From assembly GCF_003946275.1 (NCBI RefSeq), contig NZ_RHNQ01000017.1, positions 1 to 41,505 of the forward strand: a stretch of DNA of 41,505 nucleotides, read 5' to 3'. Every line of letters begins with the position of its first letter. The first letter of the stretch is position 1. Source of the stretch: Loigolactobacillus backii. Lineage in GTDB: Bacteria; Bacillota; Bacilli; Lactobacillales; Lactobacillaceae. A program made the translations under genes and the position numbers. Of the stretch, positions 1 to 41,505 are shown one piece after another. The notes below the pieces were generated by a model. That model was given only the letters and a program-made list of their open reading frames with translations, was not told the DNA's origin and did no database searches.

Positions 1-32
1 GAGCTTGCGTTTATTTTTTTGCCAAAAAAGCC

Positions 33-61
33 AATAACCACACGCCTTTGGCGTGATTATT
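33..61. terminator. Hairpin upstream of first gene, possible terminator
   Basis: Bases 33-46 and 50-61 form a stem (ACGCC/GGCGT core with a small bulge, AATAA/TTATT at the base). Read on the minus strand it is followed by a short T-run (complement of 24-29). No gene to its left is visible, so its role is uncertain. Confidence 0.3.
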
Positions 62-117
62 AGCTTTCAAGTTTCAGTACAATATCTAATGTAGGATAAA
101 AAGAGGAGGGCTATGTT

Positions 118-1608
118 GTGAAGCAAGGGAAGTTATTTACTGTTTTTGCGTCTGCGTTGTTGCTCGTTTCTAGTTCATTGGGTCTGGTCAGTGGGGTTAG
201 TGCTGCCAGTAAGACGGATGTAACGACATCGGCGTCGAAGGCAAAGTACACGCCAGACAAGGATTTGAAGGGTAAGTACGATGTTGTTATTGTTGGGGCC
301 GGTGGTGCTGGGATGGCGGCCGCTTTGTCTGCCAAGCAGAAGGGCTTGAACCCAGTTATTTTGGAGAAAATGCCAGTTGCTGGTGGCAATACGCTGAAGG
401 CTTCATCGGGAATGAACGCTTCAGAGACCAAAGTTGAAAAGGCAAATGGTGTCAAGGATAGCAATAAACAATTTTACGAAGAAACGCTTAAGGGCGGCCA
501 ATACACGAATAATAAGGCACTTTTGCATTATATGGTAAATCACTCAGCGTCCGCGATTGATTGGTTAGATAGTATGGGCATGAAGCTTGATAAACTAACT
601 ATTTCTGGTGGGATGAGTGTTAAACGAACACACCGACCACATGATGGTTCAGCGGTCGGGCAGTATTTAGTCAATGGCTTACTGCGAAACGTTAAGGAAA
701 AGAAAATTCCAGTATTCGTAAATGCTGATGTGACTAAAATTAACGAAAAGAATAACAAAGTTTCCGGTGTCAAAGTTGTTATGAATCAAGATAAGACGAA
801 AACAATTAGTTCCAAGGCCGTGATTGTTACCACTGGTGGTTTTGGTGCTTCTAAGAAAATGATCAAACAATATCGGCCTGATCTAGCGAAATACGTGACG
901 ACTAATCAAGCTGGTAGTACTGGTGATGGGATTAAGATGATCAGAAAATTAGGCGGCTACACGGTTGATATGAATAAAATTCAAATTCACCCAACGGTTT
1001 ATCAAAAGCCACCATATTTAATTGGTGAGGCAACTCGTGGTGAAGGCGGCATCTTGGTTAATAAACAAGGTGATCGTTTCACAAATGATATGTCTACCCG
1101 GGACAAGGTTTCGGCCGCAATTAACAAGCAATCCGGGAAGATGGCCTACGTTTTATTTGACGCCGGTGTAAAGCAACGTTCTTCAGCGATTGATGAGTAC
1201 GAAAAGAAGGGCTTCACTAAGAAGGCCGCAACAGTTGAAGAATTGGCTAAGGAAATCAACGTCCCAGCCGCTGAATTACAAAAAACTGTGACAACTTGGA
1301 ATCAGGCTGTTGCTAATAAGAAAGATACGCAGTTCCAGCGAACAACTGGTATGGATCATCAGTTGAATCAGGGACCTTACTACGCGATTCCAGTTGCGCC
1401 TGGTATTCATTACACAATGGGTGGCGTGAAGATTAACACTAAGACGCAAGTGCTCAAGAAGTCCGGCAAGGCAATTCCTGGTTTGTACGCTGCTGGTGAG
1501 GTTGCTGGTGGTTTGCACGGCAATAATCGAATTGGTGGGAACTCAGTTGCAGATATCATCGTGTTTGGTCGGCAAGCAGGTGACCAAGCAGCGGATTATT
1601 TGAAATAA
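118..1608 (+). CDS. Exported FAD-dependent fumarate reductase-like flavoprotein (flavocytochrome c family)
   Basis: 496 aa. The first 29 residues are a Sec signal peptide (K2-K5, hydrophobic core 7-27, VSA|A cleavage near 29/30), so the enzyme should act outside the membrane. The FAD site GAGGAG is at 60-65. Residues resembling the active site of soluble fumarate reductases are visible: HRPHDG (172-177), TRGEGG (306-310), TRDK with R328 as probable proton donor, HYTMGG (H431) and HGNNRIGGN (R471). There is no haem-binding CXXCH and no FMN-binding domain, so electrons must come from a separate partner such as a flavinylated lipoprotein or quinol system; this is inference. Start: GTG 118 has GAGGAGGG (103-110) 7-8 nt upstream, whereas the nearer ATG at 113 runs straight into TGA. 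Related 2-enoate reductases such as urocanate or methacrylate reductase cannot be excluded. It is followed by a strong terminator. Confidence 0.85.
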   Translation: MKQGKLFTVFASALLLVSSSLGLVSGVSAASKTDVTTSASKAKYTPDKDLKGKYDVVIVGAGGAGMAAALSAKQKGLNPVILEKMPVAGGNTLKASSGMNASETKVEKANGVKDSNKQFYEETLKGGQYTNNKALLHYMVNHSASAIDWLDSMGMKLDKLTISGGMSVKRTHRPHDGSAVGQYLVNGLLRNVKEKKIPVFVNADVTKINEKNNKVSGVKVVMNQDKTKTISSKAVIVTTGGFGASKKMIKQYRPDLAKYVTTNQAGSTGDGIKMIRKLGGYTVDMNKIQIHPTVYQKPPYLIGEATRGEGGILVNKQGDRFTNDMSTRDKVSAAINKQSGKMAYVLFDAGVKQRSSAIDEYEKKGFTKKAATVEELAKEINVPAAELQKTVTTWNQAVANKKDTQFQRTTGMDHQLNQGPYYAIPVAPGIHYTMGGVKINTKTQVLKKSGKAIPGLYAAGEVAGGLHGNNRIGGNSVADIIVFGRQAGDQAADYLK

Positions 1609-1626
1609 TTAATTAGGTTATAAACT

Positions 1627-1673
1627 AAAAACTGAGCAGCATGTCCGCAAATTAGACATGCTGCTCAGTTTTT
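1627..1673. terminator. Bidirectional terminator between convergent genes
   Basis: A 15-bp perfect stem (1631-1645 with 1655-1669, ACTGAGCAGCATGTC and complement) is flanked by A4 on the left and T5 on the right, so it can stop transcripts from both the reductase gene and the opposing YitT gene. Confidence 0.85.
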
Positions 1674-1796
1674 GATTTCTATTCATTTTGGTCCTAACTG
1701 TCGTTGAAAATTAGTGTGACCAACCTTTTATTGACTGATTTAAACGTGCTTGAATAAGCAGTAGACGTTGTTTTTCCAACATGCGCCAACCCATCC

Positions 1797-2666
1797 CTAA
1801 AAAAACGATCGTCCCTTGCGTTTATAAGTAAAGCCCTCACCAATTGCCTCGTGAACGTTGATGATCGACACGAAGGCTTGCGGATCACGATAGGCAATAA
1901 TTCGTTTGACGGCGGCGATTTCATTTGGTGCGACCACGCAATAAATGATTTGTTTTTGTTGATTTTGGAAGCCGCCGGTACCATTGAGAAAGCTAACGCC
2001 GCGTTCAAGTTGTTCCATGAGATCGCTGGAGATTGCTTGATAATTTTCACTGATGATTAGGACACCTTTGGCCGCGTACGCTCCTTGTTGGGTGAAATCA
2101 ACGACTTGGGAGAAAATGAATGAGGCCAGCAGGGTGTACATCATGTGGCGAATATCTAGGTAGCTTAAGGATAATAGTAAAACAACGGTGTCAAAGATCA
2201 GCATTGTGCGGCCCATGGAAACGCCGCGGTTACGCTCGATAATTTTAGCAATCACGTCACTGCCACCAGTTGTGCCGCCGGAACGGTAGATTAAGCCGCT
2301 GCCGAAACCGCCGCAAAGCCCGGCCATGACACCAGCAATGAAGAGGTCGTGGTGCAGGTTGAGTTGAACGGGCAGTCGTTGCCAAATCCACAAGAAGACG
2401 GATAACATGACGGTTCCGTAAATGGTTAGAATTAAAGCGTGGCGACCTAAATATTTATAACCGATAAAAATTAACGGAATGTTAAGCACCAGGCTTGAGT
2501 AGGCGGGATTAATTTGGAACCAGTAACGCAAAATTAAAGTGATCCCGGTAATGCCACCCTCGGCCAAGTGACTGGCAATGTTAATGCTGACGAGGCCTAG
2601 TGCGTAGAGTGCACAGCCTAAAGTGATGAGCAATAAGTCTTGTAGTCTAATCCGTGTATTTTCCAA
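1797..2666 (-). CDS. YitT family membrane protein (DUF161 + DUF2179)
   Basis: 289 aa, the usual YitT-family length. The N-terminal about 190 residues hold five or six hydrophobic segments (starting LLLITLGCALYALGLVSI) with the glycine-rich GGTTGGSDVIAKI segment typical of the family. The C-terminal about 90 residues form the cytosolic DUF2179 domain (VLIISENYQAISSDLMEQL, then AIVSIINV-like strands). The transported substrate of this family is not firmly known. The start is TTG (complement of 2664-2666) with GGAGG seven bases upstream on the minus strand. It stands alone, back to back with dapB. The family call is firm; the function is not known. Confidence 0.85.
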   Translation of the reverse strand: MENTRIRLQDLLLITLGCALYALGLVSINIASHLAEGGITGITLILRYWFQINPAYSSLVLNIPLIFIGYKYLGRHALILTIYGTVMLSVFLWIWQRLPVQLNLHHDLFIAGVMAGLCGGFGSGLIYRSGGTTGGSDVIAKIIERNRGVSMGRTMLIFDTVVLLLSLSYLDIRHMMYTLLASFIFSQVVDFTQQGAYAAKGVLIISENYQAISSDLMEQLERGVSFLNGTGGFQNQQKQIIYCVVAPNEIAAVKRIIAYRDPQAFVSIINVHEAIGEGFTYKRKGRSFF

Positions 2667-2696
2667 ATAACCGCCTCCAAAGTAGCCCTCAATTGC

Positions 2697-2702
2697 ATTA
2701 TA
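2697..2702 (-). promoter_or_regulatory. Probable -10 element of the YitT-family gene
   Basis: On the minus strand this reads TATAAT, about 30 nt upstream of the TTG start and just before its GGAGG. No convincing -35 hexamer is seen at the usual distance. Confidence 0.35.
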
Positions 2703-2784
2703 CCGAATTAAGCTAACTTTACCCGTTTTATTAGAAAGTAAATTTTGTTACTATAGAAGTATCTTGAAGAAAAGGGTGATCGGT

Positions 2785-3573
2785 TTGAAGAAAATTGTTG
2801 TCGCTGGTTTTAAAGGGCGCATGGGCTCTACCGCAGCAAAGATGGTTTTAGATAATGAAGATTTTGACTTAGTTGGGGTTTATGATCCACGAGCAACGGA
2901 GACAAGTCTCGCTGGGGATGCCACTTTTAATAACGTTGACGTGCCAGTTTTTACTGAACGCGAAGCTATTCTTAGCGTTAAGCCCGAGATTTGGATTGAT
3001 TTCACCGTTCCCGCAGCTGCCGTTAAAAACACTAAGTTTGCCCTTGAACACGATATTTCACCAGTTGTGGGCACGACTGGCTTCACCGATGACGATGTTA
3101 AACAGTTACAGGCCATTGCCAAAAAGCGCCAAGTTGGTGGCCTAATCGCACCTAACTTTGGCTTAAGTGCCGTTTTAATGATGCAGTTTGCTAAGCAGGC
3201 AGCCAAATACTTCCCTGATGTTGAAATTATTGAAATGCACCACGATAATAAATTAGATGCCCCAAGTGGCACGGCTTTAAAGACGGCTGAAATGATGCAA
3301 AAAGAGCGGGGCGACAAGCCACAAGGTAATCCTGATGAAACTGAATCCTTACCTGGTGCGCGGGGTGCTAACTACCACGGCATGCGCATTCATAGTGTTC
3401 GCCTTCCTGGTTTAATTGCCCACCAACAGGTTCAGTTTGGCGCTGTCGGTGAAGGCTTGACGATTCGGCAGGATACCTATGATCGTGCTTCCTTCATGAC
3501 TGGCGTTGCGTTAGCTTGTCGTAAGGTAACCGACCACCACGAATTATTTGATGGATTAGAGTATCTACTATGA
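2785..3573 (+). CDS. dapB: 4-hydroxy-tetrahydrodipicolinate reductase
   Basis: 262 aa from the TTG at 2785. It catalyses the NAD(P)H-dependent step of the diaminopimelate/lysine pathway, feeding peptidoglycan cross-linking. The N-terminal Rossmann motif GFKGRMGS is at 8-15. The catalytic and substrate motif [15 protein letters not shown] has H152/H153 and K156, and GARG plus HSVRLPG lie in the C-terminal half. An in-frame TTG exists 21 nt upstream (2764), but AAGGGTGA (2772-2779) is spaced for the 2785 start and homologues begin MKKIVVAG. The gene overlaps cca by 4 nt (ATGA), so translation is coupled. No lysine riboswitch fits in the 118-nt leader. Confidence 0.93.
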
Positions 3574-4778
3574 AATTAAGCACCATTCCCGAAGAATTCA
3601 CCCAAGCAATACCGATTATTCAGGCAATTGAACAGGCCGGTTATGCGGCTTATTTCGTTGGCGGTAGTGTTCGTGACGCCATTTTAGGTAATAAAAAAAT
3701 TCACGATGTTGATATTGCCACCAGCGCCTACCCGGCCGAAGTGAAGGCTATTTTCCGGCGAACGATTGATACGGGCATTCAGCACGGCACGGTCACAGTG
3801 ATGGAAAAGGACAATGCCTATGAGGTGACAACCTTTCGCACGGAATCCACTTACCAGGATTTTCGCCGGCCTGATCACGTTACCTTTGTCCGTTCTTTAG
3901 ATGAAGATTTAAAACGCCGGGATTTCACGATTAACGCCTTAGCTTTGCGCCACGATGGCACGATCATTGATTTATTTGATGGCCTGACGGATTTGAAACA
4001 CGGTTTGATTCGGGCAGTCGGTATTCCTGAGGAGCGTTTTCATGAAGACGCCTTACGCATGATGCGCGCAGTGCGTTTTCAAAGTCAGTTAAATTTTGAG
4101 CTTGAACCGTTGACTGAAGCGGCAATCGCTAAAGAACATGACTTGTTGGCCAAGATTGCGGTGGAACGAATTCACGAAGAATTTGTCAAACTATTATTGG
4201 GCCAAAATCGGGCGGCTGGTTTGAAAACTTTTGTCGAAACTGACCTCTACCAAAAATGCCCCGGTTTTCGTTCCGCCGGCGCCAATCTATTACGAATTGC
4301 CGACTTACCGGATAGTCGTCTAGTCCGCGAAAAGAGTGTCTGGCTACTGATTGCCTATGAATTAGGTTTGGACACAACGGCAACGCGGCAGCTATTAAAG
4401 CAGTGGAAATCGTCTAACGAATTAGTGAACAACGTTGGCAACAACGTCACTTTGCTGGCAAAATTTTTGGCCGATCACATAACTAACTGGGATTTATATG
4501 CTGCTGGTCGCGATAATTTATTGTCCGTTAATGAAGTTGCCACTTTGCTGGGTGCCGGCCAGACTCCGGCAACGTTGACGACGGTCTATTCGTCCTTAGC
4601 AATTCACGACAAGCACGAATTAGCCGTTAACGGCGCCAATTTAATTCAACAGGCTGGGGTTAAACCAGGTCCGTTATTAGGCGATATCTTGGCCAAACTG
4701 GAACGGCAAGTGGTGGAAAACCAGTTAGCTAATGATAAAGCTAGCTTGTTGGCGGCGGCAAAAGAACTTCTAAACTAA
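3570..4778 (+). CDS. cca: CCA tRNA nucleotidyltransferase
   Basis: 402 aa, normal for the bacterial class II enzyme that adds or repairs the 3' CCA of tRNAs. The nucleotidyltransferase core is N-terminal: [13 protein letters not shown] (28-40), metal-binding DVD (46-48), the [10 protein letters not shown] motif near 112-121, then DLFDG and the R-rich helix [14 protein letters not shown]. The C-terminal half is the helical body/tail. The start ATG at 3570 overlaps the dapB stop. It is followed by a terminator at 4863-4894. Confidence 0.95.
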
Positions 4779-4862
4779 GGCGTGTTTGGAAAATAGCCTT
4801 AATTAGTGATTTTTCTAACCAATTTAGTTGAGTAAAGATGTTAAAATTGATTCTTTAGATGG

Positions 4863-4894
4863 TAAAACAGCAGATTGCGTTAACTGCTGTTTTA
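4863..4894 (+). terminator. Rho-independent terminator of dapB-cca
   Basis: TAAAACAGCAG (4863-4873) pairs with CTGCTGTTTTA (4884-4894) around a 10-nt loop, followed by T-rich sequence (TTTTTATC). Confidence 0.85.
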
Positions 4895-5014
4895 TTTTTA
4901 TCATTGGTTAATAAATGTTTTTTTGCAAATAGCTTACTGTGACTGGAATGTAGTTGAAGAGCGTGGTTACAGCGGTTAAATGCTATTACTGATAGCCGTT
5001 TAATTGGCGGAAAC

Positions 5015-5125
5015 GTGTTTGGAAAAGCAGGTTCCTGCGGTTGGCTACAACAGCCAAATCACCTTTTTCAAAGGTGATTCGTCTGTTTAGGCCAATCCTC
5101 AGAACCTGAACGCTTTTCCAAACAC
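5015..5125 (+). repeat. Structured repeat element E1 (111 nt, four helices)
   Basis: P1 is a perfect 14-bp terminal stem (5015-5028/5112-5125, GTGTTTGGAAAAGC and complement). P2 is AGGTTC/GAACCT (5029-5034/5102-5107). An internal loop CTGCGG / TCCTCA follows. P3 is TTGGCT/GGCCAA (5041-5046/5090-5095). P4 is a 10-bp hairpin AATCACCTTT/AAAGGTGATT (5057-5066/5070-5079) with loop TTC. It is followed by CTCTGTTTTTATA, terminator-like. The same fold with compensatory changes recurs at 9016-9126. The U-G pair closing P3, kept in all three copies, favours the plus strand as the RNA strand. Confidence 0.8.
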
Positions 5126-5138
5126 TCTGTTTTTATAG

Positions 5139-5144
5139 TATGAT
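5139..5144 (+). promoter_or_regulatory. Possible -10 element for the ABC-F/thyA/dfrA run
   Basis: TATGAT lies 30 nt before the ABC-F start. The expected -35 position falls inside the 3' arm of element E1 (TTCCAA), so the promoter would abut or include the repeat. No strong -35 is seen. Confidence 0.35.
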
Positions 5145-5174
5145 GGACTGTGAATATAGTTGGGGAGAAAATGT

Positions 5175-7058
5175 ATGCAAACTTTAGCAGTAGAAGATCT
5201 GACCAAAATTTATGGTGAAAAAACGCTGTTTGATCATATTTCGTTTATGATTAAGGAAGGCGACCGTATCGGTTTAATTGGAACTAACGGAACGGGGAAA
5301 ACCACTTTACTGAACGCAATTACTGGTTTGGACAGCTATGATGCGGGGTCTGTGGTGACGCCGAAACAGTACCGAATTAGTTATTTGCAACAGATACCAC
5401 AATTAAATGATGAGTTGTCAATCATGGCCGCTGTTTTTGCCGGGGATAACCCGATTTTTAAAACGATTCAAGAATACGAAGGTGCGCTGCAACAATTAGG
5501 GGAACAGGCCACTAATGAAAAAGTGCAGGACCGTTACACTAAGGCCGAACAGGCGATGAACCGTGATGACGCTTGGACGGCGGATACGCAAATTAAATCA
5601 ATTTTAAATCAGCTTAAGATTACCGATCTCAATCAGAAGATTGGGACGCTATCCGGTGGGCAAAAAAAGCGGGTCGGTTTGGCGCAGGTATTGATTGAGG
5701 CGCCGGATCTATTAATCCTTGACGAACCTACCAATCATTTGGACTTTGAGTCAATTGCCTGGTTGGAGTCTTATTTAAGTAGTTACAAGGGTGCTTTGTT
5801 GGTCGTAACCCATGATCGTTATTTTCTTGATCGGGTGACTAATCAGATTTATGAGCTTTCTTTTGGTAAACTGGAGGCTTACACCGGCAACTATGAAAGC
5901 TACTTAGGGCAAAAAGTGAAGCGGGATGCGACTGAAAGTGAACAAGCCGCTAAGCAGAAGAAACTTTATAAAAAAGAATTAGATTGGATGCACGCTGGCG
6001 CCAAGGCACGTTCTACGAAACAGCAGGCCCGCATTAATCGCTTTAATGACCTGAAGGAATCGGTCAGTGGTGGCACGAATAGCCAAGATGATGTTGATAT
6101 CAACCTGGGCCAGCAACGTTTGGGCAAAAAGGTGTTGCAACTTAAGGATGCAAGTCTGACTTTTCACGACCACGTGATTATGAAAAACTTCGACCTCATG
6201 ATTCAAGGTGGCGCCCGCTTGGGAATTACCGGTGAAAATGGTGCCGGTAAGACAACCTTCCTAAACGCTTTGACGGGCAAGTTACCTTTAACTAGTGGCA
6301 CCTTGATTCTCGGTGAAACGGTCAAAATTGGTTTTTATACGCAGATTACAGAACCGATGGATCCAGATAAACGCTTAATTACTTATTTGCAAGAAGTCGG
6401 TGAACAGGTCGTTAATAAAAATGGCGATACGGTGAGTGTGACGCAATTATTAGAACAGTTTCTTTTTCCACGATTTATGCACGGCACACTGATTCGCAAG
6501 CTATCTGGTGGTGAAAAACGCCGCCTGTATTTACTGAAAATTTTAATGACGCAACCGAACGTTTTATTACTCGATGAACCAACGAATAACCTTGATATTG
6601 GCACATTGACGGTGCTTGAAAATTATCTAAAAACCTTTAATGGTGCTGTTATCACAGTTTCACATGATCGTTATTTTCTTGATCACGTTGCGGATGAATT
6701 GTTGATCTTTGATGGCAGTGGTGAGATTGAACGTTTCACCGGCCAGCTATCGGATTACTTAAAAGAAGCCGCTAAACCAAAGCAAACTGCTCCTAAGGCG
6801 GCCCCAGCACAAAAAACACAAAGCACGGAACAGGCAAAAAAAGTTAAATTAACTTATAATGAAAAGAAAGAGTGGGCAACCATTGAAGCCACAATTGATG
6901 GACTTGAGCAACAACTCGAACAAGTTCAGAAAGAAATGGCCAACAATGGGGCCGATTATGGTAAGTTAGCGGAACAACAACAGTCAGTGGATGAGTTAAA
7001 TCAACAGATTGAAGAAAAAATGCAACGGTGGGATTATTTGAGCCAGTACGCAAACTAA
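5175..7058 (+). CDS. ABC-F family ATPase (YfmR/Uup-like)
   Basis: 627 aa with no membrane segments. It contains two ABC domains in tandem: Walker A GTNGTGKT (36-43) and GENGAGKT, signatures LSGGQKKR and LSGGEKRR, and Walker B LLILDEPTNHLDF and LLLDEPTNNLDI. A linker region, rich in K/A/E, joins the two ABC domains. The C-terminal about 90 residues are a lysine- and glutamine-rich coiled coil (Uup-type CTD). ABC-F proteins bind the ribosomal E site; the two-domain plus coiled-coil layout and length match YfmR/Uup, which helps ribosomes at difficult sequences. Antibiotic-resistance ABC-F types cannot be ruled out by eye. The start is ATG 5175 behind GGGGAG (5162-5167), not the upstream TTG 5160. 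It ends 9 nt before thyA. Confidence 0.88.
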   Translation: MQTLAVEDLTKIYGEKTLFDHISFMIKEGDRIGLIGTNGTGKTTLLNAITGLDSYDAGSVVTPKQYRISYLQQIPQLNDELSIMAAVFAGDNPIFKTIQEYEGALQQLGEQATNEKVQDRYTKAEQAMNRDDAWTADTQIKSILNQLKITDLNQKIGTLSGGQKKRVGLAQVLIEAPDLLILDEPTNHLDFESIAWLESYLSSYKGALLVVTHDRYFLDRVTNQIYELSFGKLEAYTGNYESYLGQKVKRDATESEQAAKQKKLYKKELDWMHAGAKARSTKQQARINRFNDLKESVSGGTNSQDDVDINLGQQRLGKKVLQLKDASLTFHDHVIMKNFDLMIQGGARLGITGENGAGKTTFLNALTGKLPLTSGTLILGETVKIGFYTQITEPMDPDKRLITYLQEVGEQVVNKNGDTVSVTQLLEQFLFPRFMHGTLIRKLSGGEKRRLYLLKILMTQPNVLLLDEPTNNLDIGTLTVLENYLKTFNGAVITVSHDRYFLDHVADELLIFDGSGEIERFTGQLSDYLKEAAKPKQTAPKAAPAQKTQSTEQAKKVKLTYNEKKEWATIEATIDGLEQQLEQVQKEMANNGADYGKLAEQQQSVDELNQQIEEKMQRWDYLSQYAN

Positions 7059-7067
7059 GGCGGTGCA

Positions 7068-8021
7068 ATGAACTTGGAAGAGGAATATTTAAACCTAGCT
7101 CGTAAAATTTTGAAGGATGGTCACTATAAGGACGATCGGACCAATACTGGGACTTACAGTATTTTTGGCTACCAAATGCGTTTTGATTTAAGCCAAGGAT
7201 TTCCTTTATTAACAACTAAAAAGGTGCCTTTCGGTCTCATTAAAAGTGAATTGCTCTGGTTCATTAAGGGCGACAGTAACATTCGTTATTTGTTACAGCA
7301 CAAGAATCATATTTGGGATGAATGGGCTTTTGAGCGTTACGTGAATAGCAAAGATTACCAGGGCCCTGATATGACTGATTTTGGCCACCGGCACCTGAGC
7401 GATCCTGAATTTAATCAGCAATATCAAGAACAGATGCATTTGTTTGACGACCGAATTTTAGCTGATGAGGCTTTTGCCAAACAGTACGGCGAGCTGGGTA
7501 ATATTTACGGTAAACAGTGGCGGGCTTGGAAAACGAGTCAGGGCACAACCATTGATCAACTTAAAAACGTTATTGATGCAATTAAGAAGACCCCGGATTC
7601 TCGGCGCCTGATCGTGTCGGCCTGGAATCCAGAAGATGTTCCCAATATGGCCTTGCCACCATGCCACACTATGTTTCAATTTTACGTTAACGATGGTAAA
7701 TTAAGTTGTCAGCTTTACCAACGTAGTGGCGATGTTTTCCTTGGGGTACCGTTTAACATTGCGAGTTACGCGTTGTTAACAGCCTTAATCGCTCACGAAA
7801 CTGGGCTTGAGGCTGGTGAATTTATTCACACGTTAGGCGACGCTCATATTTACAAAAACCACGTCAACCAAATTGAAGAGCAATTGCGGCGGGAAGTCCG
7901 ACCAGCACCAACGTTAGTCTTAAATCCTGACAAGCAAAGTATTTTCGACTTTGACGTCAGCGATATTAAGGTAACGAACTATGATCCGCAGCCGGCCATT
8001 AAAGCGCCAGTTGCGGTGTAA
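7068..8021 (+). CDS. thyA: Thymidylate synthase
   Basis: 317 aa. It makes dTMP from dUMP using methylene-tetrahydrofolate. The length matches the L. casei type (316 aa), which carries an insertion of about 50 residues in the small domain; here this is the stretch around 95-140. Catalytic Cys199 lies in [13 protein letters not shown]. The dUMP/phosphate motif [20 protein letters not shown] and the C-terminal folate-contact tail (KAPVAV) are present. It sits between the ABC-F gene and dfrA, 12 nt upstream of dfrA, so the enzyme that oxidises folate and the one that reduces it again are co-transcribed. Confidence 0.97.
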
Positions 8022-8033
8022 TGAGGTGAGCAA

Positions 8034-8528
8034 ATGTTAGCTTATATGTGGGCTGAAGATAAGAATCACTTGATTGGCGCAAAGGGTGCTTTGCCCTGGC
8101 ATTTACCTGCCGATTTGAAACATTTTAAGGATGTTACTATGGGTAAGCCAGTCATTATGGGGCGCAAAACTTTTGTCGGAATGGAACAGGCACTGCCTAA
8201 TCGACTTAATATTGTATTAACGCGAAAAAAAGAATTGACCGTCCCTGATGGCGTTATGGTGCTTCACAGTAAGCAGGCCGTTTTGGATTTTGCGGACCTA
8301 CACAACGATGAAGAAGTTATGATTATTGGCGGTGCTAAGATTTTCAGTTTATTCGCCGATGTTGTGCAGCGCCTGTACATTACGCGCATTGATGGTGCTT
8401 TTTCGGGCGATACGTACATGCCAGAGCTTAATTGGAAAGCTTTTGAAATGATCGACCATTTTGATGGCAAAGTTGATCAGGACAACAAGTACCCGTATAC
8501 GTTTGCGACTTACCAACGGAAGAGCTAA
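8034..8528 (+). CDS. dfrA: Dihydrofolate reductase
   Basis: 164 aa. It regenerates tetrahydrofolate from the dihydrofolate produced by ThyA. Motifs: LIGAKGALPWHLPADLKHF with catalytic D27, the NADPH-binding GRKTF and IIGGAKIF, and the C-terminal DGAFSGDTYMPEL segment. The Shine-Dalgarno GAGGTGAG (8022-8029) overlaps the end of thyA, giving tight coupling. It is followed by a terminator at 8602-8650. This is the normal chromosomal target of trimethoprim; the sequence gives no reason to suspect an acquired resistant form. Confidence 0.95.
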   Translation: MLAYMWAEDKNHLIGAKGALPWHLPADLKHFKDVTMGKPVIMGRKTFVGMEQALPNRLNIVLTRKKELTVPDGVMVLHSKQAVLDFADLHNDEEVMIIGGAKIFSLFADVVQRLYITRIDGAFSGDTYMPELNWKAFEMIDHFDGKVDQDNKYPYTFATYQRKS

Positions 8529-8601
8529 GGCTTGCCGCGAAGGTAGAATTAGTTTGGTTGATTGAAAAATAATGTAAAAGTTATTTAAAAAGTATGTTAA
8601 A

Positions 8602-8652
8602 AAACGCGAAATGGAGGCCGAAATTGGTCGTCTATTTCGCGTTTGTGTTTTT
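8602..8652 (+). terminator. Terminator of the ABC-F-thyA-dfrA run
   Basis: AAACGCGAAAT (8602-8612) pairs perfectly with ATTTCGCGTTT (8634-8644), loop 21 nt, followed by GTGTTTTTTGG. Confidence 0.8.
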
Positions 8653-8729
8653 TGGATTGTTTGTTGTAGGTGAAGTTATGTTTGAAAATTGGCTTTGATT
8701 GGATTTAGTCTGGCCAATTTGGCGGAAAC

Positions 8730-9002
8730 GTGTTTGAAAAAGCAGATTATTGCGTATAGCTACGCCGGTCGAACGATCCGCTGCGCGTCTCTTTTCGCCC
8801 GGCTGCCATGTTTCTTGCGGTGACTGAGACGAACTTAGTCGAGGAAACACAGTTATGGACTTTATAACTGTGCTCCCTAGTTTTCGCCACAAGAATGGTC
8901 AACGTCCGTAGCATCAAAGAATATTGGCGTTCTTCGCTAATATTCCTCCTACATTGCGGAGTAGTAGGCTATACTTCATAATCTGAACGCTTTATCAAAC
9001 AC
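8730..9002 (+). repeat. Structured repeat element E2 (273 nt, enlarged apical domain)
   Basis: It keeps the basal fold of E1/E3: P1 GTGTTTGAAAAAGC with GCTTTATCAAACAC (8730-8743/8989-9002, 13 of 14 pairs), P2 AGATTA/TAATCT (8744-8749/8979-8984), internal loop TTGCG/CTTCA, P3 TATAGCT/GGCTATA (8755-8761/8967-8973), and the GAAC bulge before P1. The P4 hairpin is replaced by about 200 nt with further hairpins, e.g. CACAGTTAT/ATAACTGTG, GAATATTGGCG/CGCTAATATTC and CCTAC/GTAGG. Confidence 0.7.
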
Positions 9003-9015
9003 TCTCGACTAAAAT

Positions 9016-9126
9016 GTGCCTAAAAAGGCAGCTTCCTGCGCTTAGCTACAATCGCCAAATAATTCATTGCATGAATTATTCGTCAATTTAGGCTAATGCT
9101 CAGAAGCTAGACGCCTTTTGAGGCAC
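9016..9126 (+). repeat. Structured repeat element E3 (111 nt, same fold as E1)
   Basis: Same length and helix order as E1: P1 GTGCCTAAAAAGGC/GCCTTTTGAGGCAC (9016-9029/9113-9126, one mismatch), P2 AGCTTC/GAAGCT, internal loop CTGCGC/TGCTCA, P3 TTAGCT/GGCTAA, P4 AATAATTCAT/ATGAATTATT. Helices differ from E1 by compensatory changes, while single strands (CTGCG, ACAA, GCCA, CGTC..TTTA, CTCA) are conserved. CTCTGCTTTTTATA follows, much as after E1. It probably also serves as terminator of the facing hlyIII gene. Confidence 0.8.
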
Positions 9127-9134
9127 TCTGCTTT

Positions 9135-9782
9135 TTATACAAACAACAAAATCGAAAAGTACATGAAGCCTGTTCCTAGTAGAACAAATAGGTGCCAGAT
9201 GACGTGGATGAATTTGATTCTGGGGAAGCTATAGAGGACTGCGCCTAGGGTGAAGGCCACTCCTCCGGCGACTAGTAGCCAGAAGCCAATTGGGCCTAGG
9301 TGCTGGTAAAGTGGTTTCATGGCGACTAGGCAGCCCCAGCCCATTAGCACGTATATGACGGTTGTTAAGTGATTTAATTTATTGCCGGCAATTGATTTAA
9401 AGATAACGCCAAATATCGCTAAGGTCCAAATCACGGCACATAAGACGTAACCCAGTGTATTGTGTAACGCGATTAGGCAATATGGCGTGTATGATCCGGC
9501 GATGAGTAAGTAGATACTGCAATGATCAAATACTTGGAAAACGTGCTTGGCCCGGGTAAAAATTAGACTATGAAATAAAGTCGAACTGAGATAAAGGATC
9601 ATGAGCGTAATGCCGTAAATTGTGTAAGCAATTGTTTGACCAACTGTGTTAGCTTTGATCAACAAAAAAATTAGGCCGACGACACTTAAAACAAAGCCAA
9701 TACCGTGAGTTACTGCATTTAGGACTTCATTGACGATGAGGTAGCGCCGAGAAAATGGTGACTGCTGAAAAGTACCATGCAT
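9135..9782 (-). CDS. Haemolysin III / PAQR family membrane protein
   Basis: 215 aa, seven hydrophobic segments, the standard size for the YqfA/HlyIII family. Conserved metal-site residues are visible: S/H in LYLSSTLFHSLIF, the FDHCSIYLLIAGSYTP segment in the middle, and the C-terminal HVIWHLFVLLG histidines. Family members are putative membrane hydrolases; the name haemolysin rests on an old heterologous phenotype and does not imply toxicity. The gene stands alone, transcribed towards the repeat pair E2-E3 and divergent from degV. Confidence 0.88.
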   Translation of the reverse strand: MHGTFQQSPFSRRYLIVNEVLNAVTHGIGFVLSVVGLIFLLIKANTVGQTIAYTIYGITLMILYLSSTLFHSLIFTRAKHVFQVFDHCSIYLLIAGSYTPYCLIALHNTLGYVLCAVIWTLAIFGVIFKSIAGNKLNHLTTVIYVLMGWGCLVAMKPLYQHLGPIGFWLLVAGGVAFTLGAVLYSFPRIKFIHVIWHLFVLLGTGFMYFSILLFV

Positions 9783-9841
9783 AACTGTTACTCCATTCTT
9801 TAATTTTTAGCTGTAGCAGTGAAAAACAGAATTTAATCTGC

Positions 9842-9896
9842 TATACTAGTCAATATTAGATAAATACCATGTCCACAATTTCATTGTAGCATGGTT
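9842..9896 (+). promoter_or_regulatory. degV leader: -10 box and hairpin
   Basis: TATACT at 9842-9847 is a plausible -10. A hairpin follows at 9865-9896 (ACCATG/CATGGT outer, ACAAT/ATTGT inner, loop TTC), ending in TTTAAAAAACC. It lies between the presumed transcript start and the degV start codon, so it may attenuate. No -35 is clear. Confidence 0.4.
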
Positions 9897-9935
9897 TAAA
9901 AAACCTTAGTAAGAAAGTGTGGCTGAATAAAAGTC

Positions 9936-10781
9936 ATGGCAACTATAAAAATTGTAACCGATTCTTCGGTTCAACTCACACCAGAAGAAATTGAACAGAA
10001 TCACATCACTGTTATACCGTTGTCCGTTATGATCGACGACACGGTGTACGTGGATGGTAAGACAATTACTCGTCCTAAGTTTATTGAATTAATGGGTCAG
10101 GCGAAGGCTTTGCCCAAAACCAGTCAGCCGCCAATTGGCGAATTTATTGAGCTCTTTGATCAGCTGGGTGAAGATGGCAGTCAGGTTATTGCCCTTCATA
10201 TGACGGATGCCATTAGTGGTACCGTTAATACAGCGCGCCAAGCAGCTCAATTAAGCAAAAGCGACGTTACCGTTCTAGATTCCCGGGAAACTGATCGCGG
10301 GATGGCTTTTCAGGTCTTAACGGCTGCTCGGATGGCCCAACAAGGAAAAACCAAGGCCGAGATTTTAGCTGCTTTAGAACGGGTTAAGGGCAGTACTAAA
10401 CTTTATATGGCAGTTATGACCTTAGACAATATTGTTAAGGGTGGTCGGGTTAGCCGGGTAACTGGTTTGATCTCCAACATTCTTAATATGAAGGTTATCT
10501 TTGAGATGGTCGATGGTGAACTACAAGTTCGAACCAAAGGCCGGGGCATGAAGACCGTTAACAATTTTATGCGCGAATTAATTGCCAAGTTGGAAAAAAT
10601 TCCGAATATCAAGGAAATTGGTATTTCCCACGTGGCCGCGGATAAGGTAGTTAATGGGTTTAAAGCCGATTTGGAGAAGGCGTTACCTAAAGTTCCTGTC
10701 TTAGTTCGCGACACAAGTCCGATTATCGCAACTTATGCCGGGCTAGGCGCTTTTGCCATTATGTATTACACGGAAGATTAA
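9936..10781 (+). CDS. DegV family fatty acid-binding protein
   Basis: 281 aa, typical for DegV/FakB proteins, which hold a fatty acid in a buried tunnel and in many Gram-positives present it to the kinase FakA for phosphorylation. The N-terminal IVTDSSVQLTPEE motif, PLSVMID, KTSQPPIGEF with the conserved T-S pair, and HMTDAISGTVNTA are all present, as is GGRVSRVTG in the second domain. The Shine-Dalgarno is weak (AGAAAGTG about 16 nt upstream of ATG). A terminator follows. Assignment to a FakB role is inference; no fakA lies in the window. Confidence 0.9.
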   Translation: MATIKIVTDSSVQLTPEEIEQNHITVIPLSVMIDDTVYVDGKTITRPKFIELMGQAKALPKTSQPPIGEFIELFDQLGEDGSQVIALHMTDAISGTVNTARQAAQLSKSDVTVLDSRETDRGMAFQVLTAARMAQQGKTKAEILAALERVKGSTKLYMAVMTLDNIVKGGRVSRVTGLISNILNMKVIFEMVDGELQVRTKGRGMKTVNNFMRELIAKLEKIPNIKEIGISHVAADKVVNGFKADLEKALPKVPVLVRDTSPIIATYAGLGAFAIMYYTED

Positions 10782-10787
10782 TGATTT

Positions 10788-10827
10788 TTAAAGGGCGTAG
10801 ACGTTATTTGTCGTAGCCCTTTTATTT
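10788..10827 (+). terminator. Terminator after degV
   Basis: AAAGGGC (10790-10796) pairs with GCCCTTT (10816-10822), with an inner GAC/GTC step, followed by TTATTTTTA. Confidence 0.75.
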
Positions 10828-10850
10828 TTAAATTGTAAGGAGTTGGCAAG

Positions 10851-11738
10851 TTGAAAGTCCTGAAGCGATTACGGGATATCTTGCTTGCACTAGTTGTACT
10901 GGGAATTGTTGCGCTAGGCGTTTACTTTGGGTTTAACCATTTTTATCCAGAAACTGTGCAGCAAAAGACCCACCAGGTGACCAAAAAGAAGCAACCAGCT
11001 AAAAAGAGCCAAATTAATTTGGTGGCATTAGGTGATTCGTTAACGCAGGGTGTTGGTGATCAGAACAAGGCTGGCGGGTACGTGGGCATGATTAAGCACT
11101 CGTTAGTGGATAAGGATCAGGTTCAGGTTAAAACAGCCAACTACGGGGTTGCTGGCGATACGAGTACTCAGATCGATCACCGCTTGCAATCCCAAGCAGC
11201 AATTCAGACCTCGCTCAAAAAAGCAGATGTCATTGTGATGACAGTTGGCGGTAATGATCTGATGGGTGTTGTCAAAAAGGATATGCTTGATACTAACGAA
11301 AAGGATATTCAAGTGGCGCAAAAAAGTTACACCGCACACTTAACGACCTTGCTGGGGCACGTGCGGCAATATAATGCTAAGGCACCGATCTTTTTGTACA
11401 GTATCTACAATCCTTTTTACGTTTATTTCCCTAAAATGACTAAAATGCAGGATGCCGTTGTGAGCTGGAATACAACGTCACAACAAGTTTTGCAACAGAG
11501 CCAACCTAGTCATTTCGTCAATATTTGTAATCTAATGTCTAAAAGCTCAGTTTTAACGAAACAAGCTAAGGACAGTAGTGGTGGCAGCAGTAGTAGTAAT
11601 AGTAGCAGTAGCGATAAAAAGAATCCGTTAATTTCGACTGAGGATAACTTTCACCCCAACGTGACGGGCTATCGGAAAATGACGCAAAAATTATACACTA
11701 GCATGCAGCAAAACCAGAAAGAGTGGCTAGAAAAATAG
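10851..11738 (+). CDS. Membrane-anchored SGNH/GDSL hydrolase (YpmR-like)
   Basis: 295 aa. One N-terminal membrane segment (about 9-28) is followed by a lysine-rich stalk and an extracytoplasmic SGNH hydrolase. Block I is VALGDSLTQG with nucleophile S63, block II YGVAGDTS, block III VGGNDLMG, and block V DNFHPN with D265 and H268. Between the core and block V lies an unusual Ser/Gly/Asn tract (about 242-255) encoded by AGT/AGC repeats. The substrate (acyl groups on lipids, wall polymers or peptidoglycan) cannot be told. The start is TTG 10851, 8 nt after AAGGAG. The downstream ypmS-yozE neighbours repeat the B. subtilis ypmR-ypmS order. Confidence 0.88.
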   Translation: MKVLKRLRDILLALVVLGIVALGVYFGFNHFYPETVQQKTHQVTKKKQPAKKSQINLVALGDSLTQGVGDQNKAGGYVGMIKHSLVDKDQVQVKTANYGVAGDTSTQIDHRLQSQAAIQTSLKKADVIVMTVGGNDLMGVVKKDMLDTNEKDIQVAQKSYTAHLTTLLGHVRQYNAKAPIFLYSIYNPFYVYFPKMTKMQDAVVSWNTTSQQVLQQSQPSHFVNICNLMSKSSVLTKQAKDSSGGSSSSNSSSSDKKNPLISTEDNFHPNVTGYRKMTQKLYTSMQQNQKEWLEK

Positions 11739-12370
11739 TGACAACAAGAACACAAAAAAAGACGAAGCCAACGCCAACTAGTTTTAATATTTGGAAATGG
11801 CTTTTTATAATCTTAGTGGCAATTATCGTCGGTACCGGCGTCTATTTTGGCCACAAAATAACCCAACCACCGGCCCAGACCGCCCCGAATGAACAATTAA
11901 TTAAGCGCCAAGCAACTTTTTCGGTTAATTTAAATAAATCCCAAGTGAACGATGTTATCGGTTATTATTTAAACCACTATTTGAAGAAAACCAAGATTAA
12001 ATACACTTTCGATCTTGGCGATCAGGCCGTCTTAAAGGGCAAATTCAAATTATTGGGTTACGGCGTGCCCTTTAGTATTTACCTGGATCCGTACGTGATG
12101 GAAAATGGTGATGTTCAATTAAAGGCCAAGCGAATGGAAATCGGCGCGTTATCCGTGCCAATTAAAGTTGTGATGAATTACATTGGCAATAGTTATAAAT
12201 TCCCTAAGTGGGTCGTTTTGAATAGTAAAAAAGAGACGATTCAACTGCGACTTAATCAGTTTAAGATGAAAAACGGGATGCAGATCAAGGCTAAGAAAAT
12301 CGACCTAGCAAATAATAAAATCAATTTAGATGTTTATCTGCCCCAGGTAACCAGTGAAGGAGGACAATGA
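11738..12370 (+). CDS. YpmS family (DUF2140) membrane-anchored protein
   Basis: 210 aa if begun at the GTG that overlaps the upstream stop (TAGTG). An alternative in-frame GTG at 11723 would add five residues; neither has a good Shine-Dalgarno, and coupling to the hydrolase favours 11738. A basic N-terminus is followed by one membrane helix (WKWLFIILVAIIVGTGVYFG) and an extracytoplasmic beta-rich domain (e.g. FSVNLNKSQVNDVIGYYLN). The function of the family is unknown. The stop overlaps the ATGATG start of yozE. Confidence 0.85.
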   Translation: MTTRTQKKTKPTPTSFNIWKWLFIILVAIIVGTGVYFGHKITQPPAQTAPNEQLIKRQATFSVNLNKSQVNDVIGYYLNHYLKKTKIKYTFDLGDQAVLKGKFKLLGYGVPFSIYLDPYVMENGDVQLKAKRMEIGALSVPIKVVMNYIGNSYKFPKWVVLNSKKETIQLRLNQFKMKNGMQIKAKKIDLANNKINLDVYLPQVTSEGGQ

Positions 12371-12597
12371 TGCGAAAAAGTTTCTATCAATTTTTAATGA
12401 CGCAACGTAACCCTAACAGTCATGATGAAGTTGCGGAGTTTGCGGCAAATGCTTTTTTTGATCAAAGCTTTCCTAAGTTAGAAGAGGATTACGATAAAAT
12501 TTCCAAATACCTTGAAGAAAACGGTGGTTATTTACCGACGATGACAATCTTCGATGAGGCGTTTCAACGATATCAGGAACAGGCAAGTTCACTGTAG
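12367..12597 (+). CDS. YozE family (SAM-like fold) small protein
   Basis: 76 aa. It matches the YozE_SAM_like family: start RKSFYQFLMTQRNPN, then AEFAANAFFDQSFPK and GGYLPTMTIFDEAF. The all-helical fold resembles sterile alpha motif domains; its role is unknown. GGAGG is at 12359-12363, and two consecutive ATG codons (12367, 12370) make the exact start ambiguous by one residue. It overlaps ypmS by 4 nt. Confidence 0.88.
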   Translation: MMRKSFYQFLMTQRNPNSHDEVAEFAANAFFDQSFPKLEEDYDKISKYLEENGGYLPTMTIFDEAFQRYQEQASSL

Positions 12598-12613
12598 TTA
12601 GCGGAGGCAAGTT

Positions 12614-14050
12614 ATGGCACAGAAGAAGCGTAAACGGCAGGTTCGCCTGCCTATTTTTATTAGTTCAGTTGTATTAGCGTTTGTCGTGGGTGTTTTTGGT
12701 ACGGTGATTTTGTTAACCGCCCACTTTAATGCGCAACAGGCAGCAACTGGGAGTTATCCAGCGGGCTTTGAAAAGCTAAATGCAGTTTACCAAACGATTG
12801 ACCAAAATTATTATAAAAAGGTCAGCAAAAAGAAATTAATGAATGGGGCCATTAACGGCATGATTAGTAGCCTAGGCGACCCATATTCAGAGTACTTAAC
12901 TGGCAGTGATGCTGGCGATCTTAACAACACAATTTCTGGTAATTTTGAAGGAATTGGGGCCGAAGTTCAAAAAGCTGGCGGTCGCATTCAGATCATTTCG
13001 CCGATTGCTGGTAGTCCGGCCAAAAAAGCGGGCTTACGGGCCAATGACGTTATTATGTCAATTAATGGTGACTCAACTTCTGGTTTGACGGTTAATCAAG
13101 CCGTCGCCAAAATTCGCGGTAAAAAAGGCACTGACGTCAAATTAACGATTAAACGAGGCGACCATAATTTTAATGTCACCGTTAAACGCGATGTCATTCC
13201 GGTTAAAACCGTTAACGCCCATATCGTCAAGAAACAACCAACTGTTGGCTACATTCAGATCACGACTTTCTCTAACCCAACCTTTAAAGAAATGAAAACG
13301 GCGGTTAAAAAATTACGGAGTGAAGGGGCCAAATCCTTTATTGTCGATGTTCGGGGCAACCCTGGCGGCTTAATGGATCAAGCACTGAAGATTTCTAGTA
13401 TGTTCCTGAAAAATGGTCAAACCATCATGAAGGTTCAACCACGGACAGGCCAACCAGAAGTTTATAAGGCCAGTAAGAAGAAGGACGGCGGCTTTAAGAT
13501 TACTGAGCCAACTACCGTTTTGATCGATGACGGTAGTGCCTCAGCTGCCGAAATCTTCTCGGCCGCTTTAAATCAATCGGCCCACGACCCATTAGTTGGG
13601 ACTAAGTCGTTCGGTAAGGGCACTGTCCAAAACGTCACTAACTTTAAGGATAAGAGTGAATTCAAAATCACGATTGCCAAATGGTTAACGCCAAACGGTG
13701 ATTGGATCAACAAAAAGGGCCTAACGCCAACAACGAAGGCCGATTATCCAAGTTACGCCTATCTGTCAGTGGTCAACGGCAAGAAAACTTACCAACAAGG
13801 TGACGTTAATACCAATATCAAGACGCTGCAAAAGGCCCTAACTGCCTTAGACCAGAACCCAGGCGAAGCAAACGGCTACTTTAGTCCGCAAACCGAGCAA
13901 GCAGTGAAAGCTTACCAAGCCACTGCCAAATTACCTCAAACTGGTAAACTTGATCCAGCCACAATTGACAAAATGCAAGTTGCCTTGACTCAGAAAATCA
14001 GCCAAAATGATGTCCCACTAGAAAAAGCATTAGCACAAATGAAAAAATAA
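12614..14050 (+). CDS. S41 family C-terminal processing protease with PDZ and peptidoglycan-binding domains
   Basis: 478 aa, CtpA/CtpB type. Basic N-terminus, membrane helix 14-36, an N-terminal helical region, PDZ about 100-185 (GIGAEVQ, SPAKKAGL), then the S41 catalytic domain with Ser310 in GSASAAEIF and Lys335 in SFGKGTVQ. The C-terminus (about 395-478) is a PG_binding_1 repeat (TLQKALTAL, GYFSPQTEQAVKAYQ), so the protease is tethered to the cell surface and wall. It cleaves unfolded or wall-associated proteins in related species; the substrate here is unknown. Last gene of the operon started by the SGNH hydrolase, with GGAGG before the ATG. Confidence 0.93.
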   Translation: MAQKKRKRQVRLPIFISSVVLAFVVGVFGTVILLTAHFNAQQAATGSYPAGFEKLNAVYQTIDQNYYKKVSKKKLMNGAINGMISSLGDPYSEYLTGSDAGDLNNTISGNFEGIGAEVQKAGGRIQIISPIAGSPAKKAGLRANDVIMSINGDSTSGLTVNQAVAKIRGKKGTDVKLTIKRGDHNFNVTVKRDVIPVKTVNAHIVKKQPTVGYIQITTFSNPTFKEMKTAVKKLRSEGAKSFIVDVRGNPGGLMDQALKISSMFLKNGQTIMKVQPRTGQPEVYKASKKKDGGFKITEPTTVLIDDGSASAAEIFSAALNQSAHDPLVGTKSFGKGTVQNVTNFKDKSEFKITIAKWLTPNGDWINKKGLTPTTKADYPSYAYLSVVNGKKTYQQGDVNTNIKTLQKALTALDQNPGEANGYFSPQTEQAVKAYQATAKLPQTGKLDPATIDKMQVALTQKISQNDVPLEKALAQMKK

Positions 14051-14168
14051 CGACTAACTTTAACGGAGATTACCTATGTAGTGATTTAGTGGTTGAAGCC
14101 ATTAAGTTGTAACTCTGTTGAGTTAAGTTTGTTTGAATAGTGCTAAGGTTTCAGAATTCGATTAACGT

Positions 14169-14193
14169 AAAGCCCTTTAAATAGGGCTTTTTG
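14169..14193 (+). terminator. Terminator of the hydrolase-ypmS-yozE-ctp operon
   Basis: AAAGCCCT (14169-14176) pairs with AGGGCTTT (14183-14190) around a TTAAAT loop, then T-rich sequence TTTTTG. Confidence 0.85.
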
Positions 14194-14384
14194 TTTGGCT
14201 AAAAAAATTACACTGCGTAAAATTTTGCTAGATCGAGTAGTAAAAAGGCGTATTTTGCCCAATTATTCGAATCTTTCGTTAAAACCAATTCATGATTCTT
14301 ACAGTACTGCTGGGGACATTTTGGATACTAATAGGCCTATCACTTCCCCTTTATGCGAAGTTGAACTACAATGAAGTATATTGA

Positions 14385-14398
14385 CGTAATCGCTTTCA
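14385..14398 (+). promoter_or_regulatory. cre-like catabolite response element upstream of PEP synthase
   Basis: CGTAATCGCTTTCA matches the CcpA consensus TGWAANCGNTNNCA at every position except the first two/three bases of the left half (C for T). It lies about 60 nt before the ppsA start codon. Repression of a gluconeogenic enzyme by sugar through CcpA would make physiological sense; this is inference. Confidence 0.45.
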
Positions 14399-14459
14399 CC
14401 AAAAACCTGATGTTTGCGGTCAATAAAATTTAAGTGATTAATTACAGGGAGGTAATTTC

Positions 14460-16853
14460 ATGAGTAGTCGTGATACGGCAAATGTTTTATGGTTTAATGA
14501 ATTGCACCGTGAGGATGTTAACCTAGTAGGTGGTAAATCTTCGTCACTGGGGGAAATGACCTCTTCAATGGATATTCCAGTGCCATATGGCTTTGCTACG
14601 ACTGCGCGGGCCTATCGTTACTTTATGGACCAAACGGGATTAAATGATAAAGTTAATGCTTTGCTTGATGGGATCAAAGATTATGAAAATTCGGATGAAC
14701 TACGCGTGGCCTGCGAGCAGATTCGTAATTTAATTGTTGGGGCGACTATGCCAGAAGATTTGGCGAATGATATCAAACAAGGGTACGCTGAACTGGCCAA
14801 GAAGGTCGGCCAGGACAATCCATTCGTTGCGATTCGTTCTTCCGCAACGGCTGAGGATTTACCAGATGCTTCGTTTGCCGGCCAGCAGGAATCTTATTTA
14901 AACATAAAAGGTGCCGCGGACGTTGTTGACCGGGTCAAGCAATGTTATTCTTCACTCTTTACTGACCGGGCGACCTATTACCGCCACAAACAAAATTTCC
15001 CCCAAGAAAAAGTAGCTCTCTCAGCAGCAATTCAGATGATGGTCTTTTCTGAGGCATCCGGCGTCATGTTCTCCGTTAACGTTGCCAATGGTGATGACAC
15101 TAAGATCGTGATCGACGCCATCTATGGTTTAGGCGAGTACATTGTTTTAGGCAAGGTTACACCAGACCACTTTGTAATCGACAAACAATCGAAAAAAATT
15201 GTTGAGAAAAACATCATTAAGCAATCGGTTGAATTAGTTCGACTTCCCGATGGCGGAACCAAAGAGCAAGCCGTTCCTGCCGAATTACAGGAGCAGCCAG
15301 CACTGACGGATAAGCAAGTGATTGAGTTGGCTGGTTACGTTTTGAAAATTGAGCAACACTACGGCTGCTACATGGATATGGAATACGCCTTAGATGCTAA
15401 TACTAAACGGCTGTGGGTCGTGCAAGCACGGCCAGAAACTGTCTGGTCACAGCGTAATAAGAAGAAATCTGCTGCTGATGACGATAACGTAGTTGCAGCG
15501 GCTGATGCCAAAGTTGCCGTTCGGGGCTTACCAGCTAGTCCTGGTTTAGCCAGTGGTGTGGTTCACGTCATTGATGATCCGAAAGATATTGATCAATTCA
15601 AATCGGGCGAAGTTTTAGTGACACTAATGACTTCACCGGATTGGGTTCCGGCTATGAAAAAGGCAGCGGCAATCGTTACCAATAATGGCGGGATGACTTG
15701 CCACGCGGCGATCGTTTCCCGCGAAATGCAGATTCCTTGTATCGTTGGAACTAGAAGTAAGAACCTTGCGGCAACTGATGCCCTTAAAGATGGCGATGTG
15801 GTAACCGTTGATGCTAAAAACGGGGTCGTTTATCATGGTAAAGTTGCCAGTATGTTCAAGCCAGACGACGCACCGGCAACTGCTCAAGCGGTGGTTGCGG
15901 AAACCTTTGCGCCAACTGCTACCGGCGTCATGATGAATCTCGGCGATCCCGAATTAGCCGATAAGTATGCTTCCTTACCAGCTGATGGGATTGGTTTGAT
16001 GCGGGAAGAATTTCTCTGGACCACTTATATTCACGAACATCCGTTATATTTAATTGATCAAGGTCACCCGGAAAAGGTGGTCAATCAGTTGGCTGACGGC
16101 GTTGCCAAAGTTGTTCGAGCAATGGCCCCGCGACCTGTTATCCTGCGGCTTTCAGACTTCAAGTCAAGTGAATACCGAAACCTTAAGGGTGGCGAGAAAT
16201 ATGAACCACATGAACCTGCCGATTTATTAGGCTGGCGTGGAGCTTCGCGTTACTACGATCCTAAGTACATCAATGCCTTCAAGCTTGAATTAGCGGCGGT
16301 TAAAAAAGTCCGCAATGAATTTGGCCTGAAGAATCTGAACGTCATGATTCCGTTTGTACGGACAGTCGCCGAAGCCGAAAAGGTCACCACAATTATGCAC
16401 AATGAAGGCTTAGTTCGTTCTGCGGACTTCAAAGTCTATATGATGGCAGAAATTCCGTCCAATATTATTCTGGCCGACCAATTCAACCAATTCATTGATG
16501 GCTATTCAATTGGATCAAATGACCTAACCATGCTGATTCTGGGCTGCGATCGGAATAACGATACGGTTGCCAGTCTCTTTGATGAACGAAATCTTGCCGT
16601 TAAACGCGCTATTCGGCACCTAATTGAAACCGCTCACAAAGATGGCAAAACTGTTTCAATCTGTGGTCAAGCGCCTTCAGAATATCCCGATTTCACAAAC
16701 TTCCTAATTCAAAGTGGCATTGACTACGTTTCGGTTAACCCGGATATGGTTAAGGAAACTAAGCGCAATGTGGCCCACTTTGAACAACGAATTATGCTTG
16801 ATAAGGCCACTGGAAACGGCCTGCAAGATCAAACTGATTATGATTGGAAATAA
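14460..16853 (+). CDS. ppsA: Phosphoenolpyruvate synthase (pyruvate, water dikinase)
   Basis: 797 aa, normal for PpsA. It converts pyruvate + ATP + water to PEP, AMP and phosphate. Three domains in order: ATP-grasp-type nucleotide domain (1-about 340, with IRSSATAEDLPDASFAGQQE), swivelling phosphohistidine domain with H415 in GGMTCHAAIVSRE, and the TIM-barrel PEP/pyruvate domain (LMREEFLW, GWRGASRYY, SIGSNDLTMLIL, and the CGQAPS cysteine motif). GGGAGGT sits 5 nt before the ATG. The upstream cre-like site suggests expression when sugar is scarce. It stands alone between terminators. A rifampicin phosphotransferase shares domains in another order and is excluded by this order. Confidence 0.95.
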   Translation: MSSRDTANVLWFNELHREDVNLVGGKSSSLGEMTSSMDIPVPYGFATTARAYRYFMDQTGLNDKVNALLDGIKDYENSDELRVACEQIRNLIVGATMPEDLANDIKQGYAELAKKVGQDNPFVAIRSSATAEDLPDASFAGQQESYLNIKGAADVVDRVKQCYSSLFTDRATYYRHKQNFPQEKVALSAAIQMMVFSEASGVMFSVNVANGDDTKIVIDAIYGLGEYIVLGKVTPDHFVIDKQSKKIVEKNIIKQSVELVRLPDGGTKEQAVPAELQEQPALTDKQVIELAGYVLKIEQHYGCYMDMEYALDANTKRLWVVQARPETVWSQRNKKKSAADDDNVVAAADAKVAVRGLPASPGLASGVVHVIDDPKDIDQFKSGEVLVTLMTSPDWVPAMKKAAAIVTNNGGMTCHAAIVSREMQIPCIVGTRSKNLAATDALKDGDVVTVDAKNGVVYHGKVASMFKPDDAPATAQAVVAETFAPTATGVMMNLGDPELADKYASLPADGIGLMREEFLWTTYIHEHPLYLIDQGHPEKVVNQLADGVAKVVRAMAPRPVILRLSDFKSSEYRNLKGGEKYEPHEPADLLGWRGASRYYDPKYINAFKLELAAVKKVRNEFGLKNLNVMIPFVRTVAEAEKVTTIMHNEGLVRSADFKVYMMAEIPSNIILADQFNQFIDGYSIGSNDLTMLILGCDRNNDTVASLFDERNLAVKRAIRHLIETAHKDGKTVSICGQAPSEYPDFTNFLIQSGIDYVSVNPDMVKETKRNVAHFEQRIMLDKATGNGLQDQTDYDWK

Positions 16854-16877
16854 TCAAATTGAAATCTAGAAAAAATT

Positions 16878-16970
16878 AAAGAGAACCTGTTTCAATAAGT
16901 AGCCAACGCCTTGTTGGTTACGGCTAAGCTTTTTGGAGAATCAATTGTCTTTTAATTGGTTCTCTTTTTT
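16878..16970 (+). terminator. Terminator region after ppsA with alternative stems
   Basis: AAAGAGAACC (16878-16887) can pair with GGTTCTCTTT (16958-16967), or the nearer GAATCAATT (16938-16946) can pair with AATTGGTTC (16954-16962). Both lead into a T7 run. An inner TAGCCAACGCC/GGTTACGGCTA hairpin lies between. The opposing gene is convergent, so this most likely only ends transcription. Confidence 0.7.
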
Positions 16971-17112
16971 TGGTTACGATCGTTTAAGTGAGCATAGCTT
17001 TATAGCTGTTTGACCATTATTGAAGTTATCTGCTCAAATTTTAACAATTAGTACTGGAACTGTTTTCCCTTCCGCTGAATTAACGTAGCTCGCGAACGCT
17101 ATAGAAATATCA

Positions 17113-17670
17113 TTAATTCACGATACCTGAAATATGTTTTGCAAGTTCAGCGCTGACAAGCATTGCCATTTGTTCAGCACTTTCTTTCATTCCCGTTTGA
17201 CTCCAGGCTAGAAGGGTACTGAAAAAGCCACCAACTACAAAGCGAATATTATAATCCGTAACTTCGCCAGGACATTCTTCGACACAAACGATGGATTCAG
17301 AAAAAGAAACGACAAAACTGACCAATTTATCAAATAATATTCCAGTTAATCGTGATCGTTGGAGATTGAGAATGAATTGCAGGTGCGGCCGAAAACAAAC
17401 AAAAAAAGTGTAGCTTAGTTCGTAATTATTAATCTTGTCTTTTTTAAGCTGTGCCTGATAATCGGCCATAATATCGTTAAGGTGTTCGGAGATCAAATCT
17501 TCCAAAATATTGTAATGTCGGTAAAAGGCCATCCGCGAGACCCCCGCCTTACGGGTAACCGCTGAAATAGAAAGATCATTGAGATCCGTAAAAGTCATTA
17601 ACTGCATTAAAGCATTAAATAGACTTTCTTTTGTGAGTTGGGTTTGTTCACTATTGGATTGATTAGCCAT
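17113..17670 (-). CDS. TetR/AcrR family transcriptional regulator
   Basis: 185 aa. The N-terminal HTH domain shows LSISAVTRKAGVSRMAFYRHY (about 35-55; recognition helix SRMAFYRHY), the classical TetR signature. The C-terminal ligand/dimer domain is divergent and helical, with hydrophobic FVCFRPHLQFILN. The start is the ATG at 17670 with AAAGGAGG 9 nt upstream; the frame remains open 63 nt further but has no ribosome site. It is divergent from the SDR gene, with palindromes in the shared 141-nt gap, so it probably represses that gene and itself. The ligand is unknown. Confidence 0.9.
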   Translation of the reverse strand: MANQSNSEQTQLTKESLFNALMQLMTFTDLNDLSISAVTRKAGVSRMAFYRHYNILEDLISEHLNDIMADYQAQLKKDKINNYELSYTFFVCFRPHLQFILNLQRSRLTGILFDKLVSFVVSFSESIVCVEECPGEVTDYNIRFVVGGFFSTLLAWSQTGMKESAEQMAMLVSAELAKHISGIVN

Positions 17671-17688
17671 AACAATTTTCCTCCTTTT

Positions 17689-17744
17689 GTAACAGCAGCC
17701 CCTTATTTGATTGAATTGTAAGGTTTCAATCACTAGACTGTTAC
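17689..17744. promoter_or_regulatory. Nested inverted repeats in the TetR/SDR divergent gap, candidate operator
   Basis: Inner palindrome TGATTGAA (17708-17715) and TTCAATCA (17725-17732), perfect 8 bp with a 9-nt spacer. Outer palindrome GTAACAG (17689-17695) and CTGTTAC (17738-17744). Both share nearly the same centre. TetR-family operators are usually palindromes in such divergent gaps. Confidence 0.55.
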
Positions 17745-17811
17745 TGTATTTGAGCTATTATACACCTTGGCCTTATTTGGCAAGAGTCTAAACAAACGGA
17801 GGAATTTTAAT

Positions 17812-18681
17812 TTGAAAACATGGTTTATTACTGGTGCAACAGGCGGTTTAGCCTCACAAGTAGTGAAGCGTTTATTGGAACGTGGTGACCAAGTTGCTGC
17901 AACGGTGCGCAAAATGGGTGCCTTAGATCAAATCCAAAAGAATTACGGTCCTCACCTACGACAATATCAGTTAGATTTAACAAATCCAGATCAGATTAGT
18001 GAAGTTGTCGGGCAAGCATTTAATGATTTTGGGTCGATTGATGTTATTTTAAACAATGCCGCTTACGGTCTATATGGTGCGGTTGAAGAAGTGAGCAATG
18101 AACAAATTCAACGATTATTTCAGGTAAATGTATTTGGATCGTTGCGGGTGGCTAGAGCAGTCATGCCATTTTTACGTCACCAGCACGATGGTCAAATCGT
18201 TCAAATTGCTAGTATGGCGGGAGAATATTCAGAACCGGCAATGGGGCTTTATAGTGCCTCAAAATGGGCAATTGAAGGTGCCTTTGAGGCCTTATCAAAA
18301 GAGGTTGAGCCATTTGGCGTTAAAGTTTTGATTGTGGAACCTGGTGGAATTCGAACTAATTTTGCTGGTAAAAAGGCTTCAGTTGGAAAGGCCATGGATG
18401 CTTATCAGGATACGCAAGTAGGCAAGTTTATGAACCGCTTAACGGGACAAGTGTCCGCTGTGGATGCGGAACGGATGAAACGATTAATTGTTGGTGATCC
18501 CGGGAAAATGGCCGAGCAAATCATTCATCGTGTAGATCGTGGTGCCGGACCTTTGCGAATAGCGTTGGGAAGTGATGCTTACACTAAAATCCGTAAGAGT
18601 CTTGAGCAGCGGTTATCTGATTTAGATGCCCAGAAGAAGATTTCTTATTTGACTGATGCGGATGATACGAAAATAAAGTAA
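17812..18681 (+). CDS. Short-chain dehydrogenase/reductase (classical SDR)
   Basis: 289 aa from TTG 17812, 9 nt after GGAGG (17798-17802); the frame is open further upstream without a ribosome site. The NAD(P)-binding TGATGGLA begins at residue 7 (a variant of TGxxxGxG), with NNAAYG for the NNAG motif, catalytic S in QIASMAG, and Y147-x3-K151 in YSASKW. An arginine after the second strand (TVRKMG) suggests NADPH. The nearest described group is the retinol-dehydrogenase-like/YusZ-type SDRs, but the substrate is unknown. Divergent from the TetR gene, its probable regulator. Confidence 0.88.
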   Translation: MKTWFITGATGGLASQVVKRLLERGDQVAATVRKMGALDQIQKNYGPHLRQYQLDLTNPDQISEVVGQAFNDFGSIDVILNNAAYGLYGAVEEVSNEQIQRLFQVNVFGSLRVARAVMPFLRHQHDGQIVQIASMAGEYSEPAMGLYSASKWAIEGAFEALSKEVEPFGVKVLIVEPGGIRTNFAGKKASVGKAMDAYQDTQVGKFMNRLTGQVSAVDAERMKRLIVGDPGKMAEQIIHRVDRGAGPLRIALGSDAYTKIRKSLEQRLSDLDAQKKISYLTDADDTKIK

Positions 18682-19450
18682 ACTAGAGGAACATCATTTA
18701 GAAAAATACCCTATTTTCAAATTCTACCTGAATAAAAAGGACCTAGTAGCGGTTAAAAAAATCCGCTATCTAAAGTATCTTTGTGTTAGCATTTCAACTA
18801 GCCGTCCTGAATTTAATTATTGATTTATGAGTGAATTATCGAGTTGGATACAATCTACGACTCTACCGATTCACTCTTTATTTGGGTTAGAAAAGATTTT
18901 AAAAGGTTGCCTGTTTTTATAGATAATCTTTTGAACGAATCATTTATAATGATGGATTTATAGTCAATTAATTTCGTAGTTCAGGAATGATTTTTCCATT
19001 AAAAGCAGTGTGGTTATTTGAGAATTACAGCAAAATAATCATAATGATGGTAAAATAGATCAAGCTAATTAAGCCCTATTTTGTCCTTTTGTGGTTCAAA
19101 AAGGATAAAACATGTATTTTGAAGAAAAATATGAGTTCACATGGAAGAAAAACGCCATTTCCTACAGTTTTCGCCACATTTGTTGTTCAGTTCTGACGGA
19201 CAGGGAGCGGTGAAAAAGTTGGTTTCGGCGACGTTTTAGTCCCGGCCGCGCCCCCCTCAACATTTAGAAAAAATTGATAATGGAATTTATACACTTGAAA
19301 ATGCCATACAGAATAAATTGGTGGTGGCAGTTAGTCGATATTGCATTAAGTAGGTAATAAATTGGGTAAAAGAAAAAGATACTCAAAAGTTACTTAATTT
19401 ACAAAAAAAACCAGGGTGCTTAAGGCCTTGGTAAAAAGGAGTTACACACT
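18682..19450. other. 769-nt gene-free stretch with a GC-rich island
   Basis: Mostly AT-rich DNA. It contains a TAGCGG/CCGCTA hairpin (18747-18752/18763-18768), a GAGTGAAT/ATTCACTC long-loop stem followed by TTTATTT (18829-18836/18869-18876; possible terminator of the SDR gene), and a sharply GC-rich block at about 19155-19260 that shares AGTTTTCGCCACA with element E2 (8879-8891). An open 28-codon frame ends with a stop near 19350 and reads like a protein C-terminus, perhaps a decayed gene. The ylqF Shine-Dalgarno AAGGAG closes the gap. Confidence 0.45.
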
Positions 19451-20305
19451 ATGGCAACAATTCAATGGTACCCCGGGCACATGGCCAAGGCCAAAAAACA
19501 AGTTCAAGAGAACTTGCACTTGGTTGATATTGTTTTAGAGATTGTTGACGCGCGAACGCCGAATTCATCCCGGAACCCAATTTTGGATAAGATCATCGAG
19601 CAAAAACCACGCCTAATGATTTTAAATAAGGCTGATTTGGCTGATCCAGTGCAATCGGCCGCTTGGATTAAGGAATTTACGGCCAATGGTCTGCCGGCAA
19701 TTGCGCTGGATTCCCAGCACAATAAGGGCGTTCAGCAAATTGAAAAGATGGCCCAACAGATCTTACACGATAAAATTAAACGACAACATGAGCGTGGCAT
19801 TAAGAACAAGCCGATTCGGGCTATTTGCATTGGCATCCCCAATGCTGGTAAATCAACGATCCTAAATCGCTTAGTTAAAAAGAATGTGGCTCAAACTGGC
19901 GATCGTCCTGGGGTGACGAAGAAGCAGCAGTGGTTGAAGGCCGGTAAAAATATGGAGTTACTGGATACGCCAGGAATTTTGTGGCCCAAGTTTGAGGATC
20001 CCTTGGTTGGAAAAAAATTGGCCTTAACCGGTGCGATTAAGGATTCGATTTACCACGCGGACGACGTTGCCTTGTACGCTTTGGATCACTTTAAGGCAAC
20101 CAATCCCCAGTTGCTACTGGAACGTTATCGCTTGGCACCGGAAGATCTGAATTTATCGACAGCCGATTTATTGCTTAAAATTACACAAAGAATGGGCTTA
20201 AAGGACGATTTTGATCGTGCCAGTGAACGCCTGATTCTCGAGATCCGTAAAAATAAATTAGGTCGCTACACCCTAGACACGCCAGGTGATGAAATTAATG
20301 GCTAA
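19451..20305 (+). CDS. ylqF: Ribosome biogenesis GTPase YlqF (RbgA)
   Basis: 284 aa. A circularly permuted GTPase that acts late in 50S assembly. G motifs appear in permuted order: NKADL (G4, about 57-61), then P-loop GIPNAGKST (G1), TGDRPGVT (G2 region) and DTPG (G3). The conserved N-terminus IQWYPGHMAKAKKQ and C-terminal RNA-binding domain (RYRL..., LGRYTLD) are present. AAAAGGAG precedes the ATG. It overlaps the start of rnhB by 8 nt; ylqF-rnhB is a common Firmicute pair. Confidence 0.95.
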   Translation: MATIQWYPGHMAKAKKQVQENLHLVDIVLEIVDARTPNSSRNPILDKIIEQKPRLMILNKADLADPVQSAAWIKEFTANGLPAIALDSQHNKGVQQIEKMAQQILHDKIKRQHERGIKNKPIRAICIGIPNAGKSTILNRLVKKNVAQTGDRPGVTKKQQWLKAGKNMELLDTPGILWPKFEDPLVGKKLALTGAIKDSIYHADDVALYALDHFKATNPQLLLERYRLAPEDLNLSTADLLLKITQRMGLKDDFDRASERLILEIRKNKLGRYTLDTPGDEING

Positions 20306-21056
20306 GGAATCAATTAAGGCGATTCGTGAAAAATTATTGCAGGATCCTTCAGCGGATTATTTGGCCAGCTTGGCAACTGATCCCCGTAAAGGTGTGCAAC
20401 AATTATTGCAGCAGGTCGCTAAACGACAAGCGGCGCAAAAGCAGCAACTGGCGACGTTCTTGAGCAAACGTCATTTTGAAGATCAACTATGGCCGCAGTA
20501 CCCACTGATTGCTGGTATGGACGAGGTTGGACGGGGGCCACTAGCTGGTCCTGTGGTTACGGCTGCCGTGATCTTGCCCCATGATTTCGCCGTGCTAGAA
20601 GTTAATGATTCCAAACAGTTGTCGCCCCATAAGCGGGTGCAGTTGTACAACCAGATTCTTGAAACAGCCGTGGCAGTCAGTGTTGGCGTGAGTGATGTTG
20701 CGGTGATTGACCGAGTGAATATTCTTGAGGCAACTAAACTGGCGATGCAGCAGGCAATTCGCGATTTGGCCGTTCAACCAGATTATGTGTTAATCGATGC
20801 GGTTAAGGTGGACACTGGCATTCCCGCTACTAGCATGTATAAAGGTGACGCGAAAAGCATCAGTATTGCTTCCGCCAGCATCGTTGCCAAGGTCATTCGT
20901 GATCGGTTAATGATTGCCTATGACCGTGCCTATCCAGGCTATGATCTGGCTCAAAACGCCGGCTACGGAACGCAGAAACATTTGGCGGGTCTTGCTAAAT
21001 ATGGCGTTACGCCAGCGCACCGGAAAAGTTTTGCCCCGGTCAAAAAATATTTATAA
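20298..21056 (+). CDS. rnhB: Ribonuclease HII
   Basis: 252 aa. It removes RNA from RNA-DNA hybrids and single ribonucleotides from DNA. The catalytic core begins with AGMDEVGRGPLAGP (D75, E76), and further acidic residues follow in NDSKQLSP and YVLIDAVKVD. C-terminal HRKSF is the usual end motif. The N-terminal about 65 residues form the helical extension typical of Gram-positive RnhB. I chose ATG 20298 because AGGTGAT (20284-20290), inside ylqF, is spaced 7 nt from it; upstream GTG 20286 and ATG 20289 lie within this site. Confidence 0.93.
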   Translation: MAKESIKAIREKLLQDPSADYLASLATDPRKGVQQLLQQVAKRQAAQKQQLATFLSKRHFEDQLWPQYPLIAGMDEVGRGPLAGPVVTAAVILPHDFAVLEVNDSKQLSPHKRVQLYNQILETAVAVSVGVSDVAVIDRVNILEATKLAMQQAIRDLAVQPDYVLIDAVKVDTGIPATSMYKGDAKSISIASASIVAKVIRDRLMIAYDRAYPGYDLAQNAGYGTQKHLAGLAKYGVTPAHRKSFAPVKKYL

Positions 21057-21065
21057 TACTTTAAG

Positions 21066-21112
21066 AACTCCTTTACGTAGATTATTAATAAATCCCGTTA
21101 AAGGAGTTTTTT
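21066..21112 (+). terminator. Terminator-like hairpin that contains the dprA Shine-Dalgarno
   Basis: AACTCCTTTA (21066-21075) pairs perfectly with TAAAGGAGTT (21099-21108), followed by T6 (21107-21112). The same 3' arm holds AAGGAG (21101-21106), 9 nt before the dprA ATG at 21116. The stem would both end rnhB transcripts and hide the dprA ribosome site. Confidence 0.7.
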
Positions 21113-21115
21113 GGA

Positions 21116-21988
21116 ATGCAAAAACGTGAATTACTCTTACAGTTACATTTGGCCCAGGGCATTGGTTTGGCCAGCGAAAACCACTTGGCAAAATTATTGG
21201 CCAAGTTACCTGCGGATTTTGATTGTAATCATTTGAAAACCACCCAACTGGCTACGTTGGCTAAGTTGACGACCGCTAACCGCAGCCGCTTTAGTGCTGA
21301 TTTTCGAACGGAGGAGCACTTAGCTCGTTGCTGTCAACAAGGGGAGAACTATTTGACAATTTTTGACGCGGCCTATCCAAAACGACTACGGGAAACTTAT
21401 CAACCGCCAACTGTCCTGTTTTACCAAGGAAATCTCGCGCTACTACAGACCACTTGTTTAGCGATTGTTGGTGCGCGGCAAGCCACTAGTTATACGCCGC
21501 AAGTACTTAAGAATTTCTTACCTAGTTTAGTCAAGGTCCGGTGCACAATTATGAGTGGTTTGGCTCAGGGCGCTGACGGTTACGCCCACCAATTGACCTT
21601 GGCCAGCGGCGGGCAAACAATCGCGGTGATCGGCACTGGGTTAGATACCTATTATCCCAAACAAAATGCGCAGTTACAGGCTCAAGTTGCTCAAAACGGG
21701 CTAGTTCTTTCTGAATACCCCTTAGGAAGTCGGCCGGAGCGGTACCATTTTCCCCAGCGTAATCGAATTATCGCCGGTTTATGTCACGCCTTGTGTGTCA
21801 CTGAGGCCCGGCACCACAGTGGTAGTCTGATTACGGCCAACTTGGCCTTACAGGAAAATCGTTCCGTTTTGGCCGTTCCCGGTTCGATCACGGCGCCCCT
21901 ATCTGCTGGGTGTAATGAATTAATTTTGGCCGGCGCCAAACCAGCCTTAACGCCCCGAGATATTTGGGAAGAATTACAGTATTTCTAA
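21116..21988 (+). CDS. dprA: DNA-processing protein DprA
   Basis: 290 aa. DprA binds incoming single-stranded DNA and loads RecA during natural transformation. The Rossmann-like DNA_processg_A domain shows VGARQATSY, SGLAQGADGYAHQLTL, IAVIGTGLDTYYPKQN, EYPLGSRPERYHFPQRNRI and the C-terminal HSGSLITANLALQENR and VPGSI. A short N-terminal helical domain precedes it; the C-terminal winged helix seen in some homologues is absent or very short, as is usual in Firmicutes. Its ribosome site is embedded in the preceding hairpin. Presence of dprA alone does not show competence. Confidence 0.94.
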   Translation: MQKRELLLQLHLAQGIGLASENHLAKLLAKLPADFDCNHLKTTQLATLAKLTTANRSRFSADFRTEEHLARCCQQGENYLTIFDAAYPKRLRETYQPPTVLFYQGNLALLQTTCLAIVGARQATSYTPQVLKNFLPSLVKVRCTIMSGLAQGADGYAHQLTLASGGQTIAVIGTGLDTYYPKQNAQLQAQVAQNGLVLSEYPLGSRPERYHFPQRNRIIAGLCHALCVTEARHHSGSLITANLALQENRSVLAVPGSITAPLSAGCNELILAGAKPALTPRDIWEELQYF

Positions 21989-22018
21989 GTATATATAGTA
22001 GGAAAAAGTTTTTGAAAG

Positions 22019-22048
22019 TTGACAAAACTATTAATAATGGCATATGAT
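22019..22048 (+). promoter_or_regulatory. Promoter of the topA operon
   Basis: Consensus TTGACA (22019-22024) and TATGAT (22043-22048) with an 18-bp spacer, about 50 nt before the topA start codon. Confidence 0.75.
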
Positions 22049-22098
22049 GTTTAGCGACTTCGTTGAGTTAAAAAAAGACGAATCGAAAGGGGATTGTC

Positions 22099-24177
22099 AT
22101 GGCCTATAAAAACCTCGTGATCGTGGAATCACCGTCTAAAGCCAAGACGATTGAAAAGTATTTAGGCCGTAACTATAAAGTAGTTGCCAGCCTCGGCCAT
22201 ATTCGTGATTTACCAAAAAGTAAAATGGGTGTGGACGTTGAAAATGATTACGAACCACACTACATCTCTATTCGCGGTAAAGGCGATACCATTAAAAATT
22301 TAAAAAAATACGCTAAAAAAGCGGAGCGCGTCTACCTAGCATCTGATCCTGATCGTGAAGGTGAGGCCATTGCCTGGCACGTTTCCCATATTTTAGGTTT
22401 AGACCCAAAGGATAAAAATCGGGTAACTTTTAACGAGATTACTAAAGACACCGTCAAAAATGCCTTTAAGGAACCCCGTAGCATTGATATGGACCTAGTT
22501 GACGCCCAGCAGGCACGGCGAATTATGGATCGCCTAGTTGGCTATTCAATTTCACCGCTATTGTGGAAAAAGGTTAAAAAAGGCCTAAGTGCCGGCCGCG
22601 TCCAATCAATTGCACTGAAAATAATTATTGATCGAGAAAACGAAATTAAGGCGTTTAAGCCCGAAGAATACTGGACGATTGATTCACAGTTCAAAAAAGG
22701 CACGTATAAATTTGACGCCAGTTTCTACGGTTTAAACGGTAAAAAGTTAGCTTTAAGTAATGAGGATGCTGCCAAGGATATCTTACAGCGGATTAAACCG
22801 AGAGCTAATTTTGACATTACCAAAGTAACTAAGCGGGAGCGCAAACGTTTTCCCCAAGCACCATTTACAACCAGTTCACTGCAACAAGAAGCAGTTCGGC
22901 GTTTGAATTTCCGGACCCGGAAAACGATGATGGTGGCTCAGCAGCTGTATGAAGGCATTAATTTGGGTGGTCGTCAAGGCAGTGTTGGTTTAATTACCTA
23001 TATGCGAACTGATTCCACTCGAGTTTCGCATATTGCCCGCCATGAGGCCAGTGAGTTTTTACACGCTAACTATGGTGAAGAATACGCGGCCCTGAAGATT
23101 CGTAAAACCAAGAATCCAGAGGGCGCCCAAGATGCCCATGAAGCGATTCGGCCTTCGTCAGTTAAGCGGACACCAAAGAGCTTAGAGGGCGTTTTGAATA
23201 AAGATCAGATGAAGCTGTATAAGTTAGTCTGGTCACGTTTTTTGGCCAGTCAAATGACACCGGCTATTTTAGATACGATGGCCGTTACCATCGAGCAAAA
23301 TGGTGTCACCTACCGGGCAAATGGCTCTAAGATGAAGTTTGCTGGTTTCACTAAGGTTTATGATGCACCTGGTAATCAGGATAAAAAAGATAATATGCTG
23401 CCTGATTTAGTTGAAGGCGACCACGTTAAATTAGTTAAAAATGATCCCAATCAGCATTTTACCCAGCCACCGGCACGTTATTCTGAAGCAACCTTGATTA
23501 AAACTTTGGAAGAAAACGGTGTTGGCCGACCATCAACCTACGCACCAACAATTGAAACGATTCAACGGCGTTATTACGTCAGGTTGATCACCAAACGTTT
23601 TGAACCAACTGAATTAGGTGAAATTGTTAATAAGATTATTGTCGAATTCTTCCCCGATATTGTTAACATTGATTTTACTGCTGGTTTAGAAAATGATTTG
23701 GATAGCATTGAAGAAGGCAAGACGAAGTGGATTAAGGTGGTGGATGAATTTTACCAACCATTTGAAAAAGAGGTCACTTCCGCCGAATCTAAGATTGAAA
23801 AAGTTCAAATCAAGGACGAATTAGCGGGCTTTAACTGTGATATTTGTGGCGCACCAATGGTCATCAAATTAGGCCGTTACGGTAAGTTCTACGCCTGCAG
23901 TCGTTTCCCTGATTGCCGTAATACCAAGGCCATCGTCAAAGAAATCGGCGTTGTTTGTCCGACCTGCCATAAGGGTCAAGTTGTCGAACGTAAATCAAAG
24001 AAAAACCGAATTTTCTATGGTTGCAGTCGTTATCCTGAGTGCGATTTTGTGACTTGGGATAAGCCAGTTGGGCGTGATTGTCCGAAAGACGGTCATTACT
24101 TAGTTGAAAAGAAAATTAAAGGCGGCAAACAAGTTATTTGTCCAAACGGTGATTATGAAGAAGCCGTTCAAAAATAG
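22099..24177 (+). CDS. topA: DNA topoisomerase I
   Basis: 692 aa, normal for Firmicute TopA, a type IA enzyme that relaxes negative supercoils. N-terminal [23 protein letters not shown] and [13 protein letters not shown]. Active-site Y301 in [14 protein letters not shown]. The C-terminus has two complete four-cysteine zinc ribbons (CDIC...CSRFPDC and CPTC...CSRYPEC) and a third, degenerate one (CPKDG...CPNGD). AAAGGGG precedes the ATG. First gene of a probable topA-trmFO-xerC-hslV-hslU run, 15 nt before trmFO. Confidence 0.97.
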
Positions 24178-24192
24178 AAATGAGGTTCTAAG

Positions 24193-25503
24193 ATGACAAC
24201 ATCCCCAAGTGTTAATGTGATTGGTGCTGGGCTTGCTGGTAGTGAAGCAGTTTGGCAAATAGCAAAGCGTGGCCTGCACGTTGATTTATACGAAATGCGT
24301 CCGGTTAAGCTAACGCCGGCGCACCATACAGGTGACTTTGCCGAGCTGGTTTGTACCAATTCTTTGCGGGCCAATCAGATAACTAATGCGGTTGGTTTAC
24401 TTAAAGAAGAAATGCGCCGCTTGGATTCAGTTGTTTTAGCTTCAGCCGATGCTAATGCAGTACCAGCCGGTGGTGCCTTAGCCGTTGACCGGGGACCTTT
24501 TTCCGAACAGATCACGGCTAAAATCAAGCATTTGCCCAACGTCACGGTTCATGCTGAGGAAGTCACTGAATTTCCTGCAGGCCCAACGGTTGTCGCTACG
24601 GGTCCTTTAACCTCAGAGTCTTTGGCCAAGCAAATTCAGGCTTTGAATGATAGTGATAGCCTTTATTTTTACGACGCAGCGGCGCCCATCTTAAATCAGG
24701 ACTCGATTGATTTTGACAAAGTCTATTTGAAATCCCGTTACGATAAAGGTGCGGCTGCCTACTTAAATTGCCCGATGACCAAAGACGAATTCGAGACTTT
24801 TTATGAAGCGTTAGTGACCGCAGAAACGGCTGAAACCCACAGCTTTGAAAAGGAAAAATTCTTTGAAGGCTGTATGCCAATTGAGGTTATGGCTAAAAGG
24901 GGCATTAAAACCATGTTGTTTGGCCCCCTTAAGCCAGTTGGTTTGGAAGATCCCAAGACTGGTAAAATGCCTTACGCAGTTGTTCAACTACGGCAGGATA
25001 ACGCTGCTGGCAGCCTGTACAACATTGTCGGTTTTCAAACCCATTTAAAATGGGGCGAGCAAAAGCGTGTTTTCCGGTTAATCCCTGGGTTAGAACAGGC
25101 CGAGTTTGTCCGTTATGGTGTGATGCACCGTAATACATTTATGAAATCACCTGATTTGTTGGAACCAACTTATCAGTCTAAACGTCGGCAAGATCTTTTC
25201 TTCGCTGGTCAAATGACTGGCGTTGAGGGCTACGTTGAAAGTGTCGCTAGTGGTTTGGTTGCAGGCATTAATGCCGCCCGCTTTGCCAATGACCAGGAAT
25301 TACTGACTTTTCCAACGGAGACGGCCATGGGGGCAATGGCACATTATATTACTCATGCGTCCGCCAAACATTTTCAACCAATGAACGCTAATTTCGGGAT
25401 TTTTAAAGCACTACCTAATAAAATTCGCGACAAAAAATTACGTAACCAAACACTGGCTGATCGTTCCTTAGCAACCTTAGCCGAATTTTCACAAAAACTT
25501 TAA
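24193..25503 (+). CDS. trmFO: Methylenetetrahydrofolate-tRNA-(uracil-5-)-methyltransferase TrmFO
   Basis: 436 aa. This flavoprotein makes m5U54 in the T-loop of tRNA with methylene-THF as carbon donor. FAD-binding [14 protein letters not shown] at the N-terminus, the family motifs [14 protein letters not shown] and [10 protein letters not shown], and the C-terminal [17 protein letters not shown] are all present. It follows topA as in many Firmicutes. The hairpin of xerC begins 17 nt after its stop. Confidence 0.96.
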
Positions 25504-25519
25504 AGGTCCAACATTTAAA

Positions 25520-25571
25520 TCCGCCAACCTGTATGCTACAGTTAATGTAATCAGGTTGGAGGGATTTTTTT
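25520..25571 (+). terminator. Terminator-like hairpin overlapping the xerC Shine-Dalgarno and start codon
   Basis: CCAACCTG (25524-25531) pairs perfectly with CAGGTTGG (25552-25559), extended by TCC/GGA with a bulge. The 3' arm runs into GGAGGG (25558-25563), the xerC ribosome site, and then T7 (25565-25571), whose last bases form the TTG start codon. Confidence 0.6.
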
Positions 25572-26475
25572 GCTTGAATTAAGCTGGCTGGACTTATTCA
25601 TTCAGTATTTAGAAGTTGATCGGCGTTACAGTCCAGAAACGATTAAGGCCTATAAGGAAGATATTTTGGCCTTTATTGATTTTTTGAAATCAAATGGTGG
25701 CGTGACTTCACTGAAAGCGATAAAATTATTTGATGTAAGGACCTATCTGAGCCACTTATATGAAGTTAAATATAGCCGTAACTCAGTTTCAAGAAAGATT
25801 TCTAGTCTGCGTTCATTTTATAATTACCTCGTTAGAAATGATTTAGTGGCGGAAAATCCCTTTGAAACCGTCCAATTAAAACGGCATAATGCTCACTTAC
25901 CTCAATTCTTTTACGAAAAAGAAATGACGGCCTTGTTTGCTGCCGCCAAGGGTGATCAACCGTTGGACCTACGTAATTCGGCGCTATTAGAAGTTTTGTA
26001 CGCCACCGGAATTCGGGTGAGTGAGTGCGTCAATCTCACTTTGACCAACGTTGATTTTGACCTGGGCCTGATGTTAATTCATGGTAAAGGCAATAAGGAT
26101 CGTTACGTGCCCTTTGGCCAATTTGCGGCGATGGCGTTAGACAGCTATTTAACCGATTGCCGCACGCCACTAATGGCAAAGTACCACGTTGAACATGATT
26201 ACGTGTTCGTTAATCATTACGGTAAGAAATTGACGGCCACCGGAATTGAGTATATATTGAACCAAATTATTAAAAAAAGTAGTTTAACGGCGGATATTCA
26301 CCCGCATATGTTGCGCCATACGTTTGCGACCCATTTGCTAAACAATGGTGCTGATCTGCGGACGGTACAGGAATTACTGGGGCATAGTAGTTTATCGACG
26401 ACGCAGATTTATACTCACGTGACAACTGAGCATTTACAGCAAGATTACCGGAAATATTTTCCCCGCGCCAAATAA
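25570..26475 (+). CDS. xerC: Tyrosine recombinase XerC
   Basis: 301 aa. It resolves chromosome dimers at dif. N-terminal SAM-like core-binding domain ([19 protein letters not shown]), then the catalytic domain with the R-K-H-R-H-Y set: R in [10 protein letters not shown] in [32 protein letters not shown] and nucleophile Y281 in TQIYTHV. The position after trmFO and before hslV is that of Firmicute codV/xerC, so this is not an integrase of a mobile element. The TTG start at 25570 lies in a T-run behind GGAGGG. Confidence 0.94.
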
Positions 26476-26498
26476 GAGAGTTTAAAGGAGTTAATAAA

Positions 26499-27044
26499 AT
26501 GACAGCACCAAAATTTGAAGCAACTACGATTTGTGCAGTTAAACATAACGGTCACCTTGCAATGGCTGGCGATGGTCAGGTGACCATGGGCGAAAGTGTC
26601 ATTATGAAGGGTACCGCTAGAAAAGTGCGCCGAATTTACAATAATGAAGTCGTTGTCGGTTTTGCCGGCAGTGTTGCCGATGCGTTTAATTTAGAAGATC
26701 GGTTTGAAAAAAAGTTAAACGAATACAGTGGTAATTTAACCCGGGCGGCAGTTAAGCTCGCCCAAGAATGGCGCTCCGACCAAACCTTACAGAAGTTGGA
26801 AGCACTGTTAATTGTTATAAATAAAGACCAATTACTACTGGTTTCTGGTAGTGGTGAAGTGATTGAACCAGATGATAATATTTTGGCCATTGGTTCAGGT
26901 GGTAACTACGCCTTGGCCGCCGCTAAGGCCTTAACTGTTCACGCAAAGGATATGTCCGCAAAAGAAATTGCTGAAACGGCAATTGGAATTGCTGGCGACA
27001 TTGATATTTTTACCAATCACCACATTATTAGCGAAGAATTATAA
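26499..27044 (+). CDS. hslV: ATP-dependent protease subunit HslV (ClpQ)
   Basis: 181 aa. The peptidase of the HslUV two-part protease. The conserved core begins [20 protein letters not shown] and continues with ARKVRRI and [10 protein letters not shown]. Compared with the E. coli form, seven residues precede the TTI motif ([11 protein letters not shown]), resembling the B. subtilis ClpQ extension. After Met removal the N-terminus would be Thr2, so the nucleophile may be Thr2 or, after processing, Thr9. AAAGGAG lies 9 nt before the ATG. Followed by hslU after 15 nt. Confidence 0.95.
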
Positions 27045-27059
27045 AAGTGAGGTTTAATT

Positions 27060-28475
27060 ATGCAAGAAATTGAAAAAACACCCAAACAAATTGTTCAAGC
27101 ATTAGATGAATACGTGATTGGCCAGAATGACGCTAAAAAGGCAATTGCAGTCGCATTACGTAATCGGTACCGGCGCATGCAGCTTTCTAAGGGGATGCAA
27201 GAAGAAATCACCCCGAAGAACATGTTAATGATCGGACCGACTGGGGTTGGTAAAACCGAAATTGCCCGGCGTTTGGCTAAGATTGTCTCGGCGCCATTCG
27301 TCAAAGTTGAGGCAACTAAGTTTACTGAAGTGGGCTACGTTGGCCGCGATGTTGAATCAATGGTTCGGGATTTACTCGACGTTGCGATTGAAATGGAAAA
27401 GGACGAACAGTACAAAACCGTTCGCAGTGAGGCCGCTCGCGAGGCCGATAAACATTTGGTCAAATTACTGGTTCCCGGAGTTAAAAAGGAACAGAACCAA
27501 ACGAATCAATTTCAAAATTTAATGAGTGCTTTTACGGCAATGCAAAATGGCCAAAATCCAACTACAACACCGGAAAATAACGAGGAAGTCACGGATGACG
27601 TTCGTGATCAACGCCTTTCCGTCAAGGAACAATTAGATCGCGGTTTGTTAGAAAACCGTGAAGTCACGATTGAAATGGATGATCCTAAGCAGGCCGTTGC
27701 GATGAATAATAATATGATGGGCCAAATGGGGATCGATTTATCCGAAACCTTAGGTGCATTAACACCAAAGCGGAAAATTAGTCGGACTGTAACCGTTAAA
27801 GAAGCCCGGGAAGTCTTTATTCGGGAAGAATCCGAAAAATTAGTGAATGCGGCGGATATTTATCACGCAGCGATTCAACGTGCGGAAAATACGGGCATTA
27901 TTTTTATTGATGAAATTGATAAAATTGCAGCAACTGGTCAAAAAAATAGTGGTGAAGTATCCCGTGAAGGTGTTCAGCGGGATATTCTGCCCATTGTTGA
28001 AGGTTCGGCGATTACGACTAAATACGGCACGATTAACACGGACCATGTCTTATTCATTGCTTCTGGGGCCTTTTCGGACAGCAAACCCAGCGATTTAATT
28101 GCTGAATTACAAGGTCGTTTTCCAATTCGGGTTGAGTTAGACGATTTATCAACTAAAGATTTCGTACGCATTTTGACGGAACCAAATAATGCCTTAATTA
28201 AGCAATACATGGCCCTAATTGGGACCGATAATATCCACACGACTTTTACCAAAGAAGCCATTGAGCGGATTGCTGCGATTGCCTATCAAGTTAATCACGA
28301 AACGGAAAATATTGGTGCCCGGCGTTTGCACACAATTTTAGAGAAATTACTTGAGGATATTTTATATGAAGGCCCAGATATGGAAATGGGCGAGATCACG
28401 ATTACAGAGCAATACGTCAACGATAAAATCGGTGATATTGTGGCGGATACTGATTTAAGCCGTTACATTTTGTAG
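27060..28475 (+). CDS. hslU: ATP-dependent protease ATPase subunit HslU (ClpY)
   Basis: 471 aa. The AAA+ unfoldase that feeds HslV. Walker A GPTGVGKTE, KVEATKFTEVGYVGRDVES pore region, Walker B IIFIDEIDKIA, arginine-rich sensor 2 GARRLHT, and the C-terminal DLSRYIL tail that docks into HslV. The I-domain between (about 110-240) is present in full. In B. subtilis the next gene is codY; here a structured repeat and an aldose epimerase follow instead, consistent with the lack of codY in lactobacilli. Confidence 0.96.
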   Translation: MQEIEKTPKQIVQALDEYVIGQNDAKKAIAVALRNRYRRMQLSKGMQEEITPKNMLMIGPTGVGKTEIARRLAKIVSAPFVKVEATKFTEVGYVGRDVESMVRDLLDVAIEMEKDEQYKTVRSEAAREADKHLVKLLVPGVKKEQNQTNQFQNLMSAFTAMQNGQNPTTTPENNEEVTDDVRDQRLSVKEQLDRGLLENREVTIEMDDPKQAVAMNNNMMGQMGIDLSETLGALTPKRKISRTVTVKEAREVFIREESEKLVNAADIYHAAIQRAENTGIIFIDEIDKIAATGQKNSGEVSREGVQRDILPIVEGSAITTKYGTINTDHVLFIASGAFSDSKPSDLIAELQGRFPIRVELDDLSTKDFVRILTEPNNALIKQYMALIGTDNIHTTFTKEAIERIAAIAYQVNHETENIGARRLHTILEKLLEDILYEGPDMEMGEITITEQYVNDKIGDIVADTDLSRYIL

Positions 28476-28480
28476 CAGGG

Positions 28481-28599
28481 AGTGTTTGGAAAAGTGGTTA
28501 GATTCTACTTCGCAATTAGGAATATTACTGGCCTCGCTGACGCTGGCGACTCAATTCGTTTCGGTCACCGCAGGAAGCTGCTTTTTCGAACACGTTTCC
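28481..28599 (-). repeat. Structured repeat element E4 (inverted, rearranged copy)
   Basis: Read on the minus strand it starts with the family 5' end GGAAACGTGTTCGAAAAAGC followed by AGCTTCCTGCGG, and finishes with CTTTTCCAAACACTC. Its middle carries TAATATTCCT..ATTGCGAAGTAG, matching the E2 segment TAATATTCCT..ATTGCGGAGTAG. P2 and P3 do not re-form. The terminal stem is complete only on the plus strand, with three G-U pairs. It starts 6 nt after the hslU stop. Confidence 0.6.
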
Positions 28600-28664
28600 A
28601 TTAAAATAATTAGAAAAATACCAGCAGGCCTAGTTTGCAAACACGGCCCAAGGGGGAGCACACA

Positions 28665-29555
28665 ATGACAGTAAGTATTGAAAATGAGTTTTTGAAGGCA
28701 ACGTTTAAGGAACATGGTGCCGAGCTAATCAGCCTTATTTCAAAGGATTCTGGTAATGAGGCCATTTGGCAGGCTGATCCCAAAGCTTGGGGCCGCCACG
28801 CACCAATTTTATTTCCCATTGTTGGTCGCTTAAAAAACGATGAATATCGTTATCAAGGTAAGACTTATCACATGACGCAACATGGTTTTGCCCGGGATAA
28901 GGATTTTACAGTGGTTGAACAAAAGGCGGCTAGTGTTAGCTTACAATTAACGGATGACGAGCAAACGCGGCAGGTATTTCCCTTTGCTTTTGAATTAACC
29001 GTTAATTATCAATTATTGGATAATCAGCTAATCGTGGGGTACCAGGTTCATAATCCAACAACTAACGATCTTTACTTCTCAGTGGGTGGACACCCTGGCT
29101 TTCAGATCCCCTTAACGTCCGATACGGCATTTGAGGATTACTACATCAGTTATGATCCAAAGAAAACTCGCGTGCAGATTCCTTTGCAGGGTGCCTATAA
29201 CGACGCCGAACATAAGACGTTAGCGTCTACTGATACAGATCACGATCTTAGCCATGAGCTATTTAAAAATGATGCTTTAATTTATGAATTACATCAGGAA
29301 AATACGTTTACGCTAAAAAATGATCAAAACAAATCCGCAATTTCAGTCACCGTTCCTAATGCGCCTTACACGGGAATTTGGTCACCGTATCCGGTCACGG
29401 GTAACGTTGTCTGCATTGAACCGTGGTGGGGAATTGCCGATAATATTGCGGCTAGTGGTGAATTAACTGAAAAAATGGGCATTAACCATTTGGCGGCTAA
29501 TGAAACCTTTAACGGTAAATTTATGATTACGGTTCACCAACAACGAGCATTTTAA
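28665..29555 (+). CDS. Aldose 1-epimerase family protein (LacX-like)
   Basis: 296 aa. The galactose-mutarotase fold: N-terminal FKEHGAELISLISKDSGNE, then FPIVGRLKND, HGFARDKDF, the catalytic-region SVGGHPGFQIPL histidine, and a late acidic residue in CIEPWWGIAD. The compact form and FPIVGRL motif are closer to the LacX subgroup than to GalM. Substrate unknown. ATG 28665 has AGGGGGAG about 6 nt upstream; the frame is open 30 nt further without a ribosome site. Convergent with plsY over a strong terminator. Confidence 0.88.
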   Translation: MTVSIENEFLKATFKEHGAELISLISKDSGNEAIWQADPKAWGRHAPILFPIVGRLKNDEYRYQGKTYHMTQHGFARDKDFTVVEQKAASVSLQLTDDEQTRQVFPFAFELTVNYQLLDNQLIVGYQVHNPTTNDLYFSVGGHPGFQIPLTSDTAFEDYYISYDPKKTRVQIPLQGAYNDAEHKTLASTDTDHDLSHELFKNDALIYELHQENTFTLKNDQNKSAISVTVPNAPYTGIWSPYPVTGNVVCIEPWWGIADNIAASGELTEKMGINHLAANETFNGKFMITVHQQRAF

Positions 29556-29557
29556 AT

Positions 29558-29613
29558 AAAAATAGAGGTTGCAGCAAAAAGTTGATTTTGCCGCAATCCC
29601 TATTTTTATTTTT
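29558..29613. terminator. Bidirectional terminator between LacX-like gene and plsY
   Basis: AAAAATAGAGGTTGCAGCAAAA (left arm about 29558-29579) pairs with TTTTGCCGCAATCCCTATTTTT (29586-29607) with a few mismatches; A-rich on the left and T-rich on the right. Confidence 0.8.
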
Positions 29614-29633
29614 GACCGTTTTAGTGATCATAT

Positions 29634-30254
29634 TTATTTCGGTTTGTGGTAGTGAAAGCCAAATGGCACCTTACTTTCCGTTCCATTTTTAATTCGTTTA
29701 AGATTGTCGCGGTGTAAATAAATGATAAAGACCATTAAGATTGCCGCAACAATGGTTAAGACACTGTCGTGGAAGAATAAAGATAGTATGACTAAAATAA
29801 TCATCCCCAGCGTGCTGGCCACGCTGACCATGCGGGTGAAGTAAACTAGGCTACCAAAGACGAGCCAGCTTAAAGCAAAGAATAATGGATTATACCCTAG
29901 AACCATGCCGGCACTTGTCGCAACTGCCTTTCCACCATGAAAGTGATTGAAAATCGAAAACGAATGGCCAATAACAGCGGCCACACCGACAATCAGCGGA
30001 TTAAACAGTGGGTGACTGAAGCTTTGAAAGAAATACGGTAGACAGGCCGCTAGAGTTCCTTTCAGCATATCCATAAATAAAACGACAATGCCTGCTTTTT
30101 TACCAAGGACGCGGAACGTGTTGGTGGTTCCAATATTGCCGCTGCCAAGTTTGCGAATATCCTTATGAAAAAAAAGTTGCCCGACCCATAAACCAGAAGG
30201 AATTGAACCAAGTAGGTAGGCTAATACAAACATGATAATTATTTTTAAAGTCAC
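29634..30254 (-). CDS. plsY: Glycerol-3-phosphate acyltransferase PlsY
   Basis: 206 aa. A membrane enzyme that transfers acyl from acyl-phosphate to glycerol-3-phosphate, the first step of phospholipid synthesis. Five or so hydrophobic helices; three cytosolic motifs: [10 protein letters not shown] near the N-terminus, [17 protein letters not shown] and [19 protein letters not shown]. The start is GTG (complement of 30252-30254) with GAGGGGGA 7 nt upstream; the ATG seven codons in has no ribosome site. Divergent from parE, as in many Firmicutes. Confidence 0.95.
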
Positions 30255-30559
30255 GACGGAGTCCCCCTCAATGTCGTTACTAAGATAGTGAGAAACTTAG
30301 TGTATTTTAGCATGTTTTGGCTCGTTTCGCCAAACATGGCGTAAAAAATGTGTTAAAATAGATTATCGAATATACGTTCCCTTTTTGACTTTTTAGCATT
30401 AATTTAATAAGGTATGATAGTGACTTAACACTATAAATTAAAAATTTGATAGTTAGTTTACTTTGAGAATGACTGTTACGTGATTATTGTAACAGTCATT
30501 TTCACGGAAACATAACTTTAAGTTGCCAGTATAATTTTAAAAATCAAGGAGTTTTTTGA
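30255..30559. other. 305-nt divergent gap plsY/parE with leader hairpin
   Basis: Holds a -10-like TATGAT at 30413-30418 (no well-spaced -35), and a perfect 12-bp hairpin AATGACTGTTAC/GTAACAGTCATT (30468-30479/30489-30500, loop 9 nt) that lacks a T-run directly after it. The parE ribosome site AAGGAG (30546-30551) follows 45 nt later. Confidence 0.5.
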
Positions 30560-32572
30560 ATGAAACAGCAAAAAGTAACCTATGATGATTCATCAATTCA
30601 AGTGCTTCAGGGTTTGGAAGCCGTTCGTAAGCGGCCAGGTATGTACATTGGCTCCACGGACAGCAAAGGTCTCCACCATTTGGTTTATGAAATTGTGGAT
30701 AACGCCGTTGATGAAGCATTAGCGGGTTTTGGTAAAGAGATTGATATTACAATCCACGCGGATAATAGCGTTACCGTTCGGGATTTTGGTCGGGGAATGC
30801 CAACCGGGATGCATTCTTCTGGTATTCCCACGATTGAAGTCATTCTAACCGTGCTTCACGCCGGCGGTAAGTTTGGTCAAGGTGGCTATAAAACTTCTGG
30901 TGGGTTACATGGTGTCGGTTCTAGTGTGGTTAACGCCTTGTCCGAAACTTTGACGGCGACAGTTGTTCGCGATGGTCAAAAGTTTCAGGAGAAGTTTCAT
31001 AATGGTGGTCAACCAGTAGGTACATTGAAAAAATTGGGTAAAACCCGGGAACCAAACGGAACAACGATTACCTTTAGGCCCGATGCCACGATTTTTACGA
31101 CGATCAACTTTAATTTTGCAACGTTGGCGGAACGAATTCGTGAGTCGGCTTATTTGTTGCGTGGGGTTAAATTCACTTTTACGGATGAGCGTGGCGAGGG
31201 TCAACAGGAAATTTTTCATTATGAAGAAGGTATTAAAGAATTTGTTGGTTACCTAAACGAAGATAAGGATGTCTTAGGGCCAATTATGGATTTCACCGGA
31301 ACTAAGGATGGTATTTACGTTGAGTTTGCCGGCCAGTATAACGACGGCTATTCCGAAAACATCTTATCTTTTGTTAATAACGTGCGCACCAATGACGGCG
31401 GAACCCATGAGGCGGGTATGAAGACGGCCTTAACCCGGTCCTTCAACGATTACGCCCGGAAGATGAATTTGTTAAAGGAAAAAGATAAGAACTTAGAAGG
31501 CTCTGATGTTCGTGAAGGCTTGGCGGCCATTATTTCAATTCGGGTTCCCGAAGAAATTTTGCAGTTTGAAGGCCAAACTAAGGGTAAATTAGGGACACCG
31601 CAGGCCCGAGCCGCCGTTGATAATGTCATTGGTGAAAAGTTGGCCTATTACCTACTTGAAAATGGCGATTTTGGTCAAATGATGGTTAAAAAGGCCATCA
31701 AGGCCCGTGATGCCCGGCAGGCCGCCCGTAAGGCCCGGGATGATAGTCGAAATGGTAAGCGTAAGAAAAAAACCGAGCGCCTATTATCCGGCAAACTAAC
31801 ACCAGCCCAATCGCGCAATAGTAAACGCAATGAACTATACCTAGTCGAAGGTGATTCCGCCGGCGGTTCGGCCAAACAAGGCCGTGATCGTAAATTTCAG
31901 GCGATCTTACCATTACGGGGTAAGGTCATTAATACGCAAAAGGCCAAAATGGATGATATTTTAAAGAACGAAGAAATTAGCACGATGATTTATACGATTG
32001 GTGCCGGTGTTGGACCGGAATTTAACGTTGCGGATAGTAATTACAACAAAGTCATCATTATGACCGATGCGGATACCGATGGTGCCCATATTCAAATCTT
32101 ACTGTTGACCTTCTTTTACCGTTACATGAAGCCGTTAATCGAGGCCGGCCGCGTTTATATTGCCTTACCACCACTTTATAAGTTGCAAAAAGGTAGTGGT
32201 AAGAGCCTTAAAATGAGTTACGCGTGGACCGATGAGGAACTGGCGGCCCAAACTAAAATCTTTGGTAAGGGCTTTAATTTGCAGCGCTTTAAGGGTCTTG
32301 GCGAAATGAATGCTGATCAATTGTGGGAAACTACGATGGACCCGGCAACGCGGACGTTAATTCGTGTTCGGATTGATGACGCTGCTTTGGCCGAACGCAG
32401 GGTGACCACTTTGATGGGTGATAAGGTTACCCCCCGCCGGAAATGGATTGAAAAGAACGTTGAATTTTCAATGGAAGAAGAAGGCAGTATTCTGGAGACA
32501 AAGACGGCCGGCCATTCCGGATCGGTTAAGGCGGCTGAAAAAGAGATCGATTTATTTGATAAAGGTAAATAA
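30560..32572 (+). CDS. parE: DNA topoisomerase IV subunit B
   Basis: 670 aa. The ATPase subunit of Topo IV, which decatenates daughter chromosomes. GHKL ATPase motifs: YEIVDNAVDEALAGFG, VRDFGRGMP, GGKFGQGGYKTSGGLHGVG. TOPRIM: LVEGDSAGGSAKQGRDR and TDADTDGAHI. The quinolone-region PLRGKVINT is ordinary. ParE rather than GyrB is supported by pairing with an 819-aa ParC and by the plsY neighbour. AAGGAG lies 8 nt before the ATG. 18 nt separate it from parC. Confidence 0.94.
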   Translation: MKQQKVTYDDSSIQVLQGLEAVRKRPGMYIGSTDSKGLHHLVYEIVDNAVDEALAGFGKEIDITIHADNSVTVRDFGRGMPTGMHSSGIPTIEVILTVLHAGGKFGQGGYKTSGGLHGVGSSVVNALSETLTATVVRDGQKFQEKFHNGGQPVGTLKKLGKTREPNGTTITFRPDATIFTTINFNFATLAERIRESAYLLRGVKFTFTDERGEGQQEIFHYEEGIKEFVGYLNEDKDVLGPIMDFTGTKDGIYVEFAGQYNDGYSENILSFVNNVRTNDGGTHEAGMKTALTRSFNDYARKMNLLKEKDKNLEGSDVREGLAAIISIRVPEEILQFEGQTKGKLGTPQARAAVDNVIGEKLAYYLLENGDFGQMMVKKAIKARDARQAARKARDDSRNGKRKKKTERLLSGKLTPAQSRNSKRNELYLVEGDSAGGSAKQGRDRKFQAILPLRGKVINTQKAKMDDILKNEEISTMIYTIGAGVGPEFNVADSNYNKVIIMTDADTDGAHIQILLLTFFYRYMKPLIEAGRVYIALPPLYKLQKGSGKSLKMSYAWTDEELAAQTKIFGKGFNLQRFKGLGEMNADQLWETTMDPATRTLIRVRIDDAALAERRVTTLMGDKVTPRRKWIEKNVEFSMEEEGSILETKTAGHSGSVKAAEKEIDLFDKGK

Positions 32573-32590
32573 AGTGAGTGGTGAAATTTA

Positions 32591-35050
32591 ATGAGTGAAA
32601 ACCAAGAAAACATTCAAGAACTAACGCTTGAAGAGGTTATGAGTGATCGTTTTGGACGGTATGCCAAGTACATTATTCAAGAACGTGCCCTACCAGATAT
32701 TCGGGATGGCCTAAAGCCGGTTCAGCGACGAATTCTTTACGCAATGAATCAAGACGGCAATACTTATGATAAGGGCTTCCGTAAATCGGCTAAATCAGTG
32801 GGGAACGTTATGGGTAATTTTCACCCCCATGGTGATTCAAGTATTTACGAGGCGATGGTCCGCTTAAGTCAGGATTGGAAACTCCGGGCACCGTTAATTG
32901 ATATGCACGGTAATAATGGCTCAATGGATGGTGATTCACCGGCCGCAATGCGTTATACTGAGGCACGACTTAGTAAAATAGCCGGTGAGTTATTAAAAGA
33001 TATCGATAAAGACACCGTTGATTGGGTGCTAAATTTTGATGATACCGAAGAAGAACCAACTGTTTTGCCAGCACGTTTTCCTAATTTATTGGTCAATGGG
33101 GCATCCGGCATCTCTGCCGGCTACGCAACAGAAATTCCACCGCATAATTTGACTGAAGTTATTGATGCATTAATTTACTTAATCGATAACCCCCAGGCCT
33201 CATTGGATAAACTAATGACCTACGTCAAGGGGCCAGATTTCCCTACTGGTGGCATTATTCAAGGGCTAGACGGTATTCGGCAGGCCTACGAAACGGGAAA
33301 AGGACGGATTGTTGTTCGCTCGAAAACCAGCTTTCAGGAATTACGTGGTGGCCGTCAACAGATTGTGGTCAGTGAACTACCATATGAAGTTAATAAAGCA
33401 GTCTTAGTTAAACGAATTGACGAAATCCGGCTATTGAAAAAAGTCGATGGTATTTCTGAGGTTCGAGATGAAAGTGATCGGCGGGGGATGACCGTTGTGG
33501 TCGAACTTAAGAAAAATGCCGACGGACAGGGAATTTTAAATTATTTATTGAAGAATACTGATTTACAAATTACGTATAACTTCAATATGGTTGCGATTAA
33601 TAAACAACGGCCTGAACAACTGGGACTAAAACCAATTTTAGAGGCTTATCTGGCACACCAACGTAATGTTATTACGAAGCGGACCCAATTTGATTTGAAG
33701 AAGGCACAAACGCGGCAACACATTGTCCTCGGATTAATTAAGGCTCTGTCAATTCTGGACCAAGTTATTAAGGTAATTCGCCAAAGTGAAAATAAAAAGA
33801 ATGCCAAAGATAATTTGGTGACCTCTTTTGCGTTCACGGATGCTCAGGCCGAAGCCATTGTTTCGTTGCAACTGTACCGCTTAACGAATACGGATATTAC
33901 GGCTTTACGCAGGGAACAAGCAAACTTGGCCGAAATTATCAAAAATTGTCAGCAAATTCTAAATGATCCAAGTGAATTGGCAAAGGTTTTGAAAAAAGAA
34001 TTACGCCAAATTAAGAAGGATTATGGCACGAAGCGTTTAAGTGAAATTCAAGCTGAGATAGAGAATATTAAAATCGATACTAAGGTTTTAGTTCCAGAAG
34101 AGGATGTTATCGTTGCTGTAAGTCATGATGGTTATTTGAAGCGTAGCAGTCTACGTTCGTATAATTCAACGACCAATGATGATAATGGGCTTAAGGAAGA
34201 TGACTTTTTAATTTTTCAACAAGTTTGCAGTACGTTAGATCATCTCTGGTTGTTCACTAATAAGGGAAACTTTATTTACCGAACGGTTTATGAACTGGCT
34301 GATGTTCGCTGGAAGGATACTGGCGAACACATTTCACAGACGATTGGGTTGGACGCCGACGAAGAGATAATCCAAACTTTTGCTTTCTCCGATCTTCAGC
34401 AACCTGGTTACTTTGTATTGGCAACGACGGATGGTTACATTAAGCAAACACCATTCAAGGATTTCGCACCAACGCGAACCTACAAAACACGTGCGGCACA
34501 AGCAATTAAATTAAAAGCAAGTTCGACCGACGTTACTGACGTTATTTACGTTTTACCGGAGACTAACCTCGATGTTTTTCTGGCCAGTCAGCACGGTTAC
34601 GGACTGCGTTACGCCTTAAGTGAAGTTCCGGTAACAGGCGCTAAGGCAAGCGGAGCCAAGTCAATGGCCTTGAAAGATGATGATTCGGTGGTGAATTTGG
34701 CCTTAGTTTCACCTGATGAGGCAACTCCCGTGGTGATCATTACGCAACGTGGTGCTTTAAAACGAATGAACGCTCAAGAAATTACAAAGACAACTCGCGC
34801 TCGCCGGGGAATGTTGTTACTTCGTGAATTAAAACGTAATCCACACCGGGTTCAAATCATGACAACGGCACCAAAAGATAAGGTGTTAATTGTCCAGACA
34901 ACAACCCGAAAGAAGTTCACTTTAACAATGGGTGAACACCCACTTGCCGATCGCTATTCTAACGGCTCTTTCGTGATTGATACCGTTAAAGATGGCATCC
35001 CTGTTTTGGCTTATCCAGTAGTTGAAACTGAAATTGAGCCACAAGAGTAA
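32591..35050 (+). CDS. parC: DNA topoisomerase IV subunit A
   Basis: 819 aa. The breakage-rejoining subunit of Topo IV. Active-site Y122 in MRYTEARLS. The quinolone-resistance region reads HPHGDSSIYEA with S83 and E87 (counterparts of E. coli S80 and E84), i.e. wild type. A winged helix, tower and coiled coil (about 360-490) follow, then a C-terminal beta-pinwheel domain with degenerate repeats such as LVPEEDVIVAVSHDGYLKR and VIITQRGALKRM. It lacks the intact GyrA-box, supporting ParC. GTGGTGA precedes the ATG; a terminator follows. Confidence 0.94.
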   Translation: MSENQENIQELTLEEVMSDRFGRYAKYIIQERALPDIRDGLKPVQRRILYAMNQDGNTYDKGFRKSAKSVGNVMGNFHPHGDSSIYEAMVRLSQDWKLRAPLIDMHGNNGSMDGDSPAAMRYTEARLSKIAGELLKDIDKDTVDWVLNFDDTEEEPTVLPARFPNLLVNGASGISAGYATEIPPHNLTEVIDALIYLIDNPQASLDKLMTYVKGPDFPTGGIIQGLDGIRQAYETGKGRIVVRSKTSFQELRGGRQQIVVSELPYEVNKAVLVKRIDEIRLLKKVDGISEVRDESDRRGMTVVVELKKNADGQGILNYLLKNTDLQITYNFNMVAINKQRPEQLGLKPILEAYLAHQRNVITKRTQFDLKKAQTRQHIVLGLIKALSILDQVIKVIRQSENKKNAKDNLVTSFAFTDAQAEAIVSLQLYRLTNTDITALRREQANLAEIIKNCQQILNDPSELAKVLKKELRQIKKDYGTKRLSEIQAEIENIKIDTKVLVPEEDVIVAVSHDGYLKRSSLRSYNSTTNDDNGLKEDDFLIFQQVCSTLDHLWLFTNKGNFIYRTVYELADVRWKDTGEHISQTIGLDADEEIIQTFAFSDLQQPGYFVLATTDGYIKQTPFKDFAPTRTYKTRAAQAIKLKASSTDVTDVIYVLPETNLDVFLASQHGYGLRYALSEVPVTGAKASGAKSMALKDDDSVVNLALVSPDEATPVVIITQRGALKRMNAQEITKTTRARRGMLLLRELKRNPHRVQIMTTAPKDKVLIVQTTTRKKFTLTMGEHPLADRYSNGSFVIDTVKDGIPVLAYPVVETEIEPQE

Positions 35051-35078
35051 TATCTTGTTCTCTTCAAAAAGATTGATC

Positions 35079-35124
35079 AGAAGTTATTTTGCAAGTTTAA
35101 TTTGTAAAATAACTTCTTTTTTTG
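35079..35124 (+). terminator. Terminator of parE-parC
   Basis: AGAAGTTATTTTGCAA (35079-35094) pairs with TTGTAAAATAACTTCT (35102-35117) with one G-U, followed by T7. Confidence 0.85.
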
Positions 35125-35335
35125 CGGAAAAAGGCTATTTCTTTACTCAATAAATAATTTCTGTTATAAAAGTAATACAGACTGTACCATTTTCAAATAT
35201 AACAGTGTAACCGATTAATATAGTACAGCGAGCGTATTCTTCGTACTTAAATGAATTTAAGGCCACATAACAGTTTGTTGGAGAACAAAATAAGATAAAT
35301 CGGTCTAGATATTGATAGTATAATAAAGAAAGGGC

Positions 35336-35363
35336 TTGCAAAGAACAACGGCTATGTTATACT
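35336..35363 (+). promoter_or_regulatory. pflB promoter (extended -10)
   Basis: TTGCAA (35336-35341), 16-bp spacer, TATACT (35358-35363) preceded by TGT, an extended -10. Transcription would start near 35370, leaving a leader of about 50 nt. Confidence 0.7.
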
Positions 35364-35419
35364 AACTTATGAAAACTGTTACACAAAGTTTGTTAGAATT
35401 CACTAGGGAGGTACAAAGT

Positions 35420-37681
35420 ATGAAAGAACTTAAAACCGAAACAACACAGAATTATTGGGATGGTTTCACTGCAGGTGACTGGCAGGGTGAAATTGATGTT
35501 CGTGATTTTATCCAGCAAAACTTGACCCAATATGATGGTGACGAAAGCTTCTTGGAAGGCCCGACTGAAGCAACAACAACGTTAAATAATAAAGTTATCG
35601 CATTGAAGCAAAAGGAACGTGAGGCTGGTGGTGTCTTAGACGCAGACACAAAGGTTCCAGCTACCTTAACTTCACATAAAGCAGGTTATATTGAAAAAGA
35701 TCTAGAAAAAATTGTTGGTTTACAAACTGACAAACCGTTAAAACGTGCCTTTATGCCCTATGGTGGTATTAGAATGGCAGAAGATGCGCTGGAAGCTTAT
35801 GGTTATAAACCGGATCCAGAAATGCACAAAATCTTTTCTGAATGGCGTAAAACACATAATCAAGGTGTTTTTGATGTTTATACACCAGATATGCGCAAGG
35901 CGCGCCATTACAAGATCGTAACTGGTTTACCTGATGCTTATGGGCGTGGCCGCATTATTCCTGATTTACCACGGGTTGCCTTATATGGGATCGACCGTTT
36001 AATTGAAGACAAGATGGCCGATGGTGCTAATTTAGGCGACGGTGAGATGACTGATTCTGTACTTAGATTACGTGAACAAGTTAGCGAACAAATTCGTGCC
36101 TTAACTAACATGAAGGAAATGGCCGCTAGCTATGGTTATGATATTTCACGGCCAGCCGCTAACGCACAGGAAGCCGTTCAATGGTTATACTTTGGTTATT
36201 TAGCCGCAATCAAGACCCAAAACGGTGCTGCAATGTCCGTTGGCCGAATTGATGCCTTCATGGATATTTTCATCCAGCGTGATCTTGATAAAGGCTTAAT
36301 CTCCGAGAAGGACGCGCAAGAATTAATTGATCAATTCGTTATGAAATTACGTTTGGTTCGTTTCATTCGGACACCTGACTATAATGATCTGTTCTCTGGT
36401 GATCCAATTTGGGCTACCTTATCAATGGCCGGTGTTGGCATGGACGGTCGTCATCATGTTTCTAAGACTTCATTCCGTGTTTTGAAGACCTTAGAGAACA
36501 TGGGCGCCGCACCAGAACCAAATATCACCTTACTTTGGGACAAACGCTTACCAGATGGCTTTAAACGTTATGCTTCTGAAGTTTCAATTGATAGCTCAAC
36601 GATTCAATATGAAAACGATGAATTATTACGTGACCAATGGGGAACAGACTATTATGGCATTGCTTGCTGTGTTTCCGCACAACCTGTTGCTGATGGTGTT
36701 CAATTCTTTGGTGCTCGTGCCAATCTTGCTAAGGCAGTTCTTTACGCCATTAATGGTGGTGTTGATGAACTTGCTGGCGCACAAGTTGGCCCCAACGCTG
36801 AACCAATTACAAGTGATTACATTGATTATGATGAATTCATGCGTAAGTTTAGCGTTCAGACAGATTGGTTAGCCGACGTTTACGTTAACGCTTTGAATGC
36901 CATTCACTATATGCATGACAAATATGACTATGAAGCTGAAGAATTGGCACTTAAGAACACGCGCCTTGATTATACTTTTGCAACTGGTATTTCTGGTTTG
37001 TCACACGCCATTGATTCGATCTCCGCAATTAAGTACGGCCACGTTAAGATTATCCGTAATGAAGCTGGGATTGCAGTTGACTTCAAGGCTGACAATGATG
37101 ATTACCCACGTTATGGTAATAATGATGATCGTGCGGATCAAATTGGTAAAGATTTGATCAAACAATTCTATAACAAGATGAACACGCATCATTTATACCA
37201 TGATGCCAAATTATCAACATCAGTTCTCACCATTACATCTAACGTTGTTTATGGTAAGAATACTGGTACAACACCAAATGGCCGCCAAGCCGGCGAACCA
37301 TTCTCACCCGGTGCTAACCCAGCCTATGGCGCCGAAAAGAATGGGGCCTTAGCTTCATTAATGTCAACTGCTAAATTACCATATAAATACGCAACTGATG
37401 GTATCTCAAATACATTTGGGGTAACACCACGTACACTTGGTAACGATGTTGAAGGCCAAAAGGATACCTTAGTTAACATGGTTGATGGTTACATGGAAAA
37501 TAAGGGCATGCATTTGAACATCAATGTCTTTAATCGTGATACATTACGTGACGCTCAGGCTCATCCTGAAAAGTACCCAACCTTAACCGTTCGGGTTTCC
37601 GGCTACTGTGTCTACTTCGCCGATTTAACGAAAGAACAACAAGATGATGTTATTTCACGGACGTACTTTGAAGCGATGTAA
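35420..37681 (+). CDS. pflB: Formate C-acetyltransferase (pyruvate formate-lyase)
   Basis: 753 aa. A glycyl-radical enzyme that splits pyruvate with CoA to acetyl-CoA and formate under anaerobic conditions. Thiyl-radical pair C416-C417 in [10 protein letters not shown]; glycyl-radical loop RVSGYCVYF with G728. Start: ATG 35420 is 8 nt after GGGAGGT (35405-35411). The in-frame ATG at 35369 coincides with the predicted transcription start, so it cannot be used from that promoter. The oxygen-sensitive enzyme needs PflA, encoded 167 nt downstream after a structured gap. Confidence 0.96.
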
Positions 37682-37690
37682 CTAAAAAGT

Positions 37691-37722
37691 TAGAAAGTGG
37701 ATGAGTTTTCATCCACTTTCTA
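37691..37722 (+). terminator. Strong hairpin after pflB (terminator or processing site)
   Basis: TAGAAAGTGGATGA (37691-37704) pairs perfectly with TCATCCACTTTCTA (37709-37722) around GTTT. No T-run follows, so it may stabilise or partly terminate the pflB message rather than end it. Confidence 0.6.
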
Positions 37723-37824
37723 GTAAAGAGCATTAAACTACGAGTGTTTAGAAAATTGCTAGAAAAACACTAGTAAAAGTAACTTTCAAACGTGATCTAG
37801 GTTTAGTGTTCTTTACTAGAAAGT
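37715..37824 (+). promoter_or_regulatory. Long inverted repeat in the pflB-pflA gap
   Basis: Bases 37715-37738 (ACTTTCTAGTAAAGAGCATT then AAAC) pair over 24 positions with 37801-37824, with two G-U pairs and no mismatch. Inside, AGTGTTT/AAACACT-type bases (37743-37749 and 37764-37771) form a further hairpin. The left arm shares 37715-37722 with the pflB hairpin, so the two structures exclude each other. The pflA ribosome site (GGGGTGA, 37837-37843) lies just downstream. Confidence 0.6.
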
Positions 37825-37848
37825 AGTTTCTTACTAGGGGTGACAGTT

Positions 37849-38664
37849 ATGAAAATTTATGAACAAGATTTATCCGCAGCAACTGCGGTTACAGATAAAG
37901 CACCAATCGGTTACGTTCATTCAATCGAAACGTTTGGTTCAGTTGATGGACCCGGAATCCGTTACGTTGCGTTTCTACAGGGTTGTCGCATGCGTTGCCA
38001 ATTTTGCCATAATCCAGATACTTGGAATATTGGAACAGGTGACGAGGTGACGGCTGACGAGATGTTAGCGGATGCTAAACGCTACCGGGCCTTTTGGGGC
38101 ACACAGGGCGGCATCACAACTAGTGGTGGCGAGGCCTTACTGCAAATTGATTTTATTCTTGATTTGTTTAAGAAGGCCAAGGCAGATGGTATTACAACCT
38201 GTTTAGATACCTGTGGTCAACCGTTCACCCGCAAACAACCGTGGTTTGGTAAGTTTGAAGAGTTAATGAAATACACTGATATTTCAATGGTTGATATCAA
38301 ACAAATCAATCCCCGGGAGCATAAACGGTTAACTGGTTGGAGTAATGAGAATATCTTTGATATGTTAGATTATATGCTGGAACACGATAAGCACGTTTGG
38401 ATTCGCCATGTCTTAGTTCCGCAACGGACGGATTATGATTATGAATTGATTCAGATTGGTAATTACATTAAAACGATCGCACCAATCGTTGATAAAGTGG
38501 AAATATTACCTTACCACACAATGGGCGTTCCTAAGTATGAGGAACTAGGTATTAAGTACCCCTTAGATGGCATTGAACCACCAACGACATTACGGGTTAA
38601 AAACGCCGAACGCCTATTGCATACCAGCGATTACACGAATTACAAAAATTTTCCTAATTATTAA
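37849..38664 (+). CDS. pflA: Pyruvate formate-lyase-activating enzyme
   Basis: 271 aa. A radical SAM protein that abstracts hydrogen from G728 of PflB. Cluster cysteines C46, C50 and C53 in QGCRMRCQFCHNP; SAM-binding TTSGGEALLQ; and D/K positions in SMVDIKQINP. Before the core lies an N-terminal stretch of about 20 residues. ATG 37849 is 6 nt after GGGGTGA; an upstream GTG at 37840 overlaps that ribosome site. Followed by a strong terminator. Confidence 0.95.
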   Translation: MKIYEQDLSAATAVTDKAPIGYVHSIETFGSVDGPGIRYVAFLQGCRMRCQFCHNPDTWNIGTGDEVTADEMLADAKRYRAFWGTQGGITTSGGEALLQIDFILDLFKKAKADGITTCLDTCGQPFTRKQPWFGKFEELMKYTDISMVDIKQINPREHKRLTGWSNENIFDMLDYMLEHDKHVWIRHVLVPQRTDYDYELIQIGNYIKTIAPIVDKVEILPYHTMGVPKYEELGIKYPLDGIEPPTTLRVKNAERLLHTSDYTNYKNFPNY

Positions 38665-38673
38665 AGAAACAAT

Positions 38674-38706
38674 AAAAGACTAGGACATTTGTCCTAGTCT
38701 TTTACT
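38674..38706. terminator. Terminator between pflA and uspA
   Basis: AAAAGACTAGGAC (38674-38686) pairs with GTCCTAGTCTTTT (38691-38703), loop ATTT, A-rich on the left and T-rich on the right; works for both convergent genes. Confidence 0.85.
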
Positions 38707-38742
38707 GTTTCCGAACATTTCTTAGATTGTTTTGGGGGAAAG

Positions 38743-39189
38743 TTACTTTTCTTCGTGATCGGTCACAACTAAAAGTGGTGTTGTCGCGTGGCGGACAACA
38801 TAAGCGGTTGTTGATCCAAGGATGAGGCGTGATAGCGCATCAATCCCTGATTTACCAATAACAATGAGATCTGCCTTATATTCTTTAGGTAAATCCTCGG
38901 CAATTAAGTTTTTTGGAACACCATATTTAACGACTGTTTTAACGTTAACATTTTGCTCTTTGGCACTTTGTTCGGCAACTTCCAGGAGCTCAGTTGCCCG
39001 GCTTTTTAAGTTATCTAGTAAGTTACCAGAAACCGTCAAACCGTAGCCATAGGGGACATACTGCATGTCATTAACGATTGAAACAATATAAAGTGTGCTG
39101 CCAAATACTTTTGCGAGCTGAATGGCCTCCTCAACTGCATGATTGGCATTAGGACTACCATCAGTGGGAACTAAGATTGTCTTGTACAT
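38743..39189 (-). CDS. Universal stress protein (UspA family, ATP-binding type)
   Basis: 148 aa, single USP domain. Starts MYKTILVPTDGSPNANHAVEE, with the ATP-binding G-x2-G-x9-GS motif in GKSGIDALSRLILGSTTAY and the terminal strand PLLVVTD. Cytosolic stress protein of unknown detailed function. ATG (complement of 39187-39189) is 5 nt after AGGGTGAT; the upstream GTG would overlap that site. Divergent from the LysR gene. Confidence 0.92.
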   Translation of the reverse strand: MYKTILVPTDGSPNANHAVEEAIQLAKVFGSTLYIVSIVNDMQYVPYGYGLTVSGNLLDNLKSRATELLEVAEQSAKEQNVNVKTVVKYGVPKNLIAEDLPKEYKADLIVIGKSGIDALSRLILGSTTAYVVRHATTPLLVVTDHEEK

Positions 39190-39383
39190 CGTTATCACCC
39201 TTTCTTGTATTTCAATTTTAGTATAACGAGAATTAGCAATTATTAATAGTTTTATGCATTGACCTAATATTAAAAGCCTATTTTTTAAAATTTTATTGGG
39301 ATTTTAGGCATTTTAAATTGCTTTTATTTATGTAATTCATTATGATAGTCATAGGTATTTCACTATAGAAAAGAGGGACCAAA
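39190..39383. other. Divergent gap uspA/LysR-type regulator
   Basis: AT-rich, 194 nt. It contains a minus-strand -10-like TATACT (complement near 39220) for uspA and an imperfect inverted pair AAAAGCCTA / TTAGGCATTTT (39272-39280 and 39304-39314), a possible regulator site. No RNA gene recognised. Confidence 0.35.
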
Positions 39384-40340
39384 TTGAAGACAAAACAAGA
39401 AAATATCTTTTCTTCTAAAACGTTAACTTATTTCTTACAACTTGCGGAGACAATGAACTATACGCAGGCTGCCCAGCTTTTAGGAATCACACAACCAGCG
39501 TTAACCCAGCAAATTAAGAAGTTAGAACGAACCGTTGACGCGCCATTATTTTACTCGGTTGGTAAGAAATTACATTTATCTGATGCCGGACGGACAATGC
39601 TGAAAACAACGCACGAAATTTATGACCTTCTAAATCAGGCGACGGATGAAATTCAGCAAACAACCAGCGCAACTCAAGGTAAAATCTCAATTGGTTTATT
39701 GGCTTCCATTGAGGACCGTGTGTTAGAAGATTTTGCAATTAAGTACTACAAACAAAATCCCAAAATTGAACTAAGTTTTCACATGTTAACCCGTAAAGAA
39801 ATTTGGGAACGACTTGAAAATAATCAGATTGATTTGGCGGTAATGTATTTACCTGATGATAGTATTAAAAATTGGAAACCATACCAGTCTAAAAAAATCA
39901 TTAGTGAAGATCTGCTTTTCTTACACCATAACGAAAAACTGGCTAAACGAAAGAAGATTAAGTACAAGGATACGATTGATAATGATTGGGTGACTTATCC
40001 CGGCCAATATTATTTAAATTCCTTTATTAAAGAAGCCTATAAGAACCAATTGGTTGATGCGCCAAAGAGTGTGGCTCATTTCACGACGCCTAATCAGATT
40101 ATGCGTTTCTCCAACGCTACTGGGCTTTACACGGCCTTACCGAATTCATACGTTCAGGCTAATGCCGCTACGGCCAATTTATGGTCGGCGCCATTTGATC
40201 CGGCCATTCGCTTTGATTTAGCCTTTGTTTTCCGCAAAGAAAAGAATCAGATTCCGCGGATTGCTAATTTCTTAAGTGGATTTGATCAATATATTGCGAC
40301 GGAAGATTATATTTCACGCCTCAAATCAATTACGGAATAA
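39384..40340 (+). CDS. LysR family transcriptional regulator
   Basis: 318 aa. N-terminal winged HTH: TYFLQLAETMNYTQAAQLLG, ITQPALTQQIKKLE, PLFYSVGKKLHLSDAG. The C-terminal two-lobe effector domain starts about residue 95 (QGKISIGLLASIED). The effector is unknown. TTG start with AAGAGGGA 7-8 nt upstream. The divergent uspA gene is the usual first guess for a target; ppaC, 43 nt downstream in the same direction, may be co-transcribed. Confidence 0.9.
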   Translation: MKTKQENIFSSKTLTYFLQLAETMNYTQAAQLLGITQPALTQQIKKLERTVDAPLFYSVGKKLHLSDAGRTMLKTTHEIYDLLNQATDEIQQTTSATQGKISIGLLASIEDRVLEDFAIKYYKQNPKIELSFHMLTRKEIWERLENNQIDLAVMYLPDDSIKNWKPYQSKKIISEDLLFLHHNEKLAKRKKIKYKDTIDNDWVTYPGQYYLNSFIKEAYKNQLVDAPKSVAHFTTPNQIMRFSNATGLYTALPNSYVQANAATANLWSAPFDPAIRFDLAFVFRKEKNQIPRIANFLSGFDQYIATEDYISRLKSITE

Positions 40341-40383
40341 ATTAATTATTCAATATTTTAATTACTAAGGAGTGTTTTGTTAA

Positions 40384-41313
40384 ATGAGTAAGCAGTTAAT
40401 TTTTGGACACCAAAATCCAGATACTGACGCTATTGTGGCTGCAATGGCATTTTCATACTTGGAAAACAAGTTGGGTAAAGAGACAGAGGCCGTTGCGCTG
40501 GGGGAACCCAATGATGAAACTAAATTTGTTTTAGATCATTTTAATGCAAAAGCACCTCGTGTCATCACCTCTGCAGCTGCAGAAGTGAGCCAGGTAATGT
40601 TGGTTGATCACAACGAGGCCCAGCAGAGCGTGGCCGATATTAAGGACGTTCAAGTAGTTGCGGTTGTTGACCACCATCGAATTGCTAACTTTGAAACGGC
40701 TAACCCTTTATTTTATCGTGCTGAACCAGTAGGGTGTACCAGCACTATTTTAACTAAGTTATATCATGAAAATGACGTGGTTATTCCTAAACAATTAGCT
40801 GGTTTAATGTTGTCAGCAATCATTTCTGATACGTTGTTGCTAAAATCCCCAACGACTACCGACGATGATCGCCAGGCCGTAAAAGAATTGGCTAAATTGG
40901 CTGGTGTGGACGAAAATCAATATGGGTTAGAAATGTTGCGTGCCGGAACTAACGTTGATGATAAGTCTGCGAGTGAATTAATTGATGCGGACGCCAAATC
41001 ATTTACGATGGCCGGTAAATCAGTTCGCGTTGCTCAGATCAATACTGTTGACGTTAATGATATCTATAAACGTCAGGCTGATTTTGAAGCTGCCATTACT
41101 GCCGCAAATAAGGCTGAAGGCTATGACTTGTTTGTTTTGATGGTCACTAACATTTTAGATAGTGATTCTGATGTGTTGGTGGTTGGCGGACCAACTGCAC
41201 CAGTTGAACAAGCATTTTCTGCTAAACTAACCAATAAACGCATCGCCTTACCTGGGGTTGTTTCACGTAAGAAGCAGATTGTCCCACAATTAACTGATGC
41301 TTTTAATGCTTAA
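40384..41313 (+). CDS. ppaC: Manganese-dependent inorganic pyrophosphatase
   Basis: 309 aa. Family II PPase that hydrolyses pyrophosphate from biosynthetic reactions. DHH-type metal site: [14 protein letters not shown] (H9, D13, D15), [10 protein letters not shown], and the DHH signature [10 protein letters not shown]; the C-terminal DHHA2 domain has the [10 protein letters not shown] substrate-binding motif. AAGGAG is 11 nt before the ATG. The native terminator is not visible: an IS end starts 15 nt after the stop. Confidence 0.96.
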
Positions 41314-41362
41314 GTAATTAAAAATAGTGGCTCTCTGTCAAATCCTGTTGATAGCCAATTTT

Positions 41363-41402
41363 ACAGCGTTAGAAGTTAGGCAACTTCTAACGCTGTTTTT
41401 TT
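41363..41402. terminator. Terminator within the IS end, overlapping the transposase stop
   Basis: ACAGCGTTAGAAGTT (41363-41377) pairs perfectly with AACTTCTAACGCTGT (41382-41396), loop AGGC, followed by T7 on the plus strand. The stem includes the transposase stop and last codons. It would stop ppaC read-through into the IS. Confidence 0.8.
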
Positions 41403-41505
41403 ATTTGGTTTGGTGCGCATTTGTTGTAGTTTGATCCGTGAAACTAAATGGTGATAGTTACGAAAACCAAAAGCCGTTCGCTGGATCTGTTTGATCATAC
41501 GATTG
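41376..41505 (-). CDS. ISL3 family transposase, C-terminal part (partial)
   Basis: The last 42 residues of a minus-strand gene that continues beyond the window; too short for a standard open-frame listing. It contains IKQIQRTAFGFRNYHHLVSR, which matches the conserved C-terminal IKRIQRTSFGFRNF-like signature after the DDE domain of ISL3-family transposases, followed by a lysine-rich tail ending ALEVA and TAA (complement of 41376-41378). Whether the gene is intact cannot be seen. Confidence 0.75.
   Translation of the reverse strand, partial: NRMIKQIQRTAFGFRNYHHLVSRIKLQQMRTKPNKKTALEVA

Follow-up and report, generated by a model that had tools for sequence, protein, structure and literature searches.

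A dispersed, fold-conserved hairpin repeat of Lactobacillaceae often lying behind stop codons in fixed orientation

Introduction

Short dispersed repeats that form hairpins have been described in many bacterial genomes. Integron attC sites are variable hairpins with conserved unpaired bases that lie behind genes, are alike within a species and carry the core sites GTTRRRY and RYYYAAC. The pneumococcal RUP is linked to an IS630-type element. REPs and BIMEs are high-copy, palindromic and intergenic sequences occurring singly or in clusters; the REP itself is a palindrome of 20-40 bp, which in the GTAG type carries a GTAG tag at one end. PMC12306157 reports that Escherichia coli REPs no more than 15 nt from a stop codon stall ribosomes, and gives the number of such stop-close REPs as 260 of 496 in a study cited there and 446 of 4,072 in its own data. 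CGTC-tagged REPs, as described in PMC3733652, are palindromic repeats without a dedicated transposase, and the word start 'lactobacill' is absent from the main text of that paper. Pneumococcal BOX, RUP and SPRITE repeats cluster and insert into one another, according to PMC10969869.

In this study, we analyzed a repeat found in a window (the whole stretch of DNA examined, 41,505 nt) from Loigolactobacillus backii. It resembles REPs and BIMEs in being high-copy (about 100 places), palindromic and intergenic, with single and clustered copies. However, it is 111-118 nt long with four helices, its sequence varies while the fold stays, and it ends in AAACGTG and CACTCT rather than carrying a GTAG tag at one end; it is also unlike the CGTC-tagged REPs, which are short, with the CGTC tag at one end. 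BOX, RUP and SPRITE, set beside the repeat by description only, are likewise intergenic and nested and occur in another family of the same order.

Materials and methods

Alignment A1 consisted of 36 rows, namely E3 and 35 of 42 picked rows; L036 (very short), L047, L009, L011, one of the two L017 rows, E4 and one row of a second repeat, F2, were left out. The covariance model R1 was built from A1. For alignment A2, 150 of 199 matches were aligned and 114 rows (113 distinct) were kept, mirror-strand hits, fragments and long forms having been removed. Since shuffles ignore relatedness, covariation was judged against a phylogeny-preserving null in the style of R-scape, implemented in our own script (FastTree, Fitch reconstruction, changes re-placed on branches), with a G-test plus average-product correction as the statistic, 200 and 150 replicates, and E < 0.05 as the threshold.

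Results

Anatomy of the repeat

The features discussed here are collected in Table 1. The original prediction had singled out a 111-nt intergenic element (the core of E1) with a second copy (E3). Both are indeed 111 nt long and align without gaps (5015-5125 against 9016-9126), with 78 of the 111 bases identical. E1 has a minimum-free-energy fold of 46 pairs (-59.6 kcal/mol; z = -10.5 relative to 200 dinucleotide shuffles). Of these pairs, 13 were changed on both sides yet still paired in E3, 2 were broken and 31 were the same, in line with an earlier hand count of 11 compensatory pairs and one mismatch. The predicted element is thus a real copy, but the full element proved larger and more modular.

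Table 1. Positions of the repeat, its helices, nested parts and neighbours (window coordinates unless a locus is named)
Feature	Location	Strand	Description and basis
E1	5011..5128	+	short form, AAACGTG-hairpin-CACTCT; R1 132.7 bits; fold, alignment, neighbours
P1 5' arm, terminal helix	5015..5028	+	pairs with 5112-5125; alignment columns 5-18 with 104-118
P2 5' arm	5029..5034	+	pairs with 5102-5107; conserved internal loop CTGC / TCA next
P3 5' arm	5039..5053	+	conserved TAGCTAC-like segment; pairs with 5083-5098
P4 apical hairpin	5057..5079	+	highly variable, strongly covarying; alignment, fold
P3 3' arm	5083..5098	+	conserved TAGGCTA-like segment; alignment
P2 3' arm	5102..5107	+	alignment
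P1 3' arm	5112..5125	+	alignment
E2	8726..9005	+	long form of the E1/E3 repeat with nested module; partial R1 match, 26.8 bits at 8726-8835
Module M in E2	8805..8965	+	nested module, GCCATG...GAGTAGT; by eye; equivalent unit in L025 without M
E3	9012..9129	+	short form; R1 123.8 bits; CACTCT end 6 nt from HlyIII-like stop
HlyIII-like gene	9135-9782	-	adjoins E3
AAA+ ATPase gene	27060-28475		adjoins E4
E4	28479..28597	-	divergent copy; R1 38.3 bits; AGAGTG end 4 nt past AAA+ ATPase stop
F2	L002 862-981	minus	AACGTGCGCCAAAAG ... CACTCC; also L023, L024, and L232 of G007 near 17300
IS110 at repeat edges in G071	L263 (near 5150), L194 (near 1680), L261		main-hairpin right edge once, terminator-like hairpin edge twice

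In the orientation of E1, the unit reads AAACGTG, P1, P2, the internal loop CTGC / TCA, P3 (with TAGCTAC and TAGGCTA), the variable P4 and CACTCT, the whole measuring 111-118 nt from AAACGTG to CACTCT. The arms of P1 vary among copies and species yet pair, e.g., GGTTGAACAAGC with GCTTGTTCAACC in G001. The internal loop and the unpaired AAACGTG and CACTCT ends are retained in most copies across genera. The tail CTCTG(C)TTTTTATA that had been noted behind both copies follows E1 and E3 but is not general, L006, L009, L015 and L049 having no T-run there; a T-rich tail is found downstream of many copies in G071, where a linker and a terminator-like hairpin (H0) also stand in front of the unit, H0 being alike in many copies.

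Same-orientation tandem arrays of units were observed in L033, L034 and L017, and the long forms are units with nested modules M and N. Judged by eye, module M sits mostly at TT^AGC or CT^AGGC within P3, and module N (GCGACTCGGACTTCGG...TTAGT) sits at T^AA; from their boundaries, both would have entered at T^A, repeating no more than one base. M and N recur at particular places in the main hairpin, and N also within M (window 8805-8965; L014, L022, L023, L030; L111 7680-8060). Also by eye, a second repeat, F2 (AACGTG ... CACTCC), shares the plan of the main repeat (F1), and F1 copies lie inside F2.

E1 lies between a cca-like gene and an ABC-F-like gene. A promoter-like pair was seen at window positions 5115-5144, with its -35 hexamer in the last E1 arm, its -10 just downstream and the ABC-F gene next; promoter-like matches around E1 numbered 3 against 1.0 (sd 1.1) in shuffles, i.e., little above the shuffled level.

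Copy number and distribution

A blastn search with E1 (E <= 10) returned 101 matches in the window's own genome, with pieces and both strands counted. R1 gave 110 matches in the same 2.57-Mb genome, corresponding to 100 distinct places on 33 contigs, of which 63 were full-length; these numbers are a lower bound, as 150 of the 1,592 first-look candidates were scored. The copies occupy both chromosome strands beside many different genes, and they are fairly alike within one genome and different between species. Across the family, 177 of 397 Lactobacillaceae genomes in 20 of 40 genera had R1 matches (E <= 1e-4; at most nine candidates scored per genome). The covariance-model search proposed originally thus found further copies both genome-wide and among relatives. 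In a wider set, 25 of 80 genomes (own included) and 17 of 59 genera had matches, a single weak one (G046, E = 9.5e-4) lying outside the family, and in a sample of the class 1 of 299 genomes, namely the window's own, was positive.

Among 80 thyA loci searched at E <= 0.001, matches were found in L. iwatensis, Latilactobacillus graminis, Lentilactobacillus fungorum and Lacticaseibacillus zeae; the L. bifermentans thyA locus had none at this cut-off. L. graminis has two copies between the ABC-F gene and thyA, the first of them at the ABC-F stop codon. A weak candidate match (33.6 bits) was seen outside Lactobacillaceae at the thyA locus of Enterococcus durans (L117 4521-4638). The plasmid search yielded one record with the repeat, from Latilactobacillus curvatus, and the phage search found no copy.

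The family, which the original prediction could not name, had no counterpart in Rfam 15 (0 matches across the window), and permissive Rfam searches, run on 4700-9300 and on seven other loci, matched none of the elements there. One sub-threshold Rfam match was seen just upstream of the element in L089. No description of the repeat was recognised in the open literature (subscription papers being outside the scope), and we regard the novelty of the family as provisional.

Covariation of the proposed helices

In A1, 30 of the 38 structure pairs had changes on both sides and 96.0% of the cells were paired; the covariation score was 0.474, against 0.155 when shuffled and at most 0.095 with slid partners. 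Under the phylogeny-preserving null, 7 of the 38 structure pairs passed in A1, which MAFFT had aligned without structure, and no other of the 6,555 column pairs did so. All 7 were in P2-P4 and none in P1, whose pairing in A1 is partly selected, the source rows having been chosen for complementary P1 arms. With the same type of null, 24 of the 38 structure pairs and 25 of 6,555 column pairs overall passed among the 113 distinct model-aligned copies of A2, an alignment that leans to its model's structure. Both alignments therefore exceed phylogenetic expectation, as the original prediction would have it: the covariation is specific to the proposed pairs and goes beyond phylogeny. The repeat is a structured, modular and dispersed family whose fold persists through changes in much of the helix sequence.

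Position at stop codons

Positions were analyzed in 41 stretches of the own and the sister genome, using 106 matches hand-picked from 231, with mirror-strand duplicates and most fragments and weak hits omitted. Placement was largely extragenic, 2 of the 106 listed hits lying inside called ORFs; these and 9 hits without a neighbour ORF on one side were set aside, leaving 95 elements in 74 gaps between called ORFs. First, the CACTCT end faced a stop codon in 61 elements and lay within -12 to +20 nt of it in 43 of them, and 3 of the 54 left ends facing a stop lay within -12 to +8 nt. Second, counted by gap, a CACTCT (AGAGTG) end positioned between -12 and +8 nt of the stop was seen in 40 gaps, out of 51 in which this end faces a stop and 74 that bear an element; uniform placement would give about 2.3 (100,000 simulations, maximum 10). 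Third, at 64 hand-listed loci of other genomes, where an ORF end was near the right end in 52 and near the left end in 36, 33 right versus 5 left ends lay within -12 to +20 nt of a stop (ORFs of at least 80 codons). Finally, in an annotated L. curvatus record (L260) an array of three tandem copies runs to 3118, and the CDS that faces it terminates at 3124. Thus, many copies of the repeat are anchored at stop codons in a fixed orientation.

Within the window, E3 obeys this rule at 6 nt from the stop of the HlyIII-like gene, as does E4 at 4 nt past the AAA+ gene, and the HlyIII-like protein aligns with its relatives through the C-terminus. E1 breaks the rule, its right end facing the ABC-F-like start at 32 nt from the called start codon. 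The right end pointed towards a gene start in 34 of the 95 elements, at 12-43 nt from the called start in 10 of the 34. At the junction, the stop codon was TAG in 10 cases, TAA in 10 and TGA in 3; with baseline shares of 30, 55 and 15%, this shows no clear preference and lends no support to a TA duplication at the stop codon.

Turnover of copies between sister species

The closest named relative found was Loigolactobacillus iwatensis, with a thymidylate synthase 98% identical and DNA about 95% identical over aligned blocks. At its E1 site, an extra unit and a long nested form replace the short form, and the outer and inner pieces are shared; at several other sites shared between the own genome and G007, interiors were swapped and modules differed. 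For 27 of the 38 own clusters, the stretches compared contained no syntenic interval, and all 11 comparable sites hold an element in the sister species, nine by motif count and the two motif-empty ones by model hits (L235:14081 and L232:14624). These sites are therefore older than the species split, while their interiors turn over; movement of a whole unit in recent times was not caught among these 11 sites. This sharing slightly lowers the odds of the REP-like reading favored below and of its bolder version, and raises those of a 3'-UTR RNA. Copies nest, form tandem arrays and are rebuilt at the same sites between sister species.

G007 has a 294-nt compound, F2 with an F1 copy nested in it, that the own genome lacks. 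The dfr-hlyIII gap measures 606 nt here versus about 4-140 nt between aligned gene ends in several genera (e.g., L140, L160, L132), and has grown relative to them, which speaks for gain. TA, the target-site duplication expected of MITEs of IS630/Tc1 type, stood by eye at some tandem junctions, but many G071 copies lacked it at their right flank, and no clean target-site duplication was established. About 890 nt of the own contig C79 (L254 17220-18113) are missing in G007; by eye, they seem to encode a small RelE/HigB-like protein and an XRE-type regulator, a toxin-antitoxin-like pair.

Search for a helper enzyme

None of the candidate enzymes fits consistently, so that the usual REP and MITE explanations are left without a consistent enzyme. 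The Y1/HUH family (PF01797), to which the RAYT of GTAG-type REPs belongs, was present in 6 and missing from 11 of the 17 genomes with at least 17 R1 matches (G000, G001, G002, G004, G005, G007, G009, G071 and three more lacked it), and was rejected as the helper; of the element-positive genomes, 10 of 25 carried it, as did 19 of the 55 negative ones. DDE_3 (PF13358) was over the cut-off in 0 of 24 genomes, with one match below it in G022, which rejects an IS630 helper and distinguishes the repeat from RUP, ERIC-like and other MITEs of IS630/Tc1 type. Reverse transcriptase (RVT_1, PF00078) was over the cut-off in 5 of 24 genomes, four of them element-rich (G000, G004, G005, G007), the window's own included, but it was missing from 10 of 14 element-rich genomes and was likewise rejected, which also speaks against a retroelement or group II-derived repeat. 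Integron integrase (TIGR02249) was also discarded, being over the cut-off in 0 of 24 genomes, although all 24 and all 14 control genomes matched below it; since 0 of the 14 controls exceeded the cut-off either, this search had no positive control.

IS110 showed a different distribution: it exceeded the cut-off in 5 of the 14 element-rich genomes and in none of the 10 others, and it is a possible partner of the repeat. In G071, three of the four over-cut-off IS110-family copies were inserted in the same orientation at the edge of the composite repeat, which we take to recall IS621 at REPs. In about 0.8 Mb searched, pairs of ends spanning up to 4 kb yielded no coding (autonomous) copy; two end pairs of 3,593 nt had only repeat parts in common and enclosed unrelated genes. 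A lost, different or general host enzyme is a possible helper.

Strand evidence and alternative readings

With one mostly-G·U pair excluded, the plus strand had 67 G·U versus 111 A·C among 4,164 cells. An RNA made from this strand should show G·U far in excess of A·C, and the greater frequency of A·C disfavors it. Counted by genome and pair, the numbers were 46 G·U versus 71 A·C, which weakly favors the minus strand. A tRNA comparison (20 G·U versus 0 A·C) involved only 5 sequences, some of them doubtful, and was left aside. What remains is a minus-strand RNA or a DNA hairpin. Of the two possibilities raised by the original prediction, the hairpin element under selection for its fold is supported by covariation, copies in relatives and the lack of an Rfam match, whereas the structured RNA, if read from the strand examined, is not supported, given the A·C excess, copies on both strands and the many different neighbour genes.

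A minus-strand RNA would be a cis-acting 3'-UTR structure (AGAGUG first), co-transcribed with the ending gene and folded in the service of the host through 3'-end protection, termination or ribosome recycling. The fixed orientation and tight spacing to stop codons, the 11 of 11 comparable sites kept in the sister species and the first L. graminis copy at the ABC-F stop codon are all consistent with it, as is the slightly better minus-strand fold of E1 (-62.7 versus -59.6 kcal/mol). The inner helices P3 and P4 had 28 G·U versus 78 A·C, the latter being U·G on the minus strand. However, 30 of these A·C cells came from two pairs (17 and 13), so that a few pairs supply much of the excess, and the outer helices P1 and P2 were balanced (39 G·U and 33 A·C), showing no strand bias. 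In many species these genes have no element beside them, so that it is not needed; the right end points towards a gene start in about a third of the copies analyzed, and nesting and tandem arrangement do not resemble a regulatory RNA. Taken together, we consider this reading somewhat unlikely.

Compensatory changes might also arise without selection on the fold, as a mutational by-product of template switching in a quasi-palindrome that homogenises its arms. At L011 1503-1620 and in L003, one hairpin arm has been converted across a normally imperfect stretch so as to approach the exact complement of its partner, a likely footprint of template switching, which hence contributes to the compensatory pattern. 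Moreover, A·C and G·U were about equally rare in the outer helices, as if either mismatch were repaired. But a pure process of this kind would erase the internal loop, and the loop (CTGC / TCA) and the AAACGTG and CACTCT ends persist; the conserved loop argues against template switching as the whole story. Dispersal and stop-codon anchoring would also be left unexplained, and as a full account arm homogenisation seems quite improbable.

An attC-like recombination site, i.e., a variable hairpin with conserved extrahelical bases in fixed orientation behind genes that a tyrosine recombinase would use, shares several properties with the repeat: the fold is kept while the sequence varies, copies are more alike within a genome than between species, tandem arrays occur and copies lie directly behind stop codons. 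Nevertheless, CACGTTTMC and AGAGTG do not by eye fit the attC core sites, copies are dispersed over the chromosome, comparable sites lie by the same genes in sister species rather than in shuffled cassettes, and the integrase search described above was negative within its limits, which makes this possibility very remote. A free-standing small RNA or riboswitch-like RNA from the plus strand, for which the very stable fold and the covariation might speak, is hardly credible. It is disfavored because that strand shows no excess of G·U, because the roughly 100 copies adjoin many different genes, and by the negative Rfam searches and promoter-like matches near E1 little above shuffles.

Discussion

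The reading that we favor, with about even confidence, is that of a non-autonomous DNA repeat, dispersed in Lactobacillaceae and able to form hairpins, which is REP- or MITE-like and perhaps acts on mRNA 3' ends. A putative recombinase that recognises the single strand in its folded state may have spread the repeat. Either selection or the choice of target would leave it just behind stop codons, where it might be tolerated or beneficial. When transcribed, the hairpin would become the first structure of the 3' UTR behind the stop codon, and such a structure could affect termination, mRNA decay or ribosome release if the stop-proximal E. coli REPs are taken as a model. The effect on expression, argued from that analogy, appears to be the weakest step.

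A bolder version is that these are mobile stop-codon hairpins found throughout Lactobacillaceae: folded DNA recognised by its shape and not its sequence, handled by a type of recombinase for which no link to REP-like repeats has yet been made, entering right behind stop codons in a fixed orientation and acting on ribosome release or mRNA 3' ends. We consider this combination clearly unlikely.

With regard to known systems, we did not file the repeat as a REP, an IS630-type MITE, an attC site or an Rfam family, because a defining feature of each was looked for and not found. We know of no stop-codon anchoring for BOX, RUP or SPRITE. By analogy, the dispersed repeat favored here would work most like a REP.

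These results point to a high-copy structured repeat in lactobacilli that was found neither in Rfam nor in the open literature. Because many copies abut stop codons, gene models, RNA-seq 3' ends, assemblies and comparative genomics in these bacteria may be affected. With no consistent REP or MITE helper and with rebuilding of copies between sister species, the way in which palindromic repeats lacking a transposase spread becomes, in harmless laboratory strains, a testable question.
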